From: Chitinophagaceae bacterium
GTDB lineage: Bacteria > Bacteroidota > Bacteroidia > Chitinophagales > Chitinophagaceae
Direction of reading: 5' to 3'
Assembly (NCBI GenBank): GCA_017853575.1
Contig: JAFMJI010000001.1
Location: forward strand, 310,001 to 374,000
DNA length: 64,000 nucleotides
Part shown: piece by piece, positions 1 to 64,000 of the stretch
Position numbering within the stretch: position 1 is the stretch's first letter
Layout: each line of letters starts with the position of its first letter
Position numbers and translations under genes: made by a program
Notes under the pieces: generated by a model
The model's database searches: none
What the model was told of the DNA's origin: nothing
Seen by the model: only the letters and a program-made list of their open reading frames with translations

Positions 1-406
1 GTAAATATGAAAAAGGCTTTCGCTGAACTGTCTTATTTAACTTATCCAGAATAATTATGCTGTCTGGACGAATCAATACACGAAATGCCTCGATGTTCAA
101 AGCAGCCACAATTGAAATCCACATGGCACTGTCTTTTTGCATTCTGAAAAAAGTATTGAAATCAAACTTCCTGTTCTTGTCGTCGTTGTAGTCAACTTTT
201 ATTTTAGAAGAAAAAGTTTTAAACTGAATCTGTCTCTCTCTGATTTTTTGCATGGTTGCCCTTACAAATTTTGCAGAGTCTGAATCATAGGGATTGATTA
301 CCGTAACAACACTGTCTTTAACCGAGATAACATTTGTCAGTTTGCGTGTCGACCTGCATGAGGCGAGCAAGATTAAACTGCAAATAATGATGAAGACTGA
401 TCTCAT
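1..406 (-). CDS. DUF4292-type lipoprotein, 3' end outside window
   Basis: Only the first 135 codons are visible; the reading frame stays open to base 1. The product opens with a lipoprotein signal peptide: MRSV, a hydrophobic stretch, then the lipobox LLASC with Cys17. It continues into a soluble domain with the FKTFSSKIKVDY and DSAMWISI patterns that I associate with the Bacteroidota DUF4292 family, thought to be periplasmic or outer-membrane-facing lipoproteins of unknown function. The ATG at 404-406 lies five bases past the dut stop on the same strand, so it is probably co-transcribed with dut, ispF, porV and porU. The family call is from recalled patterns and is moderately sure. The lipoprotein signal is seen directly. 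Confidence 0.7.
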   Translation of the reverse strand, partial: MRSVFIIICSLILLASCRSTRKLTNVISVKDSVVTVINPYDSDSAKFVRATMQKIRERQIQFKTFSSKIKVDYNDDKNRKFDFNTFFRMQKDSAMWISIVAALNIEAFRVLIRPDSIIILDKLNKTVQRKPFSYL

Positions 407-411
407 GTTCA

Positions 412-846
412 TTAATTTTTACCTGTATGCCCAAACCCACCTGTATTCCTTTCTGTCGAATCAATTTGATCGACTTGCAACCATTCTATTTGATCTACTT
501 TTTGAAAAACCATCTGTGCAATACGATCTCCATTTTCAATGGTTTGAACTTCGTTTGATAAATTGATCAGGATCACTTTGATTTCACCTCTATAATCTGC
601 ATCGATGGTACCTGGAGAATTCAAGCAAGTCATTCCCTGCTTAATGGCGAGGCCGCTTCTAGGTCTAATTTGTGCTTCAAATCCTTTTGGAATTTCCAGG
701 AACAAGCCAGTTGGAACCAAAACTCGTTCGAGCGGAGAGATGGAAATTTTTTCTTCGATGAAGGCCCTGATATCCATTCCAGATGCATCCTCAGTTGCAT
801 AACTTGGAAGTGGATGGTTTGATTTATTGATAATGCGAACCTTCAA
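412..846 (-). CDS. dut: dUTP diphosphatase (dUTPase)
   Basis: Hydrolyses dUTP to dUMP and pyrophosphate, keeping uracil out of DNA and feeding thymidylate synthesis. At 144 residues it is the usual trimeric dUTPase size. The five family motifs are visible: DASGMDIRA near residue 20, [11 protein letters not shown] near 62, [13 protein letters not shown] with the catalytic Asp near 80, [10 protein letters not shown] near 105, and the C-terminal GGFGHTG. There is no ATG at the conserved N-terminus; the frame has only a TTG (844-846) after an upstream in-frame stop, and this TTG aligns with the usual first Met. A TAnnTTTG -7 box lies at 860-867 on the same strand, implying a very short leader. 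It sits between ispF and the DUF4292 lipoprotein. Confidence 0.95.
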
Positions 847-921
847 AAATACTTTTTTGCAAATTTACAACTATCCATTTGAAGCCTCTCTACAGTCTTC
901 AAATTTTCAAGCAGAATTTGG

Positions 922-1404
922 TTAATTTTTTTTCTCTAACAATACGGTAGCATATGCAACCAAACCTTCTTCCCTACCCACAAAACCCATTTTTTCTGTG
1001 GTGGTGGCTTTCACCGAAACATCTTCATCAGAAATTTTTAAAATGGAAGCTATACAATGTTGCATGGAAGCAACATGCGGTTTGATTTTTGGAGCCTCTA
1101 AACAAAGTGAGCTGTCAACATTAACTACCCTGTATCCTTTCTTGGTGATCAGCTCAAAGGTTTTTGAAAGCAGTATTTTACTGTCAATATTTTTATACGC
1201 TGGATCAGTATCCGGAAAATGCATGCCGATGTCTCCCAACGAGAGCGCACCTAAAAGAGCATCGCAGATGGCATGCAAGAGAACATCTGCATCACTGTGT
1301 CCTTTTGCTCCTTTATGATGCGCAATCTTTATGCCACCAATCCACAAATCCCTTTCTTCCACCAATTGATGGAAATCTATGCCAAATCCAATTCTGAAAG
1401 ACAT
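922..1404 (-). CDS. ispF: 2-C-methyl-D-erythritol 2,4-cyclodiphosphate synthase
   Basis: Fifth enzyme of the MEP isoprenoid pathway; it converts CDP-methylerythritol phosphate to the 2,4-cyclodiphosphate with loss of CMP. At 160 residues it is full length. The metal-binding GFGIDFHQL near the N-terminus (Asp and His ligands), GHSDADVLLHAICDALLGA near residue 36 and the terminal GREEGLVAYA substrate loop are all present. The ATG at 1402-1404 gives the canonical MSFRIGFG start. It lies downstream of porV on the same strand and upstream of dut. The supply of isoprenoid precursors links loosely to menaquinone (menG at 14.9 kb) and to the prenyl lipid synthase at 37.5 kb. I see no frame damage. 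Confidence 0.96.
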   Translation of the reverse strand: MSFRIGFGIDFHQLVEERDLWIGGIKIAHHKGAKGHSDADVLLHAICDALLGALSLGDIGMHFPDTDPAYKNIDSKILLSKTFELITKKGYRVVNVDSSLCLEAPKIKPHVASMQHCIASILKISDEDVSVKATTTEKMGFVGREEGLVAYATVLLEKKN

Positions 1405-1448
1405 CCGCTATTTTTTATAAAAATACTGAAAACAATTTGGAGTGATCA

Positions 1449-2600
1449 TCAGTCTTCAAGCGGACCCAAATTGAACAACAAACTGAAGCGGATGGTATTG
1501 GAGAGTGGGTTTCGATTAACACCCGTTCCGGATGGAATCAAATAAGAGAGATTGATGTCGAGGTTATTGTACCTAAATCCTGCCCCCATTGAAAAATATT
1601 GTCGATTCCCTTTGTTCTTATTTTCATAAAAATAACCAGCCCTAAATGCAAACTGTTCGTTGTAAACGAACTCACCTCCCAACGAGAGTGCATACTCTTT
1701 TAATTCTTCAGAAAAACCGCCTGGTGCATCACCAAACGAAGAGAACCAGCTTCCAACCACTCCCTTAGAACGATAACTGACCATCCCTGCACTATCACCC
1801 AATAATGGCGGAGTTGGAACCATCAACTTATGAATGTCCATTCCAAAAGACAGCTTGTTCACCTCATTGCTTAGAATGGTATACATCGCACCCAATGTCA
1901 TGTTCGCAGGAATAAAATCTCGTTGTGTTGCATCTCCTGTATAACTGATCTTAGAACCCAGGTTGGATAGAGAAAGTCCGGCTGAAAGCCCTGTACCATC
2001 TTCTGCATTCGCTACATAGTAAAGTCCCAAATCTCCTGAAACGGCATTGCCAGGTTTATATGAAACACCCCCAATTTGAGCGTTGGCCAATGCTGAGTTG
2101 ATATACCTCAATGCAATGCCTAAACTCAATTGATCAGATAACTTTCTTGAATATGCAAAATCCAATCCAAGTTCCCTTGGTCTTCCCGTTCCAAGAGAAT
2201 TTCCATAGTTATCAGTAAACTCAATATTTCCCAAATTAAAATATCGAAGCGACCCAGATATGGCCTGGGTTTCATCCAATTTTTTATACCCTGCCACTGA
2301 TGCTAGAAATACATCATTCAAGCCAAGATCTTTCAACCATGGAGTATATGTCAATCCAATACCGGAATTATTTTTTGCGAAAGGATATTTGGCAACATTG
2401 TAAAACTGCGCATTGGCATCTGGAATGGTTGCAACGCCCAGATCACCCATGCCACCGGATCTTGCATCAGGAGAGATTCTTAAAAAAGGTACAGCACTGG
2501 TTACCACATTGATCGTACTTTGTGCATGTAGGGTGTGGATTTGAAAGAATACCAGACCACCAACAATTACCTTGAGCGTATTTCTCATGGTTGATTTCAT
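1449..2600 (-). CDS. porV: Type IX secretion outer-membrane protein PorV
   Basis: PorV (LptO) is the outer-membrane beta-barrel shuttle that collects T9SS cargo from the translocon and delivers it to the PorU sortase. The product is 383 residues with an N-terminal signal peptide ending near HAQS. The conserved opening TSAVPFLRISPDARSGGMGD, the DANAQFYN segment and the repeated amphipathic strands with aromatic ends fit the PorV/PorQ family. A C-terminal LGPLED tail replaces the usual aromatic end. It follows porU by 78 bases on the same strand, the arrangement I recall for porU-porV in other Bacteroidota. Start ATG at 2598-2600; a second in-frame ATG four codons on is possible. Confidence 0.93.
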   Translation of the reverse strand: MKSTMRNTLKVIVGGLVFFQIHTLHAQSTINVVTSAVPFLRISPDARSGGMGDLGVATIPDANAQFYNVAKYPFAKNNSGIGLTYTPWLKDLGLNDVFLASVAGYKKLDETQAISGSLRYFNLGNIEFTDNYGNSLGTGRPRELGLDFAYSRKLSDQLSLGIALRYINSALANAQIGGVSYKPGNAVSGDLGLYYVANAEDGTGLSAGLSLSNLGSKISYTGDATQRDFIPANMTLGAMYTILSNEVNKLSFGMDIHKLMVPTPPLLGDSAGMVSYRSKGVVGSWFSSFGDAPGGFSEELKEYALSLGGEFVYNEQFAFRAGYFYENKNKGNRQYFSMGAGFRYNNLDINLSYLIPSGTGVNRNPLSNTIRFSLLFNLGPLED

Positions 2601-2678
2601 TAATAAGTAAGGAAAAAATTTGGGTAGAGATCGTACTATATGTGGTGGTTTATACTGGTAAAAGTAAGCATTTCCCGA

Positions 2679-5600
2679 TTAAAGCTTCATGAGCTTTAGC
2701 ATTTTTGAGTCGATTTTTCCCTCTTTTGAACGCAGTGTCAATCTCGCTATATACACCCCACTTTGCACATTTGCCCCCAATTGGTTTTTACCATCCCATT
2801 CAAACTGCATTGTAAACGAACCAGTTTGATTTATTGATTGATCAATTCGTCTTACTCCTTTACCATTGGTATCAAAAACCTCCAACACACAATTGTATCC
2901 AAGTGATGAGAGATTTAATGCTGCATTGAGATGAATGATAGCATTAAATGGATTTGGGAAACCAGTGAAAAATCCAATGGCACTTGTTTTTTCTGAGGAT
3001 ACAAAAAAATCAAGCTTTTTTGTTGTGGAGTTGTTGAATACATCCCAGACCTTGATCTGAAGTGAATGCTTCCCTTCCTTCAATCCGGAAAAAGGATATC
3101 GAATCATTCCTTTTCCACTGGAGGTAGGTTGGTAGAATTCATTTAGAATGATCGCCTGTGCATACTGCTCATCCAGCACAGCAGTGATTTCATGACCGAT
3201 TGAAGCTGTAGAAAGATTAATGCCCGCAGGATCCGACAACTGAACATACAGCAACGTGTTCTTTCCTACTTCATCTCCATTTTTAAATGTAATGGTATCC
3301 AAATAAGCTTCAAGATCAGGTCCCGATAAATCTCCTGCAGCAGTTCCAATTCCACCAACCATAAATGATTGATCAACTCCACTGGCATCAATGGTTCCAT
3401 TTTCAGCATAATACACCAACTTCCCTTTTCCGAATGAATAATTGATATCTTTTGGCACTGTAAAAACAAAACTGAATTTTCCTGCTTCAACCTTTGCAAT
3501 CCCTTTGTACAAAATATTATCATAGTTGCTGAAAGATGCCACTTTGCTTTCAGGATCATTTGCAAGGGTCTTTATCTCACTTGCTTTATCATACAGCACG
3601 GGATATATATTTCCATTGAAGTTTGACAGAATACTTCCATCAGGTGATAAAACCTCCCCCGTCACAACATATTTATTCAATGCCTTTACAGTATCTGCAA
3701 TAGAAGACGTTCCTTCTATTGAAATGGATTTTGTCTTGACCTGGTTATCTGGCATGGCCAGCTTAAGTGCAGGATCTGCCAACAAGGTGAATTTTCGTGC
3801 ATTGATATAATCGGTGCTGTTGGAATAAGTATTGTTTTTTGCATTTTGAATTGCTCTTCCCAAAGTTGGATATATATTGGTGGAAGAACGGGTAGTAAGA
3901 GAAGAAAGAAATGCATTGTTCATTTCACGATTGCTTGACGCGAACACCAAACGGGTTGTTGTCACCATCCCAATAGCACCTGTATTCCTGCCAACCAGCA
4001 AATCTTCGCCCAAAGAAAATTGAGATTGATCATCGAATGGAGCAAAATCACATGTTGCAGTGATAAAAAAACTCAATCTGTTCTCGTTTTTCCATTGAGA
4101 CAACAACTCTTTATCCAATACAACTTCATATGCAAGCCTTGTGCTGTTTCCATGACCACTATAATTCCAAATCAGTGTTCCATTGTTGATATCTTTCAAC
4201 ACCTCTTTGTTTACTTCAGGATATCTGCTGCCTCCAGCATTGCTTTCCTGTTTGAAAGCATCGAGGTATATTTTATTTTCCTGCAACTGTGGAGCAGATG
4301 ATTGTATGAGGGAAGCATGGAGTTCTGCATCTTCAACATGCAGGTTGTAATCTTCGTCATCTGCAACAAGAGTCATGTTATTTCTCCATGAACCTATTGA
4401 AGTATTGCTGGTATACCGAATGATTTTATCTATTGTACGTTTAGCCTGTTCCAAAGATCTTACAGGAAGTCTTCCTATACCCAAATCAAGCAATGGTGCA
4501 GGTTTGTTTTGGGTGATGCTCTCAAAATCATCGAGGATGGCAAAATAATCATCTGTAACATAACTTAATAATGGATCAATTGATTCATCCGTTTGATAAG
4601 AGGGCACCAAACTGTTTTTGCTTCCGATTTTTTCCTTCACTTTATATGATGCACTCCCAAAGAGCAGAATATATGATGGCTTTACACCATTGTTGGTGCG
4701 GGATCTGTCGTACAACATTTTAAGAAAATTTCTGATCGCAGTAGGATCCGGACTGCCTGATGAAAATTCATTATAGATTTGATCAACATCAACAACAAGC
4801 GTTGAAATTCCATCATGTTTGACATGGTATTCCCTGAGTCGATTTGCTTGTTCAATAAATGTTTTTTCTGTAACGATAACCAGTTCAGCAGCTGAAAGCT
4901 GATGGAGGTTTTGGCTTGAAATTTTTCCTACAATGGTTGCATTTTTTGCTTTTGTTGGATCGAAAGCTATAAACTCATTTTGAGCAGTTACACTATCAAT
5001 AAACCCAATGCCATTGGGTGATGAAGTTGTTTTTATTTTCTGTGGAAGATTAAAGTTGCTGATGTCCCAAACAGCATATGTACTGGATGCATTTATAATA
5101 CTAAAATCAACTGCCGTTGTTGATGCAATATTTTTTAACCTGAATTGCAACTGAGTTTGTCCGAGCATGTCCAGCTTGCGTTTGAAGTGAATTTCAAAAC
5201 AGTCGAGCCATGATCCTGCATTGATACTTCCGCCGTTGTGTTGATATGTGATGGTTAAGCCATTTCCGGTTAGCATTCCTTTTCCGCTCATTAAACTTTC
5301 ACTTGCCACTGGTGAAATCAAACTTCCTGGAATGGGACTCGTGAGGTGTTCGAAAAGTTTTTTCCCGTTCACGGAAACTGCTATGGAATTGGACTTTTCT
5401 GCACTGCTTCCAATGACCTTGCTTTTCAAATAAAACAATTCACCACTTGCTGCACTAGGGATATTCAAGTTGAAATCCCGCGAGGCAATATATCCAGGTT
5501 GATTACTAAAATATTCACCATACCACTCCTTTCCACTTTTCAGAAAATTAATACTGTCCAACTCATGATGAATATGTTCATCAAACATGTCGATTGATTT

Positions 5601-6089
5601 TCCCGTGGATGGAGCAATCGTTTTTTGCACCATTCGTTTACCTACAGCAGTTCCAATTTGTAAAAAGTAAAACGTCTGGTCGCTGTATGGGTTTTTCTTA
5701 AACTGGAATCCCATCTCGGATGTATCTCTGATCCAGTGATGCGGACCCGGAGTGTAAAAAAGAATATAATCAGCTCCATCAAAATTCCCATCCCCCCCAT
5801 CATAGATTTCTATTGCATTTTCCTGTAAATCATCTGTAACTGGATCTGCATTGGACTCAGGGAGCACCCTCCCCCCGTTACCAAAAAGACGGATTTGAGC
5901 GGATGAGATTGTTCCCGAAAAACCAGCCAGTTTGAGATCGCTGGCAGCTAGCTTGTAAACCCCTGATGACTCTACAGATATCTTCAGCCAGTCGCCAGCA
6001 GATAAAACAGAAGAATTAGCATATTTTCTCTGCCCGAAGGAAAGAAAGAACATCCCCGTGAGGGTCAGAAAAATGAGGCATTTCTTCAT
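2679..6089 (-). CDS. porU: Type IX secretion sortase PorU (gingipain-like C25 peptidase)
   Basis: PorU removes the C-terminal signal of T9SS cargo at the outer membrane and joins the cargo to a lipid or sugar anchor. The product is 1136 residues with a signal peptide ending near FGQRK. The C25-type peptidase core spans roughly residues 400-750. It carries the catalytic pair expected of the family: His646 in NYSGHGNSTR and Cys680 in FITATCDFAP. The last 100 residues form a type A-like C-terminal domain (GFPNPFNAIIHLN, then GVYIARLTLRSKEGK); PorU itself keeps this domain. It is transcribed away from gldJ and a TAAATTTG box lies at 6103-6110. It heads the co-directional run porU-porV-ispF-dut. 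Confidence 0.93.
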   Translation of the reverse strand: MKKCLIFLTLTGMFFLSFGQRKYANSSVLSAGDWLKISVESSGVYKLAASDLKLAGFSGTISSAQIRLFGNGGRVLPESNADPVTDDLQENAIEIYDGGDGNFDGADYILFYTPGPHHWIRDTSEMGFQFKKNPYSDQTFYFLQIGTAVGKRMVQKTIAPSTGKSIDMFDEHIHHELDSINFLKSGKEWYGEYFSNQPGYIASRDFNLNIPSAASGELFYLKSKVIGSSAEKSNSIAVSVNGKKLFEHLTSPIPGSLISPVASESLMSGKGMLTGNGLTITYQHNGGSINAGSWLDCFEIHFKRKLDMLGQTQLQFRLKNIASTTAVDFSIINASSTYAVWDISNFNLPQKIKTTSSPNGIGFIDSVTAQNEFIAFDPTKAKNATIVGKISSQNLHQLSAAELVIVTEKTFIEQANRLREYHVKHDGISTLVVDVDQIYNEFSSGSPDPTAIRNFLKMLYDRSRTNNGVKPSYILLFGSASYKVKEKIGSKNSLVPSYQTDESIDPLLSYVTDDYFAILDDFESITQNKPAPLLDLGIGRLPVRSLEQAKRTIDKIIRYTSNTSIGSWRNNMTLVADDEDYNLHVEDAELHASLIQSSAPQLQENKIYLDAFKQESNAGGSRYPEVNKEVLKDINNGTLIWNYSGHGNSTRLAYEVVLDKELLSQWKNENRLSFFITATCDFAPFDDQSQFSLGEDLLVGRNTGAIGMVTTTRLVFASSNREMNNAFLSSLTTRSSTNIYPTLGRAIQNAKNNTYSNSTDYINARKFTLLADPALKLAMPDNQVKTKSISIEGTSSIADTVKALNKYVVTGEVLSPDGSILSNFNGNIYPVLYDKASEIKTLANDPESKVASFSNYDNILYKGIAKVEAGKFSFVFTVPKDINYSFGKGKLVYYAENGTIDASGVDQSFMVGGIGTAAGDLSGPDLEAYLDTITFKNGDEVGKNTLLYVQLSDPAGINLSTASIGHEITAVLDEQYAQAIILNEFYQPTSSGKGMIRYPFSGLKEGKHSLQIKVWDVFNNSTTKKLDFFVSSEKTSAIGFFTGFPNPFNAIIHLNAALNLSSLGYNCVLEVFDTNGKGVRRIDQSINQTGSFTMQFEWDGKNQLGANVQSGVYIARLTLRSKEGKIDSKMLKLMKL

Positions 6090-6102
6090 AATGGGGTGTT
6101 AA

Positions 6103-6110
6103 CAAATTTA
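6103..6110 (-). promoter_or_regulatory. Putative -7 element for porU
   Basis: On the minus strand this reads TAAATTTG, a full match to the Bacteroidota TAnnTTTG -7 consensus, 13 bases before the porU ATG. I find no clear TTTG -33 box at the usual spacing, so the promoter is only half supported. The implied leader is very short. Confidence 0.4.
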
Positions 6111-6166
6111 GCATTTACTAAACATAATAATTCTCACAATTCATTGATTTGATTTTATTTAACACT

Positions 6167-6174
6167 TAAATTTG
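6167..6174 (+). promoter_or_regulatory. Putative -7 element for gldJ
   Basis: TAAATTTG matches TAnnTTTG exactly. An ATTG lies 20 bases upstream (6143-6146), close to the expected -33 position. Transcription would start near 6181, giving a leader of about 45 bases before the gldJ ATG. The same octamer occurs on the opposite strand at 6103-6110 for porU. Confidence 0.45.
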
Positions 6175-6224
6175 TTACCTGTGCCCTCTAGGAATTTAGG
6201 GTGCATCCTTCTTAAAATCAACGT

Positions 6225-7772
6225 ATGAGGAATTTTTTGTACTTGTCAGCTATTGCCATTCTGTTTACTGCATGTAAAGGCGGTGGTCTGTTTTCAAAAA
6301 AGAAATTTCAAAAATCAACCACAACCGGTTGGAACTATAACGACAAATCCATGGGTGGATTTCAAAAATCCAAAATTGTAGAACAGGCAACAGGCCCAGG
6401 TCTGCAATTTATCCAAGGAGGTACTTTCACCATGGGTGCAACTGACGAAGATGTGATGGGCGACTGGAACAATGTGCCACGTCGTGTTACTGTTTCCTCT
6501 TTCTATATCGATAAAACAGAAGTTGCCAACATCCATTACCGTGAATACCTGCATTGGATTGAAAAAACTTTTGATGATCCAATGTATGAGAAAGTAGTAA
6601 ATGCTGCCAAACCCGACACACTGGTTTGGAGAAAAGCACTGTCTGCAAACGAGCCATTGGTTGAAAATTATTTCAGACATCCGTCTTACAATGAATATCC
6701 TGTTGTTGGAGTAAGCTGGAGGCAGGCAAGTGATTATTGTATTTGGAGAAGCAATCGTGTAAATGAACTCATTCTTGTTCAAAGAGGGCTGGCCAATCCA
6801 AATCAACTCAAAACCATACAAGGTCAAGCTGAAGAAAACTTTACCACCAAATCATATCTCTTAGGCGTTTATTCTCCTCAACCTGCAAAGCCTCAAAAAA
6901 AACCTGAACTGGTTGATGAGAATGGCAGACCTCGTAATTACGCAACCATCGAAGATGGTATTCTTTTACCCGACTATCGTCTTCCAACCGAAGCTGAATG
7001 GGAATATGCTGCAATGGGATACATCAGTCAAAATCCAAACGTAAAAACCAAAGAAGGAAAAAGAGGCGAAGAGCTTTTCATGAACAGACAAGTTTATACT
7101 TGGGCCAAAAACGTAAATGGTTTGCGCGACAGTAGGTTGGGAAGCTGGCAGGGTAAATACATGGCTAATTTCAAAAGAGGAGCCGGAGATTATATGGGCG
7201 TTGCAGGAGGATTGAACGACAATGCTTCAGTAACAGGACCGATTACTTCATTCTTTCCGAACTCATTTGGACTATATAACATGTCTGGAAACGTAAACGA
7301 ATGGGTGGCAGATGTATACCGTCCGATGAACAGCAAAGACCTGGAAGATTTCAATCCGTTCAGAGGAAATCTTTTCACCAAGTTTATGAAAGACGAAAAC
7401 AATGAGTACGTGAGAGATAGTTTAGGAAATGTGAAGAAAACCGTTGTATCTGACGAAGAAACCAAGAACAGAAGAAATTATCAGCGCAACAATCTCTTGA
7501 ATTATGCTGATGGCGATTCATTGTCTCTCGCAAACTACAGCACTGGCTTGAACACTTTGATCAGTAACAAATCCCGTGTTTACAAAGGAGGCAGCTGGGA
7601 TGACAGAGCATATTGGTTGAGTCCTGGTACAAGAAGATTCCTGGATGAAGATCAATCCAGCGCAACCATTGGTTTCAGATGTGCGATGGACAGATTTGGA
7701 AGCCAGGAAGGCAATGGATTCAAAAATGGAATGCACTTCAGCAATACAAGACAGAATTCGAGAAAGAAATAA
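6225..7772 (+). CDS. gldJ: Gliding motility / T9SS lipoprotein GldJ
   Basis: GldJ is an outer-membrane lipoprotein required for gliding and for stability of the T9SS core complex; it resembles sulfatase-modifying factor (FGE-sulfatase) proteins but is not thought to modify sulfatases. The product is 515 residues with a lipoprotein signal: hydrophobic LYLSAIAILFTAC with Cys17. The FGE-like fold begins near residue 65 (FIQGGTFTMGATDEDV) and includes YRLPTEAEWEYAA, GLYNMSGNVNEWVADVY and RVYKGGSWDD. C-terminal GFRCAMD is the usual fold end. The long inserts and the WNYNDKSMGGFQ opening favour GldJ over GldK. It is divergent from porU and followed by murF, matching the porV-porU-gldJ order I recall from Flavobacterium. 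A strong terminator follows at 7786-7809. Confidence 0.87.
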   Translation: MRNFLYLSAIAILFTACKGGGLFSKKKFQKSTTTGWNYNDKSMGGFQKSKIVEQATGPGLQFIQGGTFTMGATDEDVMGDWNNVPRRVTVSSFYIDKTEVANIHYREYLHWIEKTFDDPMYEKVVNAAKPDTLVWRKALSANEPLVENYFRHPSYNEYPVVGVSWRQASDYCIWRSNRVNELILVQRGLANPNQLKTIQGQAEENFTTKSYLLGVYSPQPAKPQKKPELVDENGRPRNYATIEDGILLPDYRLPTEAEWEYAAMGYISQNPNVKTKEGKRGEELFMNRQVYTWAKNVNGLRDSRLGSWQGKYMANFKRGAGDYMGVAGGLNDNASVTGPITSFFPNSFGLYNMSGNVNEWVADVYRPMNSKDLEDFNPFRGNLFTKFMKDENNEYVRDSLGNVKKTVVSDEETKNRRNYQRNNLLNYADGDSLSLANYSTGLNTLISNKSRVYKGGSWDDRAYWLSPGTRRFLDEDQSSATIGFRCAMDRFGSQEGNGFKNGMHFSNTRQNSRKK

Positions 7773-7785
7773 ATCAATACTTTTT

Positions 7786-7809
7786 AAAGCCCCTTGATGG
7801 GGCTTTTTT
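7786..7809 (+). terminator. Rho-independent terminator after gldJ
   Basis: AAAGCCCC, loop TTGAT, GGGGCTTT followed by TTT: an eight-pair stem with a T tract, 14 bases past the gldJ stop. It separates gldJ from the following murF transcript. Confidence 0.85.
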
Positions 7810-7834
7810 GTTACCTTCATGTAAACCCTATTGA

Positions 7835-7924
7835 ATGACTTTTCCTATTATTTTTGGTATTCTTGCAGTAATCATCATTTTTGCAAGAAGACATTACAGA
7901 GCCAGGAACAACAGAGAGGATTAA
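7835..7924 (+). CDS. Possible 29-residue single-span membrane peptide
   Basis: An ATG at 7835-7837 opens a 29-codon frame ending in TAA at 7922-7924, two bases before the murF ATG. The peptide would be MTFPIIFGILAVIIIFARR followed by a short basic/acidic tail ending NNRED: one transmembrane helix with a positive cytoplasmic side. It lies after the gldJ terminator and in front of murF with operon-like spacing, so it could be a small membrane protein co-expressed with MurF. I do not recognise a family. The alternative is that this AT-rich stretch is the murF promoter region: TATTTTTG at 7849-7856 matches a -7 box and would start transcription inside the frame. Confidence 0.4.
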   Translation: MTFPIIFGILAVIIIFARRHYRARNNRED

Positions 7925-7925
7925 G

Positions 7926-9206
7926 ATGGAAAAATTGTACGCTTTTTTTCTTGAACACCCCTTCGTTCAAACAGATACACGTGCATTAAAAAAAGGGGAA
8001 ATATTTTTCGCTTTAAAGGGTCCGAATTTCAATGGCAATCAATATGCCATGTCAGCACTTGAAAATGGTGCCGCAGGTGTTGTTGTAGATGAGCCAATTG
8101 GCATTGAGGGTGAAAACATCTTTAAAGTAGATGATGTGCTAACAAACCTTCAACAACTTGCGCTTCATCATCGCAAACAATTCAAGATTCCTTTCATTGC
8201 CATCACGGGGAGCAATGGAAAAACAACAACAAAAGAATTGATTCACGCGGTTTTATCATCATCCTACAAAACCTATACCACAAAAGGAAATCTGAACAAT
8301 CATATTGGAATTCCACTCACCCTTCTATCCATTAAACAAGACGCCGAAATGGCAATCATAGAGATGGGTGCAAATCATCAAAAAGAAATTGAAGCATATT
8401 GTAAATACGTTCTGCCAACGCATGGTCTCATCAACAATTGCGGCAAATCACATCTGGAAGGTTTTGGAGGGGTTGAAGGGGTGAGAAAAGGAAAGGGCGA
8501 GCTATATGATTTCATCGCATCAGATAATGGAATTGCATTTGTAAACAGCGACCTCGACTATCTGATGACGATGTCTGAAAAGATCAAACAAAAAGTGTAT
8601 TACGGAAATCAATTAGGCAGCTTCAAAACAACAATTTTTCAAAATGACCCTTTGCTGGTGGTTGAAGTAACTCATCCTTCAATCCGTCAGCAAAAAATAT
8701 TTACAAGGTTGGTTGGCGAATACAACAAGCCAAACATTGAAGCAGCGATTTGCATTGGAGATTATTTCAACATTCCATTTGATACCATCCGAAATGCAAT
8801 TGAATCATATACTCCCAGCAATGCAAGGTCTCAGTTGATGGAGAAGGGATCCAATTCAATTATTCTTGATGCCTACAATGCCAATCCCAACAGCATGCAG
8901 GCGGCATTGGAAAATTTTTCTAAACATGCTGCAAGCAATAAAATCATCATGATAGGAGGAATGATGGAATTGGGCGTAGACTCATTGAAAGAGCATCAAC
9001 AAATTGTTGAACAAATAAAAAAAATACAATTCAAACAAGTTATATTGGTTGGCGGTGATTTTGAAAAGACAACCCATCCGTTTACTTATTTTAAAAATTC
9101 GGATGATGCCATGCAATGGCTGAAAGACCATCGCCCAGAAAACAGTACGATTCTTATAAAAGGATCTAGAAGCATGAAAATGGAAAAACTCTTGGAAGTA
9201 TTGTAA
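7926..9206 (+). CDS. murF: UDP-N-acetylmuramoyl-tripeptide--D-alanyl-D-alanine ligase
   Basis: Cytoplasmic ATP-dependent ligase that adds D-Ala-D-Ala to UDP-MurNAc-tripeptide, the last soluble step of peptidoglycan precursor synthesis. The ATG at 7926 gives 426 residues. Mur ligase features are all present: substrate-binding TDTRAL near residue 16, P-loop GSNGKTTTKE at 95-104, EMGANHQKEIEAY, the FGGVEGVRKGKGELYD segment, and LDAYNANPNSMQAAL in the C-terminal domain. A TTG fifteen codons upstream could extend the frame, but that would overlap the small upstream ORF and adds nothing conserved. A second MurF domain occurs fused to alanine racemase at 21.3-23.8 kb. This stand-alone copy has the more canonical motifs and is probably the working ligase. 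Confidence 0.94.
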   Translation: MEKLYAFFLEHPFVQTDTRALKKGEIFFALKGPNFNGNQYAMSALENGAAGVVVDEPIGIEGENIFKVDDVLTNLQQLALHHRKQFKIPFIAITGSNGKTTTKELIHAVLSSSYKTYTTKGNLNNHIGIPLTLLSIKQDAEMAIIEMGANHQKEIEAYCKYVLPTHGLINNCGKSHLEGFGGVEGVRKGKGELYDFIASDNGIAFVNSDLDYLMTMSEKIKQKVYYGNQLGSFKTTIFQNDPLLVVEVTHPSIRQQKIFTRLVGEYNKPNIEAAICIGDYFNIPFDTIRNAIESYTPSNARSQLMEKGSNSIILDAYNANPNSMQAALENFSKHAASNKIIMIGGMMELGVDSLKEHQQIVEQIKKIQFKQVILVGGDFEKTTHPFTYFKNSDDAMQWLKDHRPENSTILIKGSRSMKMEKLLEVL

Positions 9207-9269
9207 TGCGACTTTTATCACATCTACTCAATAATAGAAGCCATACCTTGCAGACCATTCTTATAAAAG

Positions 9270-9704
9270 ATGAAAAATTCATACCTGTTCAGTGTATTAA
9301 ATAATAAATGCCCCCGCTGCCGCAAGGGAAATATTTTTAGTTCAAGCAATGCATATAAGTTAAAAGAAACTACCAAAATGAAGGAACGTTGTGATGTTTG
9401 CGGACAACCTACTGAAATAGAAGTTGGATTTTATTATGGCACTGGATATGTCAGTTATGCATTGTCGGTAGCTTTTAGCGTTGCCACATTTATTGCATGG
9501 TGGGTACTGATTGGGTTTTCTCTCGATGATACAAGATTTTTTTGGTGGATGGGAACCAATGCAGTGCTGATGATTGTTTTGCAACCGTTGTTCATGCGAC
9601 TTTCACGAAGTCTTTGGCTTTCTTGGTTTGTAAAATATGACAAGGAATGGAAAAACAACCCATTGGAATCCTTTGAAAGGATCGTTCCCAATCAAGAGGG
9701 ATAA
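9270..9704 (+). CDS. DUF983 family small membrane protein
   Basis: 144 residues with an N-terminal zinc-ribbon-like pair of motifs, NKCPRCRKGNIF near residue 12 and ERCDVCGQPTEIEVGFYYGT near residue 38. Two hydrophobic spans follow at roughly residues 56-78 and 86-105. This layout and the GxGYVSYAL sequence are those of the DUF983 family, found widely in Bacteroidota and Alphaproteobacteria, with no established function. It lies 63 bases after murF and 43 before the aldolase gene on the same strand, so it may share the murF transcript. The cysteines suggest metal binding; that is inference. Confidence 0.85.
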   Translation: MKNSYLFSVLNNKCPRCRKGNIFSSSNAYKLKETTKMKERCDVCGQPTEIEVGFYYGTGYVSYALSVAFSVATFIAWWVLIGFSLDDTRFFWWMGTNAVLMIVLQPLFMRLSRSLWLSWFVKYDKEWKNNPLESFERIVPNQEG

Positions 9705-9747
9705 GATGCTAAAAAGTCCGATATTTGCTGCTCTTAAACAATGATTT

Positions 9748-10812
9748 ATGGGAAAATACAGAGCAGGTGTATTACACGGTGAAGAATTAAAAGCGCTTTA
9801 TCAAGATGCTAAACAACATCAGTTTGCATTACCGGCTGTAAATACAACAGGCACAGATACCATCAATGCAACACTTGAAGCAGCAGCTGCTGTTAATTCT
9901 CCTGTGATTGTACAATTCTCCAATGGAGGAGCACAATTTATAGCAGGAAAAGGAATGCCCAATGATCAATTACAAGCCAATATTTCTGGGGCTATCTCAG
10001 GTGCATTACACATTCACAATGTTGCAAAATATTATGGTGTTCCTGTAGTACTTCATACAGACCATGCTGCAAAAAAATGGTTGCCATGGATCAGCGCATT
10101 GATTGATGCAGGAGAACAATACAAAAAAGAAAAAGGTCAGCCACTATTCAGTTCGCATATGCTCGACTTGAGTGAAGAACCCATTGAAGAAAATATTGAA
10201 ACATCTGTTCAGTTTTACAAACGCATGGCGCCATTAGGCATGGGAATTGAAATTGAATTAGGGGTTACAGGCGGTGAAGAAGATGGTGTTGACAATTCAG
10301 ATGTCGAAAACGATAAATTGTATACCCAGCCGCAACATGTTGCCTATGCATATGAACACCTGGGAAAAGTTGGCGAACTATTTACAGTTGCTGCTGCATT
10401 TGGAAATGTACACGGCGTTTACAGTCCTGGTAACGTTCAACTTCGTCCGGAGATTTTAAAGAATTCACAAGACTATATTCAAAAAGAATTCAAGACTGGA
10501 GAAAAACCAGTATTCTTTGTATTCCACGGTGGAAGCGGATCTCCGCAGCATCAAATCAGAGAAGCCATTAGTTATGGCGCCATCAAAATGAACATTGATA
10601 CGGATTTGCAGTGGGCATATTGGGAAGGCGTATTGAAAAATTATAAAAAGAATGAAGCCTATCTACAAGGACAATTAGGCAATCCGGAAGGAGCAGATAA
10701 ACCCAACAAAAAACATTACGATCCAAGGGTTTGGTTGAGAAAAGGTCAGGAAACATTTATTGCCCGCCTCAAAACAGCATTTGAAGATTTGAATTGCATT
10801 AACCGAAATTGA
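9748..10812 (+). CDS. fbaA: Class II fructose-bisphosphate aldolase
   Basis: Zinc-dependent aldolase that interconverts fructose 1,6-bisphosphate with dihydroxyacetone phosphate and glyceraldehyde 3-phosphate in glycolysis and gluconeogenesis. 354 residues, the size of the E. coli-type class IIA subgroup. The metal and catalytic segment VLHTDHAAKKWLPW is at about residues 101-114 (catalytic Asp105, zinc ligand His106), the second zinc region GVTGGEEDGVDNS is near 175, VFHGGSGSP near 260 and MNIDTDLQWAYW near 282. The stop codon at 10810-10812 abuts a repeat-derived hairpin that looks like its terminator. The gene is intact and ordinary. Confidence 0.95.
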   Translation: MGKYRAGVLHGEELKALYQDAKQHQFALPAVNTTGTDTINATLEAAAAVNSPVIVQFSNGGAQFIAGKGMPNDQLQANISGAISGALHIHNVAKYYGVPVVLHTDHAAKKWLPWISALIDAGEQYKKEKGQPLFSSHMLDLSEEPIEENIETSVQFYKRMAPLGMGIEIELGVTGGEEDGVDNSDVENDKLYTQPQHVAYAYEHLGKVGELFTVAAAFGNVHGVYSPGNVQLRPEILKNSQDYIQKEFKTGEKPVFFVFHGGSGSPQHQIREAISYGAIKMNIDTDLQWAYWEGVLKNYKKNEAYLQGQLGNPEGADKPNKKHYDPRVWLRKGQETFIARLKTAFEDLNCINRN

Positions 10813-10813
10813 C

Positions 10814-10852
10814 AGTTGACTGTTAACTGTTAACCGTCAACTATATTTTTTG
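10814..10852 (+). terminator. Repeat-derived hairpin terminator after the aldolase gene
   Basis: Fourteen-base arms at 10814-10827 and 10829-10842 pair with one mismatch around a single-base loop, both built from AGTTGAC and GTTAAC units, then ATATTTTTTG. It begins two bases past the aldolase stop and lies between convergent genes. The same sequence family occurs inside the altronate dehydratase frame at 11936-11964. Confidence 0.6.
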
Positions 10853-10858
10853 TAACGT

Positions 10859-12526
10859 TTACAAGGAAACTCCCCTCTTCCAGGGAATAAAATCATCTTG
10901 ATTGAGTTGTACTGACTTCGGAATTATTTCACCGCTTGCAGCTTTGATGCAGTATTCCAATATTTCTTCCCCCATTTCTTGAATGGTTGAAAGCCCTTCT
11001 ACAATTGGACCGCAATCGATATCAATAATATCAGGCATGCGTTGAGCGAGCTTTGTATTGGTGGATAGCTTAATGGTTGGACAAACGGGATTACCAGTTG
11101 GTGTGCCAAGTCCGGTAGTAAATAAAATCAACGTTGCTCCTGATGCAGCTTTACCTGTAGTCGCTTCTACATCATTTCCAGGAGTACAAACCAAATTTAA
11201 TCCGGCTTTGGTTGCAGGTTCTGTATAATCGAGTACATCTACAACTGGAGAGCCTCCTCCTTTTTTACATGCACCAGCACTTTTGATTGCATCTGTAATT
11301 AAACCATCACGAATATTGCCAGGGGAAGGATTTGCATGAAACCCAGAACCAACTTTTTCTGCTTGTGCACTGTATGCATCCATCAGATGAATGAATTTTT
11401 CAGCAGTTGCTTGATTGGTAGAACGATCAATTAATTCCTGTTCAGCCCCGCAGAGTTCTGGAAATTCAGCAAGCAATATTTTACCATGCAGCGCCACCAA
11501 CAAATCAGAAAAATATCCAACAGCAGGGTTGGCAGAAATTCCGCTGAAACCATCACTGCCGCCGCATTTCACGCCAACGGTTAATTTGTCTAAAGTAGCA
11601 GGTTTTCTTTCGAGTTGATTGATTTGAACCAATCCATCGAATGTTGATGAAATGGCATGTTTGATCAATTCTTCTTCTGACATTCCACCTTGTTGTTCAA
11701 AAACCAACAATGGTTTATCAAATGAAGGATTGCGTTTTTTAATAGCAGCTACAAAATCGTTGGATTGAAGATGTTGGCATCCAAGGCTGAGCACTGTAAC
11801 TCCACCAACGTTCGGATGATCTGCATATGCAGCAAGTAGGTTTTGAAGGATTTCAGAATCCTGTCTTGTACCCCCGCATCCTCCTTGGTGATTTAAAAAT
11901 TTGATGCCGTCAACATTTTTAAAAACTCTGTTGATAGTTGACGGTTGACGGTTAACTGTCAACTGTGTATCGTCAACTGTATTGCCTTGTCCCTTGTCCC
12001 TCGTCCCTCGTCCCTTGTATTGATTAACCAACCCTCTCGTAAACGAAACATATTTATCGGTTACTCCATATCCCAACTCATTTTGCATGGCTTCTCTGAT
12101 CACATCGAGGTTTCTGTTTTCACAAAAAACAGTTGGAATGAAGAGCCAATAATTTGCAGTACCCACTCGTCCATCATTTCGATGATAGCCCATGAATGTT
12201 TTGTGTTTCCATTTATCTACATTGGGAGGAGTCCATTTAAATTCAACTCCTTTATAAGCATACGGGTCAGCAGCATGATGAAGATTTTGGGTTGTCATCA
12301 ACCCACCGCGTTTCACTTCTTGTGTAACTTTTCCCACCAGTACACCATACATGATGATTTCGCTACCTGCAGAAAAATTGCTGGTATAAAACTTATGCTT
12401 TGCAGGAACATCTTCAATCAAAAGAAAATCTTCTCCATCAATAGAAATGATCTCATCTTTTTTAAGATCTCGCAATGCAACTACGACATTGTCTTTGGGG
12501 TGTATTTTAAGAGCAGAACGTTTCAT
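10859..12526 (-). CDS. uxaA: Altronate dehydratase (UxaA family)
   Basis: Predicted to dehydrate D-altronate to 2-keto-3-deoxygluconate in hexuronate (galacturonate) breakdown; UxaA-family enzymes use a metal centre. 555 residues from the ATG at 12524-12526. The small N-terminal SAF-like domain (about residues 1-95, IHPKDNVVVALRDL) is followed by the large catalytic region with GYHRNDGRVGTANYW, FLNHQGGCGGTRQDSE, KCGGSDGFSGISANPAVG and the C-terminal GNPVCPTIKLSTN. The frame can be extended upstream, but only through the tRNA-Ser gene, so that extension is rejected. Between the two conserved blocks, around residues 170-200, the protein is encoded by a short repeat rather than a normal linker. 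No other uronate genes are nearby, so the exact sugar acid is inferred. Confidence 0.88.
   Translation of the reverse strand: MKRSALKIHPKDNVVVALRDLKKDEIISIDGEDFLLIEDVPAKHKFYTSNFSAGSEIIMYGVLVGKVTQEVKRGGLMTTQNLHHAADPYAYKGVEFKWTPPNVDKWKHKTFMGYHRNDGRVGTANYWLFIPTVFCENRNLDVIREAMQNELGYGVTDKYVSFTRGLVNQYKGRGTRDKGQGNTVDDTQLTVNRQPSTINRVFKNVDGIKFLNHQGGCGGTRQDSEILQNLLAAYADHPNVGGVTVLSLGCQHLQSNDFVAAIKKRNPSFDKPLLVFEQQGGMSEEELIKHAISSTFDGLVQINQLERKPATLDKLTVGVKCGGSDGFSGISANPAVGYFSDLLVALHGKILLAEFPELCGAEQELIDRSTNQATAEKFIHLMDAYSAQAEKVGSGFHANPSPGNIRDGLITDAIKSAGACKKGGGSPVVDVLDYTEPATKAGLNLVCTPGNDVEATTGKAASGATLILFTTGLGTPTGNPVCPTIKLSTNTKLAQRMPDIIDIDCGPIVEGLSTIQEMGEEILEYCIKAASGEIIPKSVQLNQDDFIPWKRGVSL
11936..12019. repeat. 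Short repeat cluster inside the altronate dehydratase gene
   Basis: Bases 11936-11964 form an imperfect inverted repeat of AGTTGAC/GTTAAC/GTCAACT units, closely similar to the hairpin at 10814-10842. A further TCGTCAACTG unit lies at 11970-11979, and 11985-12019 is five tandem copies of a seven-base CCYYGTC unit (the last ends in A). All of it is translated in frame as a hydrophilic linker on the minus strand. Confidence 0.8.
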
Positions 12527-12548
12527 GGTAGGCAAACAATTATAGCAG

Positions 12549-12636
12549 CGGAGACTGAGGGATTCGAACCCTCGATACCCTTTAGAGGTATACACACTTT
12601 CCAGGCGTGCTCCTTCAACCACTCGGACAAGTCTCC
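12549..12636 (-). tRNA. tRNA-Ser (anticodon GGA)
   Basis: An 88-base class II tRNA on the minus strand. The seven-base acceptor stem GGAGACT pairs with AGTCTCC, the discriminator is G as expected for serine, the anticodon loop CTGGAAA gives GGA, a long variable arm follows (TATACCTCTAAAGGGTATC), and the T arm has GGTTCGAATCC. CCA is not encoded. It lies 22 bases before the uxaA start on the same strand and 30 bases after tatD. Confidence 0.97.
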
Positions 12637-12666
12637 TAAGAAGGATTGCAAAAATACCTCTTTCCC

Positions 12667-13428
12667 TTAGAAGCTAAATATTTTTTTCGCATTGTTGGAG
12701 GTGGTCACAATCACTTCCTGCATCTCTATATTTTTTAGGGATGCAATTTTTTCTGCTACAAGTTCAATGTATGCTGGCTCATTGCGTTTGCCACGATGCG
12801 GAACAGGCGCCAAATAGGGTGCATCCGTTTCTAACACTATATTTTCTAATGGTAATATTTCAATCAACTTTGCCAAGCCTGCATTCTTATAAGTAACCAC
12901 CCCTCCAATACCCAACATCCATCCCATATCAATGATTTTTCTCGCCTGCCGCTCATCACCACCAAAACAATGAAAAATACCTTTGAGGCCAACATCATTT
13001 TTTTTCTCTAGTATGTTTATACACTCATCCATCGAACTTCGCGAATGAATGACTATAGGCAACTGATGCTGCTTTGCCAACGCAATCTGTTGCTCAAATG
13101 CATCTATTTGCTGATCTTTCCATTGAGTTGAATGATAAAAATCAAGTCCGATTTCACCCACTGCATAAAATTTTTCCTTCATCAACCACTCTGCTACTAG
13201 CTTCAATTCATCTTCATAGTTCTCATCAACCGAGCATGGATGTAAACCCATCATAGGAAGACAATAACCAGATGTTTCCCTCGAGAAATTCATCATCATG
13301 TCATGTGTTTCAGAATCAATAGCCGGAAGAAAGATGCGCTCAATCCCTATAGCCTTAGAACGCTCCAGCACCAAGGATCTATCCTCCTCAAATTCAATAG
13401 CATAAAGGTGACTATGGGTATCGATCAT
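12667..13428 (-). CDS. tatD: TatD family metal-dependent hydrolase (DNase)
   Basis: Predicted cytoplasmic metal-dependent 3'-5' nuclease of the amidohydrolase fold, associated with repair or turnover of DNA and RNA ends. 253 residues, typical length. Metal-binding motifs are visible: DTHSHLY at residues 3-9, the AVGEIGLDFYHS stretch near 92 with its Glu, VIHSRSS near 126, GIFHCFGGD near 150 and ETDAPYLAPVPHRGKRNEP near 198. It is encoded upstream of the tRNA-Ser on the same strand. The family has several paralogues, so substrate cannot be fixed from sequence. Confidence 0.92.
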   Translation of the reverse strand: MIDTHSHLYAIEFEEDRSLVLERSKAIGIERIFLPAIDSETHDMMMNFSRETSGYCLPMMGLHPCSVDENYEDELKLVAEWLMKEKFYAVGEIGLDFYHSTQWKDQQIDAFEQQIALAKQHQLPIVIHSRSSMDECINILEKKNDVGLKGIFHCFGGDERQARKIIDMGWMLGIGGVVTYKNAGLAKLIEILPLENIVLETDAPYLAPVPHRGKRNEPAYIELVAEKIASLKNIEMQEVIVTTSNNAKKIFSF

Positions 13429-13523
13429 AAAAATATTTAAAAAGTTTTTTGGGTTTATTTTTTAAAAATGTCCATAACTTTCACATAGTTTTCATAGGGT
13501 ACGGATTAAACGGGTCAGCGTTT

Positions 13524-14159
13524 TTACGCAGACCCTTTTTGATATTCAATCGCCCCAAATCGAAGCCCTTTTTTTGTTGCTTCTTTCAATAATTCTTCCA
13601 ACGCATATAACATTCTTCCTTCCGCTTTTTCTGAATCATGGAACAACACAATGGCACCTGGTTTTATATTCTCAACCACCCGCATGGCACATTGCTCTTT
13701 CGTAATATGCTGATCATAATCTGCTGATAAGACTGTCCACATGATCAACTCATATCCCTTTTCACGCAGAGCAGATGCCTGCGAAAACTTCAATCTCCCA
13801 TATGGCGGACGAAATAGATTTGAATGAATCAAACTACTTGCTTTCGTCACATCATCAATATAGATTTGATTGTTTGACTTCCATCCATTCAAATGATGAA
13901 AAGAGTGGTTTCCTATGGAATGTCCGGCTACTTGAATCGACTTAAATACATCCGGATATTTTTCTACATTTTTACCAAGACAAAAAAAAGTTGCCTTTGC
14001 ATTGTACTGTTTCAAAAGTGCCAGCACTTTGGGTGTAATGGTTGGATGTGGACCATCATCAAAACTGAGATAAAGAATTTTTTCATCAACAGGCAATGAC
14101 CATGTTCTGTTGGGGTAAAGCATTCTCAACCATCGAGGGACAACTACAGGGAGATTCAT
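13524..14159 (-). CDS. Polysaccharide deacetylase family protein
   Basis: A NodB-homology deacetylase of 211 residues, expected to remove N-acetyl groups from a glycan such as peptidoglycan or another GlcNAc polymer. The family motifs are intact: LSFDDGPHP with Asp34-Asp35, GNHSFHH with the metal-binding His85 and His89, FRPPYGR near residue 113 and IVLFHDSEKA near 170. There is no obvious N-terminal signal peptide; the first 20 residues (VVPRWLRMLYPNRTW) could be a membrane-associated segment. It overlaps engB by four bases (ATGA), so the two are translationally coupled. Substrate is not determinable here. Confidence 0.88.
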   Translation of the reverse strand: MNLPVVVPRWLRMLYPNRTWSLPVDEKILYLSFDDGPHPTITPKVLALLKQYNAKATFFCLGKNVEKYPDVFKSIQVAGHSIGNHSFHHLNGWKSNNQIYIDDVTKASSLIHSNLFRPPYGRLKFSQASALREKGYELIMWTVLSADYDQHITKEQCAMRVVENIKPGAIVLFHDSEKAEGRMLYALEELLKEATKKGLRFGAIEYQKGSA

Positions 14160-14806
14160 TTTTTAATGGTTGAATGATCTGCAAAGTAAGTTTGATTCAT
14201 TTCCTGAATCATATGATGTATATACTTTCCTCCAGTTCTTTTTTCTGCACTTGTTACAAAAATTGGAGGCAATTCAGTCCACCACTTTTGAAGTGCATCA
14301 CCAAAAGCTTTCACATGAGCACTGACTACTTTCTGAGTTTCCTTATCAGATTTTGTAAATACAATTGAAAATGGAATCTTCCATTCGCCCAGACGATTGA
14401 TAAATTTCAGATCAATTTCCTGAGGGGTATGTCGTGCATCCACCAATACAAAAAGATTCATCAAATTTTCTCTTGTTTTGATATATCCATCAATCATCTT
14501 CTCCCAATTTTTCCGCTGTGACGCAGACACCTTGGCAAATCCATAACCAGGTAGATCTACCAAATACCATTTCTCCAGCACCGCTCCTTCCTTCTCTTTG
14601 CTTTGGATAGAAAAATGATTGATCAATTGCGTTTTGCCTGGTGTGGCAGATACTTTTGCCAGCTGCTTCATTCCCGTCAACATATTGATTAAAGATGATT
14701 TACCAACATTGCTTCTCCCAATAAATGCATATTCCGGACGGTCGGCATTTGGACAATCTTCCACCTTTGGACTGCTAATTATATATTCCGCTTTTTGGAT
14801 GATCAT
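14156..14806 (-). CDS. engB: Ribosome biogenesis GTP-binding protein EngB/YsxC
   Basis: Essential small GTPase that helps assemble the large ribosomal subunit. 216 residues with the full set of G motifs: G1 GRSNVGKSS at 30-38, G2-region ATPGKTQ, G3 DLPGYGFA near 89, G4 TKSD near 152 and the SAEKRTGG G5 region near 190. The extra C-terminal helix is present. The ATG at 14804-14806 faces menG divergently across 63 bases. It is followed by the deacetylase with an ATGA overlap. Confidence 0.95.
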   Translation of the reverse strand: MIIQKAEYIISSPKVEDCPNADRPEYAFIGRSNVGKSSLINMLTGMKQLAKVSATPGKTQLINHFSIQSKEKEGAVLEKWYLVDLPGYGFAKVSASQRKNWEKMIDGYIKTRENLMNLFVLVDARHTPQEIDLKFINRLGEWKIPFSIVFTKSDKETQKVVSAHVKAFGDALQKWWTELPPIFVTSAEKRTGGKYIHHMIQEMNQTYFADHSTIKK

Positions 14807-14856
14807 GTTGGAAGGATATTTACCATTCTGTTAAGAGGCCTTGAATCGATTTTAAG

Positions 14857-14864
14857 TACTTTTG
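14857..14864 (+). promoter_or_regulatory. Putative -7 element for menG
   Basis: TACTTTTG matches the TAnnTTTG consensus exactly and ends five bases before the menG ATG, so the mRNA would have almost no leader. No -33 TTTG is found at the usual spacing, so support is partial. Confidence 0.35.
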
Positions 14865-14869
14865 TCGGG

Positions 14870-15613
14870 ATGGGAAATTACGCACACGACAGGATTGTAC
14901 CTGATCAGGCTTCAAATTTACCGAAAAAAGAACAGGTGGCTCGTATGTTCAATGAAATCGCACACCGATACGATTTTCTGAACAGATTTTTGTCGGCCGG
15001 CATCGATATCGGATGGAGAAAAAAAGCATTGAACATGCTTAAAAAAGATGCGCCCCAAACAATGTTGGATGTTGCAACCGGAACCGCAGACCTGGCCATC
15101 ATGTCGGCTAACATATTGGCTCCCAAAGAAATCATTGGAATTGATATCTCTGAAGGTATGCTGGCGTATGGAAAGATAAAAATTGAACAACTTGGGTTGA
15201 ACGATTGTATTCATCTTCAAACGGGCGACAGCGAAGCATTGGATTTTCCAAATGATCGATTCGATGCTGTGACTGTTTCATTTGGCGTTAGAAATTTTCA
15301 GCATCTTGAAAAGGGACTTTCAGAAATTTTAAGGGTCTTGAAACCTGAAGGCAAATTATTGATACTTGAATTTTCTAAACCTAGCGCTCCCATCATCAAA
15401 CAATTCTATCAACTGTATATGGATGTGATTACTCCAAGCATTGGTGGATTGTTTTCAAAAAGTAAAAAAGCGTATCAATACCTCAATGATTCTGTTCAAC
15501 AATTCCCCGAAGGGAAGGATCTTGTGCATGTGATGGAAAAAGTTGGCTTCACACAAACCATTTTCAAACGTCTGAGTTTCGGTATATGCACCATTTACAT
15601 TGGAAAAAAATAA
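14870..15613 (+). CDS. menG: Demethylmenaquinone methyltransferase (UbiE/MenG)
   Basis: SAM-dependent C-methyltransferase for the last step of menaquinone synthesis; Bacteroidota generally use menaquinone, so the MenG role is preferred to ubiquinone. The ATG at 14870 gives 247 residues opening MGNYAHDRIVPDQ; an earlier in-frame ATG at 14795 would overlap engB and lacks conservation. Family signatures: VARMFNEIAHRYDFLNRFLS near residues 23-42, SAM-binding LDVATGTADLA at 66-76, VSFGVRNFQHLEKGLSEI near 140 and LILEFSKP near 165. Its 3' end overlaps porT by 28 bases, so the two are coupled. Confidence 0.95.
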   Translation: MGNYAHDRIVPDQASNLPKKEQVARMFNEIAHRYDFLNRFLSAGIDIGWRKKALNMLKKDAPQTMLDVATGTADLAIMSANILAPKEIIGIDISEGMLAYGKIKIEQLGLNDCIHLQTGDSEALDFPNDRFDAVTVSFGVRNFQHLEKGLSEILRVLKPEGKLLILEFSKPSAPIIKQFYQLYMDVITPSIGGLFSKSKKAYQYLNDSVQQFPEGKDLVHVMEKVGFTQTIFKRLSFGICTIYIGKK

Positions 15614-16317
15614 TATTGTTTGCCACTCTCTTCATTACCCTGAAGGGAATGACTCAACATGCAGTAGAAATGAATCTACCTGACCATGATGTGAAACCAT
15701 ATTATTTCGGCATCATGTTGGGATATAATACATCTCATTACAACATATCACATCATCCAAATTTTCTCGACCCCACCATCAACAAAAGAATTTCAGATGT
15801 TGAATCAGGAAATACCGGAAGAATACATTTGGGTATCATGGCAAATTATCAGTTATCCAAAAAATTTGATCTCCGCTTCTACCCATTAAACCTGGTATTC
15901 AGCGAGAAAAAACTCGACTACCTGATGAAGGACAATTCCGTTGAAAACCAAAGAGCTGAATCAATTGTAATGAGTTTTCCTTTACAGGTAAGACTCAAAA
16001 GCGATCGTATCAATAACTTTAGGGTTTATACTTTGGCAGGAGCCAAATACGATTTTGATTTGGCCAGCAATGCTGGCTCAAGGAACACCGACAATATGCT
16101 AAAAATCAAAAAAAATGATTACGGCATTGAAGGAGGAATAGGATTTCAGTTTTTCATGCCCTATTTCATTCTTTCACCGGAAATTAAATTCAGTTATGGT
16201 TTATCCAATGTTCATGCACGAGACACTGAATTAATTTTTTCGAATGTTGTTAATAGAATGAATACCAGAATGCTCATGTTCTCCCTTCATTTTGAAGGAG
16301 GTGGTTTGGGCAAATAA
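15586..16317 (+). CDS. porT: Type IX secretion protein PorT (SprT)
   Basis: PorT is an outer-membrane beta-barrel protein required for type IX secretion; its precise role is unsettled. 243 residues with a signal peptide (KKIILFATLFITLKGMTQ) and then alternating amphipathic strands, including YYFGIMLGYNTSHYNI, LGIMANYQLSKKFDLRFYP and YGIEGGIGFQFFMPYFILSPEIKFSYGL, as in PorT-family barrels. The start ATG at 15586 lies inside the 3' end of menG. The ubiE/menG-porT pairing is one I recall from other Bacteroidota and supports the PorT call over a generic barrel. Confidence 0.83.
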   Translation: MHHLHWKKIILFATLFITLKGMTQHAVEMNLPDHDVKPYYFGIMLGYNTSHYNISHHPNFLDPTINKRISDVESGNTGRIHLGIMANYQLSKKFDLRFYPLNLVFSEKKLDYLMKDNSVENQRAESIVMSFPLQVRLKSDRINNFRVYTLAGAKYDFDLASNAGSRNTDNMLKIKKNDYGIEGGIGFQFFMPYFILSPEIKFSYGLSNVHARDTELIFSNVVNRMNTRMLMFSLHFEGGGLGK

Positions 16318-16327
16318 ATATATCAAT

Positions 16328-17668
16328 ATGGCTTCCACAATCATCAAGAACACAAAAATTGTAAACGAAGGAAAAATAATTGAAGGTGATATCCTCATCA
16401 AGGATCAAAGAATTGAAAAATTTGGAGGCATCATCAATCATCCACACACCAAAGAAATCAATGGAGAAGGAAAATATCTTTTACCGGGTGTGATTGATGA
16501 TCAGGTGCATTTCAGGGAACCCGGACTAACACATAAGGCCAATATTCACACAGAATCATGCGCTGCAGTGGCAGGTGGTACAACCAGTTTTATGGAGATG
16601 CCCAATACCAAGCCAGCTGCACTTACACAAGAACTGTTGGAAGAAAAATACCAGATTGCCGCGAACAGCTCTCCTGCCAATTATTCTTTCTTCATGGGTA
16701 CTTCCAATGAGAATACCGATGAAGTTTTAAAAACAAATGAAAAGAAAAATCAGATCTGCGGCATTAAAATATTCATGGGATCATCAACAGGAAACATGCT
16801 GGTAGACAACGTTTTAACATTGGATAAAGTTTTCAAAGAGTCAGAAGTATTGATTGCAACTCATTGTGAAGATGAACGAATTATCAAAGCAAATCTTGAA
16901 AAAATAAAAGCAAGCAGATCTCAACTTACAATTGCTGATCACCCGATTATTCGTGATACCGATGCATGCTTTGAATCCTCTTTTTTTGCGGTGCAACTTG
17001 CAAAAAAATACAATACCAGATTGCATATTTTACACATTTCAACTGCGAAAGAATTGCAGCTTTTTTCAAACATGCTCCCTTTAAATGAAAAAAGAATTAC
17101 CTCAGAAGTATGCGTTCACCACTTGCATTTTACGGCAGATGATTACGCAAAACTTGGAAATAAAATAAAATGTAACCCGGCAATTAAATCCTCAGAAAAC
17201 AAAATCGCCCTTTGGGAAGCACTCTTAGATGATCGCCTTGATATCATCGCTACTGACCATGCACCCCATACAATCCAGGAAAAAGAAGAAGCATACGAAC
17301 ATGCACATGCAGGTTTACCTCTGGTTCAACACAGTTTGCAATTGATGTTATACTACCATCAACAAGGAAAAATTTCTATAGAAAAAATCGCTGAAAAAAT
17401 GTCACATGCTCCCGCAACCTGTTTTCAAATAGCAGAACGAGGTTATATACGCGAGAGTTATTTTGCAGACCTCGTGATGGTTGATCTTAACAAGCCTGAA
17501 ACAGTTAAAAAAGAGAACCTCAGGTATAAATGTGGATGGAGTCCGCTGGAAGGATTTACAATGCCAGCGAGCATTGATAAAACATTTGTAAATGGTGATG
17601 TTGTATTTGAAAACGGTACGGTCTATTCAGAGAAAAGAGGAATGCGTCTGCAGTTCAACCGAAACTAA
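16328..17668 (+). CDS. pyrC: Dihydroorotase, class I type
   Basis: Predicted to cyclise carbamoyl-aspartate to dihydroorotate in pyrimidine synthesis. The ATG at 16328 gives 446 residues, the length of class I enzymes; an earlier GTG-type start would overlap porT. Most metal-site residues are present: the carboxylated Lys region GIKIFMGSSTGNML near residue 144, ATHCEDE near 177, LHILHISTAKE near 236 and the Asp in IATDHAPHT near 308. The N-terminal HxH motif is altered: DDQVHFREPG has Gln59 where the first His is expected, with His61 kept. It starts ten bases after porT and is followed after two bases by the MutS-related gene. Confidence 0.88.
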   Translation: MASTIIKNTKIVNEGKIIEGDILIKDQRIEKFGGIINHPHTKEINGEGKYLLPGVIDDQVHFREPGLTHKANIHTESCAAVAGGTTSFMEMPNTKPAALTQELLEEKYQIAANSSPANYSFFMGTSNENTDEVLKTNEKKNQICGIKIFMGSSTGNMLVDNVLTLDKVFKESEVLIATHCEDERIIKANLEKIKASRSQLTIADHPIIRDTDACFESSFFAVQLAKKYNTRLHILHISTAKELQLFSNMLPLNEKRITSEVCVHHLHFTADDYAKLGNKIKCNPAIKSSENKIALWEALLDDRLDIIATDHAPHTIQEKEEAYEHAHAGLPLVQHSLQLMLYYHQQGKISIEKIAEKMSHAPATCFQIAERGYIRESYFADLVMVDLNKPETVKKENLRYKCGWSPLEGFTMPASIDKTFVNGDVVFENGTVYSEKRGMRLQFNRN

Positions 17669-17670
17669 TC

Positions 17671-18999
17671 ATGTACATCGATAAAACAACGCTGTCCGAT
17701 TTATCGGTATTCAATCTACAGGATGATTCTTCGCTGTTTTATCTGATCGATTATACAACTACATCAGAAGGAAAATCTGAACTCATTAAAATTTTGCATC
17801 ATCCACTCAACAACTTGGCTGAAATACAGGATGTACAAGAAATATTAAAACAAATCTCAGAAAGATTCGATCGATGGCCTGATGAAATTTCAAATGGCAC
17901 CTTGATGGTAATTGAAAAATTTTTTGATGACAATCCCGATCCCATTCCAGAAGAAATCTCCCATGTACAGGCAAAAGTGTATAAATGGATTCATCCCAGA
18001 GACTATGCATTGATACTGTTTTCAATGAAACAGCTTTTTCTTTTAATCAAGGGCTATCAAAAGATTCATGAGTATTTCAGTCAACCACATTTACCTGCAC
18101 CACTTGCTGAAATAATTTCAGAAACAAAACAAATACTTTCAAATAAACATCTTCAGGAACTTCTAAATAAAAATGGATTTGAGGAATTAAGCCAAAAAGA
18201 GGTCCTGTATTTTGGAAGGTTATTTCATATTGATCTCATTCAGGAAACAAGAAAGCTGATCAAACATTACGGAAAACTAGATGCATGGCATGCAATGGCA
18301 AAAGCAAACAACGCATTAAAGCTTCATGTACCATTTTTTACCAATGCTGCAACGTTAATAGAAGCAAAGTCCCTCAGACACTTACTGCTCGAGCAGCCAG
18401 TAAGCTATGACATCACCATGAACAAGGATAGTAATTTTATTTTTCTCACTGGTGCAAACATGGCAGGGAAAAGTACATTGATCAAAGCAGTTGGACTCGC
18501 AGTTTATATGGCACATCTTGGAATGGGGGTCCCGGCTGAAGCAATGAAACTGTCTCTTTTTGAAGGATTGTTGAGCAACATCAATATAGCTGATAATATT
18601 TCAAAGGGAGAAAGCTACTTCTTCAATGAAGTAAAGCGAATCAAAGAAACGATAGAGAAAATTAATGACGGCAGAAATTGGCTCGTGCTGATTGACGAAC
18701 TTTTCAAAGGAACCAATATCCAGGATGCTATGAAATGCTCTACTGCTGTGATCCGGGGACTCATAAATATAAAACACTGCCTGTTTATTCTTTCCACCCA
18801 CTTGTATGAAATTGGTGAAGACCTCAAAGATTTGCCTACCATTGATTTCAAATATTTTGAAACCATCTTAAAAGAAACTGAGCTGCATTTCAGCTACCAA
18901 TTGAAAGATGGGATCAGCCAGGATAGAATGGGGTATTTCATTCTAAAAAAAGAAGGTGTCATATCCATGTTGGAAAATTTGGGCAATCAGCAGATATAA
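17671..18999 (+). CDS. MutS-related ATPase lacking mismatch-recognition domains
   Basis: 442 residues matching only the core/lever and ATPase parts of MutS proteins. There is no N-terminal Phe-x-Glu mismatch-recognition domain and no C-terminal Smr domain as in MutS2. The ATPase domain begins near residue 250: Walker A GANMAGKST at 261-269, a DNISKGESYFFNEVKRI signature-like segment, Walker B LVLIDELFKGTN near 336-347 and the STHLYEI switch near 370. The N-terminal 240 residues are helical and lever-like. Proteins of this shape are common in Bacteroidota but have no settled function. It follows the dihydroorotase gene by two bases, so it is likely co-transcribed. Confidence 0.85.
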   Translation: MYIDKTTLSDLSVFNLQDDSSLFYLIDYTTTSEGKSELIKILHHPLNNLAEIQDVQEILKQISERFDRWPDEISNGTLMVIEKFFDDNPDPIPEEISHVQAKVYKWIHPRDYALILFSMKQLFLLIKGYQKIHEYFSQPHLPAPLAEIISETKQILSNKHLQELLNKNGFEELSQKEVLYFGRLFHIDLIQETRKLIKHYGKLDAWHAMAKANNALKLHVPFFTNAATLIEAKSLRHLLLEQPVSYDITMNKDSNFIFLTGANMAGKSTLIKAVGLAVYMAHLGMGVPAEAMKLSLFEGLLSNINIADNISKGESYFFNEVKRIKETIEKINDGRNWLVLIDELFKGTNIQDAMKCSTAVIRGLINIKHCLFILSTHLYEIGEDLKDLPTIDFKYFETILKETELHFSYQLKDGISQDRMGYFILKKEGVISMLENLGNQQI

Positions 19000-19070
19000 A
19001 ATAGATTTTTCTCTTCCAGTATTGATCTTTTTCCTTCTTGCTCAAATCACGATGATATTATTTTCACAAG

Positions 19071-20618
19071 ATGTTTGTGAAAATATGTGGGAGTTCTGTT
19101 TATGGTGTTGAAGCATTGCCAATTACCATCGAGGTTAATTGGACGTCTCAGGGAAAAGAGTATTGTATTGTTGGACTGCCTGATGCTGCTGTAAAAGAAA
19201 GTGTTCTCAGGGTTGAAAGTGCGTTAAAATCAAACAAATTTGAAATGCCGAGAACAAGAATTGTCATCAATCTTGCTCCGGCAGATATTAAAAAAAGTGG
19301 AACTGCATTCGACTTGCCTATAGCCATCGGAATCCTTGTTGCTTCAGAACAATTGCAACCCAACAATTTATTTGATGAATATGTGGTTATGGGTGAACTG
19401 AGTCTGGATGGGCAATTGAGGCCGATCAAAGGTGCACTGCCCATTGCTATTCAAACCAAAAAAGATGGCTTCAAAGGATTGATTTTACCGAATACAAATA
19501 GCAAAGAGGCAGCAATGGTGGATGACATCAATATTTATGGGATGAATACGCTCATGGATGTTGTCAATTTTTTTAAAACTGAAGGACAATCATTCAACCC
19601 TACTAAAATTGACATGGATGAAGTCTTTCTCAAGCAACAAATAACATTCGAAAACGATTTTTCAGAGGTAAAGGGACAAGAAAACATCAAGAGAGCACTG
19701 GAAATTGCAGCTGCTGGTGGGCACAATGTAATTTTAATTGGTCCGCCGGGTGCAGGAAAAACCATGTTGGCAAAAAGGCTTCCTTCCATTCTTCCACCGC
19801 TTTCATTAGCAGAAGCACTTGAAAGCACCAAGATTCACAGTGTAGCAGGAAAACTTTCTGAGGAAACTACATTGATCACAAAAAGACCTTTTAGGAGTCC
19901 TCATCATACTATTTCAGATGCTGCGCTGGTTGGAGGTGGTTCAACACCTCAACCAGGTGAGATCTCGCTCGCACACAATGGCGTATTGTTTCTAGACGAG
20001 CTTCCAGAGTTTAAAAGAACTGTTCTAGAAGTAATGAGACAACCAATTGAAGAAAGAAAAGTGAGCATATCACGCACAAAAATGGCTATTGATTTTCCAG
20101 CATCATTCATGTTGATAGCATCCATGAATCCATGTCCATGTGGATTTTACAATCACCCCGAAAAAAAATGTACTTGCCCGCCTGGTGCAGTAACAAAATA
20201 CCTCAACAAAATATCCGGACCCTTGTTAGACAGAATTGACCTGCATGTAGAAGTTACTCCAGTTGAATTTTCACATTTGACTTCAACTGCAACAAATGAA
20301 AGCTCCTCTGAAATAAGAAGCAGGGTTGTGCTCGCAAGAAATATGCAGGAAGATCGATTCAAAAACAAGAAAGGAGTCTATTCAAATGCACAAATGGAAA
20401 GTGCAGATCTAAAAAAGATTTGTTCGCTTAACAAGGAAAGTCAATGGCTGATCAAAAAAGCGATGGAACAGCTGAATCTCTCCGCCAGGGCTTATGACAG
20501 AATATTAAAAGTATCAAGAACCATAGCAGATTTGGATCAAAGCCATGACATCAAGACTGAACATGTTGCGGAGGCAATACACTACCGCAACCTGGATCGT
20601 GAGGGATGGGGAGGTTAA
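19071..20618 (+). CDS. YifB/ComM family Mg-chelatase-like AAA ATPase
   Basis: 515 residues with the ComM/YifB layout. There is an N-terminal Lon-protease-like domain (SVYGVEALPITIEVNW, then GLPDAAVKESVLRVESALK). The AAA module has Walker A GPPGAGKTMLAKRLP near residue 224 and Walker B NGVLFLDELPEFKR near 305, then the CPCGFYNHPEKKCTCPP cysteine segment and a C-terminal helical Mg-chelatase domain (LSARAYDRILKVSRTIADL). ComM has been shown to be a hexameric helicase that promotes branch migration during natural transformation; whether this copy does so is inference. RadA and ComF, also linked to DNA uptake in other bacteria, are encoded 40 kb away. Its stop overlaps the lspA stop by four bases. 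Confidence 0.9.
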   Translation: MFVKICGSSVYGVEALPITIEVNWTSQGKEYCIVGLPDAAVKESVLRVESALKSNKFEMPRTRIVINLAPADIKKSGTAFDLPIAIGILVASEQLQPNNLFDEYVVMGELSLDGQLRPIKGALPIAIQTKKDGFKGLILPNTNSKEAAMVDDINIYGMNTLMDVVNFFKTEGQSFNPTKIDMDEVFLKQQITFENDFSEVKGQENIKRALEIAAAGGHNVILIGPPGAGKTMLAKRLPSILPPLSLAEALESTKIHSVAGKLSEETTLITKRPFRSPHHTISDAALVGGGSTPQPGEISLAHNGVLFLDELPEFKRTVLEVMRQPIEERKVSISRTKMAIDFPASFMLIASMNPCPCGFYNHPEKKCTCPPGAVTKYLNKISGPLLDRIDLHVEVTPVEFSHLTSTATNESSSEIRSRVVLARNMQEDRFKNKKGVYSNAQMESADLKKICSLNKESQWLIKKAMEQLNLSARAYDRILKVSRTIADLDQSHDIKTEHVAEAIHYRNLDREGWGG

Positions 20619-21286
20619 TTGATATGGTGTTGATCTGAGGGTATATCTGATGCAGAAACGTTGCTGCCAAAAAACTTTTTCTGAAATATCAGAATACAGA
20701 TCAGCCCCATGGATATGGAAGCATCTGCAAGATTGAAAACAGGTCTAAAAAATTCAAAAGGCTCACCTCCCCAAATGGGAATCCATGAAGGAAGTGTTAC
20801 ATCGTGAATGACAGGAAAATAAAACATATCCACTACCCTACCATGCATAATACTTTCATATCCTCCCATAAAACCATCTTGCCAAAAACCCTTTGCTAAA
20901 TTTTGAGCGTACGCATCACTGAATTCAAAAGAAAGTCCATAAAAAAGACTGTCAATTAAATTGCCTATGGCACCTGCATATATATGTGTTACACAAATAA
21001 CATAGCCAATATGGTAATTTTTTTTGATGATACTCATGATATAATATGTACCAAAAAAAACAGCAACCAGTCGAAAACTCGTCAACGCAATTTTACCCCA
21101 TGAGCCTGCCAATTTCCAACCATACGCCATCCCTTCATTTTCAATAAAATGAAATCGGAACCACGGAAGAAAAGTAAAAGGTATTTTTTCTTCCCCCATG
21201 TAAAAATGGGTTTTCACGTAAATCTTGATCAGCTGATCAATCATCAGAATCAACAAAGTAAGTACTATGGCGTGTCGAAACTTCAC
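20615..21286 (-). CDS. lspA: Lipoprotein signal peptidase (signal peptidase II)
   Basis: Inner-membrane aspartyl protease that cleaves prolipoprotein signal peptides at the lipobox Cys. 223 residues, longer than the about 165 of E. coli, because of a loop between the catalytic segments (residues 115-180) as seen in Bacteroidota. Four hydrophobic spans are visible (7-21, 65-87, 93-112, 184-203). The catalytic aspartates lie in GNLIDS (Asp112) and FNLADAS (Asp188). The frame has no ATG; the GTG at 21284-21286 is the first usable start after an in-frame stop. It is last in the gldF-gldG-terC-murF/alr-lspA run. Clients in this window include GldJ, GldD, SusD and two other lipoproteins. Confidence 0.93.
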   Translation of the reverse strand: MKFRHAIVLTLLILMIDQLIKIYVKTHFYMGEEKIPFTFLPWFRFHFIENEGMAYGWKLAGSWGKIALTSFRLVAVFFGTYYIMSIIKKNYHIGYVICVTHIYAGAIGNLIDSLFYGLSFEFSDAYAQNLAKGFWQDGFMGGYESIMHGRVVDMFYFPVIHDVTLPSWIPIWGGEPFEFFRPVFNLADASISMGLICILIFQKKFFGSNVSASDIPSDQHHIN

Positions 21287-21333
21287 AATTTATTTTTTGC
21301 AAATATACGAGCAGTAAATGAGGCTACCATTAC

Positions 21334-23811
21334 TTATTCACTCAGATAAATCCTTGGAACCCGACTGGAAATGCCCGTCATGATTTCATATGGAATGGTC
21401 ATGGCGCGTTGAGCAAACTCTTTTACAGAAAAATCTTTACCAAAAATCAAGACCTCTTCATCTACTTGTATCTGGTGATGCTCACCCAAGTCAATCATTG
21501 TCATATCCATACAAACATTTCCGATGGTAGAATACCTGTTACCCCGGATTAAGACTTCTCCCCTACCATTTCCCAAAGATCTCGGGAATCCATCTGCATA
21601 TCCTATGCGAATCGTAGCCACATGAGTATCTTTCTTCAAAATAGCAGCTCTACCATAACCAACCGACTCTCCTTTCTTTACTTTTCGAATTTGCGCAATG
21701 GTAGTTTTTAATTCCACAGCTTCAGTAAGTGAAATAGGTTCTTTTGCAGACGAAACACCATAGAGTCCAATTCCCAATCGTACCATTTCATATGCAGCGT
21801 TTGGATGACGTTCAATGGCAGCAGTGTTGGAAGCGTGTCGGATGATTGGATAAGCAAAGGCAGACTGTACCTCTTGAGATATATGCTCAAACAATTGAAG
21901 TTGCTGCAGGGTATACCCATCTTGTGCTGGATCTTCTGAAGCAACCAGGTGGGTGAATACAGATTTTATCAAATAGCGATTACCTGAAAAAAGATATAAA
22001 AATTGTTTCACTTGCTCAGCATCTAACCCTAATCGATGCATTCCGGTATCGATCTTCAAATGAATAGGGAAATTATTTATCCCCTCTTTTTCCAAAAATG
22101 CATTGAATTTAATTGATTGTTCAATTGAAAATATTTCAGGCTCTAAGTCGTATTCGACCAATGCCGAAAAACCATCCACCTCTGCATTCATGATCATGAT
22201 AGGCAAATGAATGCCGGCCTTTCTCAATTCAACTCCTTCATCAACATATGCAACAGCTATATAATCAATGCGGTTTCGTTGTAATAAATCTGCGATTTCA
22301 AAACTGCCAGCACCATATGAAAACGCTTTTACCATTGCCATCATTTTAACTGATGGATTAAGTTTTGCTCGGTAGTTTTTCAGGTTCTGGGCAATGGCAC
22401 TCAAGTTTACCTCAAGTCTTGTTTTATGGATTTTGGTTTCTAACAACTGGCTCACCCTTTCAAAATGAAAATTTCTTGCACCCTTAATCAGTACAACCTG
22501 TTCTTTGAAGCAGCTTGGATGAAGTTCTGCAATCAATTCATCTGTTGTTTTAAAATTGAGCGTATGTATTCCAGCATGAATAAAGTAAGAGGCAAATTGC
22601 GTAAACTGATCTCCTACTGCATACAGTGTTGAAATTTTTTTTGATTGAAGAAATAAAGCCAGATCTTTATAAGTCTGCTCAAGATGCTGAGAAAGTCCTG
22701 ATATATCTGATAAGATAACTGTCTTTTCTACTCCAGATTTTTGTGTAGCTAAAAATTCTATAGCACTTTTAACACCGGTCAAATCTGCATTGTAGCTATC
22801 ATTGATAAGAATACTCTGATGCTGACCTTCCTTCATTTCAAGCCGCATGGACAATGAAGGCAAATCCATCATTCTTGGCAGCACCTTCTCTTGCATCCCC
22901 AAGGCAAAAGATGCAGCAAAACAATGCATGATATTTTCCTGTGCAATCCTGTCGGTGAATGGGATAGAAAATGTATATGATTGTTGATGAATCAAGACAG
23001 TGAATAAAGAACAAGCATCATTCTCTTCAATTTTTTTTACAACAATATCTGCAGTAGCCGACCTGCCCCATGATATCAGACGTTTGTTAATTGTAAAATC
23101 AGCATGTGAAATGATAAATTGATCAATTTCAACATGGTCTTTGCAGTAAATCATTGTCTCTACCCCGCTGAAGAGTTTCATCTTTTCTCTGAGCTTTTGC
23201 TCAGGTCCTGAAAAACCCTCTGCATGTGCCGCTCCGATATTAGTGATCAGTCCAATCGTAGGTTGAATCACCACCTGAAGCCTGTCCATTTCACTCGCCT
23301 GAGAAATACCGGCTTCAAAAATGCCAAGTTCATGTGAATCATCCATCTGCCATAAGCTTAAGGGAACGCCCAGTTGAGAATTATAGCTACGTGGACTTCT
23401 AACTATTTCCATGAATGGCTGAAGCAGGTGATACAGCCATTCTTTGACAATTGTTTTACCATTGCTACCGGTGATGGCTAATACAGGATAGCTAAACTGA
23501 CTTCTGTGGTACATTGAAATTTTTTGCAATACATCCACTACATCCTGAGTAAGAAAAAAAGATGCATGAGGGTACGCAGCAGCAGCAGAAATTTCAGAAA
23601 CAACAAAGGATCTTACACCGCGTTGATACAATTCCTCGATATAATGATGACCATCATTTGAGACAGTTTTGATGGCAAAAAAAAGCGTATGCTCAGGGGA
23701 AATTAGCTTACGACTATCAATCAGCAAATGAGTTATATCACGGTCAGAATAAGCCCCAACTCTTTTTACATCAGAAATAGACAAGATATCGTTCTCTGAA
23801 AATGTTTTCAT
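21334..23811 (-). CDS. MurF domain-alanine racemase fusion
   Basis: An 825-residue two-domain protein. Residues 1 to about 445 are a Mur ligase (LLIDSRKLI near 30, P-loop GSNGKTIVKEW near 115, NDSYNADLTGVKSAIEF near 330). Residues about 455-825 are a PLP alanine racemase (KTRLEVNLSAIAQNL, PLP-lysine segment MVKAFSYGAG, DTGMHRLGLD, GYGRAAI, GNVCMDMTMIDLG). The fusion couples L-to-D-Ala conversion with the MurF fold and is typical of Bacteroidota. The Mur half departs from the canonical GKTTTK and NAYNAN motifs, and a separate murF exists at 7.9 kb, so the fused MurF half may be weak or regulatory. The ATG at 23809-23811 overlaps the terC stop (ATGA). Confidence 0.9.
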   Translation of the reverse strand: MKTFSENDILSISDVKRVGAYSDRDITHLLIDSRKLISPEHTLFFAIKTVSNDGHHYIEELYQRGVRSFVVSEISAAAAYPHASFFLTQDVVDVLQKISMYHRSQFSYPVLAITGSNGKTIVKEWLYHLLQPFMEIVRSPRSYNSQLGVPLSLWQMDDSHELGIFEAGISQASEMDRLQVVIQPTIGLITNIGAAHAEGFSGPEQKLREKMKLFSGVETMIYCKDHVEIDQFIISHADFTINKRLISWGRSATADIVVKKIEENDACSLFTVLIHQQSYTFSIPFTDRIAQENIMHCFAASFALGMQEKVLPRMMDLPSLSMRLEMKEGQHQSILINDSYNADLTGVKSAIEFLATQKSGVEKTVILSDISGLSQHLEQTYKDLALFLQSKKISTLYAVGDQFTQFASYFIHAGIHTLNFKTTDELIAELHPSCFKEQVVLIKGARNFHFERVSQLLETKIHKTRLEVNLSAIAQNLKNYRAKLNPSVKMMAMVKAFSYGAGSFEIADLLQRNRIDYIAVAYVDEGVELRKAGIHLPIMIMNAEVDGFSALVEYDLEPEIFSIEQSIKFNAFLEKEGINNFPIHLKIDTGMHRLGLDAEQVKQFLYLFSGNRYLIKSVFTHLVASEDPAQDGYTLQQLQLFEHISQEVQSAFAYPIIRHASNTAAIERHPNAAYEMVRLGIGLYGVSSAKEPISLTEAVELKTTIAQIRKVKKGESVGYGRAAILKKDTHVATIRIGYADGFPRSLGNGRGEVLIRGNRYSTIGNVCMDMTMIDLGEHHQIQVDEEVLIFGKDFSVKEFAQRAMTIPYEIMTGISSRVPRIYLSE

Positions 23812-24782
23812 GAAGCATTCAAATCTGCCTGTGCTTTTTTCCGATTGTGGTATTGTGAATAAAGTAGAGAAGCCGCTAAACAAAATACGATTACTGCAAG
23901 TGATATCAATATGTCAATATGTATATCAAAGTATTCTACCAACATTTTTATTCCAATAAATATCAGCACCACGGCAATACCCTGTTGCAAATAATCAAAT
24001 TTACCAGCTGCCCCTTTCAGGAGAAAAAACAACGAGCGCAGTCCTAATACAGCGAAAATGTTAGAAGAATAAATGACGAGTATATCATCACTGGAAAAAT
24101 CAATTGCAGGATTCTGACGTACAAGTGAAACCACTGTTGGGATTGAATCCAATGCAAAAGCAATATCTACAGAAGCGAGAATAATCACAACAACAGACAG
24201 TGTTGTGAAATATATTTTACCATGTAGGTTCACAAAGTATCTTCCTTTTGGCTCAATAAGACTGACACGGAAAAACTTGTTGATGAGTTTATAAATTTTT
24301 GTTTCACCCGGATCGAACTCAGCATCATCTTTCTTAAGAAATAATTTATACCCAGTGTAAATGAGAAAAAATCCAAAAATGTACAAGATCCAATGAAACC
24401 TGTCAATAATTTCAATGCCAATTGCAATGAAAATGATTCTAAAAACAATCGCTAGTAAAATACCAATCAACAATGCTCGTCCAGCATCCCCTTCCTCCAC
24501 TTTGAAAAAAGTAAATATCAAGATGAACACAAAGATATTGTCTATGCTGAGTGACCATTCCATCAAATATGCTGTGAAATATTTTGTAGCTGTAAGAGGT
24601 GTCTTTTCAAACCAAAGAAAAACGGCAAATGCAACAGAAAGTCCAACCCAGAACAATGTTTGAAACAACGCTTTCTTAATGCTGATGCTGGCATTTTTTT
24701 TACTCATCAATCCCAAATCAAGCATCAAAGCCACCACAAGTACTATACCAAAAGTTAAATAGGTAATTTGATCAACAGACAT
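23808..24782 (-). CDS. TerC/Alx family integral membrane protein
   Basis: 324 residues with about eight or nine hydrophobic spans. TerC signatures include SLSIDNIFVFILIFTFFKV near residue 80, the IRH-like IDRFHWILYIFGFFLIYTGYKLF near 125, SVDIAFALDSIPTVV near 205 with its acidic membrane residues, and LRSLFFLLKGAAGKFDYLQQGIAVVL near 255. Members are linked to metal-ion (manganese, tellurite) handling and, in recent work on related proteins, to loading secreted proteins with metal. No other ter genes are nearby. It is sandwiched between gldG and the murF/alr fusion and overlaps the latter by four bases. Confidence 0.92.
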   Translation of the reverse strand: MSVDQITYLTFGIVLVVALMLDLGLMSKKNASISIKKALFQTLFWVGLSVAFAVFLWFEKTPLTATKYFTAYLMEWSLSIDNIFVFILIFTFFKVEEGDAGRALLIGILLAIVFRIIFIAIGIEIIDRFHWILYIFGFFLIYTGYKLFLKKDDAEFDPGETKIYKLINKFFRVSLIEPKGRYFVNLHGKIYFTTLSVVVIILASVDIAFALDSIPTVVSLVRQNPAIDFSSDDILVIYSSNIFAVLGLRSLFFLLKGAAGKFDYLQQGIAVVLIFIGIKMLVEYFDIHIDILISLAVIVFCLAASLLYSQYHNRKKAQADLNAS

Positions 24783-24827
24783 ATTGTGTGTTATTGAACC
24801 ACAAAGATAATCAAACTATCAGGCTTG

Positions 24828-26540
24828 CTAAATAGATATTCTGGAATACTTACGCATCCTGGTTTGCCTGAAAATCAGCATACAGATAAGTAGTATTAAA
24901 ACAGGTGTGAGTAGATTGAATATTTTCCAGAAAACAGTTTGTTCCTTGAGCAATTCTTTGTTCAACAAGCGCAATTGAAAATTTTTCGACCTGGAAGAAA
25001 GTAGGTCTTTTCCATCGGATAGATAAAAAAGAATGTTTTTAAAAAATTCTTTGTTCCCATATTGAATGCGTGTGTACTTGTTTGATCCCATGGTGAGAGG
25101 ACCATCTTCTTCACTTACAGGATTCAAAAAGATATCTCCATCAGATATAACAATCATTTGATTTGATGTGGAATTAGACAAATATTTACCTCCTGTAGTT
25201 CTTTCAAAACTTAACTGCTCTTCAAAAGAGATCCGGTTTTTATACAAAGATGGAAAGGGCCCTTCCAATAAAACTGCAACCGGGATATGCTGCACCTGAA
25301 AACTTTGTAAATCGCTCTCGGTTTTCACAGGCTTCCATTCCACCAATGCAGGCGTGGGAATTTTTTTCCCATAAATTGAGCTGGATAGCAATATATTTTT
25401 TGAAATCCCTGTGGTAGATATGGTATCGATGGATTGAGGAAAAGATGTGAGCACCTTATCGAGATTTCTAGAAATGGGATGGGAAACAAAATCACTTACC
25501 AAAGGCGCATAAGGCCATGGAAGCAATTGAATTTGGGGCTTATTCCCTATATTTCCCACAATAGAGGGCACTTGGTCAGACTCCAGGTCCTGCACCAAAT
25601 CTCTGTTTATTCTTACACCATACTTAAACAATTGATCATCCAAGTTCAACCCCATGTCATATGCAAGAAAAGATCCATTGCTTTTCTGCAAACTATCCAT
25701 GCTTGCATATAAATTATCCAAAGCCCAAATTACCTTTCCACCATGCATAATATATTGATCAATCATCAACTTCTGCTTTTCTGTAAAAGGACGCATGGGT
25801 TTATTGATGAGCAATATGTCAAATTGATGAGGGATAAATGGAAAACTATCCATTTGTATCAAACCAAATCCATATTCTTTTTTCAACACATTTTCAATCA
25901 AGTCATATACCTGCAGATCGAGCACTTCCCCATTTCCTGCCAGATATCCTACTACGGGAATTTTAGACCTTTCTAAAATTTTTATTGCCCTAGTAATTTT
26001 ATATTCCAGTTGCGAGGTTGCGTTATTAAGTGCATCCAATCCATCCAAACTGCTTTGACCTTCCAGAAAATCAATACCTATCTGTCCGTTTTCTCCTGTC
26101 AATACTGCACCAGGAAATACCAAGGTCTCTTCCGTTTGTGAACGATCAGTTGCTTGTGATTTAACGTTTGTTGGATGTACCCCCAGCTGCTGTAAGGAAT
26201 CAAACAAATAAGCTTTGGCGCTGTCTGAAAGCCCTTCTCCTGGCTTTTCAAACCGGATGGAAAAATTTCCATTGCTTATTCTGTTGTAGTTGTTGGAAAT
26301 GTTTTCAGCTGCATTTGCAAGTTTCTTGAAACCAGCTGGAACTTCCCCTTTTATATAAACAGTTAATTCCAGTGGATGCTGCAGCTCCTTTACATATTTC
26401 AATGAAGCATCTGTTATGGTATAACGTTTATCGGCTGTTAAGTCAATTCCGGCATAAAAAAATGAACCAATAAGATTTACGAGAAGAATGATTACAACTC
26501 CTCCAATCCAATTGATAAAATATTTTTGGTTTTTACTCAA
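24828..26540 (-). CDS. gldG: Gliding motility ABC transporter component GldG
   Basis: GldG pairs with GldF and the ATPase GldA in an ABC transporter linked to gliding in Flavobacterium; GldA is not in this window. 570 residues with one N-terminal span (INWIGGVVIILLVNLIGSFFYAG) and one C-terminal span near residues 545-562 (LTPVLILLICMLIF). The large extracytoplasmic part contains the GldG/ABC-type periplasmic domain, with ITDASLKYVKELQHPLELTVYIKGEVP near residue 42 and VWALDNL near 285. The frame starts at TTG (26538-26540), whose bases overlap the gldF stop as TTGA; no in-frame ATG precedes the first span. That overlap makes coupling with gldF likely. Confidence 0.9.
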   Translation of the reverse strand: MSKNQKYFINWIGGVVIILLVNLIGSFFYAGIDLTADKRYTITDASLKYVKELQHPLELTVYIKGEVPAGFKKLANAAENISNNYNRISNGNFSIRFEKPGEGLSDSAKAYLFDSLQQLGVHPTNVKSQATDRSQTEETLVFPGAVLTGENGQIGIDFLEGQSSLDGLDALNNATSQLEYKITRAIKILERSKIPVVGYLAGNGEVLDLQVYDLIENVLKKEYGFGLIQMDSFPFIPHQFDILLINKPMRPFTEKQKLMIDQYIMHGGKVIWALDNLYASMDSLQKSNGSFLAYDMGLNLDDQLFKYGVRINRDLVQDLESDQVPSIVGNIGNKPQIQLLPWPYAPLVSDFVSHPISRNLDKVLTSFPQSIDTISTTGISKNILLSSSIYGKKIPTPALVEWKPVKTESDLQSFQVQHIPVAVLLEGPFPSLYKNRISFEEQLSFERTTGGKYLSNSTSNQMIVISDGDIFLNPVSEEDGPLTMGSNKYTRIQYGNKEFFKNILFYLSDGKDLLSSRSKNFQLRLLNKELLKEQTVFWKIFNLLTPVLILLICMLIFRQTRMRKYSRISI

Positions 26541-27259
26541 TTGGATTTTTTTAGCTGTGAATTGGTTTGATATAAAAAAAGTGAAACGACCGAAATAAAA
26601 TAAATCAAATCATTCAATCCCAGATATCCTCTGCTCACATTCTCATAATGATATTTTACACCCATCAGTGAAATATAATACCCGATGTTTTGTCCAGATA
26701 TATAGAAAGCTGGAAAAAAAGCAAAAACATAATAGATCAAAAAACATGCAAAAGCTGTAATCATAAAGGAGGCGAGCGAATTGGAAAAACAGCTGCTAAC
26801 ATATATTCCAATAGACGCATAAACTGCGCAAAGCATCATCAGTCCTATGTATGAACCCAATATAGCACCTGTATCCAATCCATTGAGAGAAAGATAATGC
26901 AGTGTAAAAACATAGACCAATGATCCTGCTAAAGCAATTACTATTATTAATAATACAGAAAAGAATTTACCGAGCACCAACGATGATACTTTCAGAGGAA
27001 GTGATTTCAGCATTTCATAAGTGCCCATTTTATATTCGTCACTAAAGATTCTCATCGTTATAGCCGGAACCAAAATCAGCAGAAGCAAAGGAGATAACTC
27101 AAAAAAAGAATCCAGGCTCGCATATCCCGCATCCAGCAGATTGGTTTCAGGAATATAAAAAAGTAAAATAGCTGTAATTAATAAATAAACGACGATAGAG
27201 ATATACCCCATCCATCCTGAAAAAAACTGATTCCATTCCTTTCTGATGATCGTCCACAT
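26537..27259 (-). CDS. gldF: Gliding motility ABC transporter permease GldF
   Basis: Membrane permease of the GldAFG transporter. From the ATG at 27257-27259 it is 240 residues (MWTIIRKEWNQFFSG), with six hydrophobic spans and the ABC-2 pattern: N-terminal amphipathic WNQFFSGWMGYIS, the loop PAITMRIFSDEYKMGTYEML near residue 65, then repeated spans. A TTG four codons earlier is possible but less likely. It is first in a five-gene minus-strand run ending with lspA and is divergent from a T9SS cargo gene. Confidence 0.9.
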   Translation of the reverse strand: MWTIIRKEWNQFFSGWMGYISIVVYLLITAILLFYIPETNLLDAGYASLDSFFELSPLLLLILVPAITMRIFSDEYKMGTYEMLKSLPLKVSSLVLGKFFSVLLIIVIALAGSLVYVFTLHYLSLNGLDTGAILGSYIGLMMLCAVYASIGIYVSSCFSNSLASFMITAFACFLIYYVFAFFPAFYISGQNIGYYISLMGVKYHYENVSRGYLGLNDLIYFISVVSLFLYQTNSQLKKSN

Positions 27260-27366
27260 AATTGTTTGCAAGATTACATGAAGTAGTGAAAATTACCTCC
27301 AAACAAAGTGATAAAAACGAATATTTTTTTCAGCGATCGGCTAATTTGGTGTTTTAAGCAGTGAAT

Positions 27367-29622
27367 ATGATCTGGGGGAAACAGTGTGCGCTTATTTTAT
27401 TCTTTTTCTTAGCAATAAACGCAAAAGGACAGAAAAAATGGGATGGGGAAGCTGGCGACAGTTTGTGGTATTCCGCAAAAAATTGGTTTCCGGATGGAGT
27501 ACCCGGACCTACAGATGATGTATTAATTGACAATAGTAAATTATCGGGCAGCTACAAAGTTTTAATAGGAAGTGGCGATAGCATCAATATCCATTCATTT
27601 AGGATAAACCCATTTGATACTCATCAAATCATTGTTGAAATAACGAGTGCCAATACGCTACCCATAGCACTATATATTCAATCTGGCTCAAAAGATATCG
27701 TATTAGAAAAAAATGCAGTATTCATCAATCATACTGGGGCAAGTACTGGGAATATATTTTCATTGAATGGTTCCATATATATCAGCAACGGCGGAAAATA
27801 TATTCATAAAACCATTCGAGGGAATTCATATATCATCTCAAAACTGGAGGTTGATTCAGGTAGCAGAAAGGGAATAATTGAATTTGATGTGCCGGGAACT
27901 GCCGGATATACCCTCTCTTTATCGGGCAGAAAATTTGGAAGCCTGGTGTTGAGCGCAAATGAATCATCGAAGAAGTCTTACAGTGGAAACGGCTCAAACA
28001 AGTTAACCATCGAAGGAGATTTAATTATCAATGAAAATGCTTCATTCACTTCAACCATAAGCAATATTGTTCAGGTGAACGGTGATCTAACAGTAAGTGG
28101 CTTGTGTGCGTTGAATCCTGGAACTGCCGATACCATTGGAAGATCATTTGTATTAGGTGGAGACAGCAGCAAGATTCAGATAAAAGGAGGATTCAGAACT
28201 GGTATTAATTTCAATCAATTTATATTAGGATCTTATACCAACAGATTAAGATCCAATCTTGTATTGGACAATGGTTCAATTGTACTCAATAACAAGGCAC
28301 AAGTATACCTTGACACATTTTATTTAAAATCCAGAAGAGAAATCGCCATCATGAAACATGTGCTGATTGAAACTGCAAATAAAATAGGGATTTCAAAAGA
28401 CACAAATATTGGTACGCTCAGAACACCAGTTCTGAATTTTGAAGACTCATTTCAAGTGATATATACTGGAAATGAAAATCATTTTACCGGGGAAAATCTG
28501 CCAACTAAAATCAAGTCACTGAGCAAAACTGGAAGTGGTAAATTATTATTAAGCAATTCACTTGAAGTGATAGACACATTGAGACTGACACTGGGCAATA
28601 TAAAGAGTGACTCAATCAAGAAACTTACATTCAGCGGGAGATATTTGATTGCCAATGAAAATTCATTTATGGATGGAATCATACAATGTAATGTTCAAAC
28701 CGATGGGCAAGCGCTTTTCCCAGTTGGCAAAAACAACCAATACGCACCTGTGTGGATGAATTGCAAAGCAGGCGAATCTATTCAAGTAGAGTATGTCGAT
28801 TCAGCAAGTCAGTATTCTGGGCAAAAAATGGAATTCCCTGTTAAAACAGTGAGTCAACTTGAATATTGGAAAATTACTTCTGTGCTAAGCAATAGTAGTG
28901 ATAGCGTTCGAACCATAATTCTTGGCACCAAATCAAAAAATACCATAAATAACAACACCTATGTTGTAAGATTAAATGATTCTTTGCATTGGGAGATGCT
29001 TCCACTGCTTAGCAACAACCCAGTACCATACACGGTAGGAGCAAAAATAAATTTGACTTCCACTATTTATACCACAGGAACCATTCAGCAAGTCGCATTG
29101 GCAAACAATAGTTTTTTGCTTTCAGTTTTTTACAACAATGGGGGAAATATTCTTAAGTGGATATTTGACAGCAATGAACATACAAAGCTGTATATCATTC
29201 AGGGATCCAATGATGGAAAGAATTTTTTATCAATTGATTCCATAAAGCCCCTGCTCAATCAATTGTCATTTATATACACATACCAATTAGAAAAAAACGA
29301 GCATTACTTCCAGTTCTTCAGAATAAAGGCCATTCAGATGAACAACATTGAATTTTTTTCAAATATTGTTTTATATAAACCGGAGATTGGTTCATGCAAA
29401 CTCTATCCCAACCCATGTTCAGATCAATTGAAGTTTTCATTTGCAAAAGACACGAAGTTCATGTTTTGGATAATAGAAAAGAACGGCTCCAAGACCACGG
29501 TGCCTTATCAGAAAAATGGAAAAGAATACATTCTTGATGTGTCGAACCTTAGGAAAGGTTTTTACTACTTGAGTGGATTTGCGAATGGAGTTCAGATCGT
29601 TGAACCCTTTATTAAAAATTAA
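27367..29622 (+). CDS. Large exported surface protein with T9SS type A C-terminal signal
   Basis: 751 residues from the ATG at 27367 (a GTG lies two codons upstream). The signal peptide is MIWGKQCALILFFFLAINAKG. The mature N-terminus begins with a WDGEAGDSLWYSAKNWFPDG motif common to Bacteroidota surface proteins with a beta-rich, repeat-like build. Hydrophobic beta strands rich in Ser, Asn and Gly continue to about residue 640. The last 80 residues are a T9SS C-terminal domain: CKLYPNPCSDQLKFSF, then VSNLRKGFYYLSGFANGVQ. It should therefore be exported by the Por/Gld system encoded around it and anchored or released by PorU. I do not recognise an enzymatic domain; adhesin-like is a guess. 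Confidence 0.85.
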   Translation: MIWGKQCALILFFFLAINAKGQKKWDGEAGDSLWYSAKNWFPDGVPGPTDDVLIDNSKLSGSYKVLIGSGDSINIHSFRINPFDTHQIIVEITSANTLPIALYIQSGSKDIVLEKNAVFINHTGASTGNIFSLNGSIYISNGGKYIHKTIRGNSYIISKLEVDSGSRKGIIEFDVPGTAGYTLSLSGRKFGSLVLSANESSKKSYSGNGSNKLTIEGDLIINENASFTSTISNIVQVNGDLTVSGLCALNPGTADTIGRSFVLGGDSSKIQIKGGFRTGINFNQFILGSYTNRLRSNLVLDNGSIVLNNKAQVYLDTFYLKSRREIAIMKHVLIETANKIGISKDTNIGTLRTPVLNFEDSFQVIYTGNENHFTGENLPTKIKSLSKTGSGKLLLSNSLEVIDTLRLTLGNIKSDSIKKLTFSGRYLIANENSFMDGIIQCNVQTDGQALFPVGKNNQYAPVWMNCKAGESIQVEYVDSASQYSGQKMEFPVKTVSQLEYWKITSVLSNSSDSVRTIILGTKSKNTINNNTYVVRLNDSLHWEMLPLLSNNPVPYTVGAKINLTSTIYTTGTIQQVALANNSFLLSVFYNNGGNILKWIFDSNEHTKLYIIQGSNDGKNFLSIDSIKPLLNQLSFIYTYQLEKNEHYFQFFRIKAIQMNNIEFFSNIVLYKPEIGSCKLYPNPCSDQLKFSFAKDTKFMFWIIEKNGSKTTVPYQKNGKEYILDVSNLRKGFYYLSGFANGVQIVEPFIKN

Positions 29623-29969
29623 ACTGAGAAACTTTCGCCACAGGCACAGGTACGATTGGCATTGGGATTGATAAAATGAAATCCTTTGCCATTCAATCCG
29701 TCTGAAAAATCGAGGGTAGTATTGAAAAGATAAAGTATGCTTTTACGGTCAGTCACTAATTTCATGCCCTTATCTTCAAATACCTGATCACCCTGCTTGA
29801 TTTCATTGTCGAAGTCCATTTTGTATGTCAAGCCCGAGCAACCTCCACTGACTACACTTACTCGTACAAAGAAATCGGCTCCTTTGCCTTCCTCAGTTAG
29901 TAGTTTTGAAACCCTCTCCTTGGCTTTATCACTGATAAAAATACCAGACATCAAACTTGTTTCCGTCAT
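29619..29969 (-). CDS. HesB/IscA-type iron-sulfur cluster carrier
   Basis: A-type carrier that accepts Fe-S clusters and passes them to apoproteins. 116 residues with the three conserved cysteines: Cys44 in SGGCSGLTYKM, and Cys108 and Cys110 in TCACGESF. ErpA, IscA and SufA cannot be told apart from this alone, so no symbol is given. The ATG at 29967-29969 gives a six-residue lead; an internal ATG at 29949-29951 would also work. Its stop overlaps the stop of the convergent surface-protein gene by four bases. Confidence 0.9.
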   Translation of the reverse strand: MTETSLMSGIFISDKAKERVSKLLTEEGKGADFFVRVSVVSGGCSGLTYKMDFDNEIKQGDQVFEDKGMKLVTDRKSILYLFNTTLDFSDGLNGKGFHFINPNANRTCACGESFSV

Positions 29970-30037
29970 ATGCTGTAAATAACTTTACAAAGTTAGTACT
30001 TACAGTTTTAAGAAATGAATAGTACATTTATTAAACA

Positions 30038-30439
30038 ATGCATAAAATTGAACATATAGCCATCGCAGTCAAATCACTTTCGACTTCCGTTCCACTTTTC
30101 GAAAAAATCTTGGGAACCCCCTGCTACAAAACCGAGGAAGTGGAGAGCGAAAAAGTTAAAACTGCTTTCTTCAAAACAGGAGAAAACAAAATTGAGCTTT
30201 TGGAAGGGATGGATCCGGAAGGGGTTATTGCAAAGTTCATTTCCAAAAAAGGTGAGGGTTTACACCATATTGCACTTGGAGTGGAAAATTTGGAGGAGAG
30301 AATTACTGCTTTAAAAACAGAGGGCTTTGAGTTTATCAGCGAAGTGCCCAAAAAGGGGGCTGATAATAAAATAATTGTTTTTCTGCATCCAAAATGTACC
30401 AATGGTGTTCTGGTAGAGTTGTGCCAGGAAATAAATTAA
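30038..30439 (+). CDS. mce: Methylmalonyl-CoA epimerase
   Basis: Interconverts the (R) and (S) forms of methylmalonyl-CoA in propionate/succinate interchange. 133 residues with a vicinal-oxygen-chelate (glyoxalase) fold: KIEHIAIAVKSL with a metal His at the start, KIELLEGMDPEG near 47, GEGLHHIALGVENL near 71 and the metal Glu in CTNGVLVELCQE near 126. The LLEG and GLHHIA patterns are those of the epimerase rather than general glyoxalases. Methylmalonyl-CoA mutase is B12-dependent, and the B12-dependent NrdJ is encoded nearby, which fits a cobalamin-using cell, although the mutase itself is not in this window. Confidence 0.92.
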   Translation: MHKIEHIAIAVKSLSTSVPLFEKILGTPCYKTEEVESEKVKTAFFKTGENKIELLEGMDPEGVIAKFISKKGEGLHHIALGVENLEERITALKTEGFEFISEVPKKGADNKIIVFLHPKCTNGVLVELCQEIN

Positions 30440-30453
30440 CACCTAAAATTTCA

Positions 30454-31164
30454 TCACAGATTTAATTTCTCTACTGCATTCTGTGCAGCAATCTGCCCGG
30501 CGTCTTTTTTGTTGAAAGCACGACCTTCAGCAATGATCTCACCATCTACAATGGCACCGACTGTAAAAAGCCTTCTGCCGTTTTCCATTTTTTCATCAAT
30601 GGTTTCAAACTCCAATAGCTTACCAGAACGGTTTGCCCAACTAAAGAGTTTATTTTTTTGGTTGATTTCAACTTGCTCAAGGTCTTCTATAAACAGATGA
30701 GGGATGATGATTTTTTTAAAAACCCATTTCTTGGTAGCTGCATATCCCCTGTCAATGTAAATCGCTCCCACCAATGCTTCCAGGGCATTGCCAAAAATTT
30801 GACTGGATTTCAATGATCCATCTTGTTTATTATAAGAGGTGATCTTTTTAAATCCCATTCGAATGGCAATGTCATTCAGCATCTGGCGATTCACCATCTT
30901 GCTTCTCATTTCAGTTAAAAAACCTTCGCCTTTGTATGGGTATTTCATGAAGAGGTAGTCTGCAATAATTCCTCCGAGGATGGCATCACCCAAATATTCC
31001 AAACGCTCGTTGTTATCAGTAGCTTTTTCTTTGATGGAGCGGTGAGAGAGCGCAGCAATGTATAAACTAATACTTCCCGGGGTGAAACCAAGCAAATAAA
31101 CCAGGTGTTTCAGGAATTCCTTCCGATTGCGATTGCTGAATATATAATACAGTCTGTAAAGCAC
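30454..31164 (-). CDS. rnc: Ribonuclease III
   Basis: Double-strand-specific endoribonuclease for rRNA processing and mRNA turnover. 236 residues with the signature NERLEYLGDAILGG at about 52-65, metal-binding Asp/Glu downstream (NALEALVGAIYIDRG near 127) and a double-stranded-RNA-binding domain at the C-terminus (FSWANRSGKLLEFETIDE, ending AEGRAFNKKDAGQIAAQNA). The frame starts at GTG (31162-31164); there is no upstream ATG before an in-frame stop. It follows fabF and acpP on the same strand, the acpP-fabF-rnc order widely conserved in bacteria. Confidence 0.96.
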   Translation of the reverse strand: MLYRLYYIFSNRNRKEFLKHLVYLLGFTPGSISLYIAALSHRSIKEKATDNNERLEYLGDAILGGIIADYLFMKYPYKGEGFLTEMRSKMVNRQMLNDIAIRMGFKKITSYNKQDGSLKSSQIFGNALEALVGAIYIDRGYAATKKWVFKKIIIPHLFIEDLEQVEINQKNKLFSWANRSGKLLEFETIDEKMENGRRLFTVGAIVDGEIIAEGRAFNKKDAGQIAAQNAVEKLNL

Positions 31165-31210
31165 CCAGGGTTTACTTTTCGTTTAAAATCCGATGATGTA
31201 TCAGGTTTTC

Positions 31211-32461
31211 TTAAAGGTACTTCTTTACGATGATAGATGCATTGTGACCGCCAAATCCAAATGTATTGTTCAGGGCAGCTCTAACAGTTTTCTTTTGGGG
31301 TTTCCAGAATGTAAGATTCAGTTTGGGATCTAATTGATCATCGTCTGTAAAATGATTGATGGTTGGAGGAACACAGTCATGCACAACTGCATTGATACAA
31401 GCAATTGTTTCAATAGCACCCGCAGCCCCCAACAAATGGCCGGTCATTGATTTTGTTGAGCTAATGTTCAAGTTGTATGCATGATCACCAAATACATTCA
31501 AAATTGCTTTGGTTTCAGCAATATCTCCCAATGGAGTTGAAGTACCATGCACATTGATATAATCAATATCAGTGGGTTGCAGGCCAGCTTCTGCCAACGC
31601 AACACGCATCACATTCAATGCGCCCAGTCCTTCTGGATGGGGAGCAGTGATATGATATGCGTCTGCTGTTGCACCACCTCCAACAATTTCAGCGTAAATT
31701 TTTGCGCCACGTTTTTTTGCGTGCTCTAATTCTTCAAGTACAACCGCTCCACTTCCTTCACCCATTACAAATCCATCTCTGTCTTTATCAAATGGTCTTG
31801 AAGCTGTTTTAGGATCATCATTTCTTTCACTCAGTGCTTTCATTGCATTGAAACCAGCCACACCTGCATCGCATACTACTGCTTCGCTACCACCAGCAAC
31901 GATTGCATCTGCCTTGCCTAAGCGGATATAATTAAACGCTTCGAGTATACCGTGTGTAGAGGATGCACATGCACTTACTACAGCAAAATTTGGACCCCTG
32001 AATCCATGTCTCATAGAGATATGTCCAGCTGCAATATCAAGAATCATCTTGGGTATGAAAAAGGGATTGAATCGAGGCGTTCCATCACCCTTTGCATATG
32101 CCATTACCTCTTCCTGAAATGTCAATAGGCCACCAATTCCACTTGAAAAAATAACACCAACACGGTCAGGATCTACATTCTCTTTGTTGATACCAGCATC
32201 CTTGATGGCTTCATCACTGGATACAAGAGCGAGTTGAGTAAAGCGATCAACCTTGCGTGCCTCTTTTTTATCAAGATAGGCAACAGGATCAAATCCTTTT
32301 ACTTCACAGGCAAACTGTGTTTTGAATTTGGATGCATCGAAAAGCGTGATGTTGTCTGCACCTGAAACGCCATTCAGTAACCCCTCCCAATATGCTTGCG
32401 CAGTATTGCCAATGGGGGTGATGGCACCCATTCCGGTGACTACAACTCTTTTCAGTTCCAT
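31211..32461 (-). CDS. fabF: 3-oxoacyl-[acyl-carrier-protein] synthase II
   Basis: Elongating condensing enzyme of fatty acid synthesis; joins malonyl-ACP to acyl-ACP. 416 residues, full length. Catalytic Cys165 is in VVSACASSTHGI, and the two catalytic histidines are in NVHGTSTPLGD (near 303) and MTGHLLGAAGA (near 340). The N-terminal RVVVTGMGAITPIGN and C-terminal NNTFGFGGHNASI are typical. It lies 29 bases after acpP and before rnc on the same strand, so the carrier protein and the enzyme that uses it are co-expressed. Confidence 0.97.
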   Translation of the reverse strand: MELKRVVVTGMGAITPIGNTAQAYWEGLLNGVSGADNITLFDASKFKTQFACEVKGFDPVAYLDKKEARKVDRFTQLALVSSDEAIKDAGINKENVDPDRVGVIFSSGIGGLLTFQEEVMAYAKGDGTPRFNPFFIPKMILDIAAGHISMRHGFRGPNFAVVSACASSTHGILEAFNYIRLGKADAIVAGGSEAVVCDAGVAGFNAMKALSERNDDPKTASRPFDKDRDGFVMGEGSGAVVLEELEHAKKRGAKIYAEIVGGGATADAYHITAPHPEGLGALNVMRVALAEAGLQPTDIDYINVHGTSTPLGDIAETKAILNVFGDHAYNLNISSTKSMTGHLLGAAGAIETIACINAVVHDCVPPTINHFTDDDQLDPKLNLTFWKPQKKTVRAALNNTFGFGGHNASIIVKKYL

Positions 32462-32490
32462 ATGAAATTGTAAGAAAGAAAGATCCTTCT

Positions 32491-32727
32491 TTACTTAGAA
32501 TGCTCCTCAAGATAAGTGATCGCCTGACCAACAGTTGTGATGGTTTCAGCTTGCTCATCAGGGATTGAAATATTGAATTCTTTTTCAAATTCCATGATCA
32601 ATTCAACTGTGTCCAACGAATCCGCTCCAAGGTCATTTGTAAATGACGCTTCCGCAGTTACCTCGTTCTCGTCTACTCCTAATTTGTCAACAATAATTTT
32701 CTTTACTCTTGTTGCAATGTCTGACAT
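32491..32727 (-). CDS. acpP: Acyl carrier protein
   Basis: Carries growing acyl chains on a phosphopantetheine arm during fatty acid synthesis. 78 residues, strongly acidic, with the attachment site Ser37 in [14 protein letters not shown]. The opening [17 protein letters not shown] and closing [12 protein letters not shown] are typical. It is first in the acpP-fabF-rnc run, and a -7 box (32754-32761) lies just upstream. Confidence 0.97.
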
Positions 32728-32753
32728 GGTTTTTTATTTTTGGTTTGTGGTTG

Positions 32754-32761
32754 CAAAAATA
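32754..32761 (-). promoter_or_regulatory. Putative -7 element for acpP-fabF-rnc
   Basis: On the minus strand this reads TATTTTTG, an exact TAnnTTTG match, 26 bases before the acpP ATG, giving a leader of about 20 bases. The -33 element is not convincing. Confidence 0.45.
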
Positions 32762-32949
32762 AACTATTTGCAATAAAAACATAATTTGTTGAAGTTTTGT
32801 GAAAAAGTATTCATCAGACATAACACATGTAAGTAATTGATATTCAAATACTAACATATTATAAAATCTATTTTTTCACTTATTTGCTAAAAAAGATTTA
32901 AAACAGATTCAATTGACTGATTACAACAATAAATAATTTAATTTGTAGC

Positions 32950-33381
32950 ATGCCAATCAAGATCATCGATCACGGTACTTCTAAATACCAACAAATGGTT
33001 GATCTAAGGATGGAAATCCTGAGAAAACCACTTGGGCTACATTTTACCCAAGAGGACCTGGACAGTGAGAAGGATGATATTCTGATTGGTGCTTTTGAAG
33101 ACGACGACATGGTTGCCTGCTGTATTCTGACCAAAGTTTCTCCCGAGCTATGTAAACTTCGGCAAATGGCGGTGCATCAAAAAATGCAAAGAAACGGGGT
33201 GGGTCATGCCATCATGCAGTTTGCAGAAAATGTTGCAAGAGATGCAGGTTTTAAAACCATGACGATGCACGCAAGAAAATCAGCCGAGGTATTTTATGAA
33301 AAGCAAGGATATGCACCTTACGGTGATGAGTTTATTGAGGTCACCATCCCTCATATTGAGATGCGCAAAAAATTGATCTAG
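32950..33381 (+). CDS. GNAT family N-acetyltransferase
   Basis: 143 residues of the GNAT fold, expected to move an acetyl group from acetyl-CoA to an amine. The acetyl-CoA-binding motif A is RQMAVHQKMQRNGVGHAIMQF near residue 75, followed by GFKTMTMHARKSAEVFYEKQGY near 102, the usual motif B ending. A strand pair DDDMVACCILTK precedes it. The substrate is unknown; the sequence resembles ElaA/YjcF-like small acetyltransferases. It is monocistronic, with a 222-base AT-rich upstream region shared with divergent acpP, and its stop overlaps the YcxB-like gene by four bases. Confidence 0.88.
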   Translation: MPIKIIDHGTSKYQQMVDLRMEILRKPLGLHFTQEDLDSEKDDILIGAFEDDDMVACCILTKVSPELCKLRQMAVHQKMQRNGVGHAIMQFAENVARDAGFKTMTMHARKSAEVFYEKQGYAPYGDEFIEVTIPHIEMRKKLI

Positions 33382-33857
33382 GATTTTCTGATGTTGTTTC
33401 GAAAAATTGCTCTGGCCTTTTCCAGTTCCTCTTCAGTTGTGAATGCATCTTTAGGTATGAGGAAAAAACTCTTGGCATCAAAATAAAGATGAAAGAATCC
33501 AGGTGTTTCATAATACCTGTCAAACTCTCTCCAGGACCATGATTTGGAATTACCGGATGTTTCAATAAAAAAATGCTGCTCTTCTATTGCAACATTGAAT
33601 TGATCCTGAAATGTTTTACTTCTTTTATAAATGAGTGCTGGTAACCAGATCCAAAAAGCTACCATCATGGATATCCAAAGCACAGAGCTCATCAGAAATG
33701 GCAATGGCGAAATAAGTTTCATTGAAAACATCACTGCAGCAAAAAGCGCAAACACATTTACAAGGATGATCATGATTTTGATCTCCCGCATAGAAATGAA
33801 ATGGTACCGCAGGGCCTGCAGTACCTTTCCTTTTTGATAATGTATGTTCAGTTTCAC
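33378..33857 (-). CDS. YcxB-like membrane protein
   Basis: 159 residues with two adjacent hydrophobic spans (about 28-48 and 51-76) and then a soluble domain with the YcxB-like pattern: VAIEEQHFFIETSGNSKSWSW, FDRYYETPGFFHLYF and FFLIPKDAF. YcxB-like proteins have no known function. It starts at GTG (33855-33857), nine bases after the nrdJ stop on the same strand, and so is probably on the nrdJ transcript; nothing in the sequence shows a functional link to ribonucleotide reduction. Confidence 0.75.
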   Translation of the reverse strand: MKLNIHYQKGKVLQALRYHFISMREIKIMIILVNVFALFAAVMFSMKLISPLPFLMSSVLWISMMVAFWIWLPALIYKRSKTFQDQFNVAIEEQHFFIETSGNSKSWSWREFDRYYETPGFFHLYFDAKSFFLIPKDAFTTEEELEKARAIFRNNIRKS

Positions 33858-33866
33858 TGATTAAAA

Positions 33867-36800
33867 TTAACTACAGCCCATGCTGTTGCCGCAATTTAAA
33901 CACTTGTAACAAGTACCACTTCTTACGGTGATGTGTCCGCAGGTATTACAAGCAGGTGCATCGCTCTGCATGCTCTTCATATATTCTTGTGTACTGTTGT
34001 CACTCTTAACTACAACCTGTGTTTTTTGTGCTTTAGGTGCTGGAACCGCTGAAGAAGCAATGACTCTTACATCAGACAACTCAGGCTTTGATTCTGATGG
34101 TTCATCCCAATCATCATTGCCTGTATTCATCACCTCTGGTCTGTCCAACACATGCACCAAATCTGTTCTGTCGAGGTACTCATAAGCAAGACAACGGAAT
34201 ACAAAGTCTACAATGGATGTAGTTGACTTAATGTTTGGATGATCCACCATTCCTGCAGGTTCAAACTTGGTAAACACAAATTTTTCTACAAACTCTTCCA
34301 ATGGAACACCATACTGCAATCCTACAGAAACCGCGATGGCAAAGCAGTTCATCAAACTGCGCAGCGTAGAACCTTCTTTGGCAAGATCAATGAAGATTTC
34401 ACCCAAGGTATTGTCGCTGTATTCACCCGTACGCAAGAAAATTGTTTGTCCATTGATTCTTGCTTTTTGGGTAAAGCCTCTTCTCTTTGTTGGAAGAGAT
34501 TTACGCTCTACAATTCTAGAAAGCTGACGCTTCAATTTTGTATCAGGTGAAGCCTGCATTCTTTTTTGTAATTCATCCAACAACTCATCCACTGTAAGTT
34601 TTCCTACATCAATGAATTGGCTATCGGTTGATTCTGCACTTGCATCTTCATCAGCTTTGCTGTCGCTCTTGTTGCTGAGCGGCTGACTGAGTTTGGATCC
34701 ATCACGGTACAATGCACATGCTTTCAATCCAAGTTCCCAACTTAAATGATAACAATCGGCAATCTCATTGATGTTGGCCTCATTTGGAAGGTTGATGGTT
34801 TTTGAAATCGCTCCACTGATGAAAGGTTGTGTAGCAGCCATCATGCGGATATGTCCATGTGGATGGATGTAACGCTCTCCTTTCTTACCACATTTATTGG
34901 CACAATCAAATACAGGATAATGCTCTTCTTTCAAATGTGGAGCACCTTCAATGGTCATGGTTCCACATACATAATCATTGGCTGCATCGATCTCTGCGCC
35001 GGTAAATCCTAATGCCTTCAACAAACTCCAATCGAAGTTGAAATACTGTTCAGGCTTGAATCCTAAGCGCTGCAAACATTCTTCACCAAGTGTATATACA
35101 TTGAATACAAAACCAATCTCGAATGCAGACATGACTGCATCATCCAATTTTTTGATTTCATCAGCGATAAATCCTTTCTCGCTCAGTGTTTGATGATTGA
35201 TGAAAGGAGCGCCTGCAAAATTTGCAGCACCTACTGCATATTTAATAATGGCATCCTGTTCTGATTCAGAATATTTCAAATTCGCCAATGCTTGAGGTAC
35301 TGATTGGTTGATGATTTTGAAATATCCACCACCAGAAAGTTTTTTGAATTTCACCAACGCGAAATCTGGTTCAACACCTGTAGTGTCACAATCCATTACC
35401 AATCCAATGGTTCCGGTTGGTGCAATTACAGTTGTTTGTGCGTTTCTGTATCCATATTTCTCTCCGTACTCTACTGCATCATCCCAAGCCTTGCATGCTG
35501 CTTTGAGTAAATAATCTGGACAGTCTTTTGCTTTGATGCCTTGTGGCTTGATGCTTAATCCAACATAGGCCTGATCTGCATCGTAAGCAGCTGCGCGGTG
35601 ATTTCTCATTACACGCATCATATCTTCCTTGTTCTCGTTGTAACGAGGGAAGGCTCCAAGAATACCTGCAATTTCAGCAGATGTCTTGTATGAAATACCA
35701 GTCATGATCGCAGTGATTGCTCCGGCAATGCCTCTTGCTTCATCACTGTCGTAGGGAATTCCGCTTACCATTAACATGCTTCCCAAATTGGCATATCCAA
35801 GTCCGAGTGTGCGGTAATCGTAGCTAAGCTGTGCTACTTCTTTACTTGGAAACTGTGCCATCAACACTGAAACTTCCAACACGGTTGTCCAAAGCCTAAC
35901 AGTATATTCAAATCCTTTTACATCAAAACTGTTGTCGCTTTCGTTGAAGAATTTTCTCAGGTTTGCTGATGCAAGGTTACATGCTGTATTATCAAGGAAC
36001 ATGTATTCGCTACAAGGGTTGGAGGCCCTGATTCTACCGCCTTTCGGACAAGTATGCCATTCATTGATGGTAGTATCATATTGTGTTCCAGGATCTGCGC
36101 AACGCCATGCAGCATAAGAAATTTTATCCCACAATGCTTTTGCAGAAACTTTTTTCATCACTTTGCCATCCATTCTTCCAACCAATTCCCAATCTTCTCC
36201 TTTTGCGAGTCTTTCAAAAAATTCATTGGGTATACGAACAGAGTTGTTTGAGTTTTGTCCACTCACTGTACGATATGCCTCACCTTCATAATCGCTAGAA
36301 TATCCTGCTGCAATCAATGCCGCCACTTTCTTTTCTTCTTCAACTTTCCAATCAATGAATGTTTCAATTTCTGGATGATCTAAATCCAAGCAAACCATCT
36401 TTGCAGCGCGACGGGTTGTACCACCGCTCTTGATTGCACCCGCAGCACGGTCACCGATTTTCAAAAAGCTCATCAAACCAGATGATGTACCACCACCACT
36501 CAATTTCTCTCCTTCACCACGCAGGTTTGAAAAGTTTGTTCCAACACCAGATCCATATTTAAAAATTCTTGCTTCACGTACCCACAAATCCATGATACCA
36601 CCTTCATTCACCAAATCATCATCAACACTTAGGATGAAACATGCATGGGGCTGTGGACGCTCATATGCAGAAGTAGATTTTTTTAATTGCCCATCATTCT
36701 GATCAACATAATAATGTCCCTGTGGTTTTCCTTTGATGCCATAGCTTTCATGTAAACCTGTATTGAACCATTGAGGTGAATTGGGAACACATGCTTGATT

Positions 36801-37184
36801 CAAAATACAATACACCAACTCTTCATAAAACACTTGCGCATCTTCGGTTGATGCAAAATAACCATAGCGCTCACCCCATACTCTCCAGCAATTCGCCATG
36901 CGATGTGCAACCTGCTTTGCAGATGTTTCTCTGCCCAACGAACCGTCTGCTTGAGGAACACCAGCTTTTCTAAAATATTTTTGTGCGAGGATATCAGTTG
37001 CAATCTGACTCCATTGTTTTGGAACCTCTACATTGGTCATTTCAAAAACAACTTCTCCGCTCGGATTTCTAATCACAGATGTTCTGTAATCATAATCGAA
37101 CATCTCGAATACATTTACGGTGTCGCTGGTAAATTGTCTTTGGAACTTTAGTCCTGAATTCTTGTTGGTTGATTTAGTGGGCAT
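33867..37184 (-). CDS. nrdJ: Adenosylcobalamin-dependent ribonucleotide reductase
   Basis: Class II reductase that makes deoxyribonucleotides using adenosylcobalamin as radical source, so it works with or without oxygen. 1105 residues. Active-site residues are visible: Asn389, thiyl Cys391 and Glu393 in ASNPCSEYMF, and redox cysteines Cys182 (HACFILSVDDD) and Cys402 (NTACNLAS). A C-terminal cysteine-rich tail (CNTCG...CYKCLNCG...GCS) probably serves as redox or zinc shuttle. No NrdB-type radical subunit is nearby. The upstream region (37185-37502) holds two inverted repeats but no cobalamin-riboswitch-like architecture that I can recognise. It is followed nine bases on by the YcxB-like gene. 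Confidence 0.96.
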   Translation of the reverse strand: MPTKSTNKNSGLKFQRQFTSDTVNVFEMFDYDYRTSVIRNPSGEVVFEMTNVEVPKQWSQIATDILAQKYFRKAGVPQADGSLGRETSAKQVAHRMANCWRVWGERYGYFASTEDAQVFYEELVYCILNQACVPNSPQWFNTGLHESYGIKGKPQGHYYVDQNDGQLKKSTSAYERPQPHACFILSVDDDLVNEGGIMDLWVREARIFKYGSGVGTNFSNLRGEGEKLSGGGTSSGLMSFLKIGDRAAGAIKSGGTTRRAAKMVCLDLDHPEIETFIDWKVEEEKKVAALIAAGYSSDYEGEAYRTVSGQNSNNSVRIPNEFFERLAKGEDWELVGRMDGKVMKKVSAKALWDKISYAAWRCADPGTQYDTTINEWHTCPKGGRIRASNPCSEYMFLDNTACNLASANLRKFFNESDNSFDVKGFEYTVRLWTTVLEVSVLMAQFPSKEVAQLSYDYRTLGLGYANLGSMLMVSGIPYDSDEARGIAGAITAIMTGISYKTSAEIAGILGAFPRYNENKEDMMRVMRNHRAAAYDADQAYVGLSIKPQGIKAKDCPDYLLKAACKAWDDAVEYGEKYGYRNAQTTVIAPTGTIGLVMDCDTTGVEPDFALVKFKKLSGGGYFKIINQSVPQALANLKYSESEQDAIIKYAVGAANFAGAPFINHQTLSEKGFIADEIKKLDDAVMSAFEIGFVFNVYTLGEECLQRLGFKPEQYFNFDWSLLKALGFTGAEIDAANDYVCGTMTIEGAPHLKEEHYPVFDCANKCGKKGERYIHPHGHIRMMAATQPFISGAISKTINLPNEANINEIADCYHLSWELGLKACALYRDGSKLSQPLSNKSDSKADEDASAESTDSQFIDVGKLTVDELLDELQKRMQASPDTKLKRQLSRIVERKSLPTKRRGFTQKARINGQTIFLRTGEYSDNTLGEIFIDLAKEGSTLRSLMNCFAIAVSVGLQYGVPLEEFVEKFVFTKFEPAGMVDHPNIKSTTSIVDFVFRCLAYEYLDRTDLVHVLDRPEVMNTGNDDWDEPSESKPELSDVRVIASSAVPAPKAQKTQVVVKSDNSTQEYMKSMQSDAPACNTCGHITVRSGTCYKCLNCGNSMGCS

Positions 37185-37502
37185 CGTGTGTCGTATGTTA
37201 GTTTTTCGAATGGTTTTTTATTTTAATGACAGTTTACGAAAATATCCCTGCTCACTCTCTTTTCAAACCTCTAAATATCAACACCCTGTTGATAACTGCA
37301 ACAATCCGCAAGGGGATTGAATTTGCTATTTTTTACACGTTTTTTGTAAAAAAAATTTTGGACAAATAGATAAAAATAAATAGATCGTACTATGACCCTA
37401 TTTGCATATGGAGATGAGATACATTATTAATTTCTATCAAACCAAAGAATATTCGTGTTTTCTAACAAAGTTTTTCGCACATTTGCATAGAAGATTAACT
37501 GC
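37185..37502. other. Divergent nrdJ/GGGPS intergenic region with two inverted repeats
   Basis: 318 bases without a gene. Near nrdJ is a perfect inverted repeat at 37276-37294 (TATCAACA, CCC, TGTTGATA) whose arms resemble DnaA boxes, and at 37302-37319 a second one (CAATCC, six-base loop, GGATTG). The rest is AT-rich; I see no ORF of note and no strong TAnnTTTG box for either gene. Confidence 0.6.
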
Positions 37503-38267
37503 ATGCTGACATCAACCTATGATAAAATTGTCCAACTCAAACGCGAGAACAGAAAGGCTTTCACAGTTCTCGTTGATCCAGATAAAACAACTTTGAAGAA
37601 AGCAGATGAACTTGTTTCACTGTGCACAAAGGCAAATGTTGATTTTATTTTTGTTGGTGGAAGTTTGGTTGTCAGCGATCATTTAGAAGAGCTAGTACAA
37701 CACATCAAATCATCCTGTGATATCCCGCTGTTGCTCTTCCCAGGCAGTCCATCTCAGGTTACCCCATATGCAGATGCATTGTTGTATCTCTCTCTCATAT
37801 CAGGCAGAAATCCCGAATACCTGATTGGTCAACATGTAATTTCAGCCCCTGCTGTTAAAAAAAGTGGACTCGAAGTCATTCCTACAGGATACATGTTAAT
37901 TGATGGTGGAGCACCTACCACCGTTTCGTACATCAGCAATGCGAATCCTATTCCAACAGATAAAAATGAGATTGCTCTCTGTACTGCCCTTGCAGGAGAA
38001 ATGCTCGGATTGAAGCTTCTTTACATGGATGCTGGAAGTGGCGCCAAACAACCTATTCAAGAGGGCATGATCCACGCAGTTGCCTCTCAGGTAAACATCC
38101 CCATCATAGTTGGAGGAGGTATCACAACTCCTGAAAAAGCCTATAACAATAGCAAGGCAGGTGCCGATATAATTGTAGTGGGGAATGCCATCGAAAAGGA
38201 CACTACGTTGATCTTGGAAATAAGCCAGGCTGTACACAGCATCAAAACTGTTGCCAACCCCCACTGA
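37503..38267 (+). CDS. Geranylgeranylglyceryl/heptaprenylglyceryl phosphate synthase family
   Basis: Prenyltransferase that joins a polyprenyl diphosphate to sn-glycerol 1-phosphate, the first committed step of archaeal ether lipids; the family also occurs in Bacteroidota. 254 residues of a TIM-barrel: TVLVDPDKTTLKKADEL near residue 20, FIFVGGSLVVSDHLEEL near 52, LFPGSPSQV near 79, LISGRNPEYLIGQHV near 100, LLYMDAGSGA near 180 and VGGGITTPEKA near 203. Length and these motifs fit the bacterial group II enzymes. The product chain length and its use in a bacterium are not established from sequence. Confidence 0.9.
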   Translation: MLTSTYDKIVQLKRENRKAFTVLVDPDKTTLKKADELVSLCTKANVDFIFVGGSLVVSDHLEELVQHIKSSCDIPLLLFPGSPSQVTPYADALLYLSLISGRNPEYLIGQHVISAPAVKKSGLEVIPTGYMLIDGGAPTTVSYISNANPIPTDKNEIALCTALAGEMLGLKLLYMDAGSGAKQPIQEGMIHAVASQVNIPIIVGGGITTPEKAYNNSKAGADIIVVGNAIEKDTTLILEISQAVHSIKTVANPH

Positions 38268-38363
38268 TAGCCGAAAGTATTCGCCCCCAATTAGAAGCAT
38301 TTTTCAGAAAAATTGCGTTTATTTGCAGTTCATAATTTTTCTTAAATACTTAGACACAGAAAA

Positions 38364-38492
38364 ATGAAAAAAAACCTAACCCTCACAACAATAGCAGAAA
38401 CGGTGCATACCGCTTCCACGCGTTGGGTTTTTGCTGTACCATCTGTTACAGTTTTTTTTAGCAGGCCGATTCCGTTTTTAGTACGACGTTGA
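38364..38492 (+). CDS. Candidate 42-residue leader peptide of the arginine operon
   Basis: ATG at 38364-38366, TGA at 38490-38492, ahead of the operon by 98 bases. The peptide opens MKKNLTLTTIAETVHTAS, has Thr-Arg-Trp at 19-21 and ends with a tandem Arg-Arg (CGA CGT) directly before the stop; four of 42 codons are Arg (20, 34, 41, 42). A hairpin of CTGTA/TACAG arms followed by eight T lies within the frame at codons 24-32, starting about ten bases after Arg codon 20. A ribosome paused at Arg20 would cover the hairpin's first arm and so favour read-through, as expected for arginine control. I recognise no known leader family. The hairpin is short, so attenuation is a hypothesis. Confidence 0.5.
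   Translation: MKKNLTLTTIAETVHTASTRWVFAVPSVTVFFSRPIPFLVRR
38433..38459 (+). terminator. Weak terminator-like hairpin inside the leader ORF
   Basis: CTGTA at 38434-38438 pairs with TACAG at 38447-38451 around an eight-base loop, followed by eight T (38452-38459). The stem is only five pairs (six with a G-T), weak for a stand-alone terminator; it lies in the frame of the candidate leader peptide. Confidence 0.35.
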
Positions 38493-38590
38493 TAGTTACC
38501 ACCCCCCCTCAGCTACGATTGATTCGATAAGCTGGATTCATTACATGTAGTGGGTCCTGGCATCAATTAATTACAACTCATCAATTCAAA

Positions 38591-39292
38591 ATGGAACAAC
38601 AATCTTTCAATATATACATCGCCAGTGAAGCAGATTTCAAATTTGCAGAAGAAATCTGTACAGAAATGGAAGAGTCTGCAAAAGCACGCGGTACGGGCAT
38701 CGCAAAGAGAAGTCCTGAATACGTGAAAAAGAAAATGAGTGAAGGAAAGGCCGTAGTAGCAACAACTGAAAATGGCGAATGGGCAGGCTTCTGCTACATA
38801 GAAACATGGAGCCATGGAGAATATGTGGCCAACTCCGGACTCATCGTAAAACCAATCTTCAGAAAAAGTGGATTAGCGAAATCCATTAAAAAGAAAATAT
38901 TTGAACTCAGCAGAAAAACATATCCCGATTCAAAAATATTTGGATTGACCACAGGACTTGCTGTGATGAAAATCAATTCTGAACTCGGATACGAACCGGT
39001 AACGTATTCTGAACTCACCCAAGATGAAGACTTTTGGGCAGGATGCAAAAGTTGTGTGAATTATGAAATCCTCATGAGCAAAGAAAGAAAAAACTGTATG
39101 TGCACTGCAATGTTGTATGATCCAAAAGACCACTACAGCCCCGAGGAGACCACACAATATTTTGAAGAAAATAAAAAAGGATTCGAAAGACTATTCAGTT
39201 TCAAACAATTCAATTTTCTCAAAACATTCACCAAAAAAGACAACAACAGCAAATCAATCATTGGAGCATTGCTTTCACTCCTGAATATTTAA
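38591..39292 (+). CDS. GNAT acyltransferase at head of arginine operon
   Basis: Likely the first pathway enzyme, acylating the amino group of glutamate; no classical argA or argJ occurs in the operon. 233 residues with a GNAT core at about 5-145: VVATTENGEWAGFCYIETW, GLIVKPIFRKSGLAKSIKKKI (CoA-binding region, near 83) and SELGYEPVTYSELTQDEDFW. After the core are four cysteines in a C-x2-C-x13-C-x-C spacing: Cys152, Cys155, Cys169, Cys171. They suggest a metal site or redox control. The donor could be acetyl-CoA or, given the downstream transcarbamylase, succinyl-CoA. It is 10 bases before argG. The role is inferred from position; GNAT membership is seen. Confidence 0.75.
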   Translation: MEQQSFNIYIASEADFKFAEEICTEMEESAKARGTGIAKRSPEYVKKKMSEGKAVVATTENGEWAGFCYIETWSHGEYVANSGLIVKPIFRKSGLAKSIKKKIFELSRKTYPDSKIFGLTTGLAVMKINSELGYEPVTYSELTQDEDFWAGCKSCVNYEILMSKERKNCMCTAMLYDPKDHYSPEETTQYFEENKKGFERLFSFKQFNFLKTFTKKDNNSKSIIGALLSLLNI

Positions 39293-39302
39293 AAAAGAAA
39301 TT

Positions 39303-40502
39303 ATGTCAAAGAAAATTGTACTTGGATTCAGTGGCGGATTGGATACGACATTCTGTGTAAAATATTTATCCGAAGAAAAAGGATATGAAGTGCACAGCAT
39401 CATTGTAAACACAGGTGGATTCAGCGAAGATGAGCTCAAGAAAATAGAGGCGCATGCCCACAAACTCGGTGTTGCTTCTCATACAACCGTGAACGCTGTA
39501 GAATCTTATTACAACAGCATCATCAAATATTTAATATTCGGAAATGTATTGAAGAACAATACGTATCCATTGAGTGTAAGTGCTGAAAGATTAAGTCAAG
39601 CTATTCACATTGCAGAACATGTCAAAAAATTAGGTGCAAGCGCGGTCGCACACGGCAGCACAGGTGCTGGAAATGATCAGGTAAGATTTGACATGGTATT
39701 CCATATCATGATTCCTGGTGTAGAAATCATCACACCCATACGCGACTTAAAACTTAGCCGAGAGGAAGAGATCAGCTATCTCCAATCAAAAGGAGTAGAG
39801 ATGAATGCTGAAAAGGCAATGTATTCTATCAACAAAGGTCTTTGGGGTACCAGTGTTGGGGGAAAAGAAACCCTTTCATCCAAGGGAATGCTTCCTGAAG
39901 CTGCATGGCCTACTCAAGTAACAAAACATGATGCTGAAGAAGTTGTATTGAGTTTTAAAAAAGGTGAATTGGTTGCTTTGAACGATAAAAAATTCTCACA
40001 CCCTTCAGCAGCTATTCAATATCTGCAAACAATAGCAGGTCCGTTTGGAATTGGAAGAGATATACATGTTGGAGATACCATCATCGGAATCAAAGGCAGG
40101 GTTGGATTTGAAGCTGCAGCTCCAATGGTGATTTTAAAATCACATCATGCATTAGAAAAACATGTGCTAACAAAATGGCAGCTGCAATGGAAGGATACCC
40201 TCTCTCAATTTTATGGAAACTGGTTGCATGAAGGTCAAATCCTAGATCCAGTAATGCGTGATATTGAATCTTTCCTCCAGCATTCTCAAGAACATGTTAA
40301 CGGAAAAGTATTTGTTCAATTACAGCCTTACAGATTCCAGATCATTGGAATTGAATCATCATACGATTTAATGAACAGCAAGTTTGGAAAATATGGAGAA
40401 ATGAACTCAGGGTTCACTGGTGAAGATGTAAGAGGATTCAGCAAAATATTCGGCAACCAAACCATTATTTGGAATGCCGTTCAACAAGAAAATAAAAAAT
40501 AA
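39303..40502 (+). CDS. argG: Argininosuccinate synthase
   Basis: Condenses citrulline with aspartate using ATP to give argininosuccinate. 399 residues. The ATP-binding loop VLGFSGGLDTTFCVKYL lies at about residues 5-21, AHGSTGAGNDQVRFD near 118, and the C-terminal synthase segments (DRDIHVGDTIIGIKGRVGFEAAAP-like pattern near 255-275, GFTGEDVRGFSKIFGNQ near 375) are present. It is second in the operon, 10 bases after the GNAT and six before argC. Confidence 0.95.
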   Translation: MSKKIVLGFSGGLDTTFCVKYLSEEKGYEVHSIIVNTGGFSEDELKKIEAHAHKLGVASHTTVNAVESYYNSIIKYLIFGNVLKNNTYPLSVSAERLSQAIHIAEHVKKLGASAVAHGSTGAGNDQVRFDMVFHIMIPGVEIITPIRDLKLSREEEISYLQSKGVEMNAEKAMYSINKGLWGTSVGGKETLSSKGMLPEAAWPTQVTKHDAEEVVLSFKKGELVALNDKKFSHPSAAIQYLQTIAGPFGIGRDIHVGDTIIGIKGRVGFEAAAPMVILKSHHALEKHVLTKWQLQWKDTLSQFYGNWLHEGQILDPVMRDIESFLQHSQEHVNGKVFVQLQPYRFQIIGIESSYDLMNSKFGKYGEMNSGFTGEDVRGFSKIFGNQTIIWNAVQQENKK

Positions 40503-40507
40503 GCATT

Positions 40508-41488
40508 ATGAAAGCAACCATCAGGACAGGCATCATCGGCGGAGCTGGTTATACAGGCGGTGAACTGATCCGTCTGTTGCTTCATCACCCAAACACTGAA
40601 TTGACATTTGTTCACAGCAAAAGCAATGCAGGAAATAAATTATACCAAGTACACGAAGATTTAATTGGTTCAACTGAACAAACATTTACAGAAAATATCA
40701 ATCAAGATATTAATATCCTTTTTCTGTGTCTTAGTCATGGTGAGTCTTCAAAATTTCTTCAAGAAAATGTGATTGATGATCGCATCAAGATCATTGATCT
40801 TGCAAATGATTTTCGATTGAAAGAACAGTCAAAAATCGGTAATAGAGTATTTACCTATGGCCTTCCTGAATTGAACTTTGAAGAAATTCAAACATCAAAT
40901 AACATTGCAAACCCGGGATGTTTTGCAACTGCCATACAATTAGGACTTCTTCCATTGGCGAAAAAATCTCTGTTAAAAGATGTCTACTCAACAGGCATTA
41001 CAGGATCCACTGGTGCCGGACAGTCACTCTCGGCAACAAGTCACTTTTCCTGGAGATCAAACAATATTCAGGCTTATAAAACACTTACCCATCAACACCT
41101 TGGGGAAATACATCAGTCACTTCATCAATTGAATTCCAAAAATGCATCTGTACATTTTGTACCATGGAGAGGTGACTTCACAAGAGGAATTTTTATTTCA
41201 TCCACCATAGATGCCAGTGTTTCAATAGAGGAGGCCAACGATATCTATAAGGAATACTACAAGCAACATCCTTTTACAATTGTTTCAGACAAGCAAATCT
41301 CTATGAAACAAGTAGTAAATAGCAACAAGGCAGTCATTTTTATTGAAAAACAAAACGATAAACTTGTCATACATAGCGCAATTGATAACTTGTTAAAAGG
41401 TGCGAGTGGACAAGCAGTGGAGAACATGAATATTATGTTCGGGCTGGATCAGACAACCGGACTACATTTAAAACCTTCAGCTTTTTAA
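40508..41488 (+). CDS. argC: N-acyl-gamma-glutamyl-phosphate reductase
   Basis: NADPH-dependent reduction of the acyl-glutamyl phosphate made by ArgB to the semialdehyde. 326 residues. Rossmann start GIIGGAGYTGGELIRLLLHHP, catalytic Cys138 in ANPGCFATAIQLGLLPL, and the active-site His region HQHLGEIHQSL near 197. Whether it prefers acetyl or succinyl substrates cannot be read from sequence alone, but the ArgF paralogue in this operon suggests succinyl. It lies between argG and argD with short spacers. Confidence 0.95.
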   Translation: MKATIRTGIIGGAGYTGGELIRLLLHHPNTELTFVHSKSNAGNKLYQVHEDLIGSTEQTFTENINQDINILFLCLSHGESSKFLQENVIDDRIKIIDLANDFRLKEQSKIGNRVFTYGLPELNFEEIQTSNNIANPGCFATAIQLGLLPLAKKSLLKDVYSTGITGSTGAGQSLSATSHFSWRSNNIQAYKTLTHQHLGEIHQSLHQLNSKNASVHFVPWRGDFTRGIFISSTIDASVSIEEANDIYKEYYKQHPFTIVSDKQISMKQVVNSNKAVIFIEKQNDKLVIHSAIDNLLKGASGQAVENMNIMFGLDQTTGLHLKPSAF

Positions 41489-41497
41489 ACCATTGCG

Positions 41498-42640
41498 ATG
41501 AAACTATTCGACGTATATCCTATCAACAATATCAACATCACCCATGCCAAGGGGTCCAAGGTATGGGATGAACATAACAATGAATATCTGGATTTATATG
41601 GCGGGCATGCAGTGATCAGCATCGGACATACACATCCGCACTGGGTTCATCGCATTGAAGAGCAATTGAAAAAAATTGCATTCTATTCCAACTCCATAAA
41701 AATTCCAATTCAGGAGGAGCTTGCACATAAACTGGGGGAAGTGTCAGGAAAAAAAGACTATCAATTGTTTCTATGTAACTCTGGTGCAGAGGCAAATGAA
41801 AACGCATTAAAACTTGCATCCTTTCACACAGGCAGAAAAAAGATCATTGCTTTCAGCAAATCATTTCATGGAAGAACTTCTCTTGCTGTTGCTGCAACCG
41901 ACAACCCATCCATTGTTGCACCAGTCAATCAAACAGACAATGTAATTTTCCTACCCTTCAACAACACAGAAGCATTGGAAGAAGCATTCAAAAAACATGG
42001 AAATGAACTTGCTGCTGTAATAGTAGAAGGCATTCAGGGTGTAGGAGGTATCAATGTCGCAGAGAAAAATTTTTTACTTTCCATTAGAAAAAATTGCGAT
42101 CAATACGGCGCTGTATATATTGCCGACAGTGTACAATGCGGTTATGGAAGATCAGGTATATTTTTTAGCCATGATCATGCGGGAGTAGAAGCAGATATCT
42201 ATACAATGGCAAAAGGAATGGGCAACGGATTTCCAATAGGTGGAATCATTATATCTCCATCGTTGAAAGCAAAACATGGAATGCTGGGAACCACTTTTGG
42301 TGGCAACCATCTTGCATGTGCAGCAGCATTGGCAGTATTGGAGGTAATTGAAAAAGAAAATCTAATACAACATGCATCAAAAGTTGGAGAATTTTTATCT
42401 GCATCGTTGCGATCAATCTCCCCGCTGAGTGGAGTTAGAGGAATGGGATTGATGATTGGGTTTGATGTACCTGAACAACTTAATAACCTAAAGAAAGACC
42501 TCTTATTCAAATACAGAATTTTTACTGGGGAAGCAAAGCCCAATGTAATCAGACTACTTCCTTCCCTTGCACTCAGCATGGAGGATGCAGCATATTTTAT
42601 TCAGCACTTAAAGCTGGCCATCGAACAATACCAAGACTAA
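41498..42640 (+). CDS. argD: Acylornithine aminotransferase
   Basis: PLP-dependent transfer of an amino group from glutamate to the acyl-glutamate semialdehyde. 380 residues, class III aminotransferase. PLP contacts: NSGAEANENALKLA near 94, SKSFHGRTSLAVAATDN near 120, the aspartate in YIADSVQCGYGRSG at about 208-220, and the Schiff-base Lys239 in TMAKGMGNGFPIGG. The common DEVQTG signature is DSVQCG here, a mild change. Operon position between argC and argF' defines its step. Confidence 0.94.
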   Translation: MKLFDVYPINNINITHAKGSKVWDEHNNEYLDLYGGHAVISIGHTHPHWVHRIEEQLKKIAFYSNSIKIPIQEELAHKLGEVSGKKDYQLFLCNSGAEANENALKLASFHTGRKKIIAFSKSFHGRTSLAVAATDNPSIVAPVNQTDNVIFLPFNNTEALEEAFKKHGNELAAVIVEGIQGVGGINVAEKNFLLSIRKNCDQYGAVYIADSVQCGYGRSGIFFSHDHAGVEADIYTMAKGMGNGFPIGGIIISPSLKAKHGMLGTTFGGNHLACAAALAVLEVIEKENLIQHASKVGEFLSASLRSISPLSGVRGMGLMIGFDVPEQLNNLKKDLLFKYRIFTGEAKPNVIRLLPSLALSMEDAAYFIQHLKLAIEQYQD

Positions 42641-42646
42641 CTGATC

Positions 42647-43606
42647 ATGAAACAATTTCTATCTGCCCACGATGTACAAAATATTCCTGCCATTATTCAG
42701 GATGCGCTGACATACAAATCCGCTCCATGGAAAGATGAAAACTTGGGAAAGCATAAAAAGTTGGGCTGCTTGTTCATGAACCCAAGCATGCGAACTAGAT
42801 TGAGCACCCAAATTGCAGCACAACAATTGGGAATGGAAACCGTGGTTTTTAATGTAGGCAACGAAGGATGGGCATTGGAATTTGCAGATGGAGCAATCAT
42901 GAATGGCACTACTGTTGAACATGTAAAAGATGCTGCCCCCATCATGGGAAATTATTTTGACCTGCTTGCAGTGAGAACATTTCCTGGATTGAAAGATCGG
43001 GAAGCAGATTATAGTGAACACATCATGCACCAGTTTATTAAATATGCAGGTATCCCAGTGATCAGCTTGGAAAGCGCCACCTTACACCCCCTGCAAAGTT
43101 TAACGGATCTGATTACCATCAATGAAACAATTCAAACAACAGGTTTCAAAAGAAAACCAAAAATAGTTTTGAGCTGGGCACCTCATGTAAAGCCCTTGCC
43201 TCAATGCGTAGCCAACAGTTTTTCACAATGGGTGAATGCTTGGGGTGTGGCCGATTTTGTCATCACTCATCCTGAAGGGTATGCATTGGAAAAAAAATTT
43301 ACCGAAGGGGCAACCATTGTACACCAACAAGAAGAAGCTCTCAAAGACGCAGATTTCGTCTACATAAAAAACTGGAGTTCATATGAACAATATGGCACCA
43401 TGCCTGCATATGAAGGCGAATGGATGCTCACGAATAAAAAATTGGCACTAACCAATCAGGCAAAGGTGATGCATTGCCTTCCTGTCCGACGAAATGTAGA
43501 ACTATCCGATGAAATACTCGATGGGCCAAACAGCCTGGTAACAAAACAAGCAACAAACAGGGTTTGGGCTGCACAGGCAGTAATAGCCTCGATGCTCAAA
43601 TCATAA
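42647..43606 (+). CDS. Acylornithine carbamoyltransferase, succinyl-type by prediction
   Basis: Transfers a carbamoyl group from carbamoyl phosphate to an N-acylated ornithine, so citrulline is formed before deacylation. 319 residues. Carbamoyl-phosphate loop MNPSMRTRLST at about 44-54, the lid segment NEGWALEFADGAIMNGTTVEH at 72-92, HPLQSLTDL near 147 and HCLPVRRN near 275 match the N-acetyl/N-succinylornithine branch and not the plain ornithine enzymes. The residue that sets acyl specificity (Glu92 in the Xanthomonas acetyl enzyme, Pro90 in the Bacteroides fragilis succinyl enzyme) is Val90 here. From memory of published work, replacing Glu92 by Val turned the acetyl enzyme into a succinyl one, so succinylornithine is predicted. 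Confidence 0.9.
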   Translation: MKQFLSAHDVQNIPAIIQDALTYKSAPWKDENLGKHKKLGCLFMNPSMRTRLSTQIAAQQLGMETVVFNVGNEGWALEFADGAIMNGTTVEHVKDAAPIMGNYFDLLAVRTFPGLKDREADYSEHIMHQFIKYAGIPVISLESATLHPLQSLTDLITINETIQTTGFKRKPKIVLSWAPHVKPLPQCVANSFSQWVNAWGVADFVITHPEGYALEKKFTEGATIVHQQEEALKDADFVYIKNWSSYEQYGTMPAYEGEWMLTNKKLALTNQAKVMHCLPVRRNVELSDEILDGPNSLVTKQATNRVWAAQAVIASMLKS

Positions 43607-43617
43607 AACAAAAAAAT

Positions 43618-44397
43618 ATGGATCCACTGTACATTATAAAAGTTGGTGGCAATATCATTGATGACGATCAAAAGCTGAAAAGTTTTCTCACTGAATTTGC
43701 AAAAATTCAAGGAAAGAAAATTCTAGTGCATGGTGGTGGTAAACTTGCAACAAAACTTGCGCAAGACCTTTCCATTCAACAACATATGGTGGATGGAAGA
43801 AGAATTACTGATGCGGAAACATTAAAGATTGTTACAATGGTGTATGCAGGATTGATCAACAAACAAATGGTTGCTCAACTGAATGCCTTGGGATCCACTT
43901 CCATAGGGATTTGCGGCGCAGATGCCAATACCATTGTTGCACATAAAAGAGAACATCCCAGTATCGATTTTGGATTCGTAGGGGATGTTGATAAAGTCAA
44001 TACCAGCATGTTGCTTACGTTATTAAATGAAAACATCAACATAGTAATTGCCCCCATCACACAAGATGCAAATGGTCAACTCTTGAACACAAACGCTGAT
44101 ACAATTGCACAAGAGATTGCAAAAGCGATGTCAAAAAACATGGATACAACCCTTGTTTACTCATTCGAAAAGAAAGGTGTAATGAGAGATGTGAATGATG
44201 AAACATCAGTTATTTCAAAAATAGACAAAGAGGCTTTCACTAAATTGAAAGAAGAAAATGCCATTTTTGCTGGAATGATTCCAAAATTAGACAATGCCTT
44301 TACTGCCATATCAGCGGGTGTTTCAAGGGTCATCATCGGTGATGCAATAGAATTGAGCATGTTAATCAAGGGAGAGAGCGGAACAACCATTCATTAA
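43618..44397 (+). CDS. argB: N-acylglutamate kinase
   Basis: Phosphorylates N-acylglutamate with ATP. From the ATG at 43618 it is 259 residues; a TTG further upstream would overlap argF'. Amino-acid kinase motifs are clear: YIIKVGGNIID at about 5-15, ILVHGGGKLAT near 36 (glycine-rich), VDGRRITDAETL near 57 and the Asp-containing NTNADTIAQEIAKAM near 160. The stop is nine bases before argE. The step is usually feedback-inhibited by arginine in the long form; this shorter type lacks the N-terminal helix linked to that, by comparison with known families. Confidence 0.94.
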   Translation: MDPLYIIKVGGNIIDDDQKLKSFLTEFAKIQGKKILVHGGGKLATKLAQDLSIQQHMVDGRRITDAETLKIVTMVYAGLINKQMVAQLNALGSTSIGICGADANTIVAHKREHPSIDFGFVGDVDKVNTSMLLTLLNENINIVIAPITQDANGQLLNTNADTIAQEIAKAMSKNMDTTLVYSFEKKGVMRDVNDETSVISKIDKEAFTKLKEENAIFAGMIPKLDNAFTAISAGVSRVIIGDAIELSMLIKGESGTTIH

Positions 44398-44406
44398 AAA
44401 ATCAAC

Positions 44407-45516
44407 ATGTCTACACTCCATCATATTCAACAAGATGCCATTCAACTTCTAAAGAAGATGATTGCAACCCCTTCTTTCAGCAAAGAAGAAAAAGAAGTTG
44501 CAGACTTGATAGAATCATTTCTGAAGGAGCATGGTGTTCCCACCCACCGTATCTTAAACAATGTGTATGCATTGAATAAATATTTCGATGCATCAAAACC
44601 AAGTATCCTACTCAACTCACACCATGATACAGTAAAACCCGCAAAGGGTTATACAACAGATCCTTTTACACCTACTGAACAAGATGGAAAAATCATCGGA
44701 TTGGGGAGCAATGATGCCGGCGGACCATTGGTTGCATTGATTGCAACATTTATACATTTTTATTTGAATGACGCACTGCACATCAATTTGATCATCGCTG
44801 CAACTGCAGAAGAAGAAATCTCTGGCAAAAACGGTGTCGAATACTTGCTGCAGGATCCAGGATTTCTGCAGCACCTGCAAGGGAGTAAAATTGTTGGTGC
44901 CTTGGTTGGTGAGCCTACTAACATGCAGATGGCTGTTGCGGAAAGAGGCCTACTGGTATTAGATGGATTGGCATCAGGAAAAGCAGGGCACGCAGCCCGT
45001 GAAGAAGGCATCAATGCCATTGGAATTGCAATGGATGATATCCATGCGATCAACAATCATCCGTTTCAAAAAATATCAGATCTAACTGGCAAGACAACTG
45101 CAAAAGTTACTGTCATCGAAACAGACAATAAAGCACACAATGTCATACCTGCACAATGCAAATTTGTAATTGATGTAAGGGTAAATGAGCTCTACTCTTT
45201 TGATGATGTATTACAACAACTGCAATCCATTTCTTCAAGCAATCTTACGCCGAGAAGCTTCAGGTTGAGATCCACAATGATTGCGCTGGATCATCCTATT
45301 GTGCTTGCAGGCAAAAAACTTGGATTGAACCACTATGGATCTCCTACAACAAGCGATAAAGCCCTCATGCATTTTCCAGCATTGAAAATAGGTCCTGGTG
45401 ATTCTGCAAGAAGTCACACCGCAGATGAGTATATTTATATAAAGGAAATTGAACAGGGAATTGAAATCTTCATTCAAATAATGGAAGAATCATCAAAAAG
45501 CTATCATTTCTCATAA
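44407..45516 (+). CDS. argE: N-acyl-citrulline/ornithine deacylase (M20 family)
   Basis: Zinc M20 amidohydrolase that removes the acyl group; because the carbamoyltransferase acts on acylated ornithine, the true substrate is probably acyl-citrulline. 369 residues. Metal ligands: LLNSHHDTVKP near 72 (His, Asp), GLGSNDAGGPL near 98 (Asp bridge), AATAEEEISGKNG near 130 (catalytic Glu then metal Glu) and GPGDSARSHTADEYI near 338 (His). A dimerisation domain lies at about 175-290 (GLASGKAGHAAREEGINAI). It lies between argB and argH. Confidence 0.92.
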   Translation: MSTLHHIQQDAIQLLKKMIATPSFSKEEKEVADLIESFLKEHGVPTHRILNNVYALNKYFDASKPSILLNSHHDTVKPAKGYTTDPFTPTEQDGKIIGLGSNDAGGPLVALIATFIHFYLNDALHINLIIAATAEEEISGKNGVEYLLQDPGFLQHLQGSKIVGALVGEPTNMQMAVAERGLLVLDGLASGKAGHAAREEGINAIGIAMDDIHAINNHPFQKISDLTGKTTAKVTVIETDNKAHNVIPAQCKFVIDVRVNELYSFDDVLQQLQSISSSNLTPRSFRLRSTMIALDHPIVLAGKKLGLNHYGSPTTSDKALMHFPALKIGPGDSARSHTADEYIYIKEIEQGIEIFIQIMEESSKSYHFS

Positions 45517-45525
45517 TCATCTATT

Positions 45526-46830
45526 ATGAAACTCTGGAAAAAAGACAATACATCGACTTCAAAACTGATAGAAGATTTTACCGTTGGTAATGACAAAGAT
45601 TTTGATATCCTACTGGCGAGATTTGATGTTGAGGGATCCATTGCCCACGTTACCATGCTTGGAGAACAGGGCTTGATGAACAAAGAAGATGCAAACAAAG
45701 CGATCGCAGGTCTTAAAAAAATTTATGAAAGCATATTAAATGGAACATTCAAAATTGATGCAAGCATGGAGGATGTTCACTCACAGGTTGAATGGATGCT
45801 CACAAAAGAAATAGGCGATGCGGGAAAAATGATCCATACAGGCAGAAGCAGAAATGACCAAGTGGCAGTCGACATCAAATTGTATCTGAGATCATCAATG
45901 GTAGAAATCAAAGAAGATGTCTTAAAACTTTTCAATTTACTGATTGAAAAAAGCAATCAACACAAACAAGATCTTATCCCAGGATATACCCATCTTCAAA
46001 TTGCCATGCCATCATCCGTAGGACTATGGCTTGGGGCTTACGCAGAAAGCCTGGTGGATGATATGGAGATTCTTGCAGCTGCATTTCATGTGACCAATAA
46101 AAATCCGCTTGGAAGTGGTGCAGGTTATGGTTCATCATTTCCATTGAACAGAAAAAGAACCACAGAACTTTTGCATTTTAAATCCCTCAACTACAACTCA
46201 GTGTATGCACAGATGAGCAGGGGGAAAACAGAAAAACTCGTGGCATCAGCCATTGCTTCTATTGCATCAACACTCAGCAAACTGGCAATGGACAATTGCC
46301 TGTACCTGAATCAGAATTTTGCATTCATTTCATTTCCTGATGAGCTAACTACAGGCAGCAGCATCATGCCACACAAAAAAAATCCGGATGTATTTGAGTT
46401 GATACGTGGAAAATGCAACCGAATTCAGGCTGCACCCAATGAGCTTACATTGCTCACCAACAACCTGCCTTCGGGCTATCACAGAGAAATGCAATTGACA
46501 AAGGAAATCTTATTCCCAGCCATTCAATCTCTTCGACAATGTATTGAAATGATGCACCTGATGTTGAGCGCATTATCGGTGAATAAGAATATTCTTCAAG
46601 ACAAAAAATATACTTACCTGTTCAGTGTTGAGAAGGTAAATGAACTGGTTAACAAAGGAATTCCATTCAGAGATGCATATGTGCAGGTAGGAAATATGAT
46701 CAATGAAGGAAACTTTCAATTTGATCCATCACAATCATTGAAACATACACACGAAGGAAGCATTGGAAATCTCTGCAATGAAGAAATTGTATCAGAGATG
46801 AAAAAAATTGCCTCTGCTATTTCCATTTAA
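45526..46830 (+). CDS. argH: Argininosuccinate lyase
   Basis: Splits argininosuccinate into arginine and fumarate, completing the pathway. 434 residues. The superfamily signature TTGSSIMPHKKNPDVFE is near residue 276, with substrate contacts HTGRSRNDQVAVDIKLYLR near 105, GYTHLQIAMPSS near 153 and PLGSGAGYGSSFP near 197. It is the last gene of the operon; its end overlaps the convergent gldD end by 14 bases. Confidence 0.96.
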   Translation: MKLWKKDNTSTSKLIEDFTVGNDKDFDILLARFDVEGSIAHVTMLGEQGLMNKEDANKAIAGLKKIYESILNGTFKIDASMEDVHSQVEWMLTKEIGDAGKMIHTGRSRNDQVAVDIKLYLRSSMVEIKEDVLKLFNLLIEKSNQHKQDLIPGYTHLQIAMPSSVGLWLGAYAESLVDDMEILAAAFHVTNKNPLGSGAGYGSSFPLNRKRTTELLHFKSLNYNSVYAQMSRGKTEKLVASAIASIASTLSKLAMDNCLYLNQNFAFISFPDELTTGSSIMPHKKNPDVFELIRGKCNRIQAAPNELTLLTNNLPSGYHREMQLTKEILFPAIQSLRQCIEMMHLMLSALSVNKNILQDKKYTYLFSVEKVNELVNKGIPFRDAYVQVGNMINEGNFQFDPSQSLKHTHEGSIGNLCNEEIVSEMKKIASAISI

Positions 46831-47449
46831 GTGTTGAAATCAGATGTTTTACATCTGTCTCTAAAAAATCACTTACTACCCTGATGGAATCCTCATTCGG
46901 TGTTGCATCAAAATAAAGTGCTCCTCTTAGAAAGTGACGTACTGAATCAGTAATAAAAAACTGTTTTGATGTAGCTGCATTTCCCTCTACATAAAAATAC
47001 ATGCCGGCATAACCAGGACGAGGACTAAAAAATGAATCTACTATACCGGAAGCCTTGATGGTATGCTTATAGGTTAAACTGAAAGCTTCATCACGCAGCT
47101 TGTCAAAACTGTTTTTTACGAGTGAATCTTTGTAGGAATCCCCTTGTTTGATTTTATAAGTCGAATACCCGTTTACTGATTTATAACTCAAATATATCCT
47201 GCCACTGAAGCCTTTGAACTCTACATTTAACCAATACGGCTGATTGTCTTCTGCATCAATGTTTTTGCTAACGGTTGCATACGAGGGATATTCAAAGCTG
47301 TATGGAAATCCAGGCTCATCAAATGTTTGGTAAGATCGTTCAGGAAAATCAATCTTGAAATAACCTGTTGGCTTGGGCGTAAATGCACTGTTGCATGACA
47401 AAATAAAAACAAAAAGCAGAGACAAAATAACAATTGTAAGACTACGCAT
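46817..47449 (-). CDS. gldD: Gliding motility lipoprotein GldD
   Basis: A lipoprotein required for gliding and T9SS-linked functions in Flavobacterium. 210 residues. The N-terminus has a signal peptide with lipobox (TIVILSLLFVFILSC, Cys19). The mature part contains TGYFKIDFPERSYQTFDEPGF near 30 and a beta-rich domain as in GldD homologues. It starts three bases after gldE on the same strand. The mutY-gldE-gldD order agrees with the gene order I recall from Flavobacterium. Confidence 0.88.
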   Translation of the reverse strand: MRSLTIVILSLLFVFILSCNSAFTPKPTGYFKIDFPERSYQTFDEPGFPYSFEYPSYATVSKNIDAEDNQPYWLNVEFKGFSGRIYLSYKSVNGYSTYKIKQGDSYKDSLVKNSFDKLRDEAFSLTYKHTIKASGIVDSFFSPRPGYAGMYFYVEGNAATSKQFFITDSVRHFLRGALYFDATPNEDSIRVVSDFLETDVKHLISTLKWK

Positions 47450-47452
47450 GCA

Positions 47453-48718
47453 TCAGTTTTGTGGAGTTGAAATAGTAATCTTTACTTTTTGAATTCGGTT
47501 CATGGCAACTTCCAATACCGTGAAACTAAAATCGTGGGCAACCAATACTTGATTCAATTTTGGAATTTCTCCGGCCAGTTCAAGAACCAATCCTGCAATG
47601 GTTTCACTCTCTCCACGCACAGGATCAAAGACCCTGCTGGGAAGGTTCATGATTTTGCATGCTTCATTGATCATGATTTTACCTTCGAATATATAATTGA
47701 ATTCATCAAGCCTCACGTTGACTGATTCTTCATCATCATATTCATCTCTGATCTCTCCAACAATTTCTTCCAAGATATCTTCCAATGTAATGATGCCATC
47801 TGTTCCTCCGAATTCATCCACTACAATGGCAAAGTGGGTTCGCTTGGATTGAAATTCTTTTAATAGATCCTCGACCAGCATTTGTTCATGAATAAAGAAT
47901 GCTGCACGAATTAGGGTTCTCCAATCGAATTCATCGCCTTTATCAATATGGGGCAATAAATCCTTCGAATGAATCATTCCCAATATTTGATCCAAACTTT
48001 CTTTGTACACAGGAAACCTGGAGTATTGCTGCTCTTCAACTTTTCTCTTGAGATCAGTAAAGCTGGTTTTTTCTTCAATTCCCTGCACATCCAATCTGCT
48101 CTTCATGGCACGTCGCACGGTTACATTTCCAAATTGAGCAATTCCTTTCAATAAATTTTTTTCTTCCTCCGTTGCACCGCTTTCAGTGCCTAAACTGATG
48201 GCCTGATCAATTTGTTCCAGCCTTGACTGCACGTCATCGTTTTTACCCAATGCATCTTCAATGTGCTCAGACATTCCATTCATCCATTTTCCTATTCTTC
48301 TGAACAATAAAAAATTAATCCAAACAAAATATGACGAATAAGAAGCAAAGCGAATATTGTTATTCGATGCCCACACTTTAGGAAGTACCTCTCCAAACAA
48401 TATCAATACAAAAATGGCGGCCACCAATCGGAACACAAACAAAAAGAATTCTGAAAACTCCGGAAATGATTTATCGGTGATTAAATAATTGCACAACAAA
48501 ATGATCAGCAAACGAAAAACATTGTTTCCAACCAGAAGCGATGACAACAATAAACGAGGCTCTTGCAGCAATTGAACAATTCTTTCTGCCGCCGGATATT
48601 GTTTGGATTTCAAGTTGCCCAGATCTTTATACCCGAGTGAGAAAAATGCTATCTCAGCGCCTGCATTCATGAAAAGCATCAAAACAGATGCCAACAATAA
48701 AATGGTTAACAAAATCAT
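47453..48718 (-). CDS. gldE: GldE, CorC/HlyC-type CBS membrane protein
   Basis: 421 residues: an N-terminal CNNM-type membrane domain (DUF21) with spans at about 1-20, 58-78, 83-106 and 110-135, two CBS domains at about 195-320 (MKSRLDVQGIEEKTSF, FAIVVDEFGGTDGIITLEDILEE), and a CorC_HlyC C-terminal domain (YIFEGKIMINEACKIM). The DEFGGTDGIIT signature and the pairing with gldD identify it as GldE rather than a generic hemolysin-like protein. It is expected in the inner membrane; molecular function is unknown, although related proteins handle magnesium. Confidence 0.88.
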   Translation of the reverse strand: MILLTILLLASVLMLFMNAGAEIAFFSLGYKDLGNLKSKQYPAAERIVQLLQEPRLLLSSLLVGNNVFRLLIILLCNYLITDKSFPEFSEFFLFVFRLVAAIFVLILFGEVLPKVWASNNNIRFASYSSYFVWINFLLFRRIGKWMNGMSEHIEDALGKNDDVQSRLEQIDQAISLGTESGATEEEKNLLKGIAQFGNVTVRRAMKSRLDVQGIEEKTSFTDLKRKVEEQQYSRFPVYKESLDQILGMIHSKDLLPHIDKGDEFDWRTLIRAAFFIHEQMLVEDLLKEFQSKRTHFAIVVDEFGGTDGIITLEDILEEIVGEIRDEYDDEESVNVRLDEFNYIFEGKIMINEACKIMNLPSRVFDPVRGESETIAGLVLELAGEIPKLNQVLVAHDFSFTVLEVAMNRIQKVKITISTPQN

Positions 48719-48760
48719 CGCATCAAAAATACATAAAATGAAAGGGATGGATGTGCAGAA

Positions 48761-49822
48761 CTACCACTTCAGGTAGCGGGTGAACAACCTTGGAAAAGGA
48801 AGTTGGCGAATGGCAGTTTTAGATTTCCAATCATACCCTTCTAATTTGATTGGTTGTTCAATTTTAATATGAACCAGCCTGCAAATTATTTTACGATGCG
48901 TAAGTTGATGAATAATTTCATCAGAAACATCAATCACCTGTGTTGCTGTTCCTGGAGATTTCAATCCCCAACTCTTAAGATTTTGCAAGTCCTTGACATC
49001 TTGTGGTTCATCCTTTTCCCATAAAATGAATTCATATAAATCTTTCCAGATATCATTTCCGGATCGTTTCCGCACCAACTGCCTCCCCTTGTGCTCAAGT
49101 ATCAGGTAGTTGACATAGCGAACTTGCGCCTTGGTTTTTGGTGATTTTCTTGGAATCGAAGATTGGAGTCCTTCGTTGAATGCAACGCATTTTTTCTTTA
49201 AAGGGCATCGCTCACAAATAGGTTGCTGTGGTTTACAAACAACCGCCCCAAAATCCATGATGGCCTGATTATAAACAGCAGGATTTTTTTCATCCATCAG
49301 TTCCTGGGCCATGAACTCCACATTTTTTTTGATACCAGGCAAATCAACAGGCTGAGTAATACCCAGAAATCTACTGATCACCCTGATCACATTTCCATCC
49401 ACTACCGCCAGGGGGAGTCCAAAGGCAAATGAACCTATTGCTGCTGCTGTATATGGACCCACTCCCTTCAGTGAAAGCAGTCCTTCGAGTGTATTAGGGA
49501 ACCTCCCATTCAGTTCAAGACTGACTTTTTTCGCAGTGGCAATCAGGTTGCGGCAGCGGGAGTAATAGCCGAGTCCTTCCCAAATCTTAAAAACTTGATT
49601 TTCAGGTGATTGTGCTAGATCATGCACGGTAGGAAACCGTTCTATGAACCTATTATAGTAACCCATTCCCTGCTCGACCCGCGTCTGCTGGAGCATCACT
49701 TCGCTCAACCATATTTTATAGGGGTCTTTGATCCCTTTCCAGGGCATTTTACGGTCATTTTTTTTCAGATTCCACTCTAAAAGTGACCTCCTAAACCACG
49801 CTTTCACTTGTTTTTCAACCAC
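48761..49822 (-). CDS. mutY: A/G-specific adenine glycosylase
   Basis: Removes adenine opposite 8-oxoguanine in base excision repair. 353 residues. Catalytic Glu is in MLQQTRVEQGMGYY near residue 43, the helix-hairpin-helix with Asp is SLKGVGPYTAAAIGSF followed by AVVDGNVIRVISRF (about 117-150), and the Fe-S cysteines are in CKPQQPICERCPLKKKC (C-x6-C-x2-C-x5-C, near 196-212). A C-terminal MutT-like domain for 8-oxoG recognition follows. Start is GTG (49820-49822); no ATG precedes the conserved domain. gldE lies 42 bases downstream, without the ssb gene sometimes found between them. Confidence 0.95.
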   Translation of the reverse strand: MVEKQVKAWFRRSLLEWNLKKNDRKMPWKGIKDPYKIWLSEVMLQQTRVEQGMGYYNRFIERFPTVHDLAQSPENQVFKIWEGLGYYSRCRNLIATAKKVSLELNGRFPNTLEGLLSLKGVGPYTAAAIGSFAFGLPLAVVDGNVIRVISRFLGITQPVDLPGIKKNVEFMAQELMDEKNPAVYNQAIMDFGAVVCKPQQPICERCPLKKKCVAFNEGLQSSIPRKSPKTKAQVRYVNYLILEHKGRQLVRKRSGNDIWKDLYEFILWEKDEPQDVKDLQNLKSWGLKSPGTATQVIDVSDEIIHQLTHRKIICRLVHIKIEQPIKLEGYDWKSKTAIRQLPFPRLFTRYLKW

Positions 49823-49968
49823 TTATATGTCTATTTTTTTGGTAGAAAGAAAAAAATACCCCAACTTTAAGAAAGCAGTGCACATGATTCGTTGTTATCG
49901 GTTGATAATGAGTGAGTTTTGTGCCACTTGTCTTAAAGAAATCTACATAGCCAAAACTAAGATACTTT

Positions 49969-50292
49969 ATGAGAAAAGCAGATTTGATCAATAAAATTTC
50001 TGAGAAAACAAACATTCCAAAGGTGGATGTATTGGTTACACTTGAAACCATGTTTAAAGAAATCAAATACTCTCTTGCCAAAGGTGAAAACATTTATGTA
50101 AGAGGATTTGGATCATTCATTACCAAAAAGCGTGCTGCAAAAATTGGTAGAAACATCAAGCGCAACACTGCTGTTCAGATCCCAGAACACTTTATTCCTG
50201 CCTTCAAGCCGGCAAAAGAGTTCATGCAAGAAGTTAAAAAACTTGGAATTGACACCGTTATCAAGGATGAAGGTGCCGATGAAATGAACTAG
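49969..50292 (+). CDS. HU/IHF family DNA-binding protein
   Basis: 107 residues of the histone-like fold: MRKADLINKISEKTNIPK (helix 1), TLETMFKEIKYSLAKGENIYVRGFGSFITKKRAAKIGRN (core with the conserved GFGSF) and the DNA-clasping arm RNIKRNTAVQIPEHFIPAFKPAKEF. The Pro in the arm, the RNxxT motif and the longer C-terminal tail match IHF/HU variants of Bacteroidota. It organises or bends DNA. It stands alone after the divergent mutY, 28 bases before the TPR gene. Confidence 0.94.
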   Translation: MRKADLINKISEKTNIPKVDVLVTLETMFKEIKYSLAKGENIYVRGFGSFITKKRAAKIGRNIKRNTAVQIPEHFIPAFKPAKEFMQEVKKLGIDTVIKDEGADEMN

Positions 50293-50320
50293 CAGCTAAT
50301 TTTGCAAAAAAATTTAATGA

Positions 50321-51169
50321 ATGCTTAGAAAACAGCAGTGGTATGTAATTGCCGCAGGTGCAGTGGTATTGTTTTCATTGTTTGTATTTGGAAAATTTAC
50401 AGCTCCCCACGTTCACAAAGAGAATACATCAACAGAGGCCAAACCTTCCGTAAATCCGAACTTCGACTTTGAACAATATGTAGCAGGACTAAAGAAAGAC
50501 CTGACCCCAACCCAGTCGGCCTACCTGACTTCGTTGGAAGATGCCATCAGCAGAGGCGACCTGGTTACCCAAAAACAACAAAATTTTCAGGCTCTTTCCA
50601 ATTTTTGGCGTGACAGCGCACATGCCTTCACTCCTTATATGTATTACCTGGGAGAGAAAGCTAAATTGGAGAATTCTGAAAAAAGCCTGAACTTTGCCGC
50701 CCATTCAATGTTGGAGGAACTCAGGGGAATAGCAGATCCTGCCCTCAAATCCTGGATGGCCAATCAAGCAAACGAGCTCTTTAAAAAATCTCTTGTACTG
50801 AATCCCAACAATGATTCAACCATCATCGGACAAGGAAGTACATTCTTTTTCGGTGCGGATGGTGCCCCGATGGAGGGTATCATGAACATCAGAAAAGTGG
50901 CCGAAAAAAATCCGGATAACGTATTTGCTCAGTTTATGCTGGGATACGGCGGACTGATTTCAGGACAAAACGACAAGGCCATCGAGCGATTCAAGAAAGT
51001 TGTTTCCTTGGATCCTGAAAATACTGAAGCCATTTTTTTGTTAGCTGAAATGTATGAGAGAGAAGGAAAAAAGAAGGAAGCAATCGTTTGGTACGAAAAA
51101 GGACTGACCAAAGTAAAGAATCCTGAACTCGTTAAAGCATTGGAAGAAAAAATCAACTCATTAAAATAA
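50321..51169 (+). CDS. Tetratricopeptide-repeat membrane protein
   Basis: 282 residues. An N-terminal membrane anchor (VIAAGAVVLFSLFVFGKF, about residues 8-25) precedes a helical domain with TPR repeats at the C-terminus: NNDSTIIGQGSTFFFGAD..., NVFAQFMLGYGGLISGQNDKAIERFKKVV near 205 and EAIFLLAEMYEREGKKKEAIVWYEKGL near 240. Such proteins are scaffolds; the partner is unknown. It is 28 bases after the HU-like gene and 25 bases before the small basic ORF. Confidence 0.85.
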   Translation: MLRKQQWYVIAAGAVVLFSLFVFGKFTAPHVHKENTSTEAKPSVNPNFDFEQYVAGLKKDLTPTQSAYLTSLEDAISRGDLVTQKQQNFQALSNFWRDSAHAFTPYMYYLGEKAKLENSEKSLNFAAHSMLEELRGIADPALKSWMANQANELFKKSLVLNPNNDSTIIGQGSTFFFGADGAPMEGIMNIRKVAEKNPDNVFAQFMLGYGGLISGQNDKAIERFKKVVSLDPENTEAIFLLAEMYEREGKKKEAIVWYEKGLTKVKNPELVKALEEKINSLK

Positions 51170-51194
51170 TTTATAACACTTAAACTAATTTAAC

Positions 51195-51290
51195 ATGCCT
51201 TGCGGTAAAAAAAGAAAACGTCATAAAATCGCAACCCACAAACGCAAAAAGAGGTTGAGAAAGAACCGTCATAAAAAAAGTAAGAAGTAG
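51195..51290 (+). CDS. 31-residue highly basic protein, COX24/AURKAIP1-like
   Basis: ATG at 51195-51197 and TAG at 51288-51290. The peptide begins MPCGKKRKRHKIATHKRKKR and continues with further Arg, Asn, His and Lys, so over half is basic. I associate this short KRKRHK...HKRKKRLRKN pattern with the tiny AURKAIP1/COX24-domain proteins annotated in Bacteroidota and thought to be small ribosome-associated proteins. The match is from memory of the pattern. It lies 25 bases after the TPR gene and 71 before rng. Too short for usual gene callers. Confidence 0.8.
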   Translation: MPCGKKRKRHKIATHKRKKRLRKNRHKKSKK

Positions 51291-51361
51291 TCTCCCCTTA
51301 TTTTATTCATTCACATTGCAAAGTTTGATGCGTAGGTCTTGCCTATCCATCAATCGCATAT

Positions 51362-52933
51362 GTGTCACAAATTGATTATTCATCATTGAATAAGGAACTC
51401 GTCATACATACATCTGCACAAGGTGTAGAAATCGCCTTGTTGGAAGACAGGAAACTGGTTGAACTGCATCAAGAAAAAGCAGACGCCAGCTTTGCTGTAG
51501 GGGATCTCTATTTGGGCAAAGTCAAGAAATTAATTCCTGGGTTGAATGCTGCATTTGTAGATGTAGGATTTGAGAAAGATGCTTTTTTGCATTATACAGA
51601 TTTGAGTCCATACGCAAAGTCCTTGCTTAAGTTCACGCAGATCTCTATCAATACGCCTGTTCAAAGCCAACAGGAATTCTCATCATTCAATGTCGAACCC
51701 GAAATCGTCAAAACAGGAAAGATCAATGAAGTACTGGGACAAAAACCGAACGTACTGGTTCAAATCCTGAAGGAGCCCATCGCAGCGAAAGGCCCACGTT
51801 TGAGTTGTGAAATTTCACTTCCAGGAAGATTTGTCGTCATAACTCCCTTCAATGATATCATCGCTATCTCCAGAAAAATTCATTCTGGTGAAGAAAGAAA
51901 AAGGCTGCAAAAAATCATTGAGGCCATCAAGCCGAAAAATTTCGGAGTAATTGTCAGAACCGCCGCCGAAGGAAAAAATACTGCTGAGCTGCATGAAGAC
52001 CTCAACATGTTGTTCGACAAGTGGAAGGCCATTCAGCAAAATTTGAGTGCCGCCGTTGCCCCTCAGAAGATTCTGAGTGAACAAACCAAAACCACCAGCA
52101 TATTAAGAGATCTCTTGAATGCCGATTTCAATAAAATTGTGGTGGATGATAAACAGCTCTTCGCTGAAACCAAAGCATATATCCAAAAAATTTCACCAGA
52201 AAAGGCCAACATCGTATCCTATTACAATGGAAGCGGTTCGGTATTTGATCATACAGGTGTCACAAAACAGGTAAAGGGAGGATTTGGCAAAACGGTTAAT
52301 CTTCCGAGTGGAGCATATCTGATCATTGAGCATACTGAAGCCTTGCACGTAATTGATGTGAACAGTGGCTACAAGAGCGTAAGCAATAACCAGGAGGAGA
52401 ATGCCCTGCAAACAAACTTGGAGGCTGCTGAAGAGATTGCCAGACAATTGAGGCTGAGAGATATCGGAGGAATCATAGTGGTGGATTTCATTGATATGAA
52501 GCTGCCTGAAAACAAGAAGAAGCTTCATGAAGCCATGGAGCAATACATGAAACATGACAGGGCCAAGCATGCGGTGCTGGCTATTTCAAAATTCGGACTC
52601 ATGCAGTTGACACGTCAGCGCATGAAACCTGAAATGAATATCAATACACAAGAACAATGCCCGTCTTGTCAGGGTACCGGAAAAATATCTTCAACCCTTG
52701 TTTTAGAAGATGAAATCGAAAAGAACATCAGCTACCTGCATGAGCAGAAACATCGTTCATTGAAAGTGATGGTTCATCCGATTCTGTATGCATATTTAAC
52801 CAAGGGATTCATTTCCATCAAACGCAAATGGTCTTGGAGATACAAGATCAAACTAGCATTGATGGAAGACACAACCTACCACCTTACTGAGTTTCATTTC
52901 TTTGACGCAGACGGCGAAGAGATTCGTCTCTGA
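51362..52933 (+). CDS. rng: Ribonuclease E/G family endoribonuclease
   Basis: Endonuclease of rRNA maturation and mRNA decay. 523 residues. An S1-like RNA-binding region (GDLYLGKVKKLIPGLNAAFVDVGFEKDAFLH near 46) is followed by the catalytic domain: GPRLSCEISLPGRF near 142, GFGKTVNLPSGAYLIIEHTEALHVIDVNSG near 305 (metal Asp in DVNSG), GGIIVVDFIDMK near 365 (second metal Asp) and the zinc-link CPSCQGTGK near 436. The start is GTG at 51362; an out-of-frame ATG overlaps it. The region ahead holds only the basic peptide. Confidence 0.93.
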   Translation: MSQIDYSSLNKELVIHTSAQGVEIALLEDRKLVELHQEKADASFAVGDLYLGKVKKLIPGLNAAFVDVGFEKDAFLHYTDLSPYAKSLLKFTQISINTPVQSQQEFSSFNVEPEIVKTGKINEVLGQKPNVLVQILKEPIAAKGPRLSCEISLPGRFVVITPFNDIIAISRKIHSGEERKRLQKIIEAIKPKNFGVIVRTAAEGKNTAELHEDLNMLFDKWKAIQQNLSAAVAPQKILSEQTKTTSILRDLLNADFNKIVVDDKQLFAETKAYIQKISPEKANIVSYYNGSGSVFDHTGVTKQVKGGFGKTVNLPSGAYLIIEHTEALHVIDVNSGYKSVSNNQEENALQTNLEAAEEIARQLRLRDIGGIIVVDFIDMKLPENKKKLHEAMEQYMKHDRAKHAVLAISKFGLMQLTRQRMKPEMNINTQEQCPSCQGTGKISSTLVLEDEIEKNISYLHEQKHRSLKVMVHPILYAYLTKGFISIKRKWSWRYKIKLALMEDTTYHLTEFHFFDADGEEIRL

Positions 52934-52962
52934 ATCTCTACCTTTACTGAAAATTCGGCTGC

Positions 52963-53427
52963 ATGAAATTGCTTGCACTCAACGTGTATTTCTTTCTTGC
53001 TACAACTTGTCCCATCAGCCAACAGTATACTGCCTATATCAATCAATTTACCAGGATGGCTGCCGAGAAACATATCCAGGTGATGTTGGTGTTTCCAACA
53101 GAAAAAAATAAAATCAAAACAGAAGTGGATTGTTTCATTCAACAGTACAAGCTGTCTGCACCTGTGATGATCGACAAAGGATTTAAATTATCAAAAAAGT
53201 TCAATGCAACAGCAACCCCTGAGGTATTTGTGTTAAATGAAAAAGATCAGGTATTGTATCATGGTGCGATCGACAATTGGTTTTATAAGCTCGGACAGAA
53301 TAGAATAGAGATCACAGAACATTATTTGGATGATGCCGTTGGACAAGCATTGAATCAGCAACCCATCATCAGACCATATGTAAAACCAATTGGTTGTTTT
53401 ATTGAAACAGGAATGCCGAGTAACTAG
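52963..53427 (+). CDS. Thioredoxin-like / redoxin domain protein
   Basis: 154 residues of thioredoxin fold: VYFFLATTCPISQQYTAYINQF with a single Cys16 in a CPIS motif, AAEKHIQVMLVFPTEKN near 43, and a VFVLNEKDQVLYHGAIDN strand-turn near 90. The C-terminus ends KPIGCFIETG with a second Cys. Redoxins usually have another strand before the Cys; here an in-frame stop lies five codons upstream, so the frame starts here. No signal peptide. It converges with a cytochrome/monooxygenase-like gene (four-base stop overlap); I recall such redoxin-plus-copper-monooxygenase pairs. Function unassigned. Confidence 0.8.
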   Translation: MKLLALNVYFFLATTCPISQQYTAYINQFTRMAAEKHIQVMLVFPTEKNKIKTEVDCFIQQYKLSAPVMIDKGFKLSKKFNATATPEVFVLNEKDQVLYHGAIDNWFYKLGQNRIEITEHYLDDAVGQALNQQPIIRPYVKPIGCFIETGMPSN

Positions 53428-54725
53428 AGAGGAATATCTTCATCACCCACCTGGTATTTTACATAGTATATGATCAGGTTCATCATCTCATCTTTGGTAC
53501 CCCATCCGTAGGTAACATCAATGGGCGGATTGCTTGGATTTTTGGGATTGTTTCTGGTATTGTCGTATTGCCCCTCTGCATAGATGATAGACCCTTTGGG
53601 CACCTTCAGAAATTTCTTAAATACATAGGTCATCTGCCAATTGAAATCCCATTCAGGAATATTTACCAATGGTATCACATCTCCTGCCGGTGTAATGGCA
53701 AATGCCTTGAATTTTTTTCCCAATAAATGCATATGAGGCATGACTGAGATGAATGAAACATCTTCCTCCAGTGGCAATGTACGCATGTAAAAAGTGGGTA
53801 TTTTATTTGCGGGAATGATGAAAGGCAGGTTTGAAATCTGATCTTCTTTTAATGTCAGTGTTATGACTTCTCTGATTATAGGGGCATCTACATAAGTAAG
53901 TTGAATGGAAGAGGAATCTTTTGCCGGAACTGGTGTAGGAGCATAATGCATATTCAAAATAAAATCAGATCCTGCATGTAAACGTTTGCCTGTTCCCTTG
54001 GGAAAACTGATTTCATCATTGCCCGGAACCCATCCAAATAAAAATGGATCAGCCAAGGGTTTGGTCTGATATTGATAAATTGATGTATCCGATTCTGAAA
54101 TTCCATTAATCCCTGCAATTGCACCGGTTGTATCAATCATTAATCTGCTGTGGTGTACCAGTTTTTTATTTCCTGGAATAAATCGAATCGTTTGAATGAA
54201 TTTTTCTTCTTTGTTCTGCAGCGGAAGATGGAAATACCTGAATTCTTCTTTCTGCATTTCAGGCATGTGGAAAGTATTGCGCATTCCAATTCGAAGATCG
54301 GATTGGACGGGTGCAGAAACCACCAAACTTTTCTGATGCTCATCTGCAACTTCTGGATGCGATGCTTTGATGCGCTTTCCTGCTGGTTTTCCGGCAGCGA
54401 CCCATTGTGTAATCTTTTCAATTTCTAGATCAGAGAGTAAGTTCTCGTTTTTATAGTGCTGAAAAGTATTGTCTGCCTTGAATGGAGGCATGTATCTGGT
54501 GCTGGTGACATATTGCACAAATCCGCCTCTTGAAGCAACATCCTCAAAAGTTTCCAGGGAGAAAGGGGCAATGCCTGCTGGATGGTGACATCTTAGGCAA
54601 TGTGTTCGAATGATGGGAGCAATATGTTGATGATAATTGATTTGCTGTGCAAGAGCTGACAACACAAACCATGAAAGAAATAAATATATAAAGATGAATT
54701 TCAAAACAGGTATTTGTAAAAACAA
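53424..54725 (-). CDS. Secreted c-type cytochrome / copper monooxygenase-like protein
   Basis: 433 residues: an N-terminal hydrophobic signal (FIFIYLFLSWFVLSALAQQ), a haem-c motif CLRCHH (Cys43, Cys46, His47) with RYMPPFK as possible Met ligand, then a domain with the HMHLLGKKFKAFA histidine motif near 326 and the FNWQMTYVF and YGWGTKDEMM patterns of ascorbate-dependent type II copper monooxygenase-like proteins. Activity is unproven. There is no ATG; the TTG at 54723-54725 lies in the foot of the upstream terminator hairpin, so the exact start and how it is expressed are uncertain. An earlier in-frame start is not apparent. Confidence 0.78.
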   Translation of the reverse strand: MFLQIPVLKFIFIYLFLSWFVLSALAQQINYHQHIAPIIRTHCLRCHHPAGIAPFSLETFEDVASRGGFVQYVTSTRYMPPFKADNTFQHYKNENLLSDLEIEKITQWVAAGKPAGKRIKASHPEVADEHQKSLVVSAPVQSDLRIGMRNTFHMPEMQKEEFRYFHLPLQNKEEKFIQTIRFIPGNKKLVHHSRLMIDTTGAIAGINGISESDTSIYQYQTKPLADPFLFGWVPGNDEISFPKGTGKRLHAGSDFILNMHYAPTPVPAKDSSSIQLTYVDAPIIREVITLTLKEDQISNLPFIIPANKIPTFYMRTLPLEEDVSFISVMPHMHLLGKKFKAFAITPAGDVIPLVNIPEWDFNWQMTYVFKKFLKVPKGSIIYAEGQYDNTRNNPKNPSNPPIDVTYGWGTKDEMMNLIIYYVKYQVGDEDIPL

Positions 54726-54758
54726 AATTGGGAATAAACAATGTTTATTCCCAATTTT
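54724..54758 (-). terminator. Strong hairpin terminator after the sus-like operon
   Basis: A 16-pair perfect stem (arms 54724-54739 and 54743-54758, three-base loop, core ATTGGGAATAAAC/GTTTATTCCCAAT). Read on the minus strand it is followed by TTTTGTTTTT, fitting termination of the susC-susD-lipoprotein transcript. Confidence 0.8.
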
Positions 54759-54778
54759 TATAAAATGTATTGATACAT

Positions 54779-55387
54779 TTATTTAGGAGACCAAACCACT
54801 GATGCGTTTGCAGCAATATCAGGCTGGCTTACATACACCTCGCCGTTTACTACTGAAACTGACCACCACTTGTAAACAAGTCCTTCAGAACTTGTAAAGG
54901 CCCAAGTCATTTCAAAAGTATCTGCTTTTGTAAAACGCTTGCCGTCAGGACGGGTTGCGCCAAACACATCAACAGAACCTTTTCCGTAATCAAACTTGTT
55001 TGATTTGAACAAGTTGTATACTTGAGCGGCTGTGATAGAGAATGCTACTGGTTCATTGTTTCCTTTGCAGTCTTGAACTACAAGAGATTTTGTACCATGG
55101 TTAGCAGTAGCAGGATTTCCGTTCTTATCAGTATATGATTCAGTGAACGTAATAAAGATCTCTTGCTTGGTCATTGTTAGCTTACGGTTTACATCGATCC
55201 ACTTCAACTGCATGTTTACAGTAGATCCAGCATCGTTACCTGCTAAAAATGAACCAGAAAGTAATTTGCCTTGCCCCCAAACACCTGGTTCAGGAGTAGC
55301 AACTGGGTTCAACTCTTCTTTTGTACAAGCAGTAAATACTGTTGTCAACATCAAGAGAACCGCGATATATTTCATCATTCTTTTCAT
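54779..55387 (-). CDS. Lipoprotein of the SusC/SusD locus
   Basis: 202 residues with a lipoprotein signal (YIAVLLMLTTVFTAC, Cys21) then a beta-rich mature region. It follows susD by 18 bases, the usual place for SusE/SusF-like surface binding lipoproteins, but I recognise no SusE motif. WGQGKLLSGSFLAGND near 37 and TFEMTWAFTSSEGLVYKWWSV near 158 are notable. It is last in the operon and is followed by a strong hairpin terminator. Confidence 0.75.
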   Translation of the reverse strand: MKRMMKYIAVLLMLTTVFTACTKEELNPVATPEPGVWGQGKLLSGSFLAGNDAGSTVNMQLKWIDVNRKLTMTKQEIFITFTESYTDKNGNPATANHGTKSLVVQDCKGNNEPVAFSITAAQVYNLFKSNKFDYGKGSVDVFGATRPDGKRFTKADTFEMTWAFTSSEGLVYKWWSVSVVNGEVYVSQPDIAANASVVWSPK

Positions 55388-55405
55388 GTTTGTAATTTTT
55401 TATGA

Positions 55406-57103
55406 TTAGAACTTGAATTTTACTACATCCCAGAAAACAGGTTCCTGGTAATACACCGGAAGTGGAGATGGAGCATTCTTATTCAAAGTTGCCTCTGTAG
55501 CTGGCACAGGCCAACGAAGTGCAAACTGGCTGTTCAAAGTGATAGGTGGTCTCAAAGTTGTAGGATAACCTGTTCTACGCATAGCATTGTATGCTTCAAA
55601 ACCATTACCCCATCCTGCGATCCATGCCTGAGAAAGCACAGCATTGATTTTTGCCTCTGCAGAAGGAGCAGCATCATAATCAGCCAAGAATTTGTTTACA
55701 TAAGCTGTTACATCAGCAGCAGCAGGAGCTTTTGCAGTTGCATCTTTGGATAAACCAAAATTGACAACATAAGTAATATGTTCCCTGATTGCAGCCTCAA
55801 TGGTTGCACGAGGGTCACCAAAACCATATGCCAATTCAGCTTCAGCCTGCCAGAACTTAACCATCCAGCTGGTCATGAAAGGAGAGATACCATCACCACG
55901 TCCTTTGTTACCGCCACCTGAGCGGAGCAATATTGCAGAACCATTTCTATCATCATACAATCCGGCAGCAGGATAAACTCCTGGAGCTGTTCTGAAGTCT
56001 TGGTCTTGGGGAACACCTGATTGATCACCACGGTATCTTCCAAAAAAGCCTGCCATGAACAAAGTGTCAGATTTTGTAGGTGACAATACACCGGCAGCAA
56101 TACCAGCTTGCCAGATTGATTTTTCCAAAACCAGGTAAGCACCTTGTACTGGAGTAGCACCACGGTCAGTTGGATCATTTTGATTCAACAATCTTGTTGC
56201 CTGACGCTTATAATAGAATGGGAAACGCGGATCCTTGTTAAGGAACAACTTCCACATCATATCAGTTTCAACATACGTGAAATCCATGTTTGCTAAGTAT
56301 GCTGCAGTATACCAAGGGTGGCGCAATTCAGGAGAAATTTGGCTACCATACTTCCAAGTAAAATCATTGGCAGTACCAGTTACCAATCCACCAGTTGCAG
56401 CCAACGCAGCCTGGATATCAGCTTTCGCATTTGTATTTACTTTGCGTTCAGTGATCTTCATTTTTAAACGAAGCGTGTTGATAAACCTGATCCAGTTTGC
56501 CTTACTACCACTGTAGAAGATATCTGGACTGATTGAAATGCTAGAAGCAGCATTCAGGTTAGCAGTTGCATCATCCAACAATTTGTAACATGCAGCATAA
56601 ATGTCTTTACCTGCATCAAATTTTGGAGAAATGTTCTGCTCAGTGAGGTTACCACCAAATGCTTCTGTAAAAGGGCATGTGCCAAACAAGTCGACCATGG
56701 TTACAAAACCATAAGCCTTCATCGCTTGTGCTACCCCGAGATAAGGTTGGTTTTTAGCCTCAGTTGCAGCCTTGATGATTTCATCAACATCCTTGCCCCA
56801 GCCTGTGTAAAAGCTAGACCAGGTGCCGTAAAAGCTGTTTACGCCATAACCATAAGAATCAGAAGCAGCTATTTGTCCAACTGCACCCATTTGGGTTTGA
56901 ACCAAACCGTTCAACCAGTTGGCCATTCTGCGTTCTGCCTCTGGCAAAAGCAATTTAACCGAACCCTTTGTAGGGTTGTTAGGATCTACGTTGATGTCTA
57001 GATCAAACAAGTCGGTCTCTTTGGTACAAGACGCAAATGAGAGCGCAACTGCGAGTGATACACCAGCGATCCATCTATTTATATTTTTCATGTTATTTTT
57101 CAT
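55406..57103 (-). CDS. SusD/RagB-family outer-membrane lipoprotein
   Basis: Surface-exposed lipoprotein that caps the SusC-type porin and binds ligand. 565 residues. Lipobox LSFASC (Cys26) after a signal peptide. The LFDLDINVDPNNPT start, the TPR-like helices YLGVAQAMKAYGFVTMVDLFGTCPF near 112, and the SusD-like middle domain are present; the overall pattern is the SusD-like_2 subtype. Substrate is not predictable. It is 28 bases after susC. No glycoside hydrolase or peptidase is adjacent. Confidence 0.92.
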   Translation of the reverse strand: MKNNMKNINRWIAGVSLAVALSFASCTKETDLFDLDINVDPNNPTKGSVKLLLPEAERRMANWLNGLVQTQMGAVGQIAASDSYGYGVNSFYGTWSSFYTGWGKDVDEIIKAATEAKNQPYLGVAQAMKAYGFVTMVDLFGTCPFTEAFGGNLTEQNISPKFDAGKDIYAACYKLLDDATANLNAASSISISPDIFYSGSKANWIRFINTLRLKMKITERKVNTNAKADIQAALAATGGLVTGTANDFTWKYGSQISPELRHPWYTAAYLANMDFTYVETDMMWKLFLNKDPRFPFYYKRQATRLLNQNDPTDRGATPVQGAYLVLEKSIWQAGIAAGVLSPTKSDTLFMAGFFGRYRGDQSGVPQDQDFRTAPGVYPAAGLYDDRNGSAILLRSGGGNKGRGDGISPFMTSWMVKFWQAEAELAYGFGDPRATIEAAIREHITYVVNFGLSKDATAKAPAAADVTAYVNKFLADYDAAPSAEAKINAVLSQAWIAGWGNGFEAYNAMRRTGYPTTLRPPITLNSQFALRWPVPATEATLNKNAPSPLPVYYQEPVFWDVVKFKF

Positions 57104-57131
57104 CTTTTGATCGTTTTTAGTGGTTCACGAA

Positions 57132-60100
57132 TTAGAAAGAAACTCTAAGGTTTACACCATAACGACGTGTACTTGGCGCAGCACCCAAATCAATACCTTG
57201 GATGTTTGAAGTAGATACGTCACTGAGTACTTCTGGATCAAGATTCAAACCTTTGAGAATATTTGGACAATAGAACCAAAGATTTCTTCCGCTGAAACTG
57301 ATGTTTGCGCTTCCGAATGGCGTCTTGGTGAGCCATTTCTTTGGAATGTTGTATCCAAGATTCAATTCTCTCAATCTGAATGTGGTACGATCGTATAGGT
57401 TGGTATCGTCTGGTCCGTATGCACCGAAACCATCAGAGAAGAAATAGTCGAACGCAGAAATACTGGTAGTATTTTTGATGGTCTTACCATTTGCATCTAA
57501 GATTGGTGTTTTCGTAGCATCATCGCCATAAACACCAGGAATAACTCTCAAACCTTCACGCTCAGCAGAGTTTGCCAATTGACCACGCAACAAAAGAGAA
57601 GCTGCAGTGATCGAGTACATGTCTCCACCTTGCCACCAATCTACCAATGCAGATAAACTGATGTTTTTGTAAGTAAGTGTATTGGTTACACCCAACTTGA
57701 AGTCGAGGTTTGGATTACCGATGATGTCATCTTCTGCTTGGTAAATAATCTTACCGCCGTTTCCACCCATACCAGGCCAAATCAAACGATTGCCTTGATC
57801 ATCTCTTGCAGTACCAAGACCCATCAACATACCGAAAGGTTGACCTACACGCTGAACGTTGTACACGAATGCACCGTTGCTTGTATAGATATCAGCACCC
57901 TGATCGTCTGTAGCCAATACTTCGGAACGGATCATGTTGAATGCAGAGAAGATAGACCATGTGAAACCACTCTTTGTTTTTACTGGAACCACTTCAACAC
58001 CTGCCTCGTAACCTATGTTTCTGATGCTACCCGCATTGATAGCGAGTGTAGAGAAACCTGAGGTAACAGGGATACGCTTGGTAACAAAGTTGTCTTTTGA
58101 TTGCTTTCTATAATAAGTAAGATCAAATTTAACCCTGCCGTTGAACAAGTTGATTTCAGAACCTACCTCAAACTCTTTCACACCTTCTGGACGAAGATTG
58201 CTGTTTTTCAACGCATCACTCAATGATGATGAATAAACAGTTGCACCTGCAGGTGTCAAATAAGAAGGAGAGGTTACATTATAAGTTGTCAACAACTGAT
58301 AAGCAGGCACGTCACGCTTTGTTTCAGCAAAGTTTACGCGCAACTTACCATAAGACAATACATCGCTCTTGATATTCAATGCATCTGTGAACACAAAGCT
58401 CAAACCAGCACTTGGATAGAAATATCTTCTGTTGTTAACAGGAAGAGTAGATGCCCAGTCGTTACGACCAGTCAACTCCAAGAACAAATAGTTATTGTAT
58501 GAGAAGTTCATACGGGCAAAAGCACCCAAGATGCGTTGTTTTCTATCATAGTCAGAATAAACTGCCTGTTGAGAAGTATTGGTCAGTTTATAAATATCTG
58601 GTACGATGAAACCAACACCATATTGATAGTTGTTGTAATACTTTCTTTCGTTGGCTTCAACACCCGCGATACCATTGAAATCAAGATTGTCTAGGATCTT
58701 GATTGATTTGGAAGTCAACAAGAACTGGAAGTTTTTCTCAGTATTTCTGGTTGTAGATTTCCAAATGTTACCGATACCACCACCAGAGTTACCACCAGGG
58801 CGAGTGATCTGTTGTTGGAAATCAGTATAGGTATTCATACCACCCTTGAAACTCAATTCCAAGAATTTGGTAAGATCGTATGCAACACTGAAGTTTCCGA
58901 ATACACGGTTTACATTGGAGCTGAACAAATTGTATTTGGCAGTCCACAATGGGTTGTCAGTTGCACGATAGAAAATATTGTTACCAGTATTAGGATCTTC
59001 AAAAGGCATATCACCAAGAGGGAAACTTCTTGGGAAATAGAACAAACGGTCGAAGATAGAACCGCCAGTACCACCACCATAGTCGTTATACAAGCTCGCA
59101 CCTGATTTTGGATTCTGCTGAGTAGTGTTAACATAATTAACGCTACCGCCGATTCTCAAACCATTTGCCAATTGTGAGTTACCACCAACGCTTACAGAAG
59201 TTCTTCCTGTATTTGAATTTGGTAGGATACCTGTATTATACATGCGGCTACCAGTAACATTGATGTTGTTTTTACCGTCGCCTGCATTTACATTCAGACT
59301 GTTCTCAACCATTTTACCAGTTTGGAAAAATGAGTTCAAGATGTCGTAAGCTTTGTAATCAATCTCATCAGGCAAATCTGGGAACAAGCCCGGATAGCGT
59401 ATTTTCAACTGAGTAGGCACTTTCAAAATTTCTGGATATTTCAACAACCCGCCTGATGCCTCATTTACCTTTCTTGCTTGTTCAGCAAAAGGTGCACCCC
59501 AGTTTCCGATGAAACCACCATTGTAGTTCTGGTTAGATCCCTGACCATATACATTTTGGTATTCTGGAAGAGAAGATATCTGTTCTGCATTGTAAGAAGT
59601 AGAATAACCTACTTCCAAACCTTTTCTGGACTTAGCACCGCTTTTGGTAGTAATAAGAATTACGCCGTTTGCAGCACGCTGACCGTAAAGCGCAGATGCA
59701 GAAATACCTTTCAATACCGTCATAGACTCGATGTTGTTTGGATCGATATCATATAAACGGTTGGAAAAGGTTGTTCCCTGATCGAAACCAACAGAGTTGT
59801 TTACGCTGTTGTCGAAGGGTACACCATCCACAACGATCAACGGTTGGTTGACAGCAGTGAAAGAGGTATTACCTCTAAGGTTCACTTTCGTTGATTGTCC
59901 AGGTGCACCACCACCACCAGTGATGTCCACACCAGGAACTTTTCCTGAAAGGGCACGCAATACGTCTGGTTCAGCTTTTTGTTGCAACTGCTCAGCTTTC
60001 ACTTCTGATACAGCGTACACAAGCTGCTTCTTTTCTTTTCTGATACCGAGAGATGTTACCACAACTTCTTGCAAACCTGAAGAAGAAGCAGTGAGTTGTA

Positions 60101-60371
60101 AATTCGAAAGATTAGATCCAGCGCGAACTGTCAATTTTTCGAATCCAACTGAAGTAATCTCCAACGTTTTGTTGAGATCGCTTAAGGAAAGAGAGAAAGT
60201 TCCATCAGCAGCAGTTGAAGTACCTGAAGTACTTCCTACCACTTTAACAGAGGCACCAGCAACTGGAGCTCCGTCTGCACCTGAAACTTTTCCTTTCACA
60301 ACAGTTTGTGCAAAAGATGACATTGCTAGGAATGCCATTGCACAAAAACCAAGTAGGAGTTTTTTTCTCAT
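57132..60371 (-). CDS. SusC/RagA-family TonB-dependent outer-membrane transporter
   Basis: Transporter porin of a SusCD pair, powered by TonB. 1079 residues. After a signal peptide, a carboxypeptidase-regulatory-like domain (VVKGKVSGADGAPVAGASVKV near 24), then the plug with TonB-box-like LQEVVVTSLGIRKEKK near 100, GKVPGVDITGGGG near 148, PLIVVDGVPFDN near 177, ESMTVLKGISASALYGQRAANGVILITTK near 215, and a barrel ending RRYGVNLRVSF. It leads the operon; on the minus strand a near-consensus -7 box TATATTCG lies at 60410-60417. No sigma or anti-sigma genes are adjacent. Confidence 0.93.
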   Translation of the reverse strand: MRKKLLLGFCAMAFLAMSSFAQTVVKGKVSGADGAPVAGASVKVVGSTSGTSTAADGTFSLSLSDLNKTLEITSVGFEKLTVRAGSNLSNLQLTASSSGLQEVVVTSLGIRKEKKQLVYAVSEVKAEQLQQKAEPDVLRALSGKVPGVDITGGGGAPGQSTKVNLRGNTSFTAVNQPLIVVDGVPFDNSVNNSVGFDQGTTFSNRLYDIDPNNIESMTVLKGISASALYGQRAANGVILITTKSGAKSRKGLEVGYSTSYNAEQISSLPEYQNVYGQGSNQNYNGGFIGNWGAPFAEQARKVNEASGGLLKYPEILKVPTQLKIRYPGLFPDLPDEIDYKAYDILNSFFQTGKMVENSLNVNAGDGKNNINVTGSRMYNTGILPNSNTGRTSVSVGGNSQLANGLRIGGSVNYVNTTQQNPKSGASLYNDYGGGTGGSIFDRLFYFPRSFPLGDMPFEDPNTGNNIFYRATDNPLWTAKYNLFSSNVNRVFGNFSVAYDLTKFLELSFKGGMNTYTDFQQQITRPGGNSGGGIGNIWKSTTRNTEKNFQFLLTSKSIKILDNLDFNGIAGVEANERKYYNNYQYGVGFIVPDIYKLTNTSQQAVYSDYDRKQRILGAFARMNFSYNNYLFLELTGRNDWASTLPVNNRRYFYPSAGLSFVFTDALNIKSDVLSYGKLRVNFAETKRDVPAYQLLTTYNVTSPSYLTPAGATVYSSSLSDALKNSNLRPEGVKEFEVGSEINLFNGRVKFDLTYYRKQSKDNFVTKRIPVTSGFSTLAINAGSIRNIGYEAGVEVVPVKTKSGFTWSIFSAFNMIRSEVLATDDQGADIYTSNGAFVYNVQRVGQPFGMLMGLGTARDDQGNRLIWPGMGGNGGKIIYQAEDDIIGNPNLDFKLGVTNTLTYKNISLSALVDWWQGGDMYSITAASLLLRGQLANSAEREGLRVIPGVYGDDATKTPILDANGKTIKNTTSISAFDYFFSDGFGAYGPDDTNLYDRTTFRLRELNLGYNIPKKWLTKTPFGSANISFSGRNLWFYCPNILKGLNLDPEVLSDVSTSNIQGIDLGAAPSTRRYGVNLRVSF

Positions 60372-60769
60372 GCAATTAATTTTTGATTAGTTTCTGATTT
60401 GTCCGATCGCGAATATAACAATTAATTCACATTTCACTCGGAAACGGGCTAAAATATTGTTGTTTAACTAATTAGTTTATTGGCAGTTACGAGGATGAAC
60501 AAACAATTTTCTGTAGCATTTTTGACATCTTTTCAAAAAATATTATACATATATTTTTTCTTAATATGATTGTGGCAAAAATCATCTTTTAAGAATTAGA
60601 AGAAATGTTGAGAAAAAATAGCATAATTTATATCAGTTTGATTATCTGATAGTTAGATAAGAATAATTGAGGGTTTTCGTTCTATTTCAGCCATAAATCC
60701 CGTAAAAAAGTTTTCAACAAGCCCGAAAAATTATTTTGTACTGTGGGGGCAATTTGTAATTTAGTGGAA

Positions 60770-60828
60770 GAATTTAATGGGTTAGTAAGTACTAAAGGGT
60801 CGGCATCAGCTGGCCCTTTGGTTTTTTT
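60770..60828 (+). ncRNA. Possible small RNA ending at an orphan terminator
   Basis: A near-consensus promoter (TTTG 60735-60738, 18 bases, TAATTTAG 60757-60764) would start transcription near 60770. It would stop at the hairpin of AAAGGGTCGGC, loop ATCA, GCTGGCCCTTT (60794-60819, 11 pairs with two G-T) followed by GG and seven T. That gives about 60 bases with no ORF. The gene to the left is divergent, so nothing else explains this terminator. Existence of the RNA is inferred. Confidence 0.35.
60794..60828 (+). terminator. Rho-independent terminator without an assigned gene
   Basis: 11-pair stem of 60794-60804 with 60809-60819, four-base loop, then GG and seven T. Orientation is plus only; the reverse side has no T tract. 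The nearest upstream plus-strand gene ends at 53427. Confidence 0.8.
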
Positions 60829-60832
60829 AAAA

Positions 60833-60905
60833 AGTTCTAGGTTATAAGTTGTAGGTTATAGGTTAAATATTTCAACTTACAACTTATAACTAACAACTTA
60901 CAACT
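60833..60905. repeat. Short inverted repeat upstream of radA
   Basis: Twelve-base perfect arms TTATAAGTTGTA (60842-60853) and TACAACTTATAA (60878-60889), extendable by four more with one mismatch, plus extra partial units (AACTAACAACTTACAACT) to 60905. It is of the same low-complexity kind as the repeats at 10814 and 11936, though not the same sequence. It lies about 70 bases before the radA start. Confidence 0.65.
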
Positions 60906-60973
60906 CCATTTAAAACATCGTTTGATTGTTTAAAAACACATCATCAATATCAAACGATTCTTACTTTCACTTC

Positions 60974-62335
60974 ATGAGCAAAATTAAAAAAGCATACTTC
61001 TGTAAGAATTGCGGATATGAATCTGCAAAGTGGGTTGGAAAATGTCCTGCTTGTAATGAATGGAACACCTTCACTGAAGAAATCATACACAAAGAAAAAT
61101 CAACCAAAGAAAATTGGAAATCTACTTCATCGGGTCAATCTAAATCAATTGTACTCAATGAAATTATCAGCGAAGAAAAACAACGTATCACAACAAAAGA
61201 TCATGAACTCAATCGTGTATTGGGTGGTGGAATTGTTCCTGGAAGTTTGGTATTGGTTGCTGGTGAACCAGGTATCGGAAAATCAACGTTGTTTCTTCAA
61301 GATGCATTGATGATGAATGAACTTCGTGTATTGTACATCAGCGGTGAAGAAAGTGAACAACAAATAAAAATGCGCGCAAACAGAATCAACATCGCGCACG
61401 ATGATTTTTTTCTGCTCACGGAAACATCGACCCAGAGCGTGTTTCAAGAGATTAAAAAAATTCAACCACAACTGGTTATCATTGATTCTATTCAAACATT
61501 GCAATCACCTTACATTGATTCATCACCTGGAACCATTTCACAAATCCGGGAATGCACCGCAGAATTTCAACGCTTTGCAAAAGAAACTCAAACACCAGTT
61601 TTTTTAATCGGTCATATAACAAAAGATGGAAGCATTGCAGGTCCGAAATTATTAGAGCACATGGTTGATACCGTTCTTCAATTTGAAGGTGATCAACATT
61701 ATGCATATAGAATTTTACGAACTACCAAAAACAGATTTGGATCAACAGCAGAATTAGGAATTTATGAAATGACTGGAACAGGAATGAAACCTGTTACAAA
61801 TCCTTCAGACATTTTAATCAATCAAAAAGAAGAACAATTAAGTGGTATAGCAATCGGTGCAACCATGGAAGGATTGCGTCCTTTGTTAATTGAAGTACAA
61901 GCATTGGTTACTCCATCTGTTTATGGAACACCACAACGAACTGCAAGTGGATTTGATTTAAGAAGATTACAATTGTTATTGGCAGTATTGGAAAAAAGAG
62001 GTGGATTTCATTTTGGTACAAAAGATGTATTCGTAAACATTGCAGGTGGATTAAAAATTGAAGACCCTGCAATTGATCTTGCCATGGTATTTGCATTGCT
62101 TAGTTCTTACGAAGACATCCCCCTTTCCCAAAAAATATGCTTTGCGGGTGAAGTAGGCCTCAGTGGTGAAATTCGGGCTGTAAACCGCGTGGATCAAAGG
62201 ATTTCGGAAGCGGAGAAGCTCGGATTTGAGCAAATTGTGGTGAGCAAATACAACAGAACAGCCGAAAAACACAAGGGCATTAAAGTGCAAAACGTGGCAT
62301 TGATCGAAGAGGTGTACAGAACAATATTCAAATAA
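60974..62335 (+). CDS. radA: DNA repair protein RadA
   Basis: RecA-like ATPase that speeds branch migration of recombination intermediates. The ATG at 60974 gives 453 residues; a TTG 16 codons upstream is not needed. N-terminal zinc motif FCKNCGYESAKWVGKCPAC, Walker A GEPGIGKSTL near 96, the RadA-specific KNRFGS motif near 253, and a C-terminal Lon-like domain (GGLKIEDPAIDLAMVFALLSSY near 370, GEVGLSGEIRAV near 405). Its TAA stop is followed at once by the comF ATG. Confidence 0.96.
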   Translation: MSKIKKAYFCKNCGYESAKWVGKCPACNEWNTFTEEIIHKEKSTKENWKSTSSGQSKSIVLNEIISEEKQRITTKDHELNRVLGGGIVPGSLVLVAGEPGIGKSTLFLQDALMMNELRVLYISGEESEQQIKMRANRINIAHDDFFLLTETSTQSVFQEIKKIQPQLVIIDSIQTLQSPYIDSSPGTISQIRECTAEFQRFAKETQTPVFLIGHITKDGSIAGPKLLEHMVDTVLQFEGDQHYAYRILRTTKNRFGSTAELGIYEMTGTGMKPVTNPSDILINQKEEQLSGIAIGATMEGLRPLLIEVQALVTPSVYGTPQRTASGFDLRRLQLLLAVLEKRGGFHFGTKDVFVNIAGGLKIEDPAIDLAMVFALLSSYEDIPLSQKICFAGEVGLSGEIRAVNRVDQRISEAEKLGFEQIVVSKYNRTAEKHKGIKVQNVALIEEVYRTIFK

Positions 62336-63040
62336 ATGAAATGGCCCTTTGCCATTGATTGCAAGGATGCATTTCTGCACTTGTTTTTTCCGCACCTGTG
62401 TGCAGGTTGTTCTTCAGACATATTGGATGAACAAGCCTTGATCTGCACAGCATGCATGCGCTCACTTCCCTTTACTGAATTTGAAAAAATGGAAAACAAT
62501 CCGGTTGAAAAACTTTTCTGGGGAAGAACAAAGATTCAACATGCCTCCAGCATTTTTTATTTCATTACAGACAGCCCATTGCAAGAAATCATTCACCACA
62601 TCAAATACAAAAACAATCCTGCACTGGGAGTGTATATGGGGAACATCATGGGGCTACGATTGAAAAATATGTTATCAATCAACAAAATTGATTTTATGTT
62701 GCCCATGCCATTGCATCCCAAAAAAGAATATGCAAGAGGTTATAATCAGGCAAGTGTTTTATGCCAAGGCATTCAGGGAACAACTGATACCCCATACCTG
62801 AATAATATCTTGCTAAGAAATTTCAATACAGACACACAAACAAAAAAATCAAGAATCGAAAGATGGGAGAATGTTGCAGAGGTCTTTGAAATTAGCGCCC
62901 CATCAGCGGTTCAGGAGAAACATATTTTATTGATCGATGATGTAATTACAACTGGTGCATCGACCGAAGCATGTGCAAACCTGCTCATAAAAAACAAGGC
63001 TGCAAGTGTTTCCATTTGCAGCCTTGCATATACAATCTAA
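62336..63040 (+). CDS. ComF family amidophosphoribosyltransferase-like protein
   Basis: 234 residues. N-terminal zinc-finger cysteines in FPHLCAGCSSDIL and ICTACMRSL, then a type I phosphoribosyltransferase fold: MPLHPKKEYARGYNQASVL near 124 and the PRPP loop HILLIDDVITTGAST near 198. ComF proteins take part in natural transformation in some bacteria; here only the fold and radA linkage (zero-base gap) are seen. RadA and the YifB/ComM-like ATPase at 19 kb are other DNA-uptake-linked families present. Confidence 0.9.
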   Translation: MKWPFAIDCKDAFLHLFFPHLCAGCSSDILDEQALICTACMRSLPFTEFEKMENNPVEKLFWGRTKIQHASSIFYFITDSPLQEIIHHIKYKNNPALGVYMGNIMGLRLKNMLSINKIDFMLPMPLHPKKEYARGYNQASVLCQGIQGTTDTPYLNNILLRNFNTDTQTKKSRIERWENVAEVFEISAPSAVQEKHILLIDDVITTGASTEACANLLIKNKAASVSICSLAYTI

Positions 63041-63048
63041 TCAAAGCC

Positions 63049-63564
63049 CTATTTCAAATACTGTGTAATCTGCTCATCGAGTGGATTTACTTTACTTGGA
63101 TATACATTGATCAATTGTCCTTTTTCATCCAACAAAAACTTGGTGAAATTCCATTTGATCTCTGCATCCATCACGCCATTTTCTGCTTTGTTGGTAAGCC
63201 ACTTGAACAATGGATGAATATCTTCTCCTTTCACAGAAACTTTTTCAGCCATGGTGAATGTAACACCATAATTTTTCTGACAGAAAGCATTGATTTCAGC
63301 ATTGGTTCCGGGCTCCTGTGCACCAAAATTATTGGCAGGGAATCCAACAATCACCAATTTACTCTTGTATTGCTCATACAATTTTTCAAGATCAGCATAC
63401 TGAGGAGTATAACCGCACTTTGATGCAGTATTTACTACCAATATTTTTTTACCCTTGTACTTTGAAAAATCAATGGTGCCTCCATCGATGGAAGGAACCT
63501 TGAATTTGTGTATTGAACCGGCACCCATAAGAAGGGAAATTAAAGTGATCAATAAAATTCTCAT
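63049..63564 (-). CDS. Glutathione peroxidase family protein
   Basis: Thiol peroxidase of the GPX family, probably thioredoxin-dependent. The ATG at 63562-63564 gives 171 residues with a hydrophobic N-terminus (ILLITLISLLMGAG), likely a signal peptide, so it may act outside the cytoplasm. The active site uses Cys50 in NTASKCGYTPQY (no selenocysteine), with Gln in FPANNFGAQEPG near 80 and Trp in IKWNFTKFL near 138. It converges with comF. Confidence 0.92.
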   Translation of the reverse strand: MRILLITLISLLMGAGSIHKFKVPSIDGGTIDFSKYKGKKILVVNTASKCGYTPQYADLEKLYEQYKSKLVIVGFPANNFGAQEPGTNAEINAFCQKNYGVTFTMAEKVSVKGEDIHPLFKWLTNKAENGVMDAEIKWNFTKFLLDEKGQLINVYPSKVNPLDEQITQYLK

Positions 63565-63628
63565 AACATGCAATTTTGTGTACTAATTTAACAAGGATCG
63601 ATCGTATTTGTTCAATTACCTTTACGGC

Positions 63629-64000
63629 ATGTTATTTTCTGAGATACCCGGACAGCAAGATGTGAAAGAAAAACTGGTTCAAATGGTTGAGCACAACAGA
63701 TTGAGCCATGCTTTACTGTTCTTGGGAAAGGAAGGAAGCGGTGCCTTGCAACTCGCAACAGCACTTGCACAATTTATAGTTTGCGAGCAAAAGAACCAGG
63801 ACGCCTGCGGAAAATGCCCTTCCTGCAAAAAAGCTTCTGCGCTCATGCACCCGGATATTCACTATTCATTTCCGACCATTACCAGAGCTGGACTCGACAA
63901 ACCCGTTTGCAATGATTTCATTGAAGAGTGGAGACAATTTAATATTGAATTGCCCTATGGAAATGTTTACGATTGGCTGCAAACCCTGGATGCAGAAAAC
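63629..64000 (+). CDS. holB: DNA polymerase III delta' subunit, 5' part
   Basis: A clamp-loader subunit; 124 codons run to the window end without a stop. MLFSEIPGQQDVKEKL, then RLSHALLFLGKEGSGALQLATALA: the P-loop position lacks the GKT/GKS lysine-threonine pair, fitting delta', which does not need ATP hydrolysis. The zinc module CGKCPSCKKASALMHPDIH is next. It is divergent from the peroxidase gene. Delta' versus a DnaX-type paralogue is judged from the degenerate P-loop. Confidence 0.88.
   Translation, partial: MLFSEIPGQQDVKEKLVQMVEHNRLSHALLFLGKEGSGALQLATALAQFIVCEQKNQDACGKCPSCKKASALMHPDIHYSFPTITRAGLDKPVCNDFIEEWRQFNIELPYGNVYDWLQTLDAEN

Follow-up and report, generated by a model that had tools for sequence, protein, structure and literature searches.

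The arginine biosynthesis operon of this Chitinophagaceae bacterium is preceded by a short open reading frame which, judged from its conservation, is a real leader peptide of the operon, and which probably acts in cis as a ribosome-read sensor of arginine for the genes behind it. The latter reading is favoured because the frame is conserved, arginine is retained with free choice of codon across families, a covarying hairpin followed by a U-run lies within the frame, and ArgR is absent. The window, that is, the whole stretch of 64,000 nucleotides that was analysed, carries the operon in the order GNAT-argGCDFBEH with the leader upstream (Table 1). The leader contains Arg codons at positions 20 (CGT), 34 (AGG, 38463-38465) and 41-42 (CGA CGT, 38484-38489), the last pair being directly followed by the TGA stop codon (38490-38492). 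A preliminary description of this DNA had reported a 42-codon frame ahead of the arginine operon with Arg20 and tandem terminal Arg codons, which is what is found; the AGG at codon 34 is an extra Arg codon that it did not list.

Table 1. Features of the leader region and the arginine operon (positions in the window)
Feature	Position	Strand	Remarks
Promoter-like TTTATTTGCA	38318..38327	+	TTTG[CT] 41-54 nt 5' of the leader ATG in 38/39 class A rows
Leader peptide ORF	38364..38492	+	ATG to TGA, 42 codons, MKKNLTLTTIAETVHTASTRWVFAVPSVTVFFSRPIPFLVRR; homologues in relatives; frame survives long in-frame inserts
P1, 5' strand	38370..38378	+	A-tract right after the start codon; pairs with 38424-38432
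Hairpin H1 (GAAACGG/CCGCTTC)	38397..38416	+	Inside P1; consensus fold of 17 class A1 rows
Arg20 codon CGT	38421..38423	+	36/36 aligned class A rows; no Arg there in 6/19 further leaders
P1, 3' strand TGGGTTTTT	38424..38432	+	Directly 5' of H2
Hairpin H2	38434..38451	+	CTGTA 38434-38438 / TACAG 38447-38451; inside the ORF; covarying
Eight-T run	38452..38459	+	Immediately 3' of H2
Terminal Arg codons and stop, GTACGACGTTGATA	38481..38494	+	CGA CGT, stop TGA and two more bases; codons conserved; putative sensor
Hairpin H3, after the leader stop	38510..38534	+	-7.0 kcal/mol; 0/200 shuffles as stable; shape varies by subgroup
Hairpin H4	38535..38558	+	-6.5 kcal/mol; 12/200 shuffles as stable
GNAT-family protein, first gene of the operon	38591..39292	+	Sub-cut-off Pfam GNAT matches; operon context; PMC7311316, PMC9026213
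argG, argC, argD, N-acyl(ornithine) carbamoyltransferase, argB, ArgE/DapE-type deacylase, argH	39303..46830	+	Best NCBIfam matches

Of the NCBIfam matches in the operon, those of argG, argC, argB and argH exceed their cut-offs, and those of argD, of the carbamoyltransferase and of the deacylase fall short; the best match of the carbamoyltransferase is N-acetylornithine carbamoyltransferase, just under its cut-off. The first gene of the operon gave only weak Pfam GNAT matches below the cut-off and no NCBIfam match. It probably encodes an ArgA2-type N-acylglutamate synthase, a role suggested by the operon context and by passages of two papers, in which the GNAT of Bacteroidetes arg operons is assigned to the opening step of the arginine pathway, the likely activity being that of an N-succinylglutamate synthase (PMC7311316; PMC9026213). 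A search of the window against Rfam gave only a tRNA and no match to the leader at the curated thresholds, and a relaxed search (E up to 5) of nine leader loci returned nothing relevant. A scan of positions 37400-39400 for sigma-70 promoters and terminators gave nothing useful, and H2 was not among its listed sites. The promoter-like sequence upstream of the leader resembles TAnnTTTG, the Bacteroidota -7 element, and places a predicted transcription start at about 38330.

In order to trace the leader among relatives, GNAT homologues were taken from 37 of 60 related genomes and from the best 80 loci of a longer scan. The resulting 110 upstream regions included 13 exact duplicates, and 8 of the remaining 97 represented the same contig in two collections, leaving 89 distinct contigs. 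The leader is present in 92 of the 97 regions and in 85 of the 89 distinct contigs of the family, where it falls into two classes: class A, to which the window belongs (53 regions, 46 contigs), and a sister class B (39 contigs). Four contigs lack it: L020 and L024 are cut by contig ends, and L088 and L096 carry a divergent non-ATG frame ending in LLRRPRI. After removal of near-identical rows 39 distinct class A leaders were left, and all of them end in Arg-Arg-stop. A covariance-model search added 19 class A leaders that all differ from these 39, and Arg-Arg-stop is terminal in each of them as well. The frame also tolerates in-frame inserts, which lengthen the leader to 51 codons in L074, 64 in L057 and 79 in L100; these three were left out of the codon and DNA alignments, which thus hold 36 of the 39 rows. 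At L100:882-1121, ahead of GNAT, an 11-residue unit beginning with YGRPAP occurs three times in full and once in part within the 79-codon leader.

Of 117 family genomes, 22 contain a single site matched by the covariance model and 16 a single match to the class B pattern, with no genome shared between the two sets; of these 38 sites, 36 loci were checked and all adjoin GNAT. In the window the model matched positions 38364-38496 with 125.9 bits. Two far weaker matches on the minus strand, at 42047-42172 (25.2 bits, opposite argD) and 30332-30454 (13.4 bits), are probably due to chance. The search for homologues of the 42-residue peptide that the preliminary description had proposed thus revealed them ahead of GNAT-arg operons with the frame and the Arg codons conserved, and not the lack of conservation that it had named as the argument against a leader.

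What is conserved differs between the two classes. Among the 16 leaders of class A1 synonymous sites differ in a median proportion of 0.213, versus 0.761 for a GNAT block of the same genomes, and the leader RNA is therefore constrained; the comparison of synonymous sites, another check that had been proposed, accordingly speaks for the leader. Residues preceding Arg-Arg are variable in class A (PFLVRR, PFRVRR, CLWLRR, LSDLRR, VFFRVRR). The class A variants RWVF and RGFF are encoded by nearly one RNA string (CGTTGGGTTTTT and CGTGGGTTTTTT) read one base apart, which points to conservation of the RNA rather than of the peptide. For class B the rates were computed from the 21 of 39 leaders having the canonical 40 codons; here synonymous differences amount to 0.580 versus 0.785 in the GNAT block, with pN/pS of 0.19 versus 0.11. 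Class B leaders also retain a long peptide stretch, ILTHTKQxAFHAPITSGVYxVG, and from these alignments the constraint in class B seems to lie on the peptide.

These data bear on the possibility that the leader is an arrest peptide, whose nascent chain would stall the ribosome at high free arginine and repress the operon, in the manner of TnaC or of the fungal arginine attenuator peptide, a eukaryotic uORF before an arginine pathway gene in which the nascent chain senses free arginine. Class B fits this explanation, since its peptide is kept while synonymous sites drift, at a pN/pS near that of GNAT. Class A shares with the fungal system a small ORF but shows no conserved C-terminal residues and no fixed end peptide beyond Arg-Arg; together with its constrained synonymous sites and the two peptides read from almost the same RNA, this makes an arrest peptide unlikely.

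Sensing of arginine by a translating ribosome, which remains the preferred reading, is in class A accompanied by RNA structure within the frame itself. Hairpin H2 is, on the evidence of covariation, a real RNA element: all six of its pairs are changed on both sides among the 36 aligned class A rows, 89.4% of cells are paired, and an unguided column-pair scan ranked it first among helices. The long-range helix P1, whose 3' strand adjoins H2, is paired in 93.8% of cells of the 36 rows, with double-sided changes in two of nine pairs and four pairs invariant. The covariation score of P1, H2 and H2b together is 0.181 versus 0.106 in shuffles, none of 500 shuffles reaching the observed value, and the P1-H1-H2 segment folded alone gives a z of -2.10. 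Base changes in H1 are matched in a by-eye reading of rows such as L022, L025 and L031. In the window H2 has a stability of -4.4 kcal/mol, including a flanking G-U pair, and is one of the weaker stems.

The preliminary description had noted the CTGTA/TACAG hairpin and the eight T, but had placed the latter about ten bases further on; the hairpin is confirmed and covaries, and the T-run starts right at the end of the stem, which makes the element more terminator-like than had been supposed. At least five T within seven bases after H2 are present in 32 of 36 rows, the run being degraded in L021, L023, L029 and L105. Conservation of the T-run extends to synonymous positions, codons V30 and F31 being GTT and TTT in 33 of 36 rows each, versus usages of 32% GTT and 61% TTT in nine genes of the stretch. 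H2 and the T-run thus show the order of stem and U-run by which intrinsic terminators are recognised, although the stem in the window is weak. An in-ORF hairpin with T-run is present in 39 of 39 class A leaders versus 16.8 (maximum 21) in codon-order shuffles, and in 19 of the 19 further leaders versus 7.2 (maximum 12); in a few class A rows the best such site is one other than H2. In class B such sites are no more frequent than in shuffles (10 of 38 versus 12.9), and among 59 leaders from other families the excess is modest (25 versus 15.2, maximum 21). Comparable T-flanked hairpins inside the frame were observed in other families at L122, L128, L139, L175, L120 and L121.

Several further elements within the frame were considered. 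The small hairpin before Arg-Arg is broken in the window, and H2b, located before Arg-Arg, has no pair with double-sided changes, or one in a shorter alternative. A helix that would compete with H2, formed by its 5' arm and the codons before Arg-Arg, is complementary in 85.6% of cells, a value reached by 58 of 500 shuffles; its covariation is not clear, and it is suggestive only. A helix between the A-tract and the U-run behind H2 was rejected as mostly low complexity, as the 90.9% of complementary cells still amounted to 79.4% after a slide by one base. A -1 frameshift at GTT TTT TTA was likewise rejected on inspection by eye, codon 32 being TTA in just 12 of 36 rows and the shifted frame stopping quickly in the window.

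The hairpin and T-run, whose conservation is described above, had led the preliminary description to propose that, when arginine is low, a ribosome stalled at Arg20 covers the first arm of H2 and so blocks intrinsic termination at the T-run. Position 20 is Arg in each of the 39 distinct class A leaders, with CGT in every aligned row, but this conservation is also explained by the adjacency of the codon to P1. Among the 19 further class A leaders Arg20 is missing in six and shifted by one residue in a seventh; the six of 58 class A leaders without it keep the hairpin, the T-run and Arg-Arg. Canonical class B leaders have Ser, Thr or Cys at this position and keep the terminal Arg codons, and by eye many of 28 leaders from other genomes have no Arg at a corresponding position. 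The geometry is likewise unfavourable. The ribosome footprint reaches about +15 from the first base of the P site, and with Arg20 in the A site protection should extend to about 38433, one base short of the H2 stem, which begins at 38434 and therefore stays free. Arg20 is thus a weak candidate for the sensor, the stalled ribosome is not expected to cover the first arm of the hairpin, and the model as a whole is improbable.

Sensing most likely takes place at the terminal Arg pair, which is favoured because it is what persists throughout these comparisons. In the 36 class A rows codon 41 is CGA in 35, codon 42 is CGT in all, and the stop codon is TGA in 35. The tail Arg-Arg had been put forward as a second pause; the pause itself is retained as a proposal, and its rank is reversed, since the pair is a better-supported sensor than Arg20. 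A ribosome at the terminal pair has already passed H2 and the T-run, so stalling there could not decide termination at that site on the same transcript.

The region behind the leader stop was examined for elements through which such stalling could act. The hairpin announced at 38510-38534 is indeed present (H3 in Table 1), and hairpins similar to H4 were recognised by eye in L003, L004, L005 and L033. The full leader up to the GNAT start folds no better than shuffles (z -0.59), and by rule no terminator-like site was found between the leader stop and GNAT in the window row (L002). Across classes such sites occur in 14 of 39 class A leaders versus 4.3 in shuffles (maximum 8), in 14 of 39 class B leaders versus 2.6 (maximum 5), and in 18 of 59 leaders of other families versus 10.2 (maximum 14). 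They exceed the shuffles yet are scattered and mostly weak, so that no conserved intrinsic terminator is present between the leader stop and GNAT. Equilibrium folding with ribosome masks gave no clear switch either, the accessibility of the GNAT start changing from 0.50 to 0.57 in class A and from 0.50 to 0.52 in class B.

The post-stop RNA of class B is almost invariant. An 8-bp stem, CTGACAGG/CCTGTCAG, starts one base before the stop codon and is paired in all 36 scanned rows (39 less three near-duplicates), and an inner stem covaries. The whole element, CTGACAGGACGARCC..ACC..GGYCCCTGTCAGTGAA, was observed in L068 and 38 other loci, near-invariant and with the leader stop codon taken into the stem. 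It is present as a single copy in each of 16 of the 117 family genomes, and the density of its invariant bases, as seen in this alignment, is closer to that of a riboswitch aptamer than to that of an attenuator. In other families, L118, L122, L128 and L129 have a post-stop hairpin with a UACGY loop that, by eye, could pair with GCGUA or CGUA just 3' of Arg-Arg-stop.

The occurrence of the leader beyond the family was assessed with a GNAT profile, which matched 120 of 346 genomes of the class, presumably Bacteroidia, and gave 123 upstream regions, 7 of them from the window's own family. ORFs were required to start with ATG, to comprise 12-70 codons, to stop 35-220 nt upstream and to have at least three Arg in the last ten codons. 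Such an ORF was found in 55 of the 123 regions, 4 from the own family and 51 from outside it, whereas dinucleotide shuffles (20 rounds) gave a mean of 2.4 and a maximum of 5, the reverse strand yielded 6, and none of eleven other residues exceeded 9; because related genomes are not independent, the shuffle counts overstate the significance. The ORFs have a median length of 41 codons and come from 23 of 37 family labels. Their 201 Arg codons comprise 57 CGA, 56 AGG, 38 CGC, 25 CGT, 15 AGA and 10 CGG.

This codon usage bears on the explanation that the leader serves translation coupling, protection of the mRNA or reinitiation, its Arg codons being kept for their rarity and not for sensing. In the window the leader ends in CGA CGT, and in nine genes of the stretch CGA and CGT account for 12% and 7% of 68 Arg codons, versus 62% for AGA, which speaks for this explanation; the choice of the CGA/CGT tRNA may itself matter for sensing. 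In other families, however, all six Arg codons are employed, and AGG is almost as frequent as CGA. Leader genes close to structural genes may aid reinitiation in general, according to PMC4833913, which gives 11-14 bp as the peak of leader-structural gene distances in Bacteroidetes; the median distance of 98-116 nt between leader stop and GNAT is far from this peak. A role unrelated to arginine also agrees poorly with a single site per matching genome and with GNAT at every checked locus. This explanation is accordingly very improbable.

ArgR is the usual arginine regulator elsewhere and controls arg operons, and in some genomes of the class, such as G223, it adjoins GNAT; nevertheless, ordinary control by ArgR with an incidental ORF is scarcely credible for the window's genome (99.62% complete), which has no match to PF01316 at E up to 1 or to PF02863 at E up to 0.001 and in which the leader is conserved, barring an ArgR too diverged for both Pfam models. 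In the class as a whole PF02863 was found in 15 of 346 genomes. Of the 120 genomes with GNAT, 10 gave a strong ArgR match (70-83 bits); their regions include none with at least three terminal Arg and one with two, versus 55 with at least three and 69 with at least two among the other 113 regions. In 44 of these 113 no ATG leader with at least two terminal Arg was found, so the leader is common, not universal, among regions without strong ArgR. Genome G167, which has a rule-meeting leader, gave a PF02863 match of 25 bits that barely exceeds the curated cut-off and is interrupted by a stop, and was counted as lacking ArgR; counted the other way, the leader would be present in 1 of 11 versus 54 of 112.

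If the leader is read by the ribosome as an arginine sensor, it would be transcribed from its own promoter and then translated. When arginyl-tRNA is short, the ribosome would stall at the terminal CGA CGT and expression of the GNAT-arg genes would rise; when arginine is plentiful, it would reach the stop codon and expression would fall. We infer the promoter, the translation of the leader, the stalling and the direction of the response, and the conservation of the frame is consistent with translation. In the preferred, though tentative, scheme for the window's class, P1, H2 and the U-run may form a checkpoint inside the frame, after which stalling at the terminal Arg codons would steer the RNA behind the stop codon. 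Acting as a pause site or a weak terminator, the checkpoint would retain RNA polymerase until the arrival of the first ribosome, which melts it, in the manner of the trp 1:2 pause hairpin. The coupled ribosome and polymerase would then reach the Arg codons, and stalling would set the fold of the post-stop RNA and hence transcription (or Rho action) further on. An extension of this scheme to many ArgR-less Bacteroidota, as a new attenuation architecture in place of the repressor, is more speculative still and on balance doubtful: at a checkpoint of U-rich stretch, hairpin and U-run inside the frame, only transcripts with a pioneer ribosome close behind would pass, and the arginine decision would be made at the terminal codons, with no downstream terminator, through RNA folding from the stop codon onwards. 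The counterpart in class B would be the near-invariant hairpin whose stem holds the stop codon.

Like classical attenuators such as E. coli trpL and hisL, the leader has a short ORF before a biosynthetic operon, in which codons for the end product stand close to the stop, with hairpins both within the ORF and behind it. It differs in the amino acid, arginine, in the placement of the U-run hairpin within the frame, 5' of the putative sensing codons, and in the lack of a conserved terminator ahead of the first gene. As such a downstream terminator was looked for and not found, the leader is not assigned to the classical attenuators; it probably works like ribosome-mediated attenuation, as a new variant. 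The Bacteroid-trp motif, a leader RNA of an amino-acid operon of Bacteroidota, is the same kind of leader RNA at the level of the phylum but concerns tryptophan, not arginine, and Rfam gave no match here. ArgR/AhrC, in contrast, is a protein repressor; it has no match in the window's genome, and none of the 10 GNAT genomes with strong ArgR carries a leader with at least three terminal Arg. In a passage on Flavobacterium psychrophilum, structured 5' regions with indications of leader peptides are placed before amino-acid biosynthesis operons, which the passage leaves unnamed; phylum and general idea are the same as here (PMC9723704). The speF mRNA leader of Salmonella adopts an arginine-dependent conformation, as stated in the title of PMC6386406, but there it controls polyamine synthesis in another phylum, whereas here the operon is for arginine synthesis.

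The window's own genome also contains candidate leaders of other amino-acid operons. L274, on contig C10, has a candidate his leader, MSVFLNKHHHHISPKR, before hisG, followed by a stem of -11.1 kcal/mol and six T. L277, on contig C36, has a candidate trp leader with one Trp, MKLFNTNNGWHTIS, before trpE, followed by a stem of -15.6 kcal/mol and a T-rich tail. Given the strong stem and T-run after each, classical attenuation is probably used at these two operons; the H2 stem of the window, in comparison, has -4.4 kcal/mol. The leu genes of the same genome have no obvious leader.

Among open-access papers, judged by titles and the beginnings of abstracts, no account was found of leader peptides for arginine at bacterial arg operons, nor a description of the control of arginine synthesis in ArgR-less Bacteroidota. 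The leader raises the puzzle of what effect stalling at the end of the ORF has where no terminator follows. It provides a ready marker for the arg operon and would add arginine to the amino acids whose own biosynthesis is under leader-peptide control. A class-wide arginine leader, occurring mainly where ArgR is absent, would, if true, answer how ArgR-less Bacteroidota control the synthesis of arginine.
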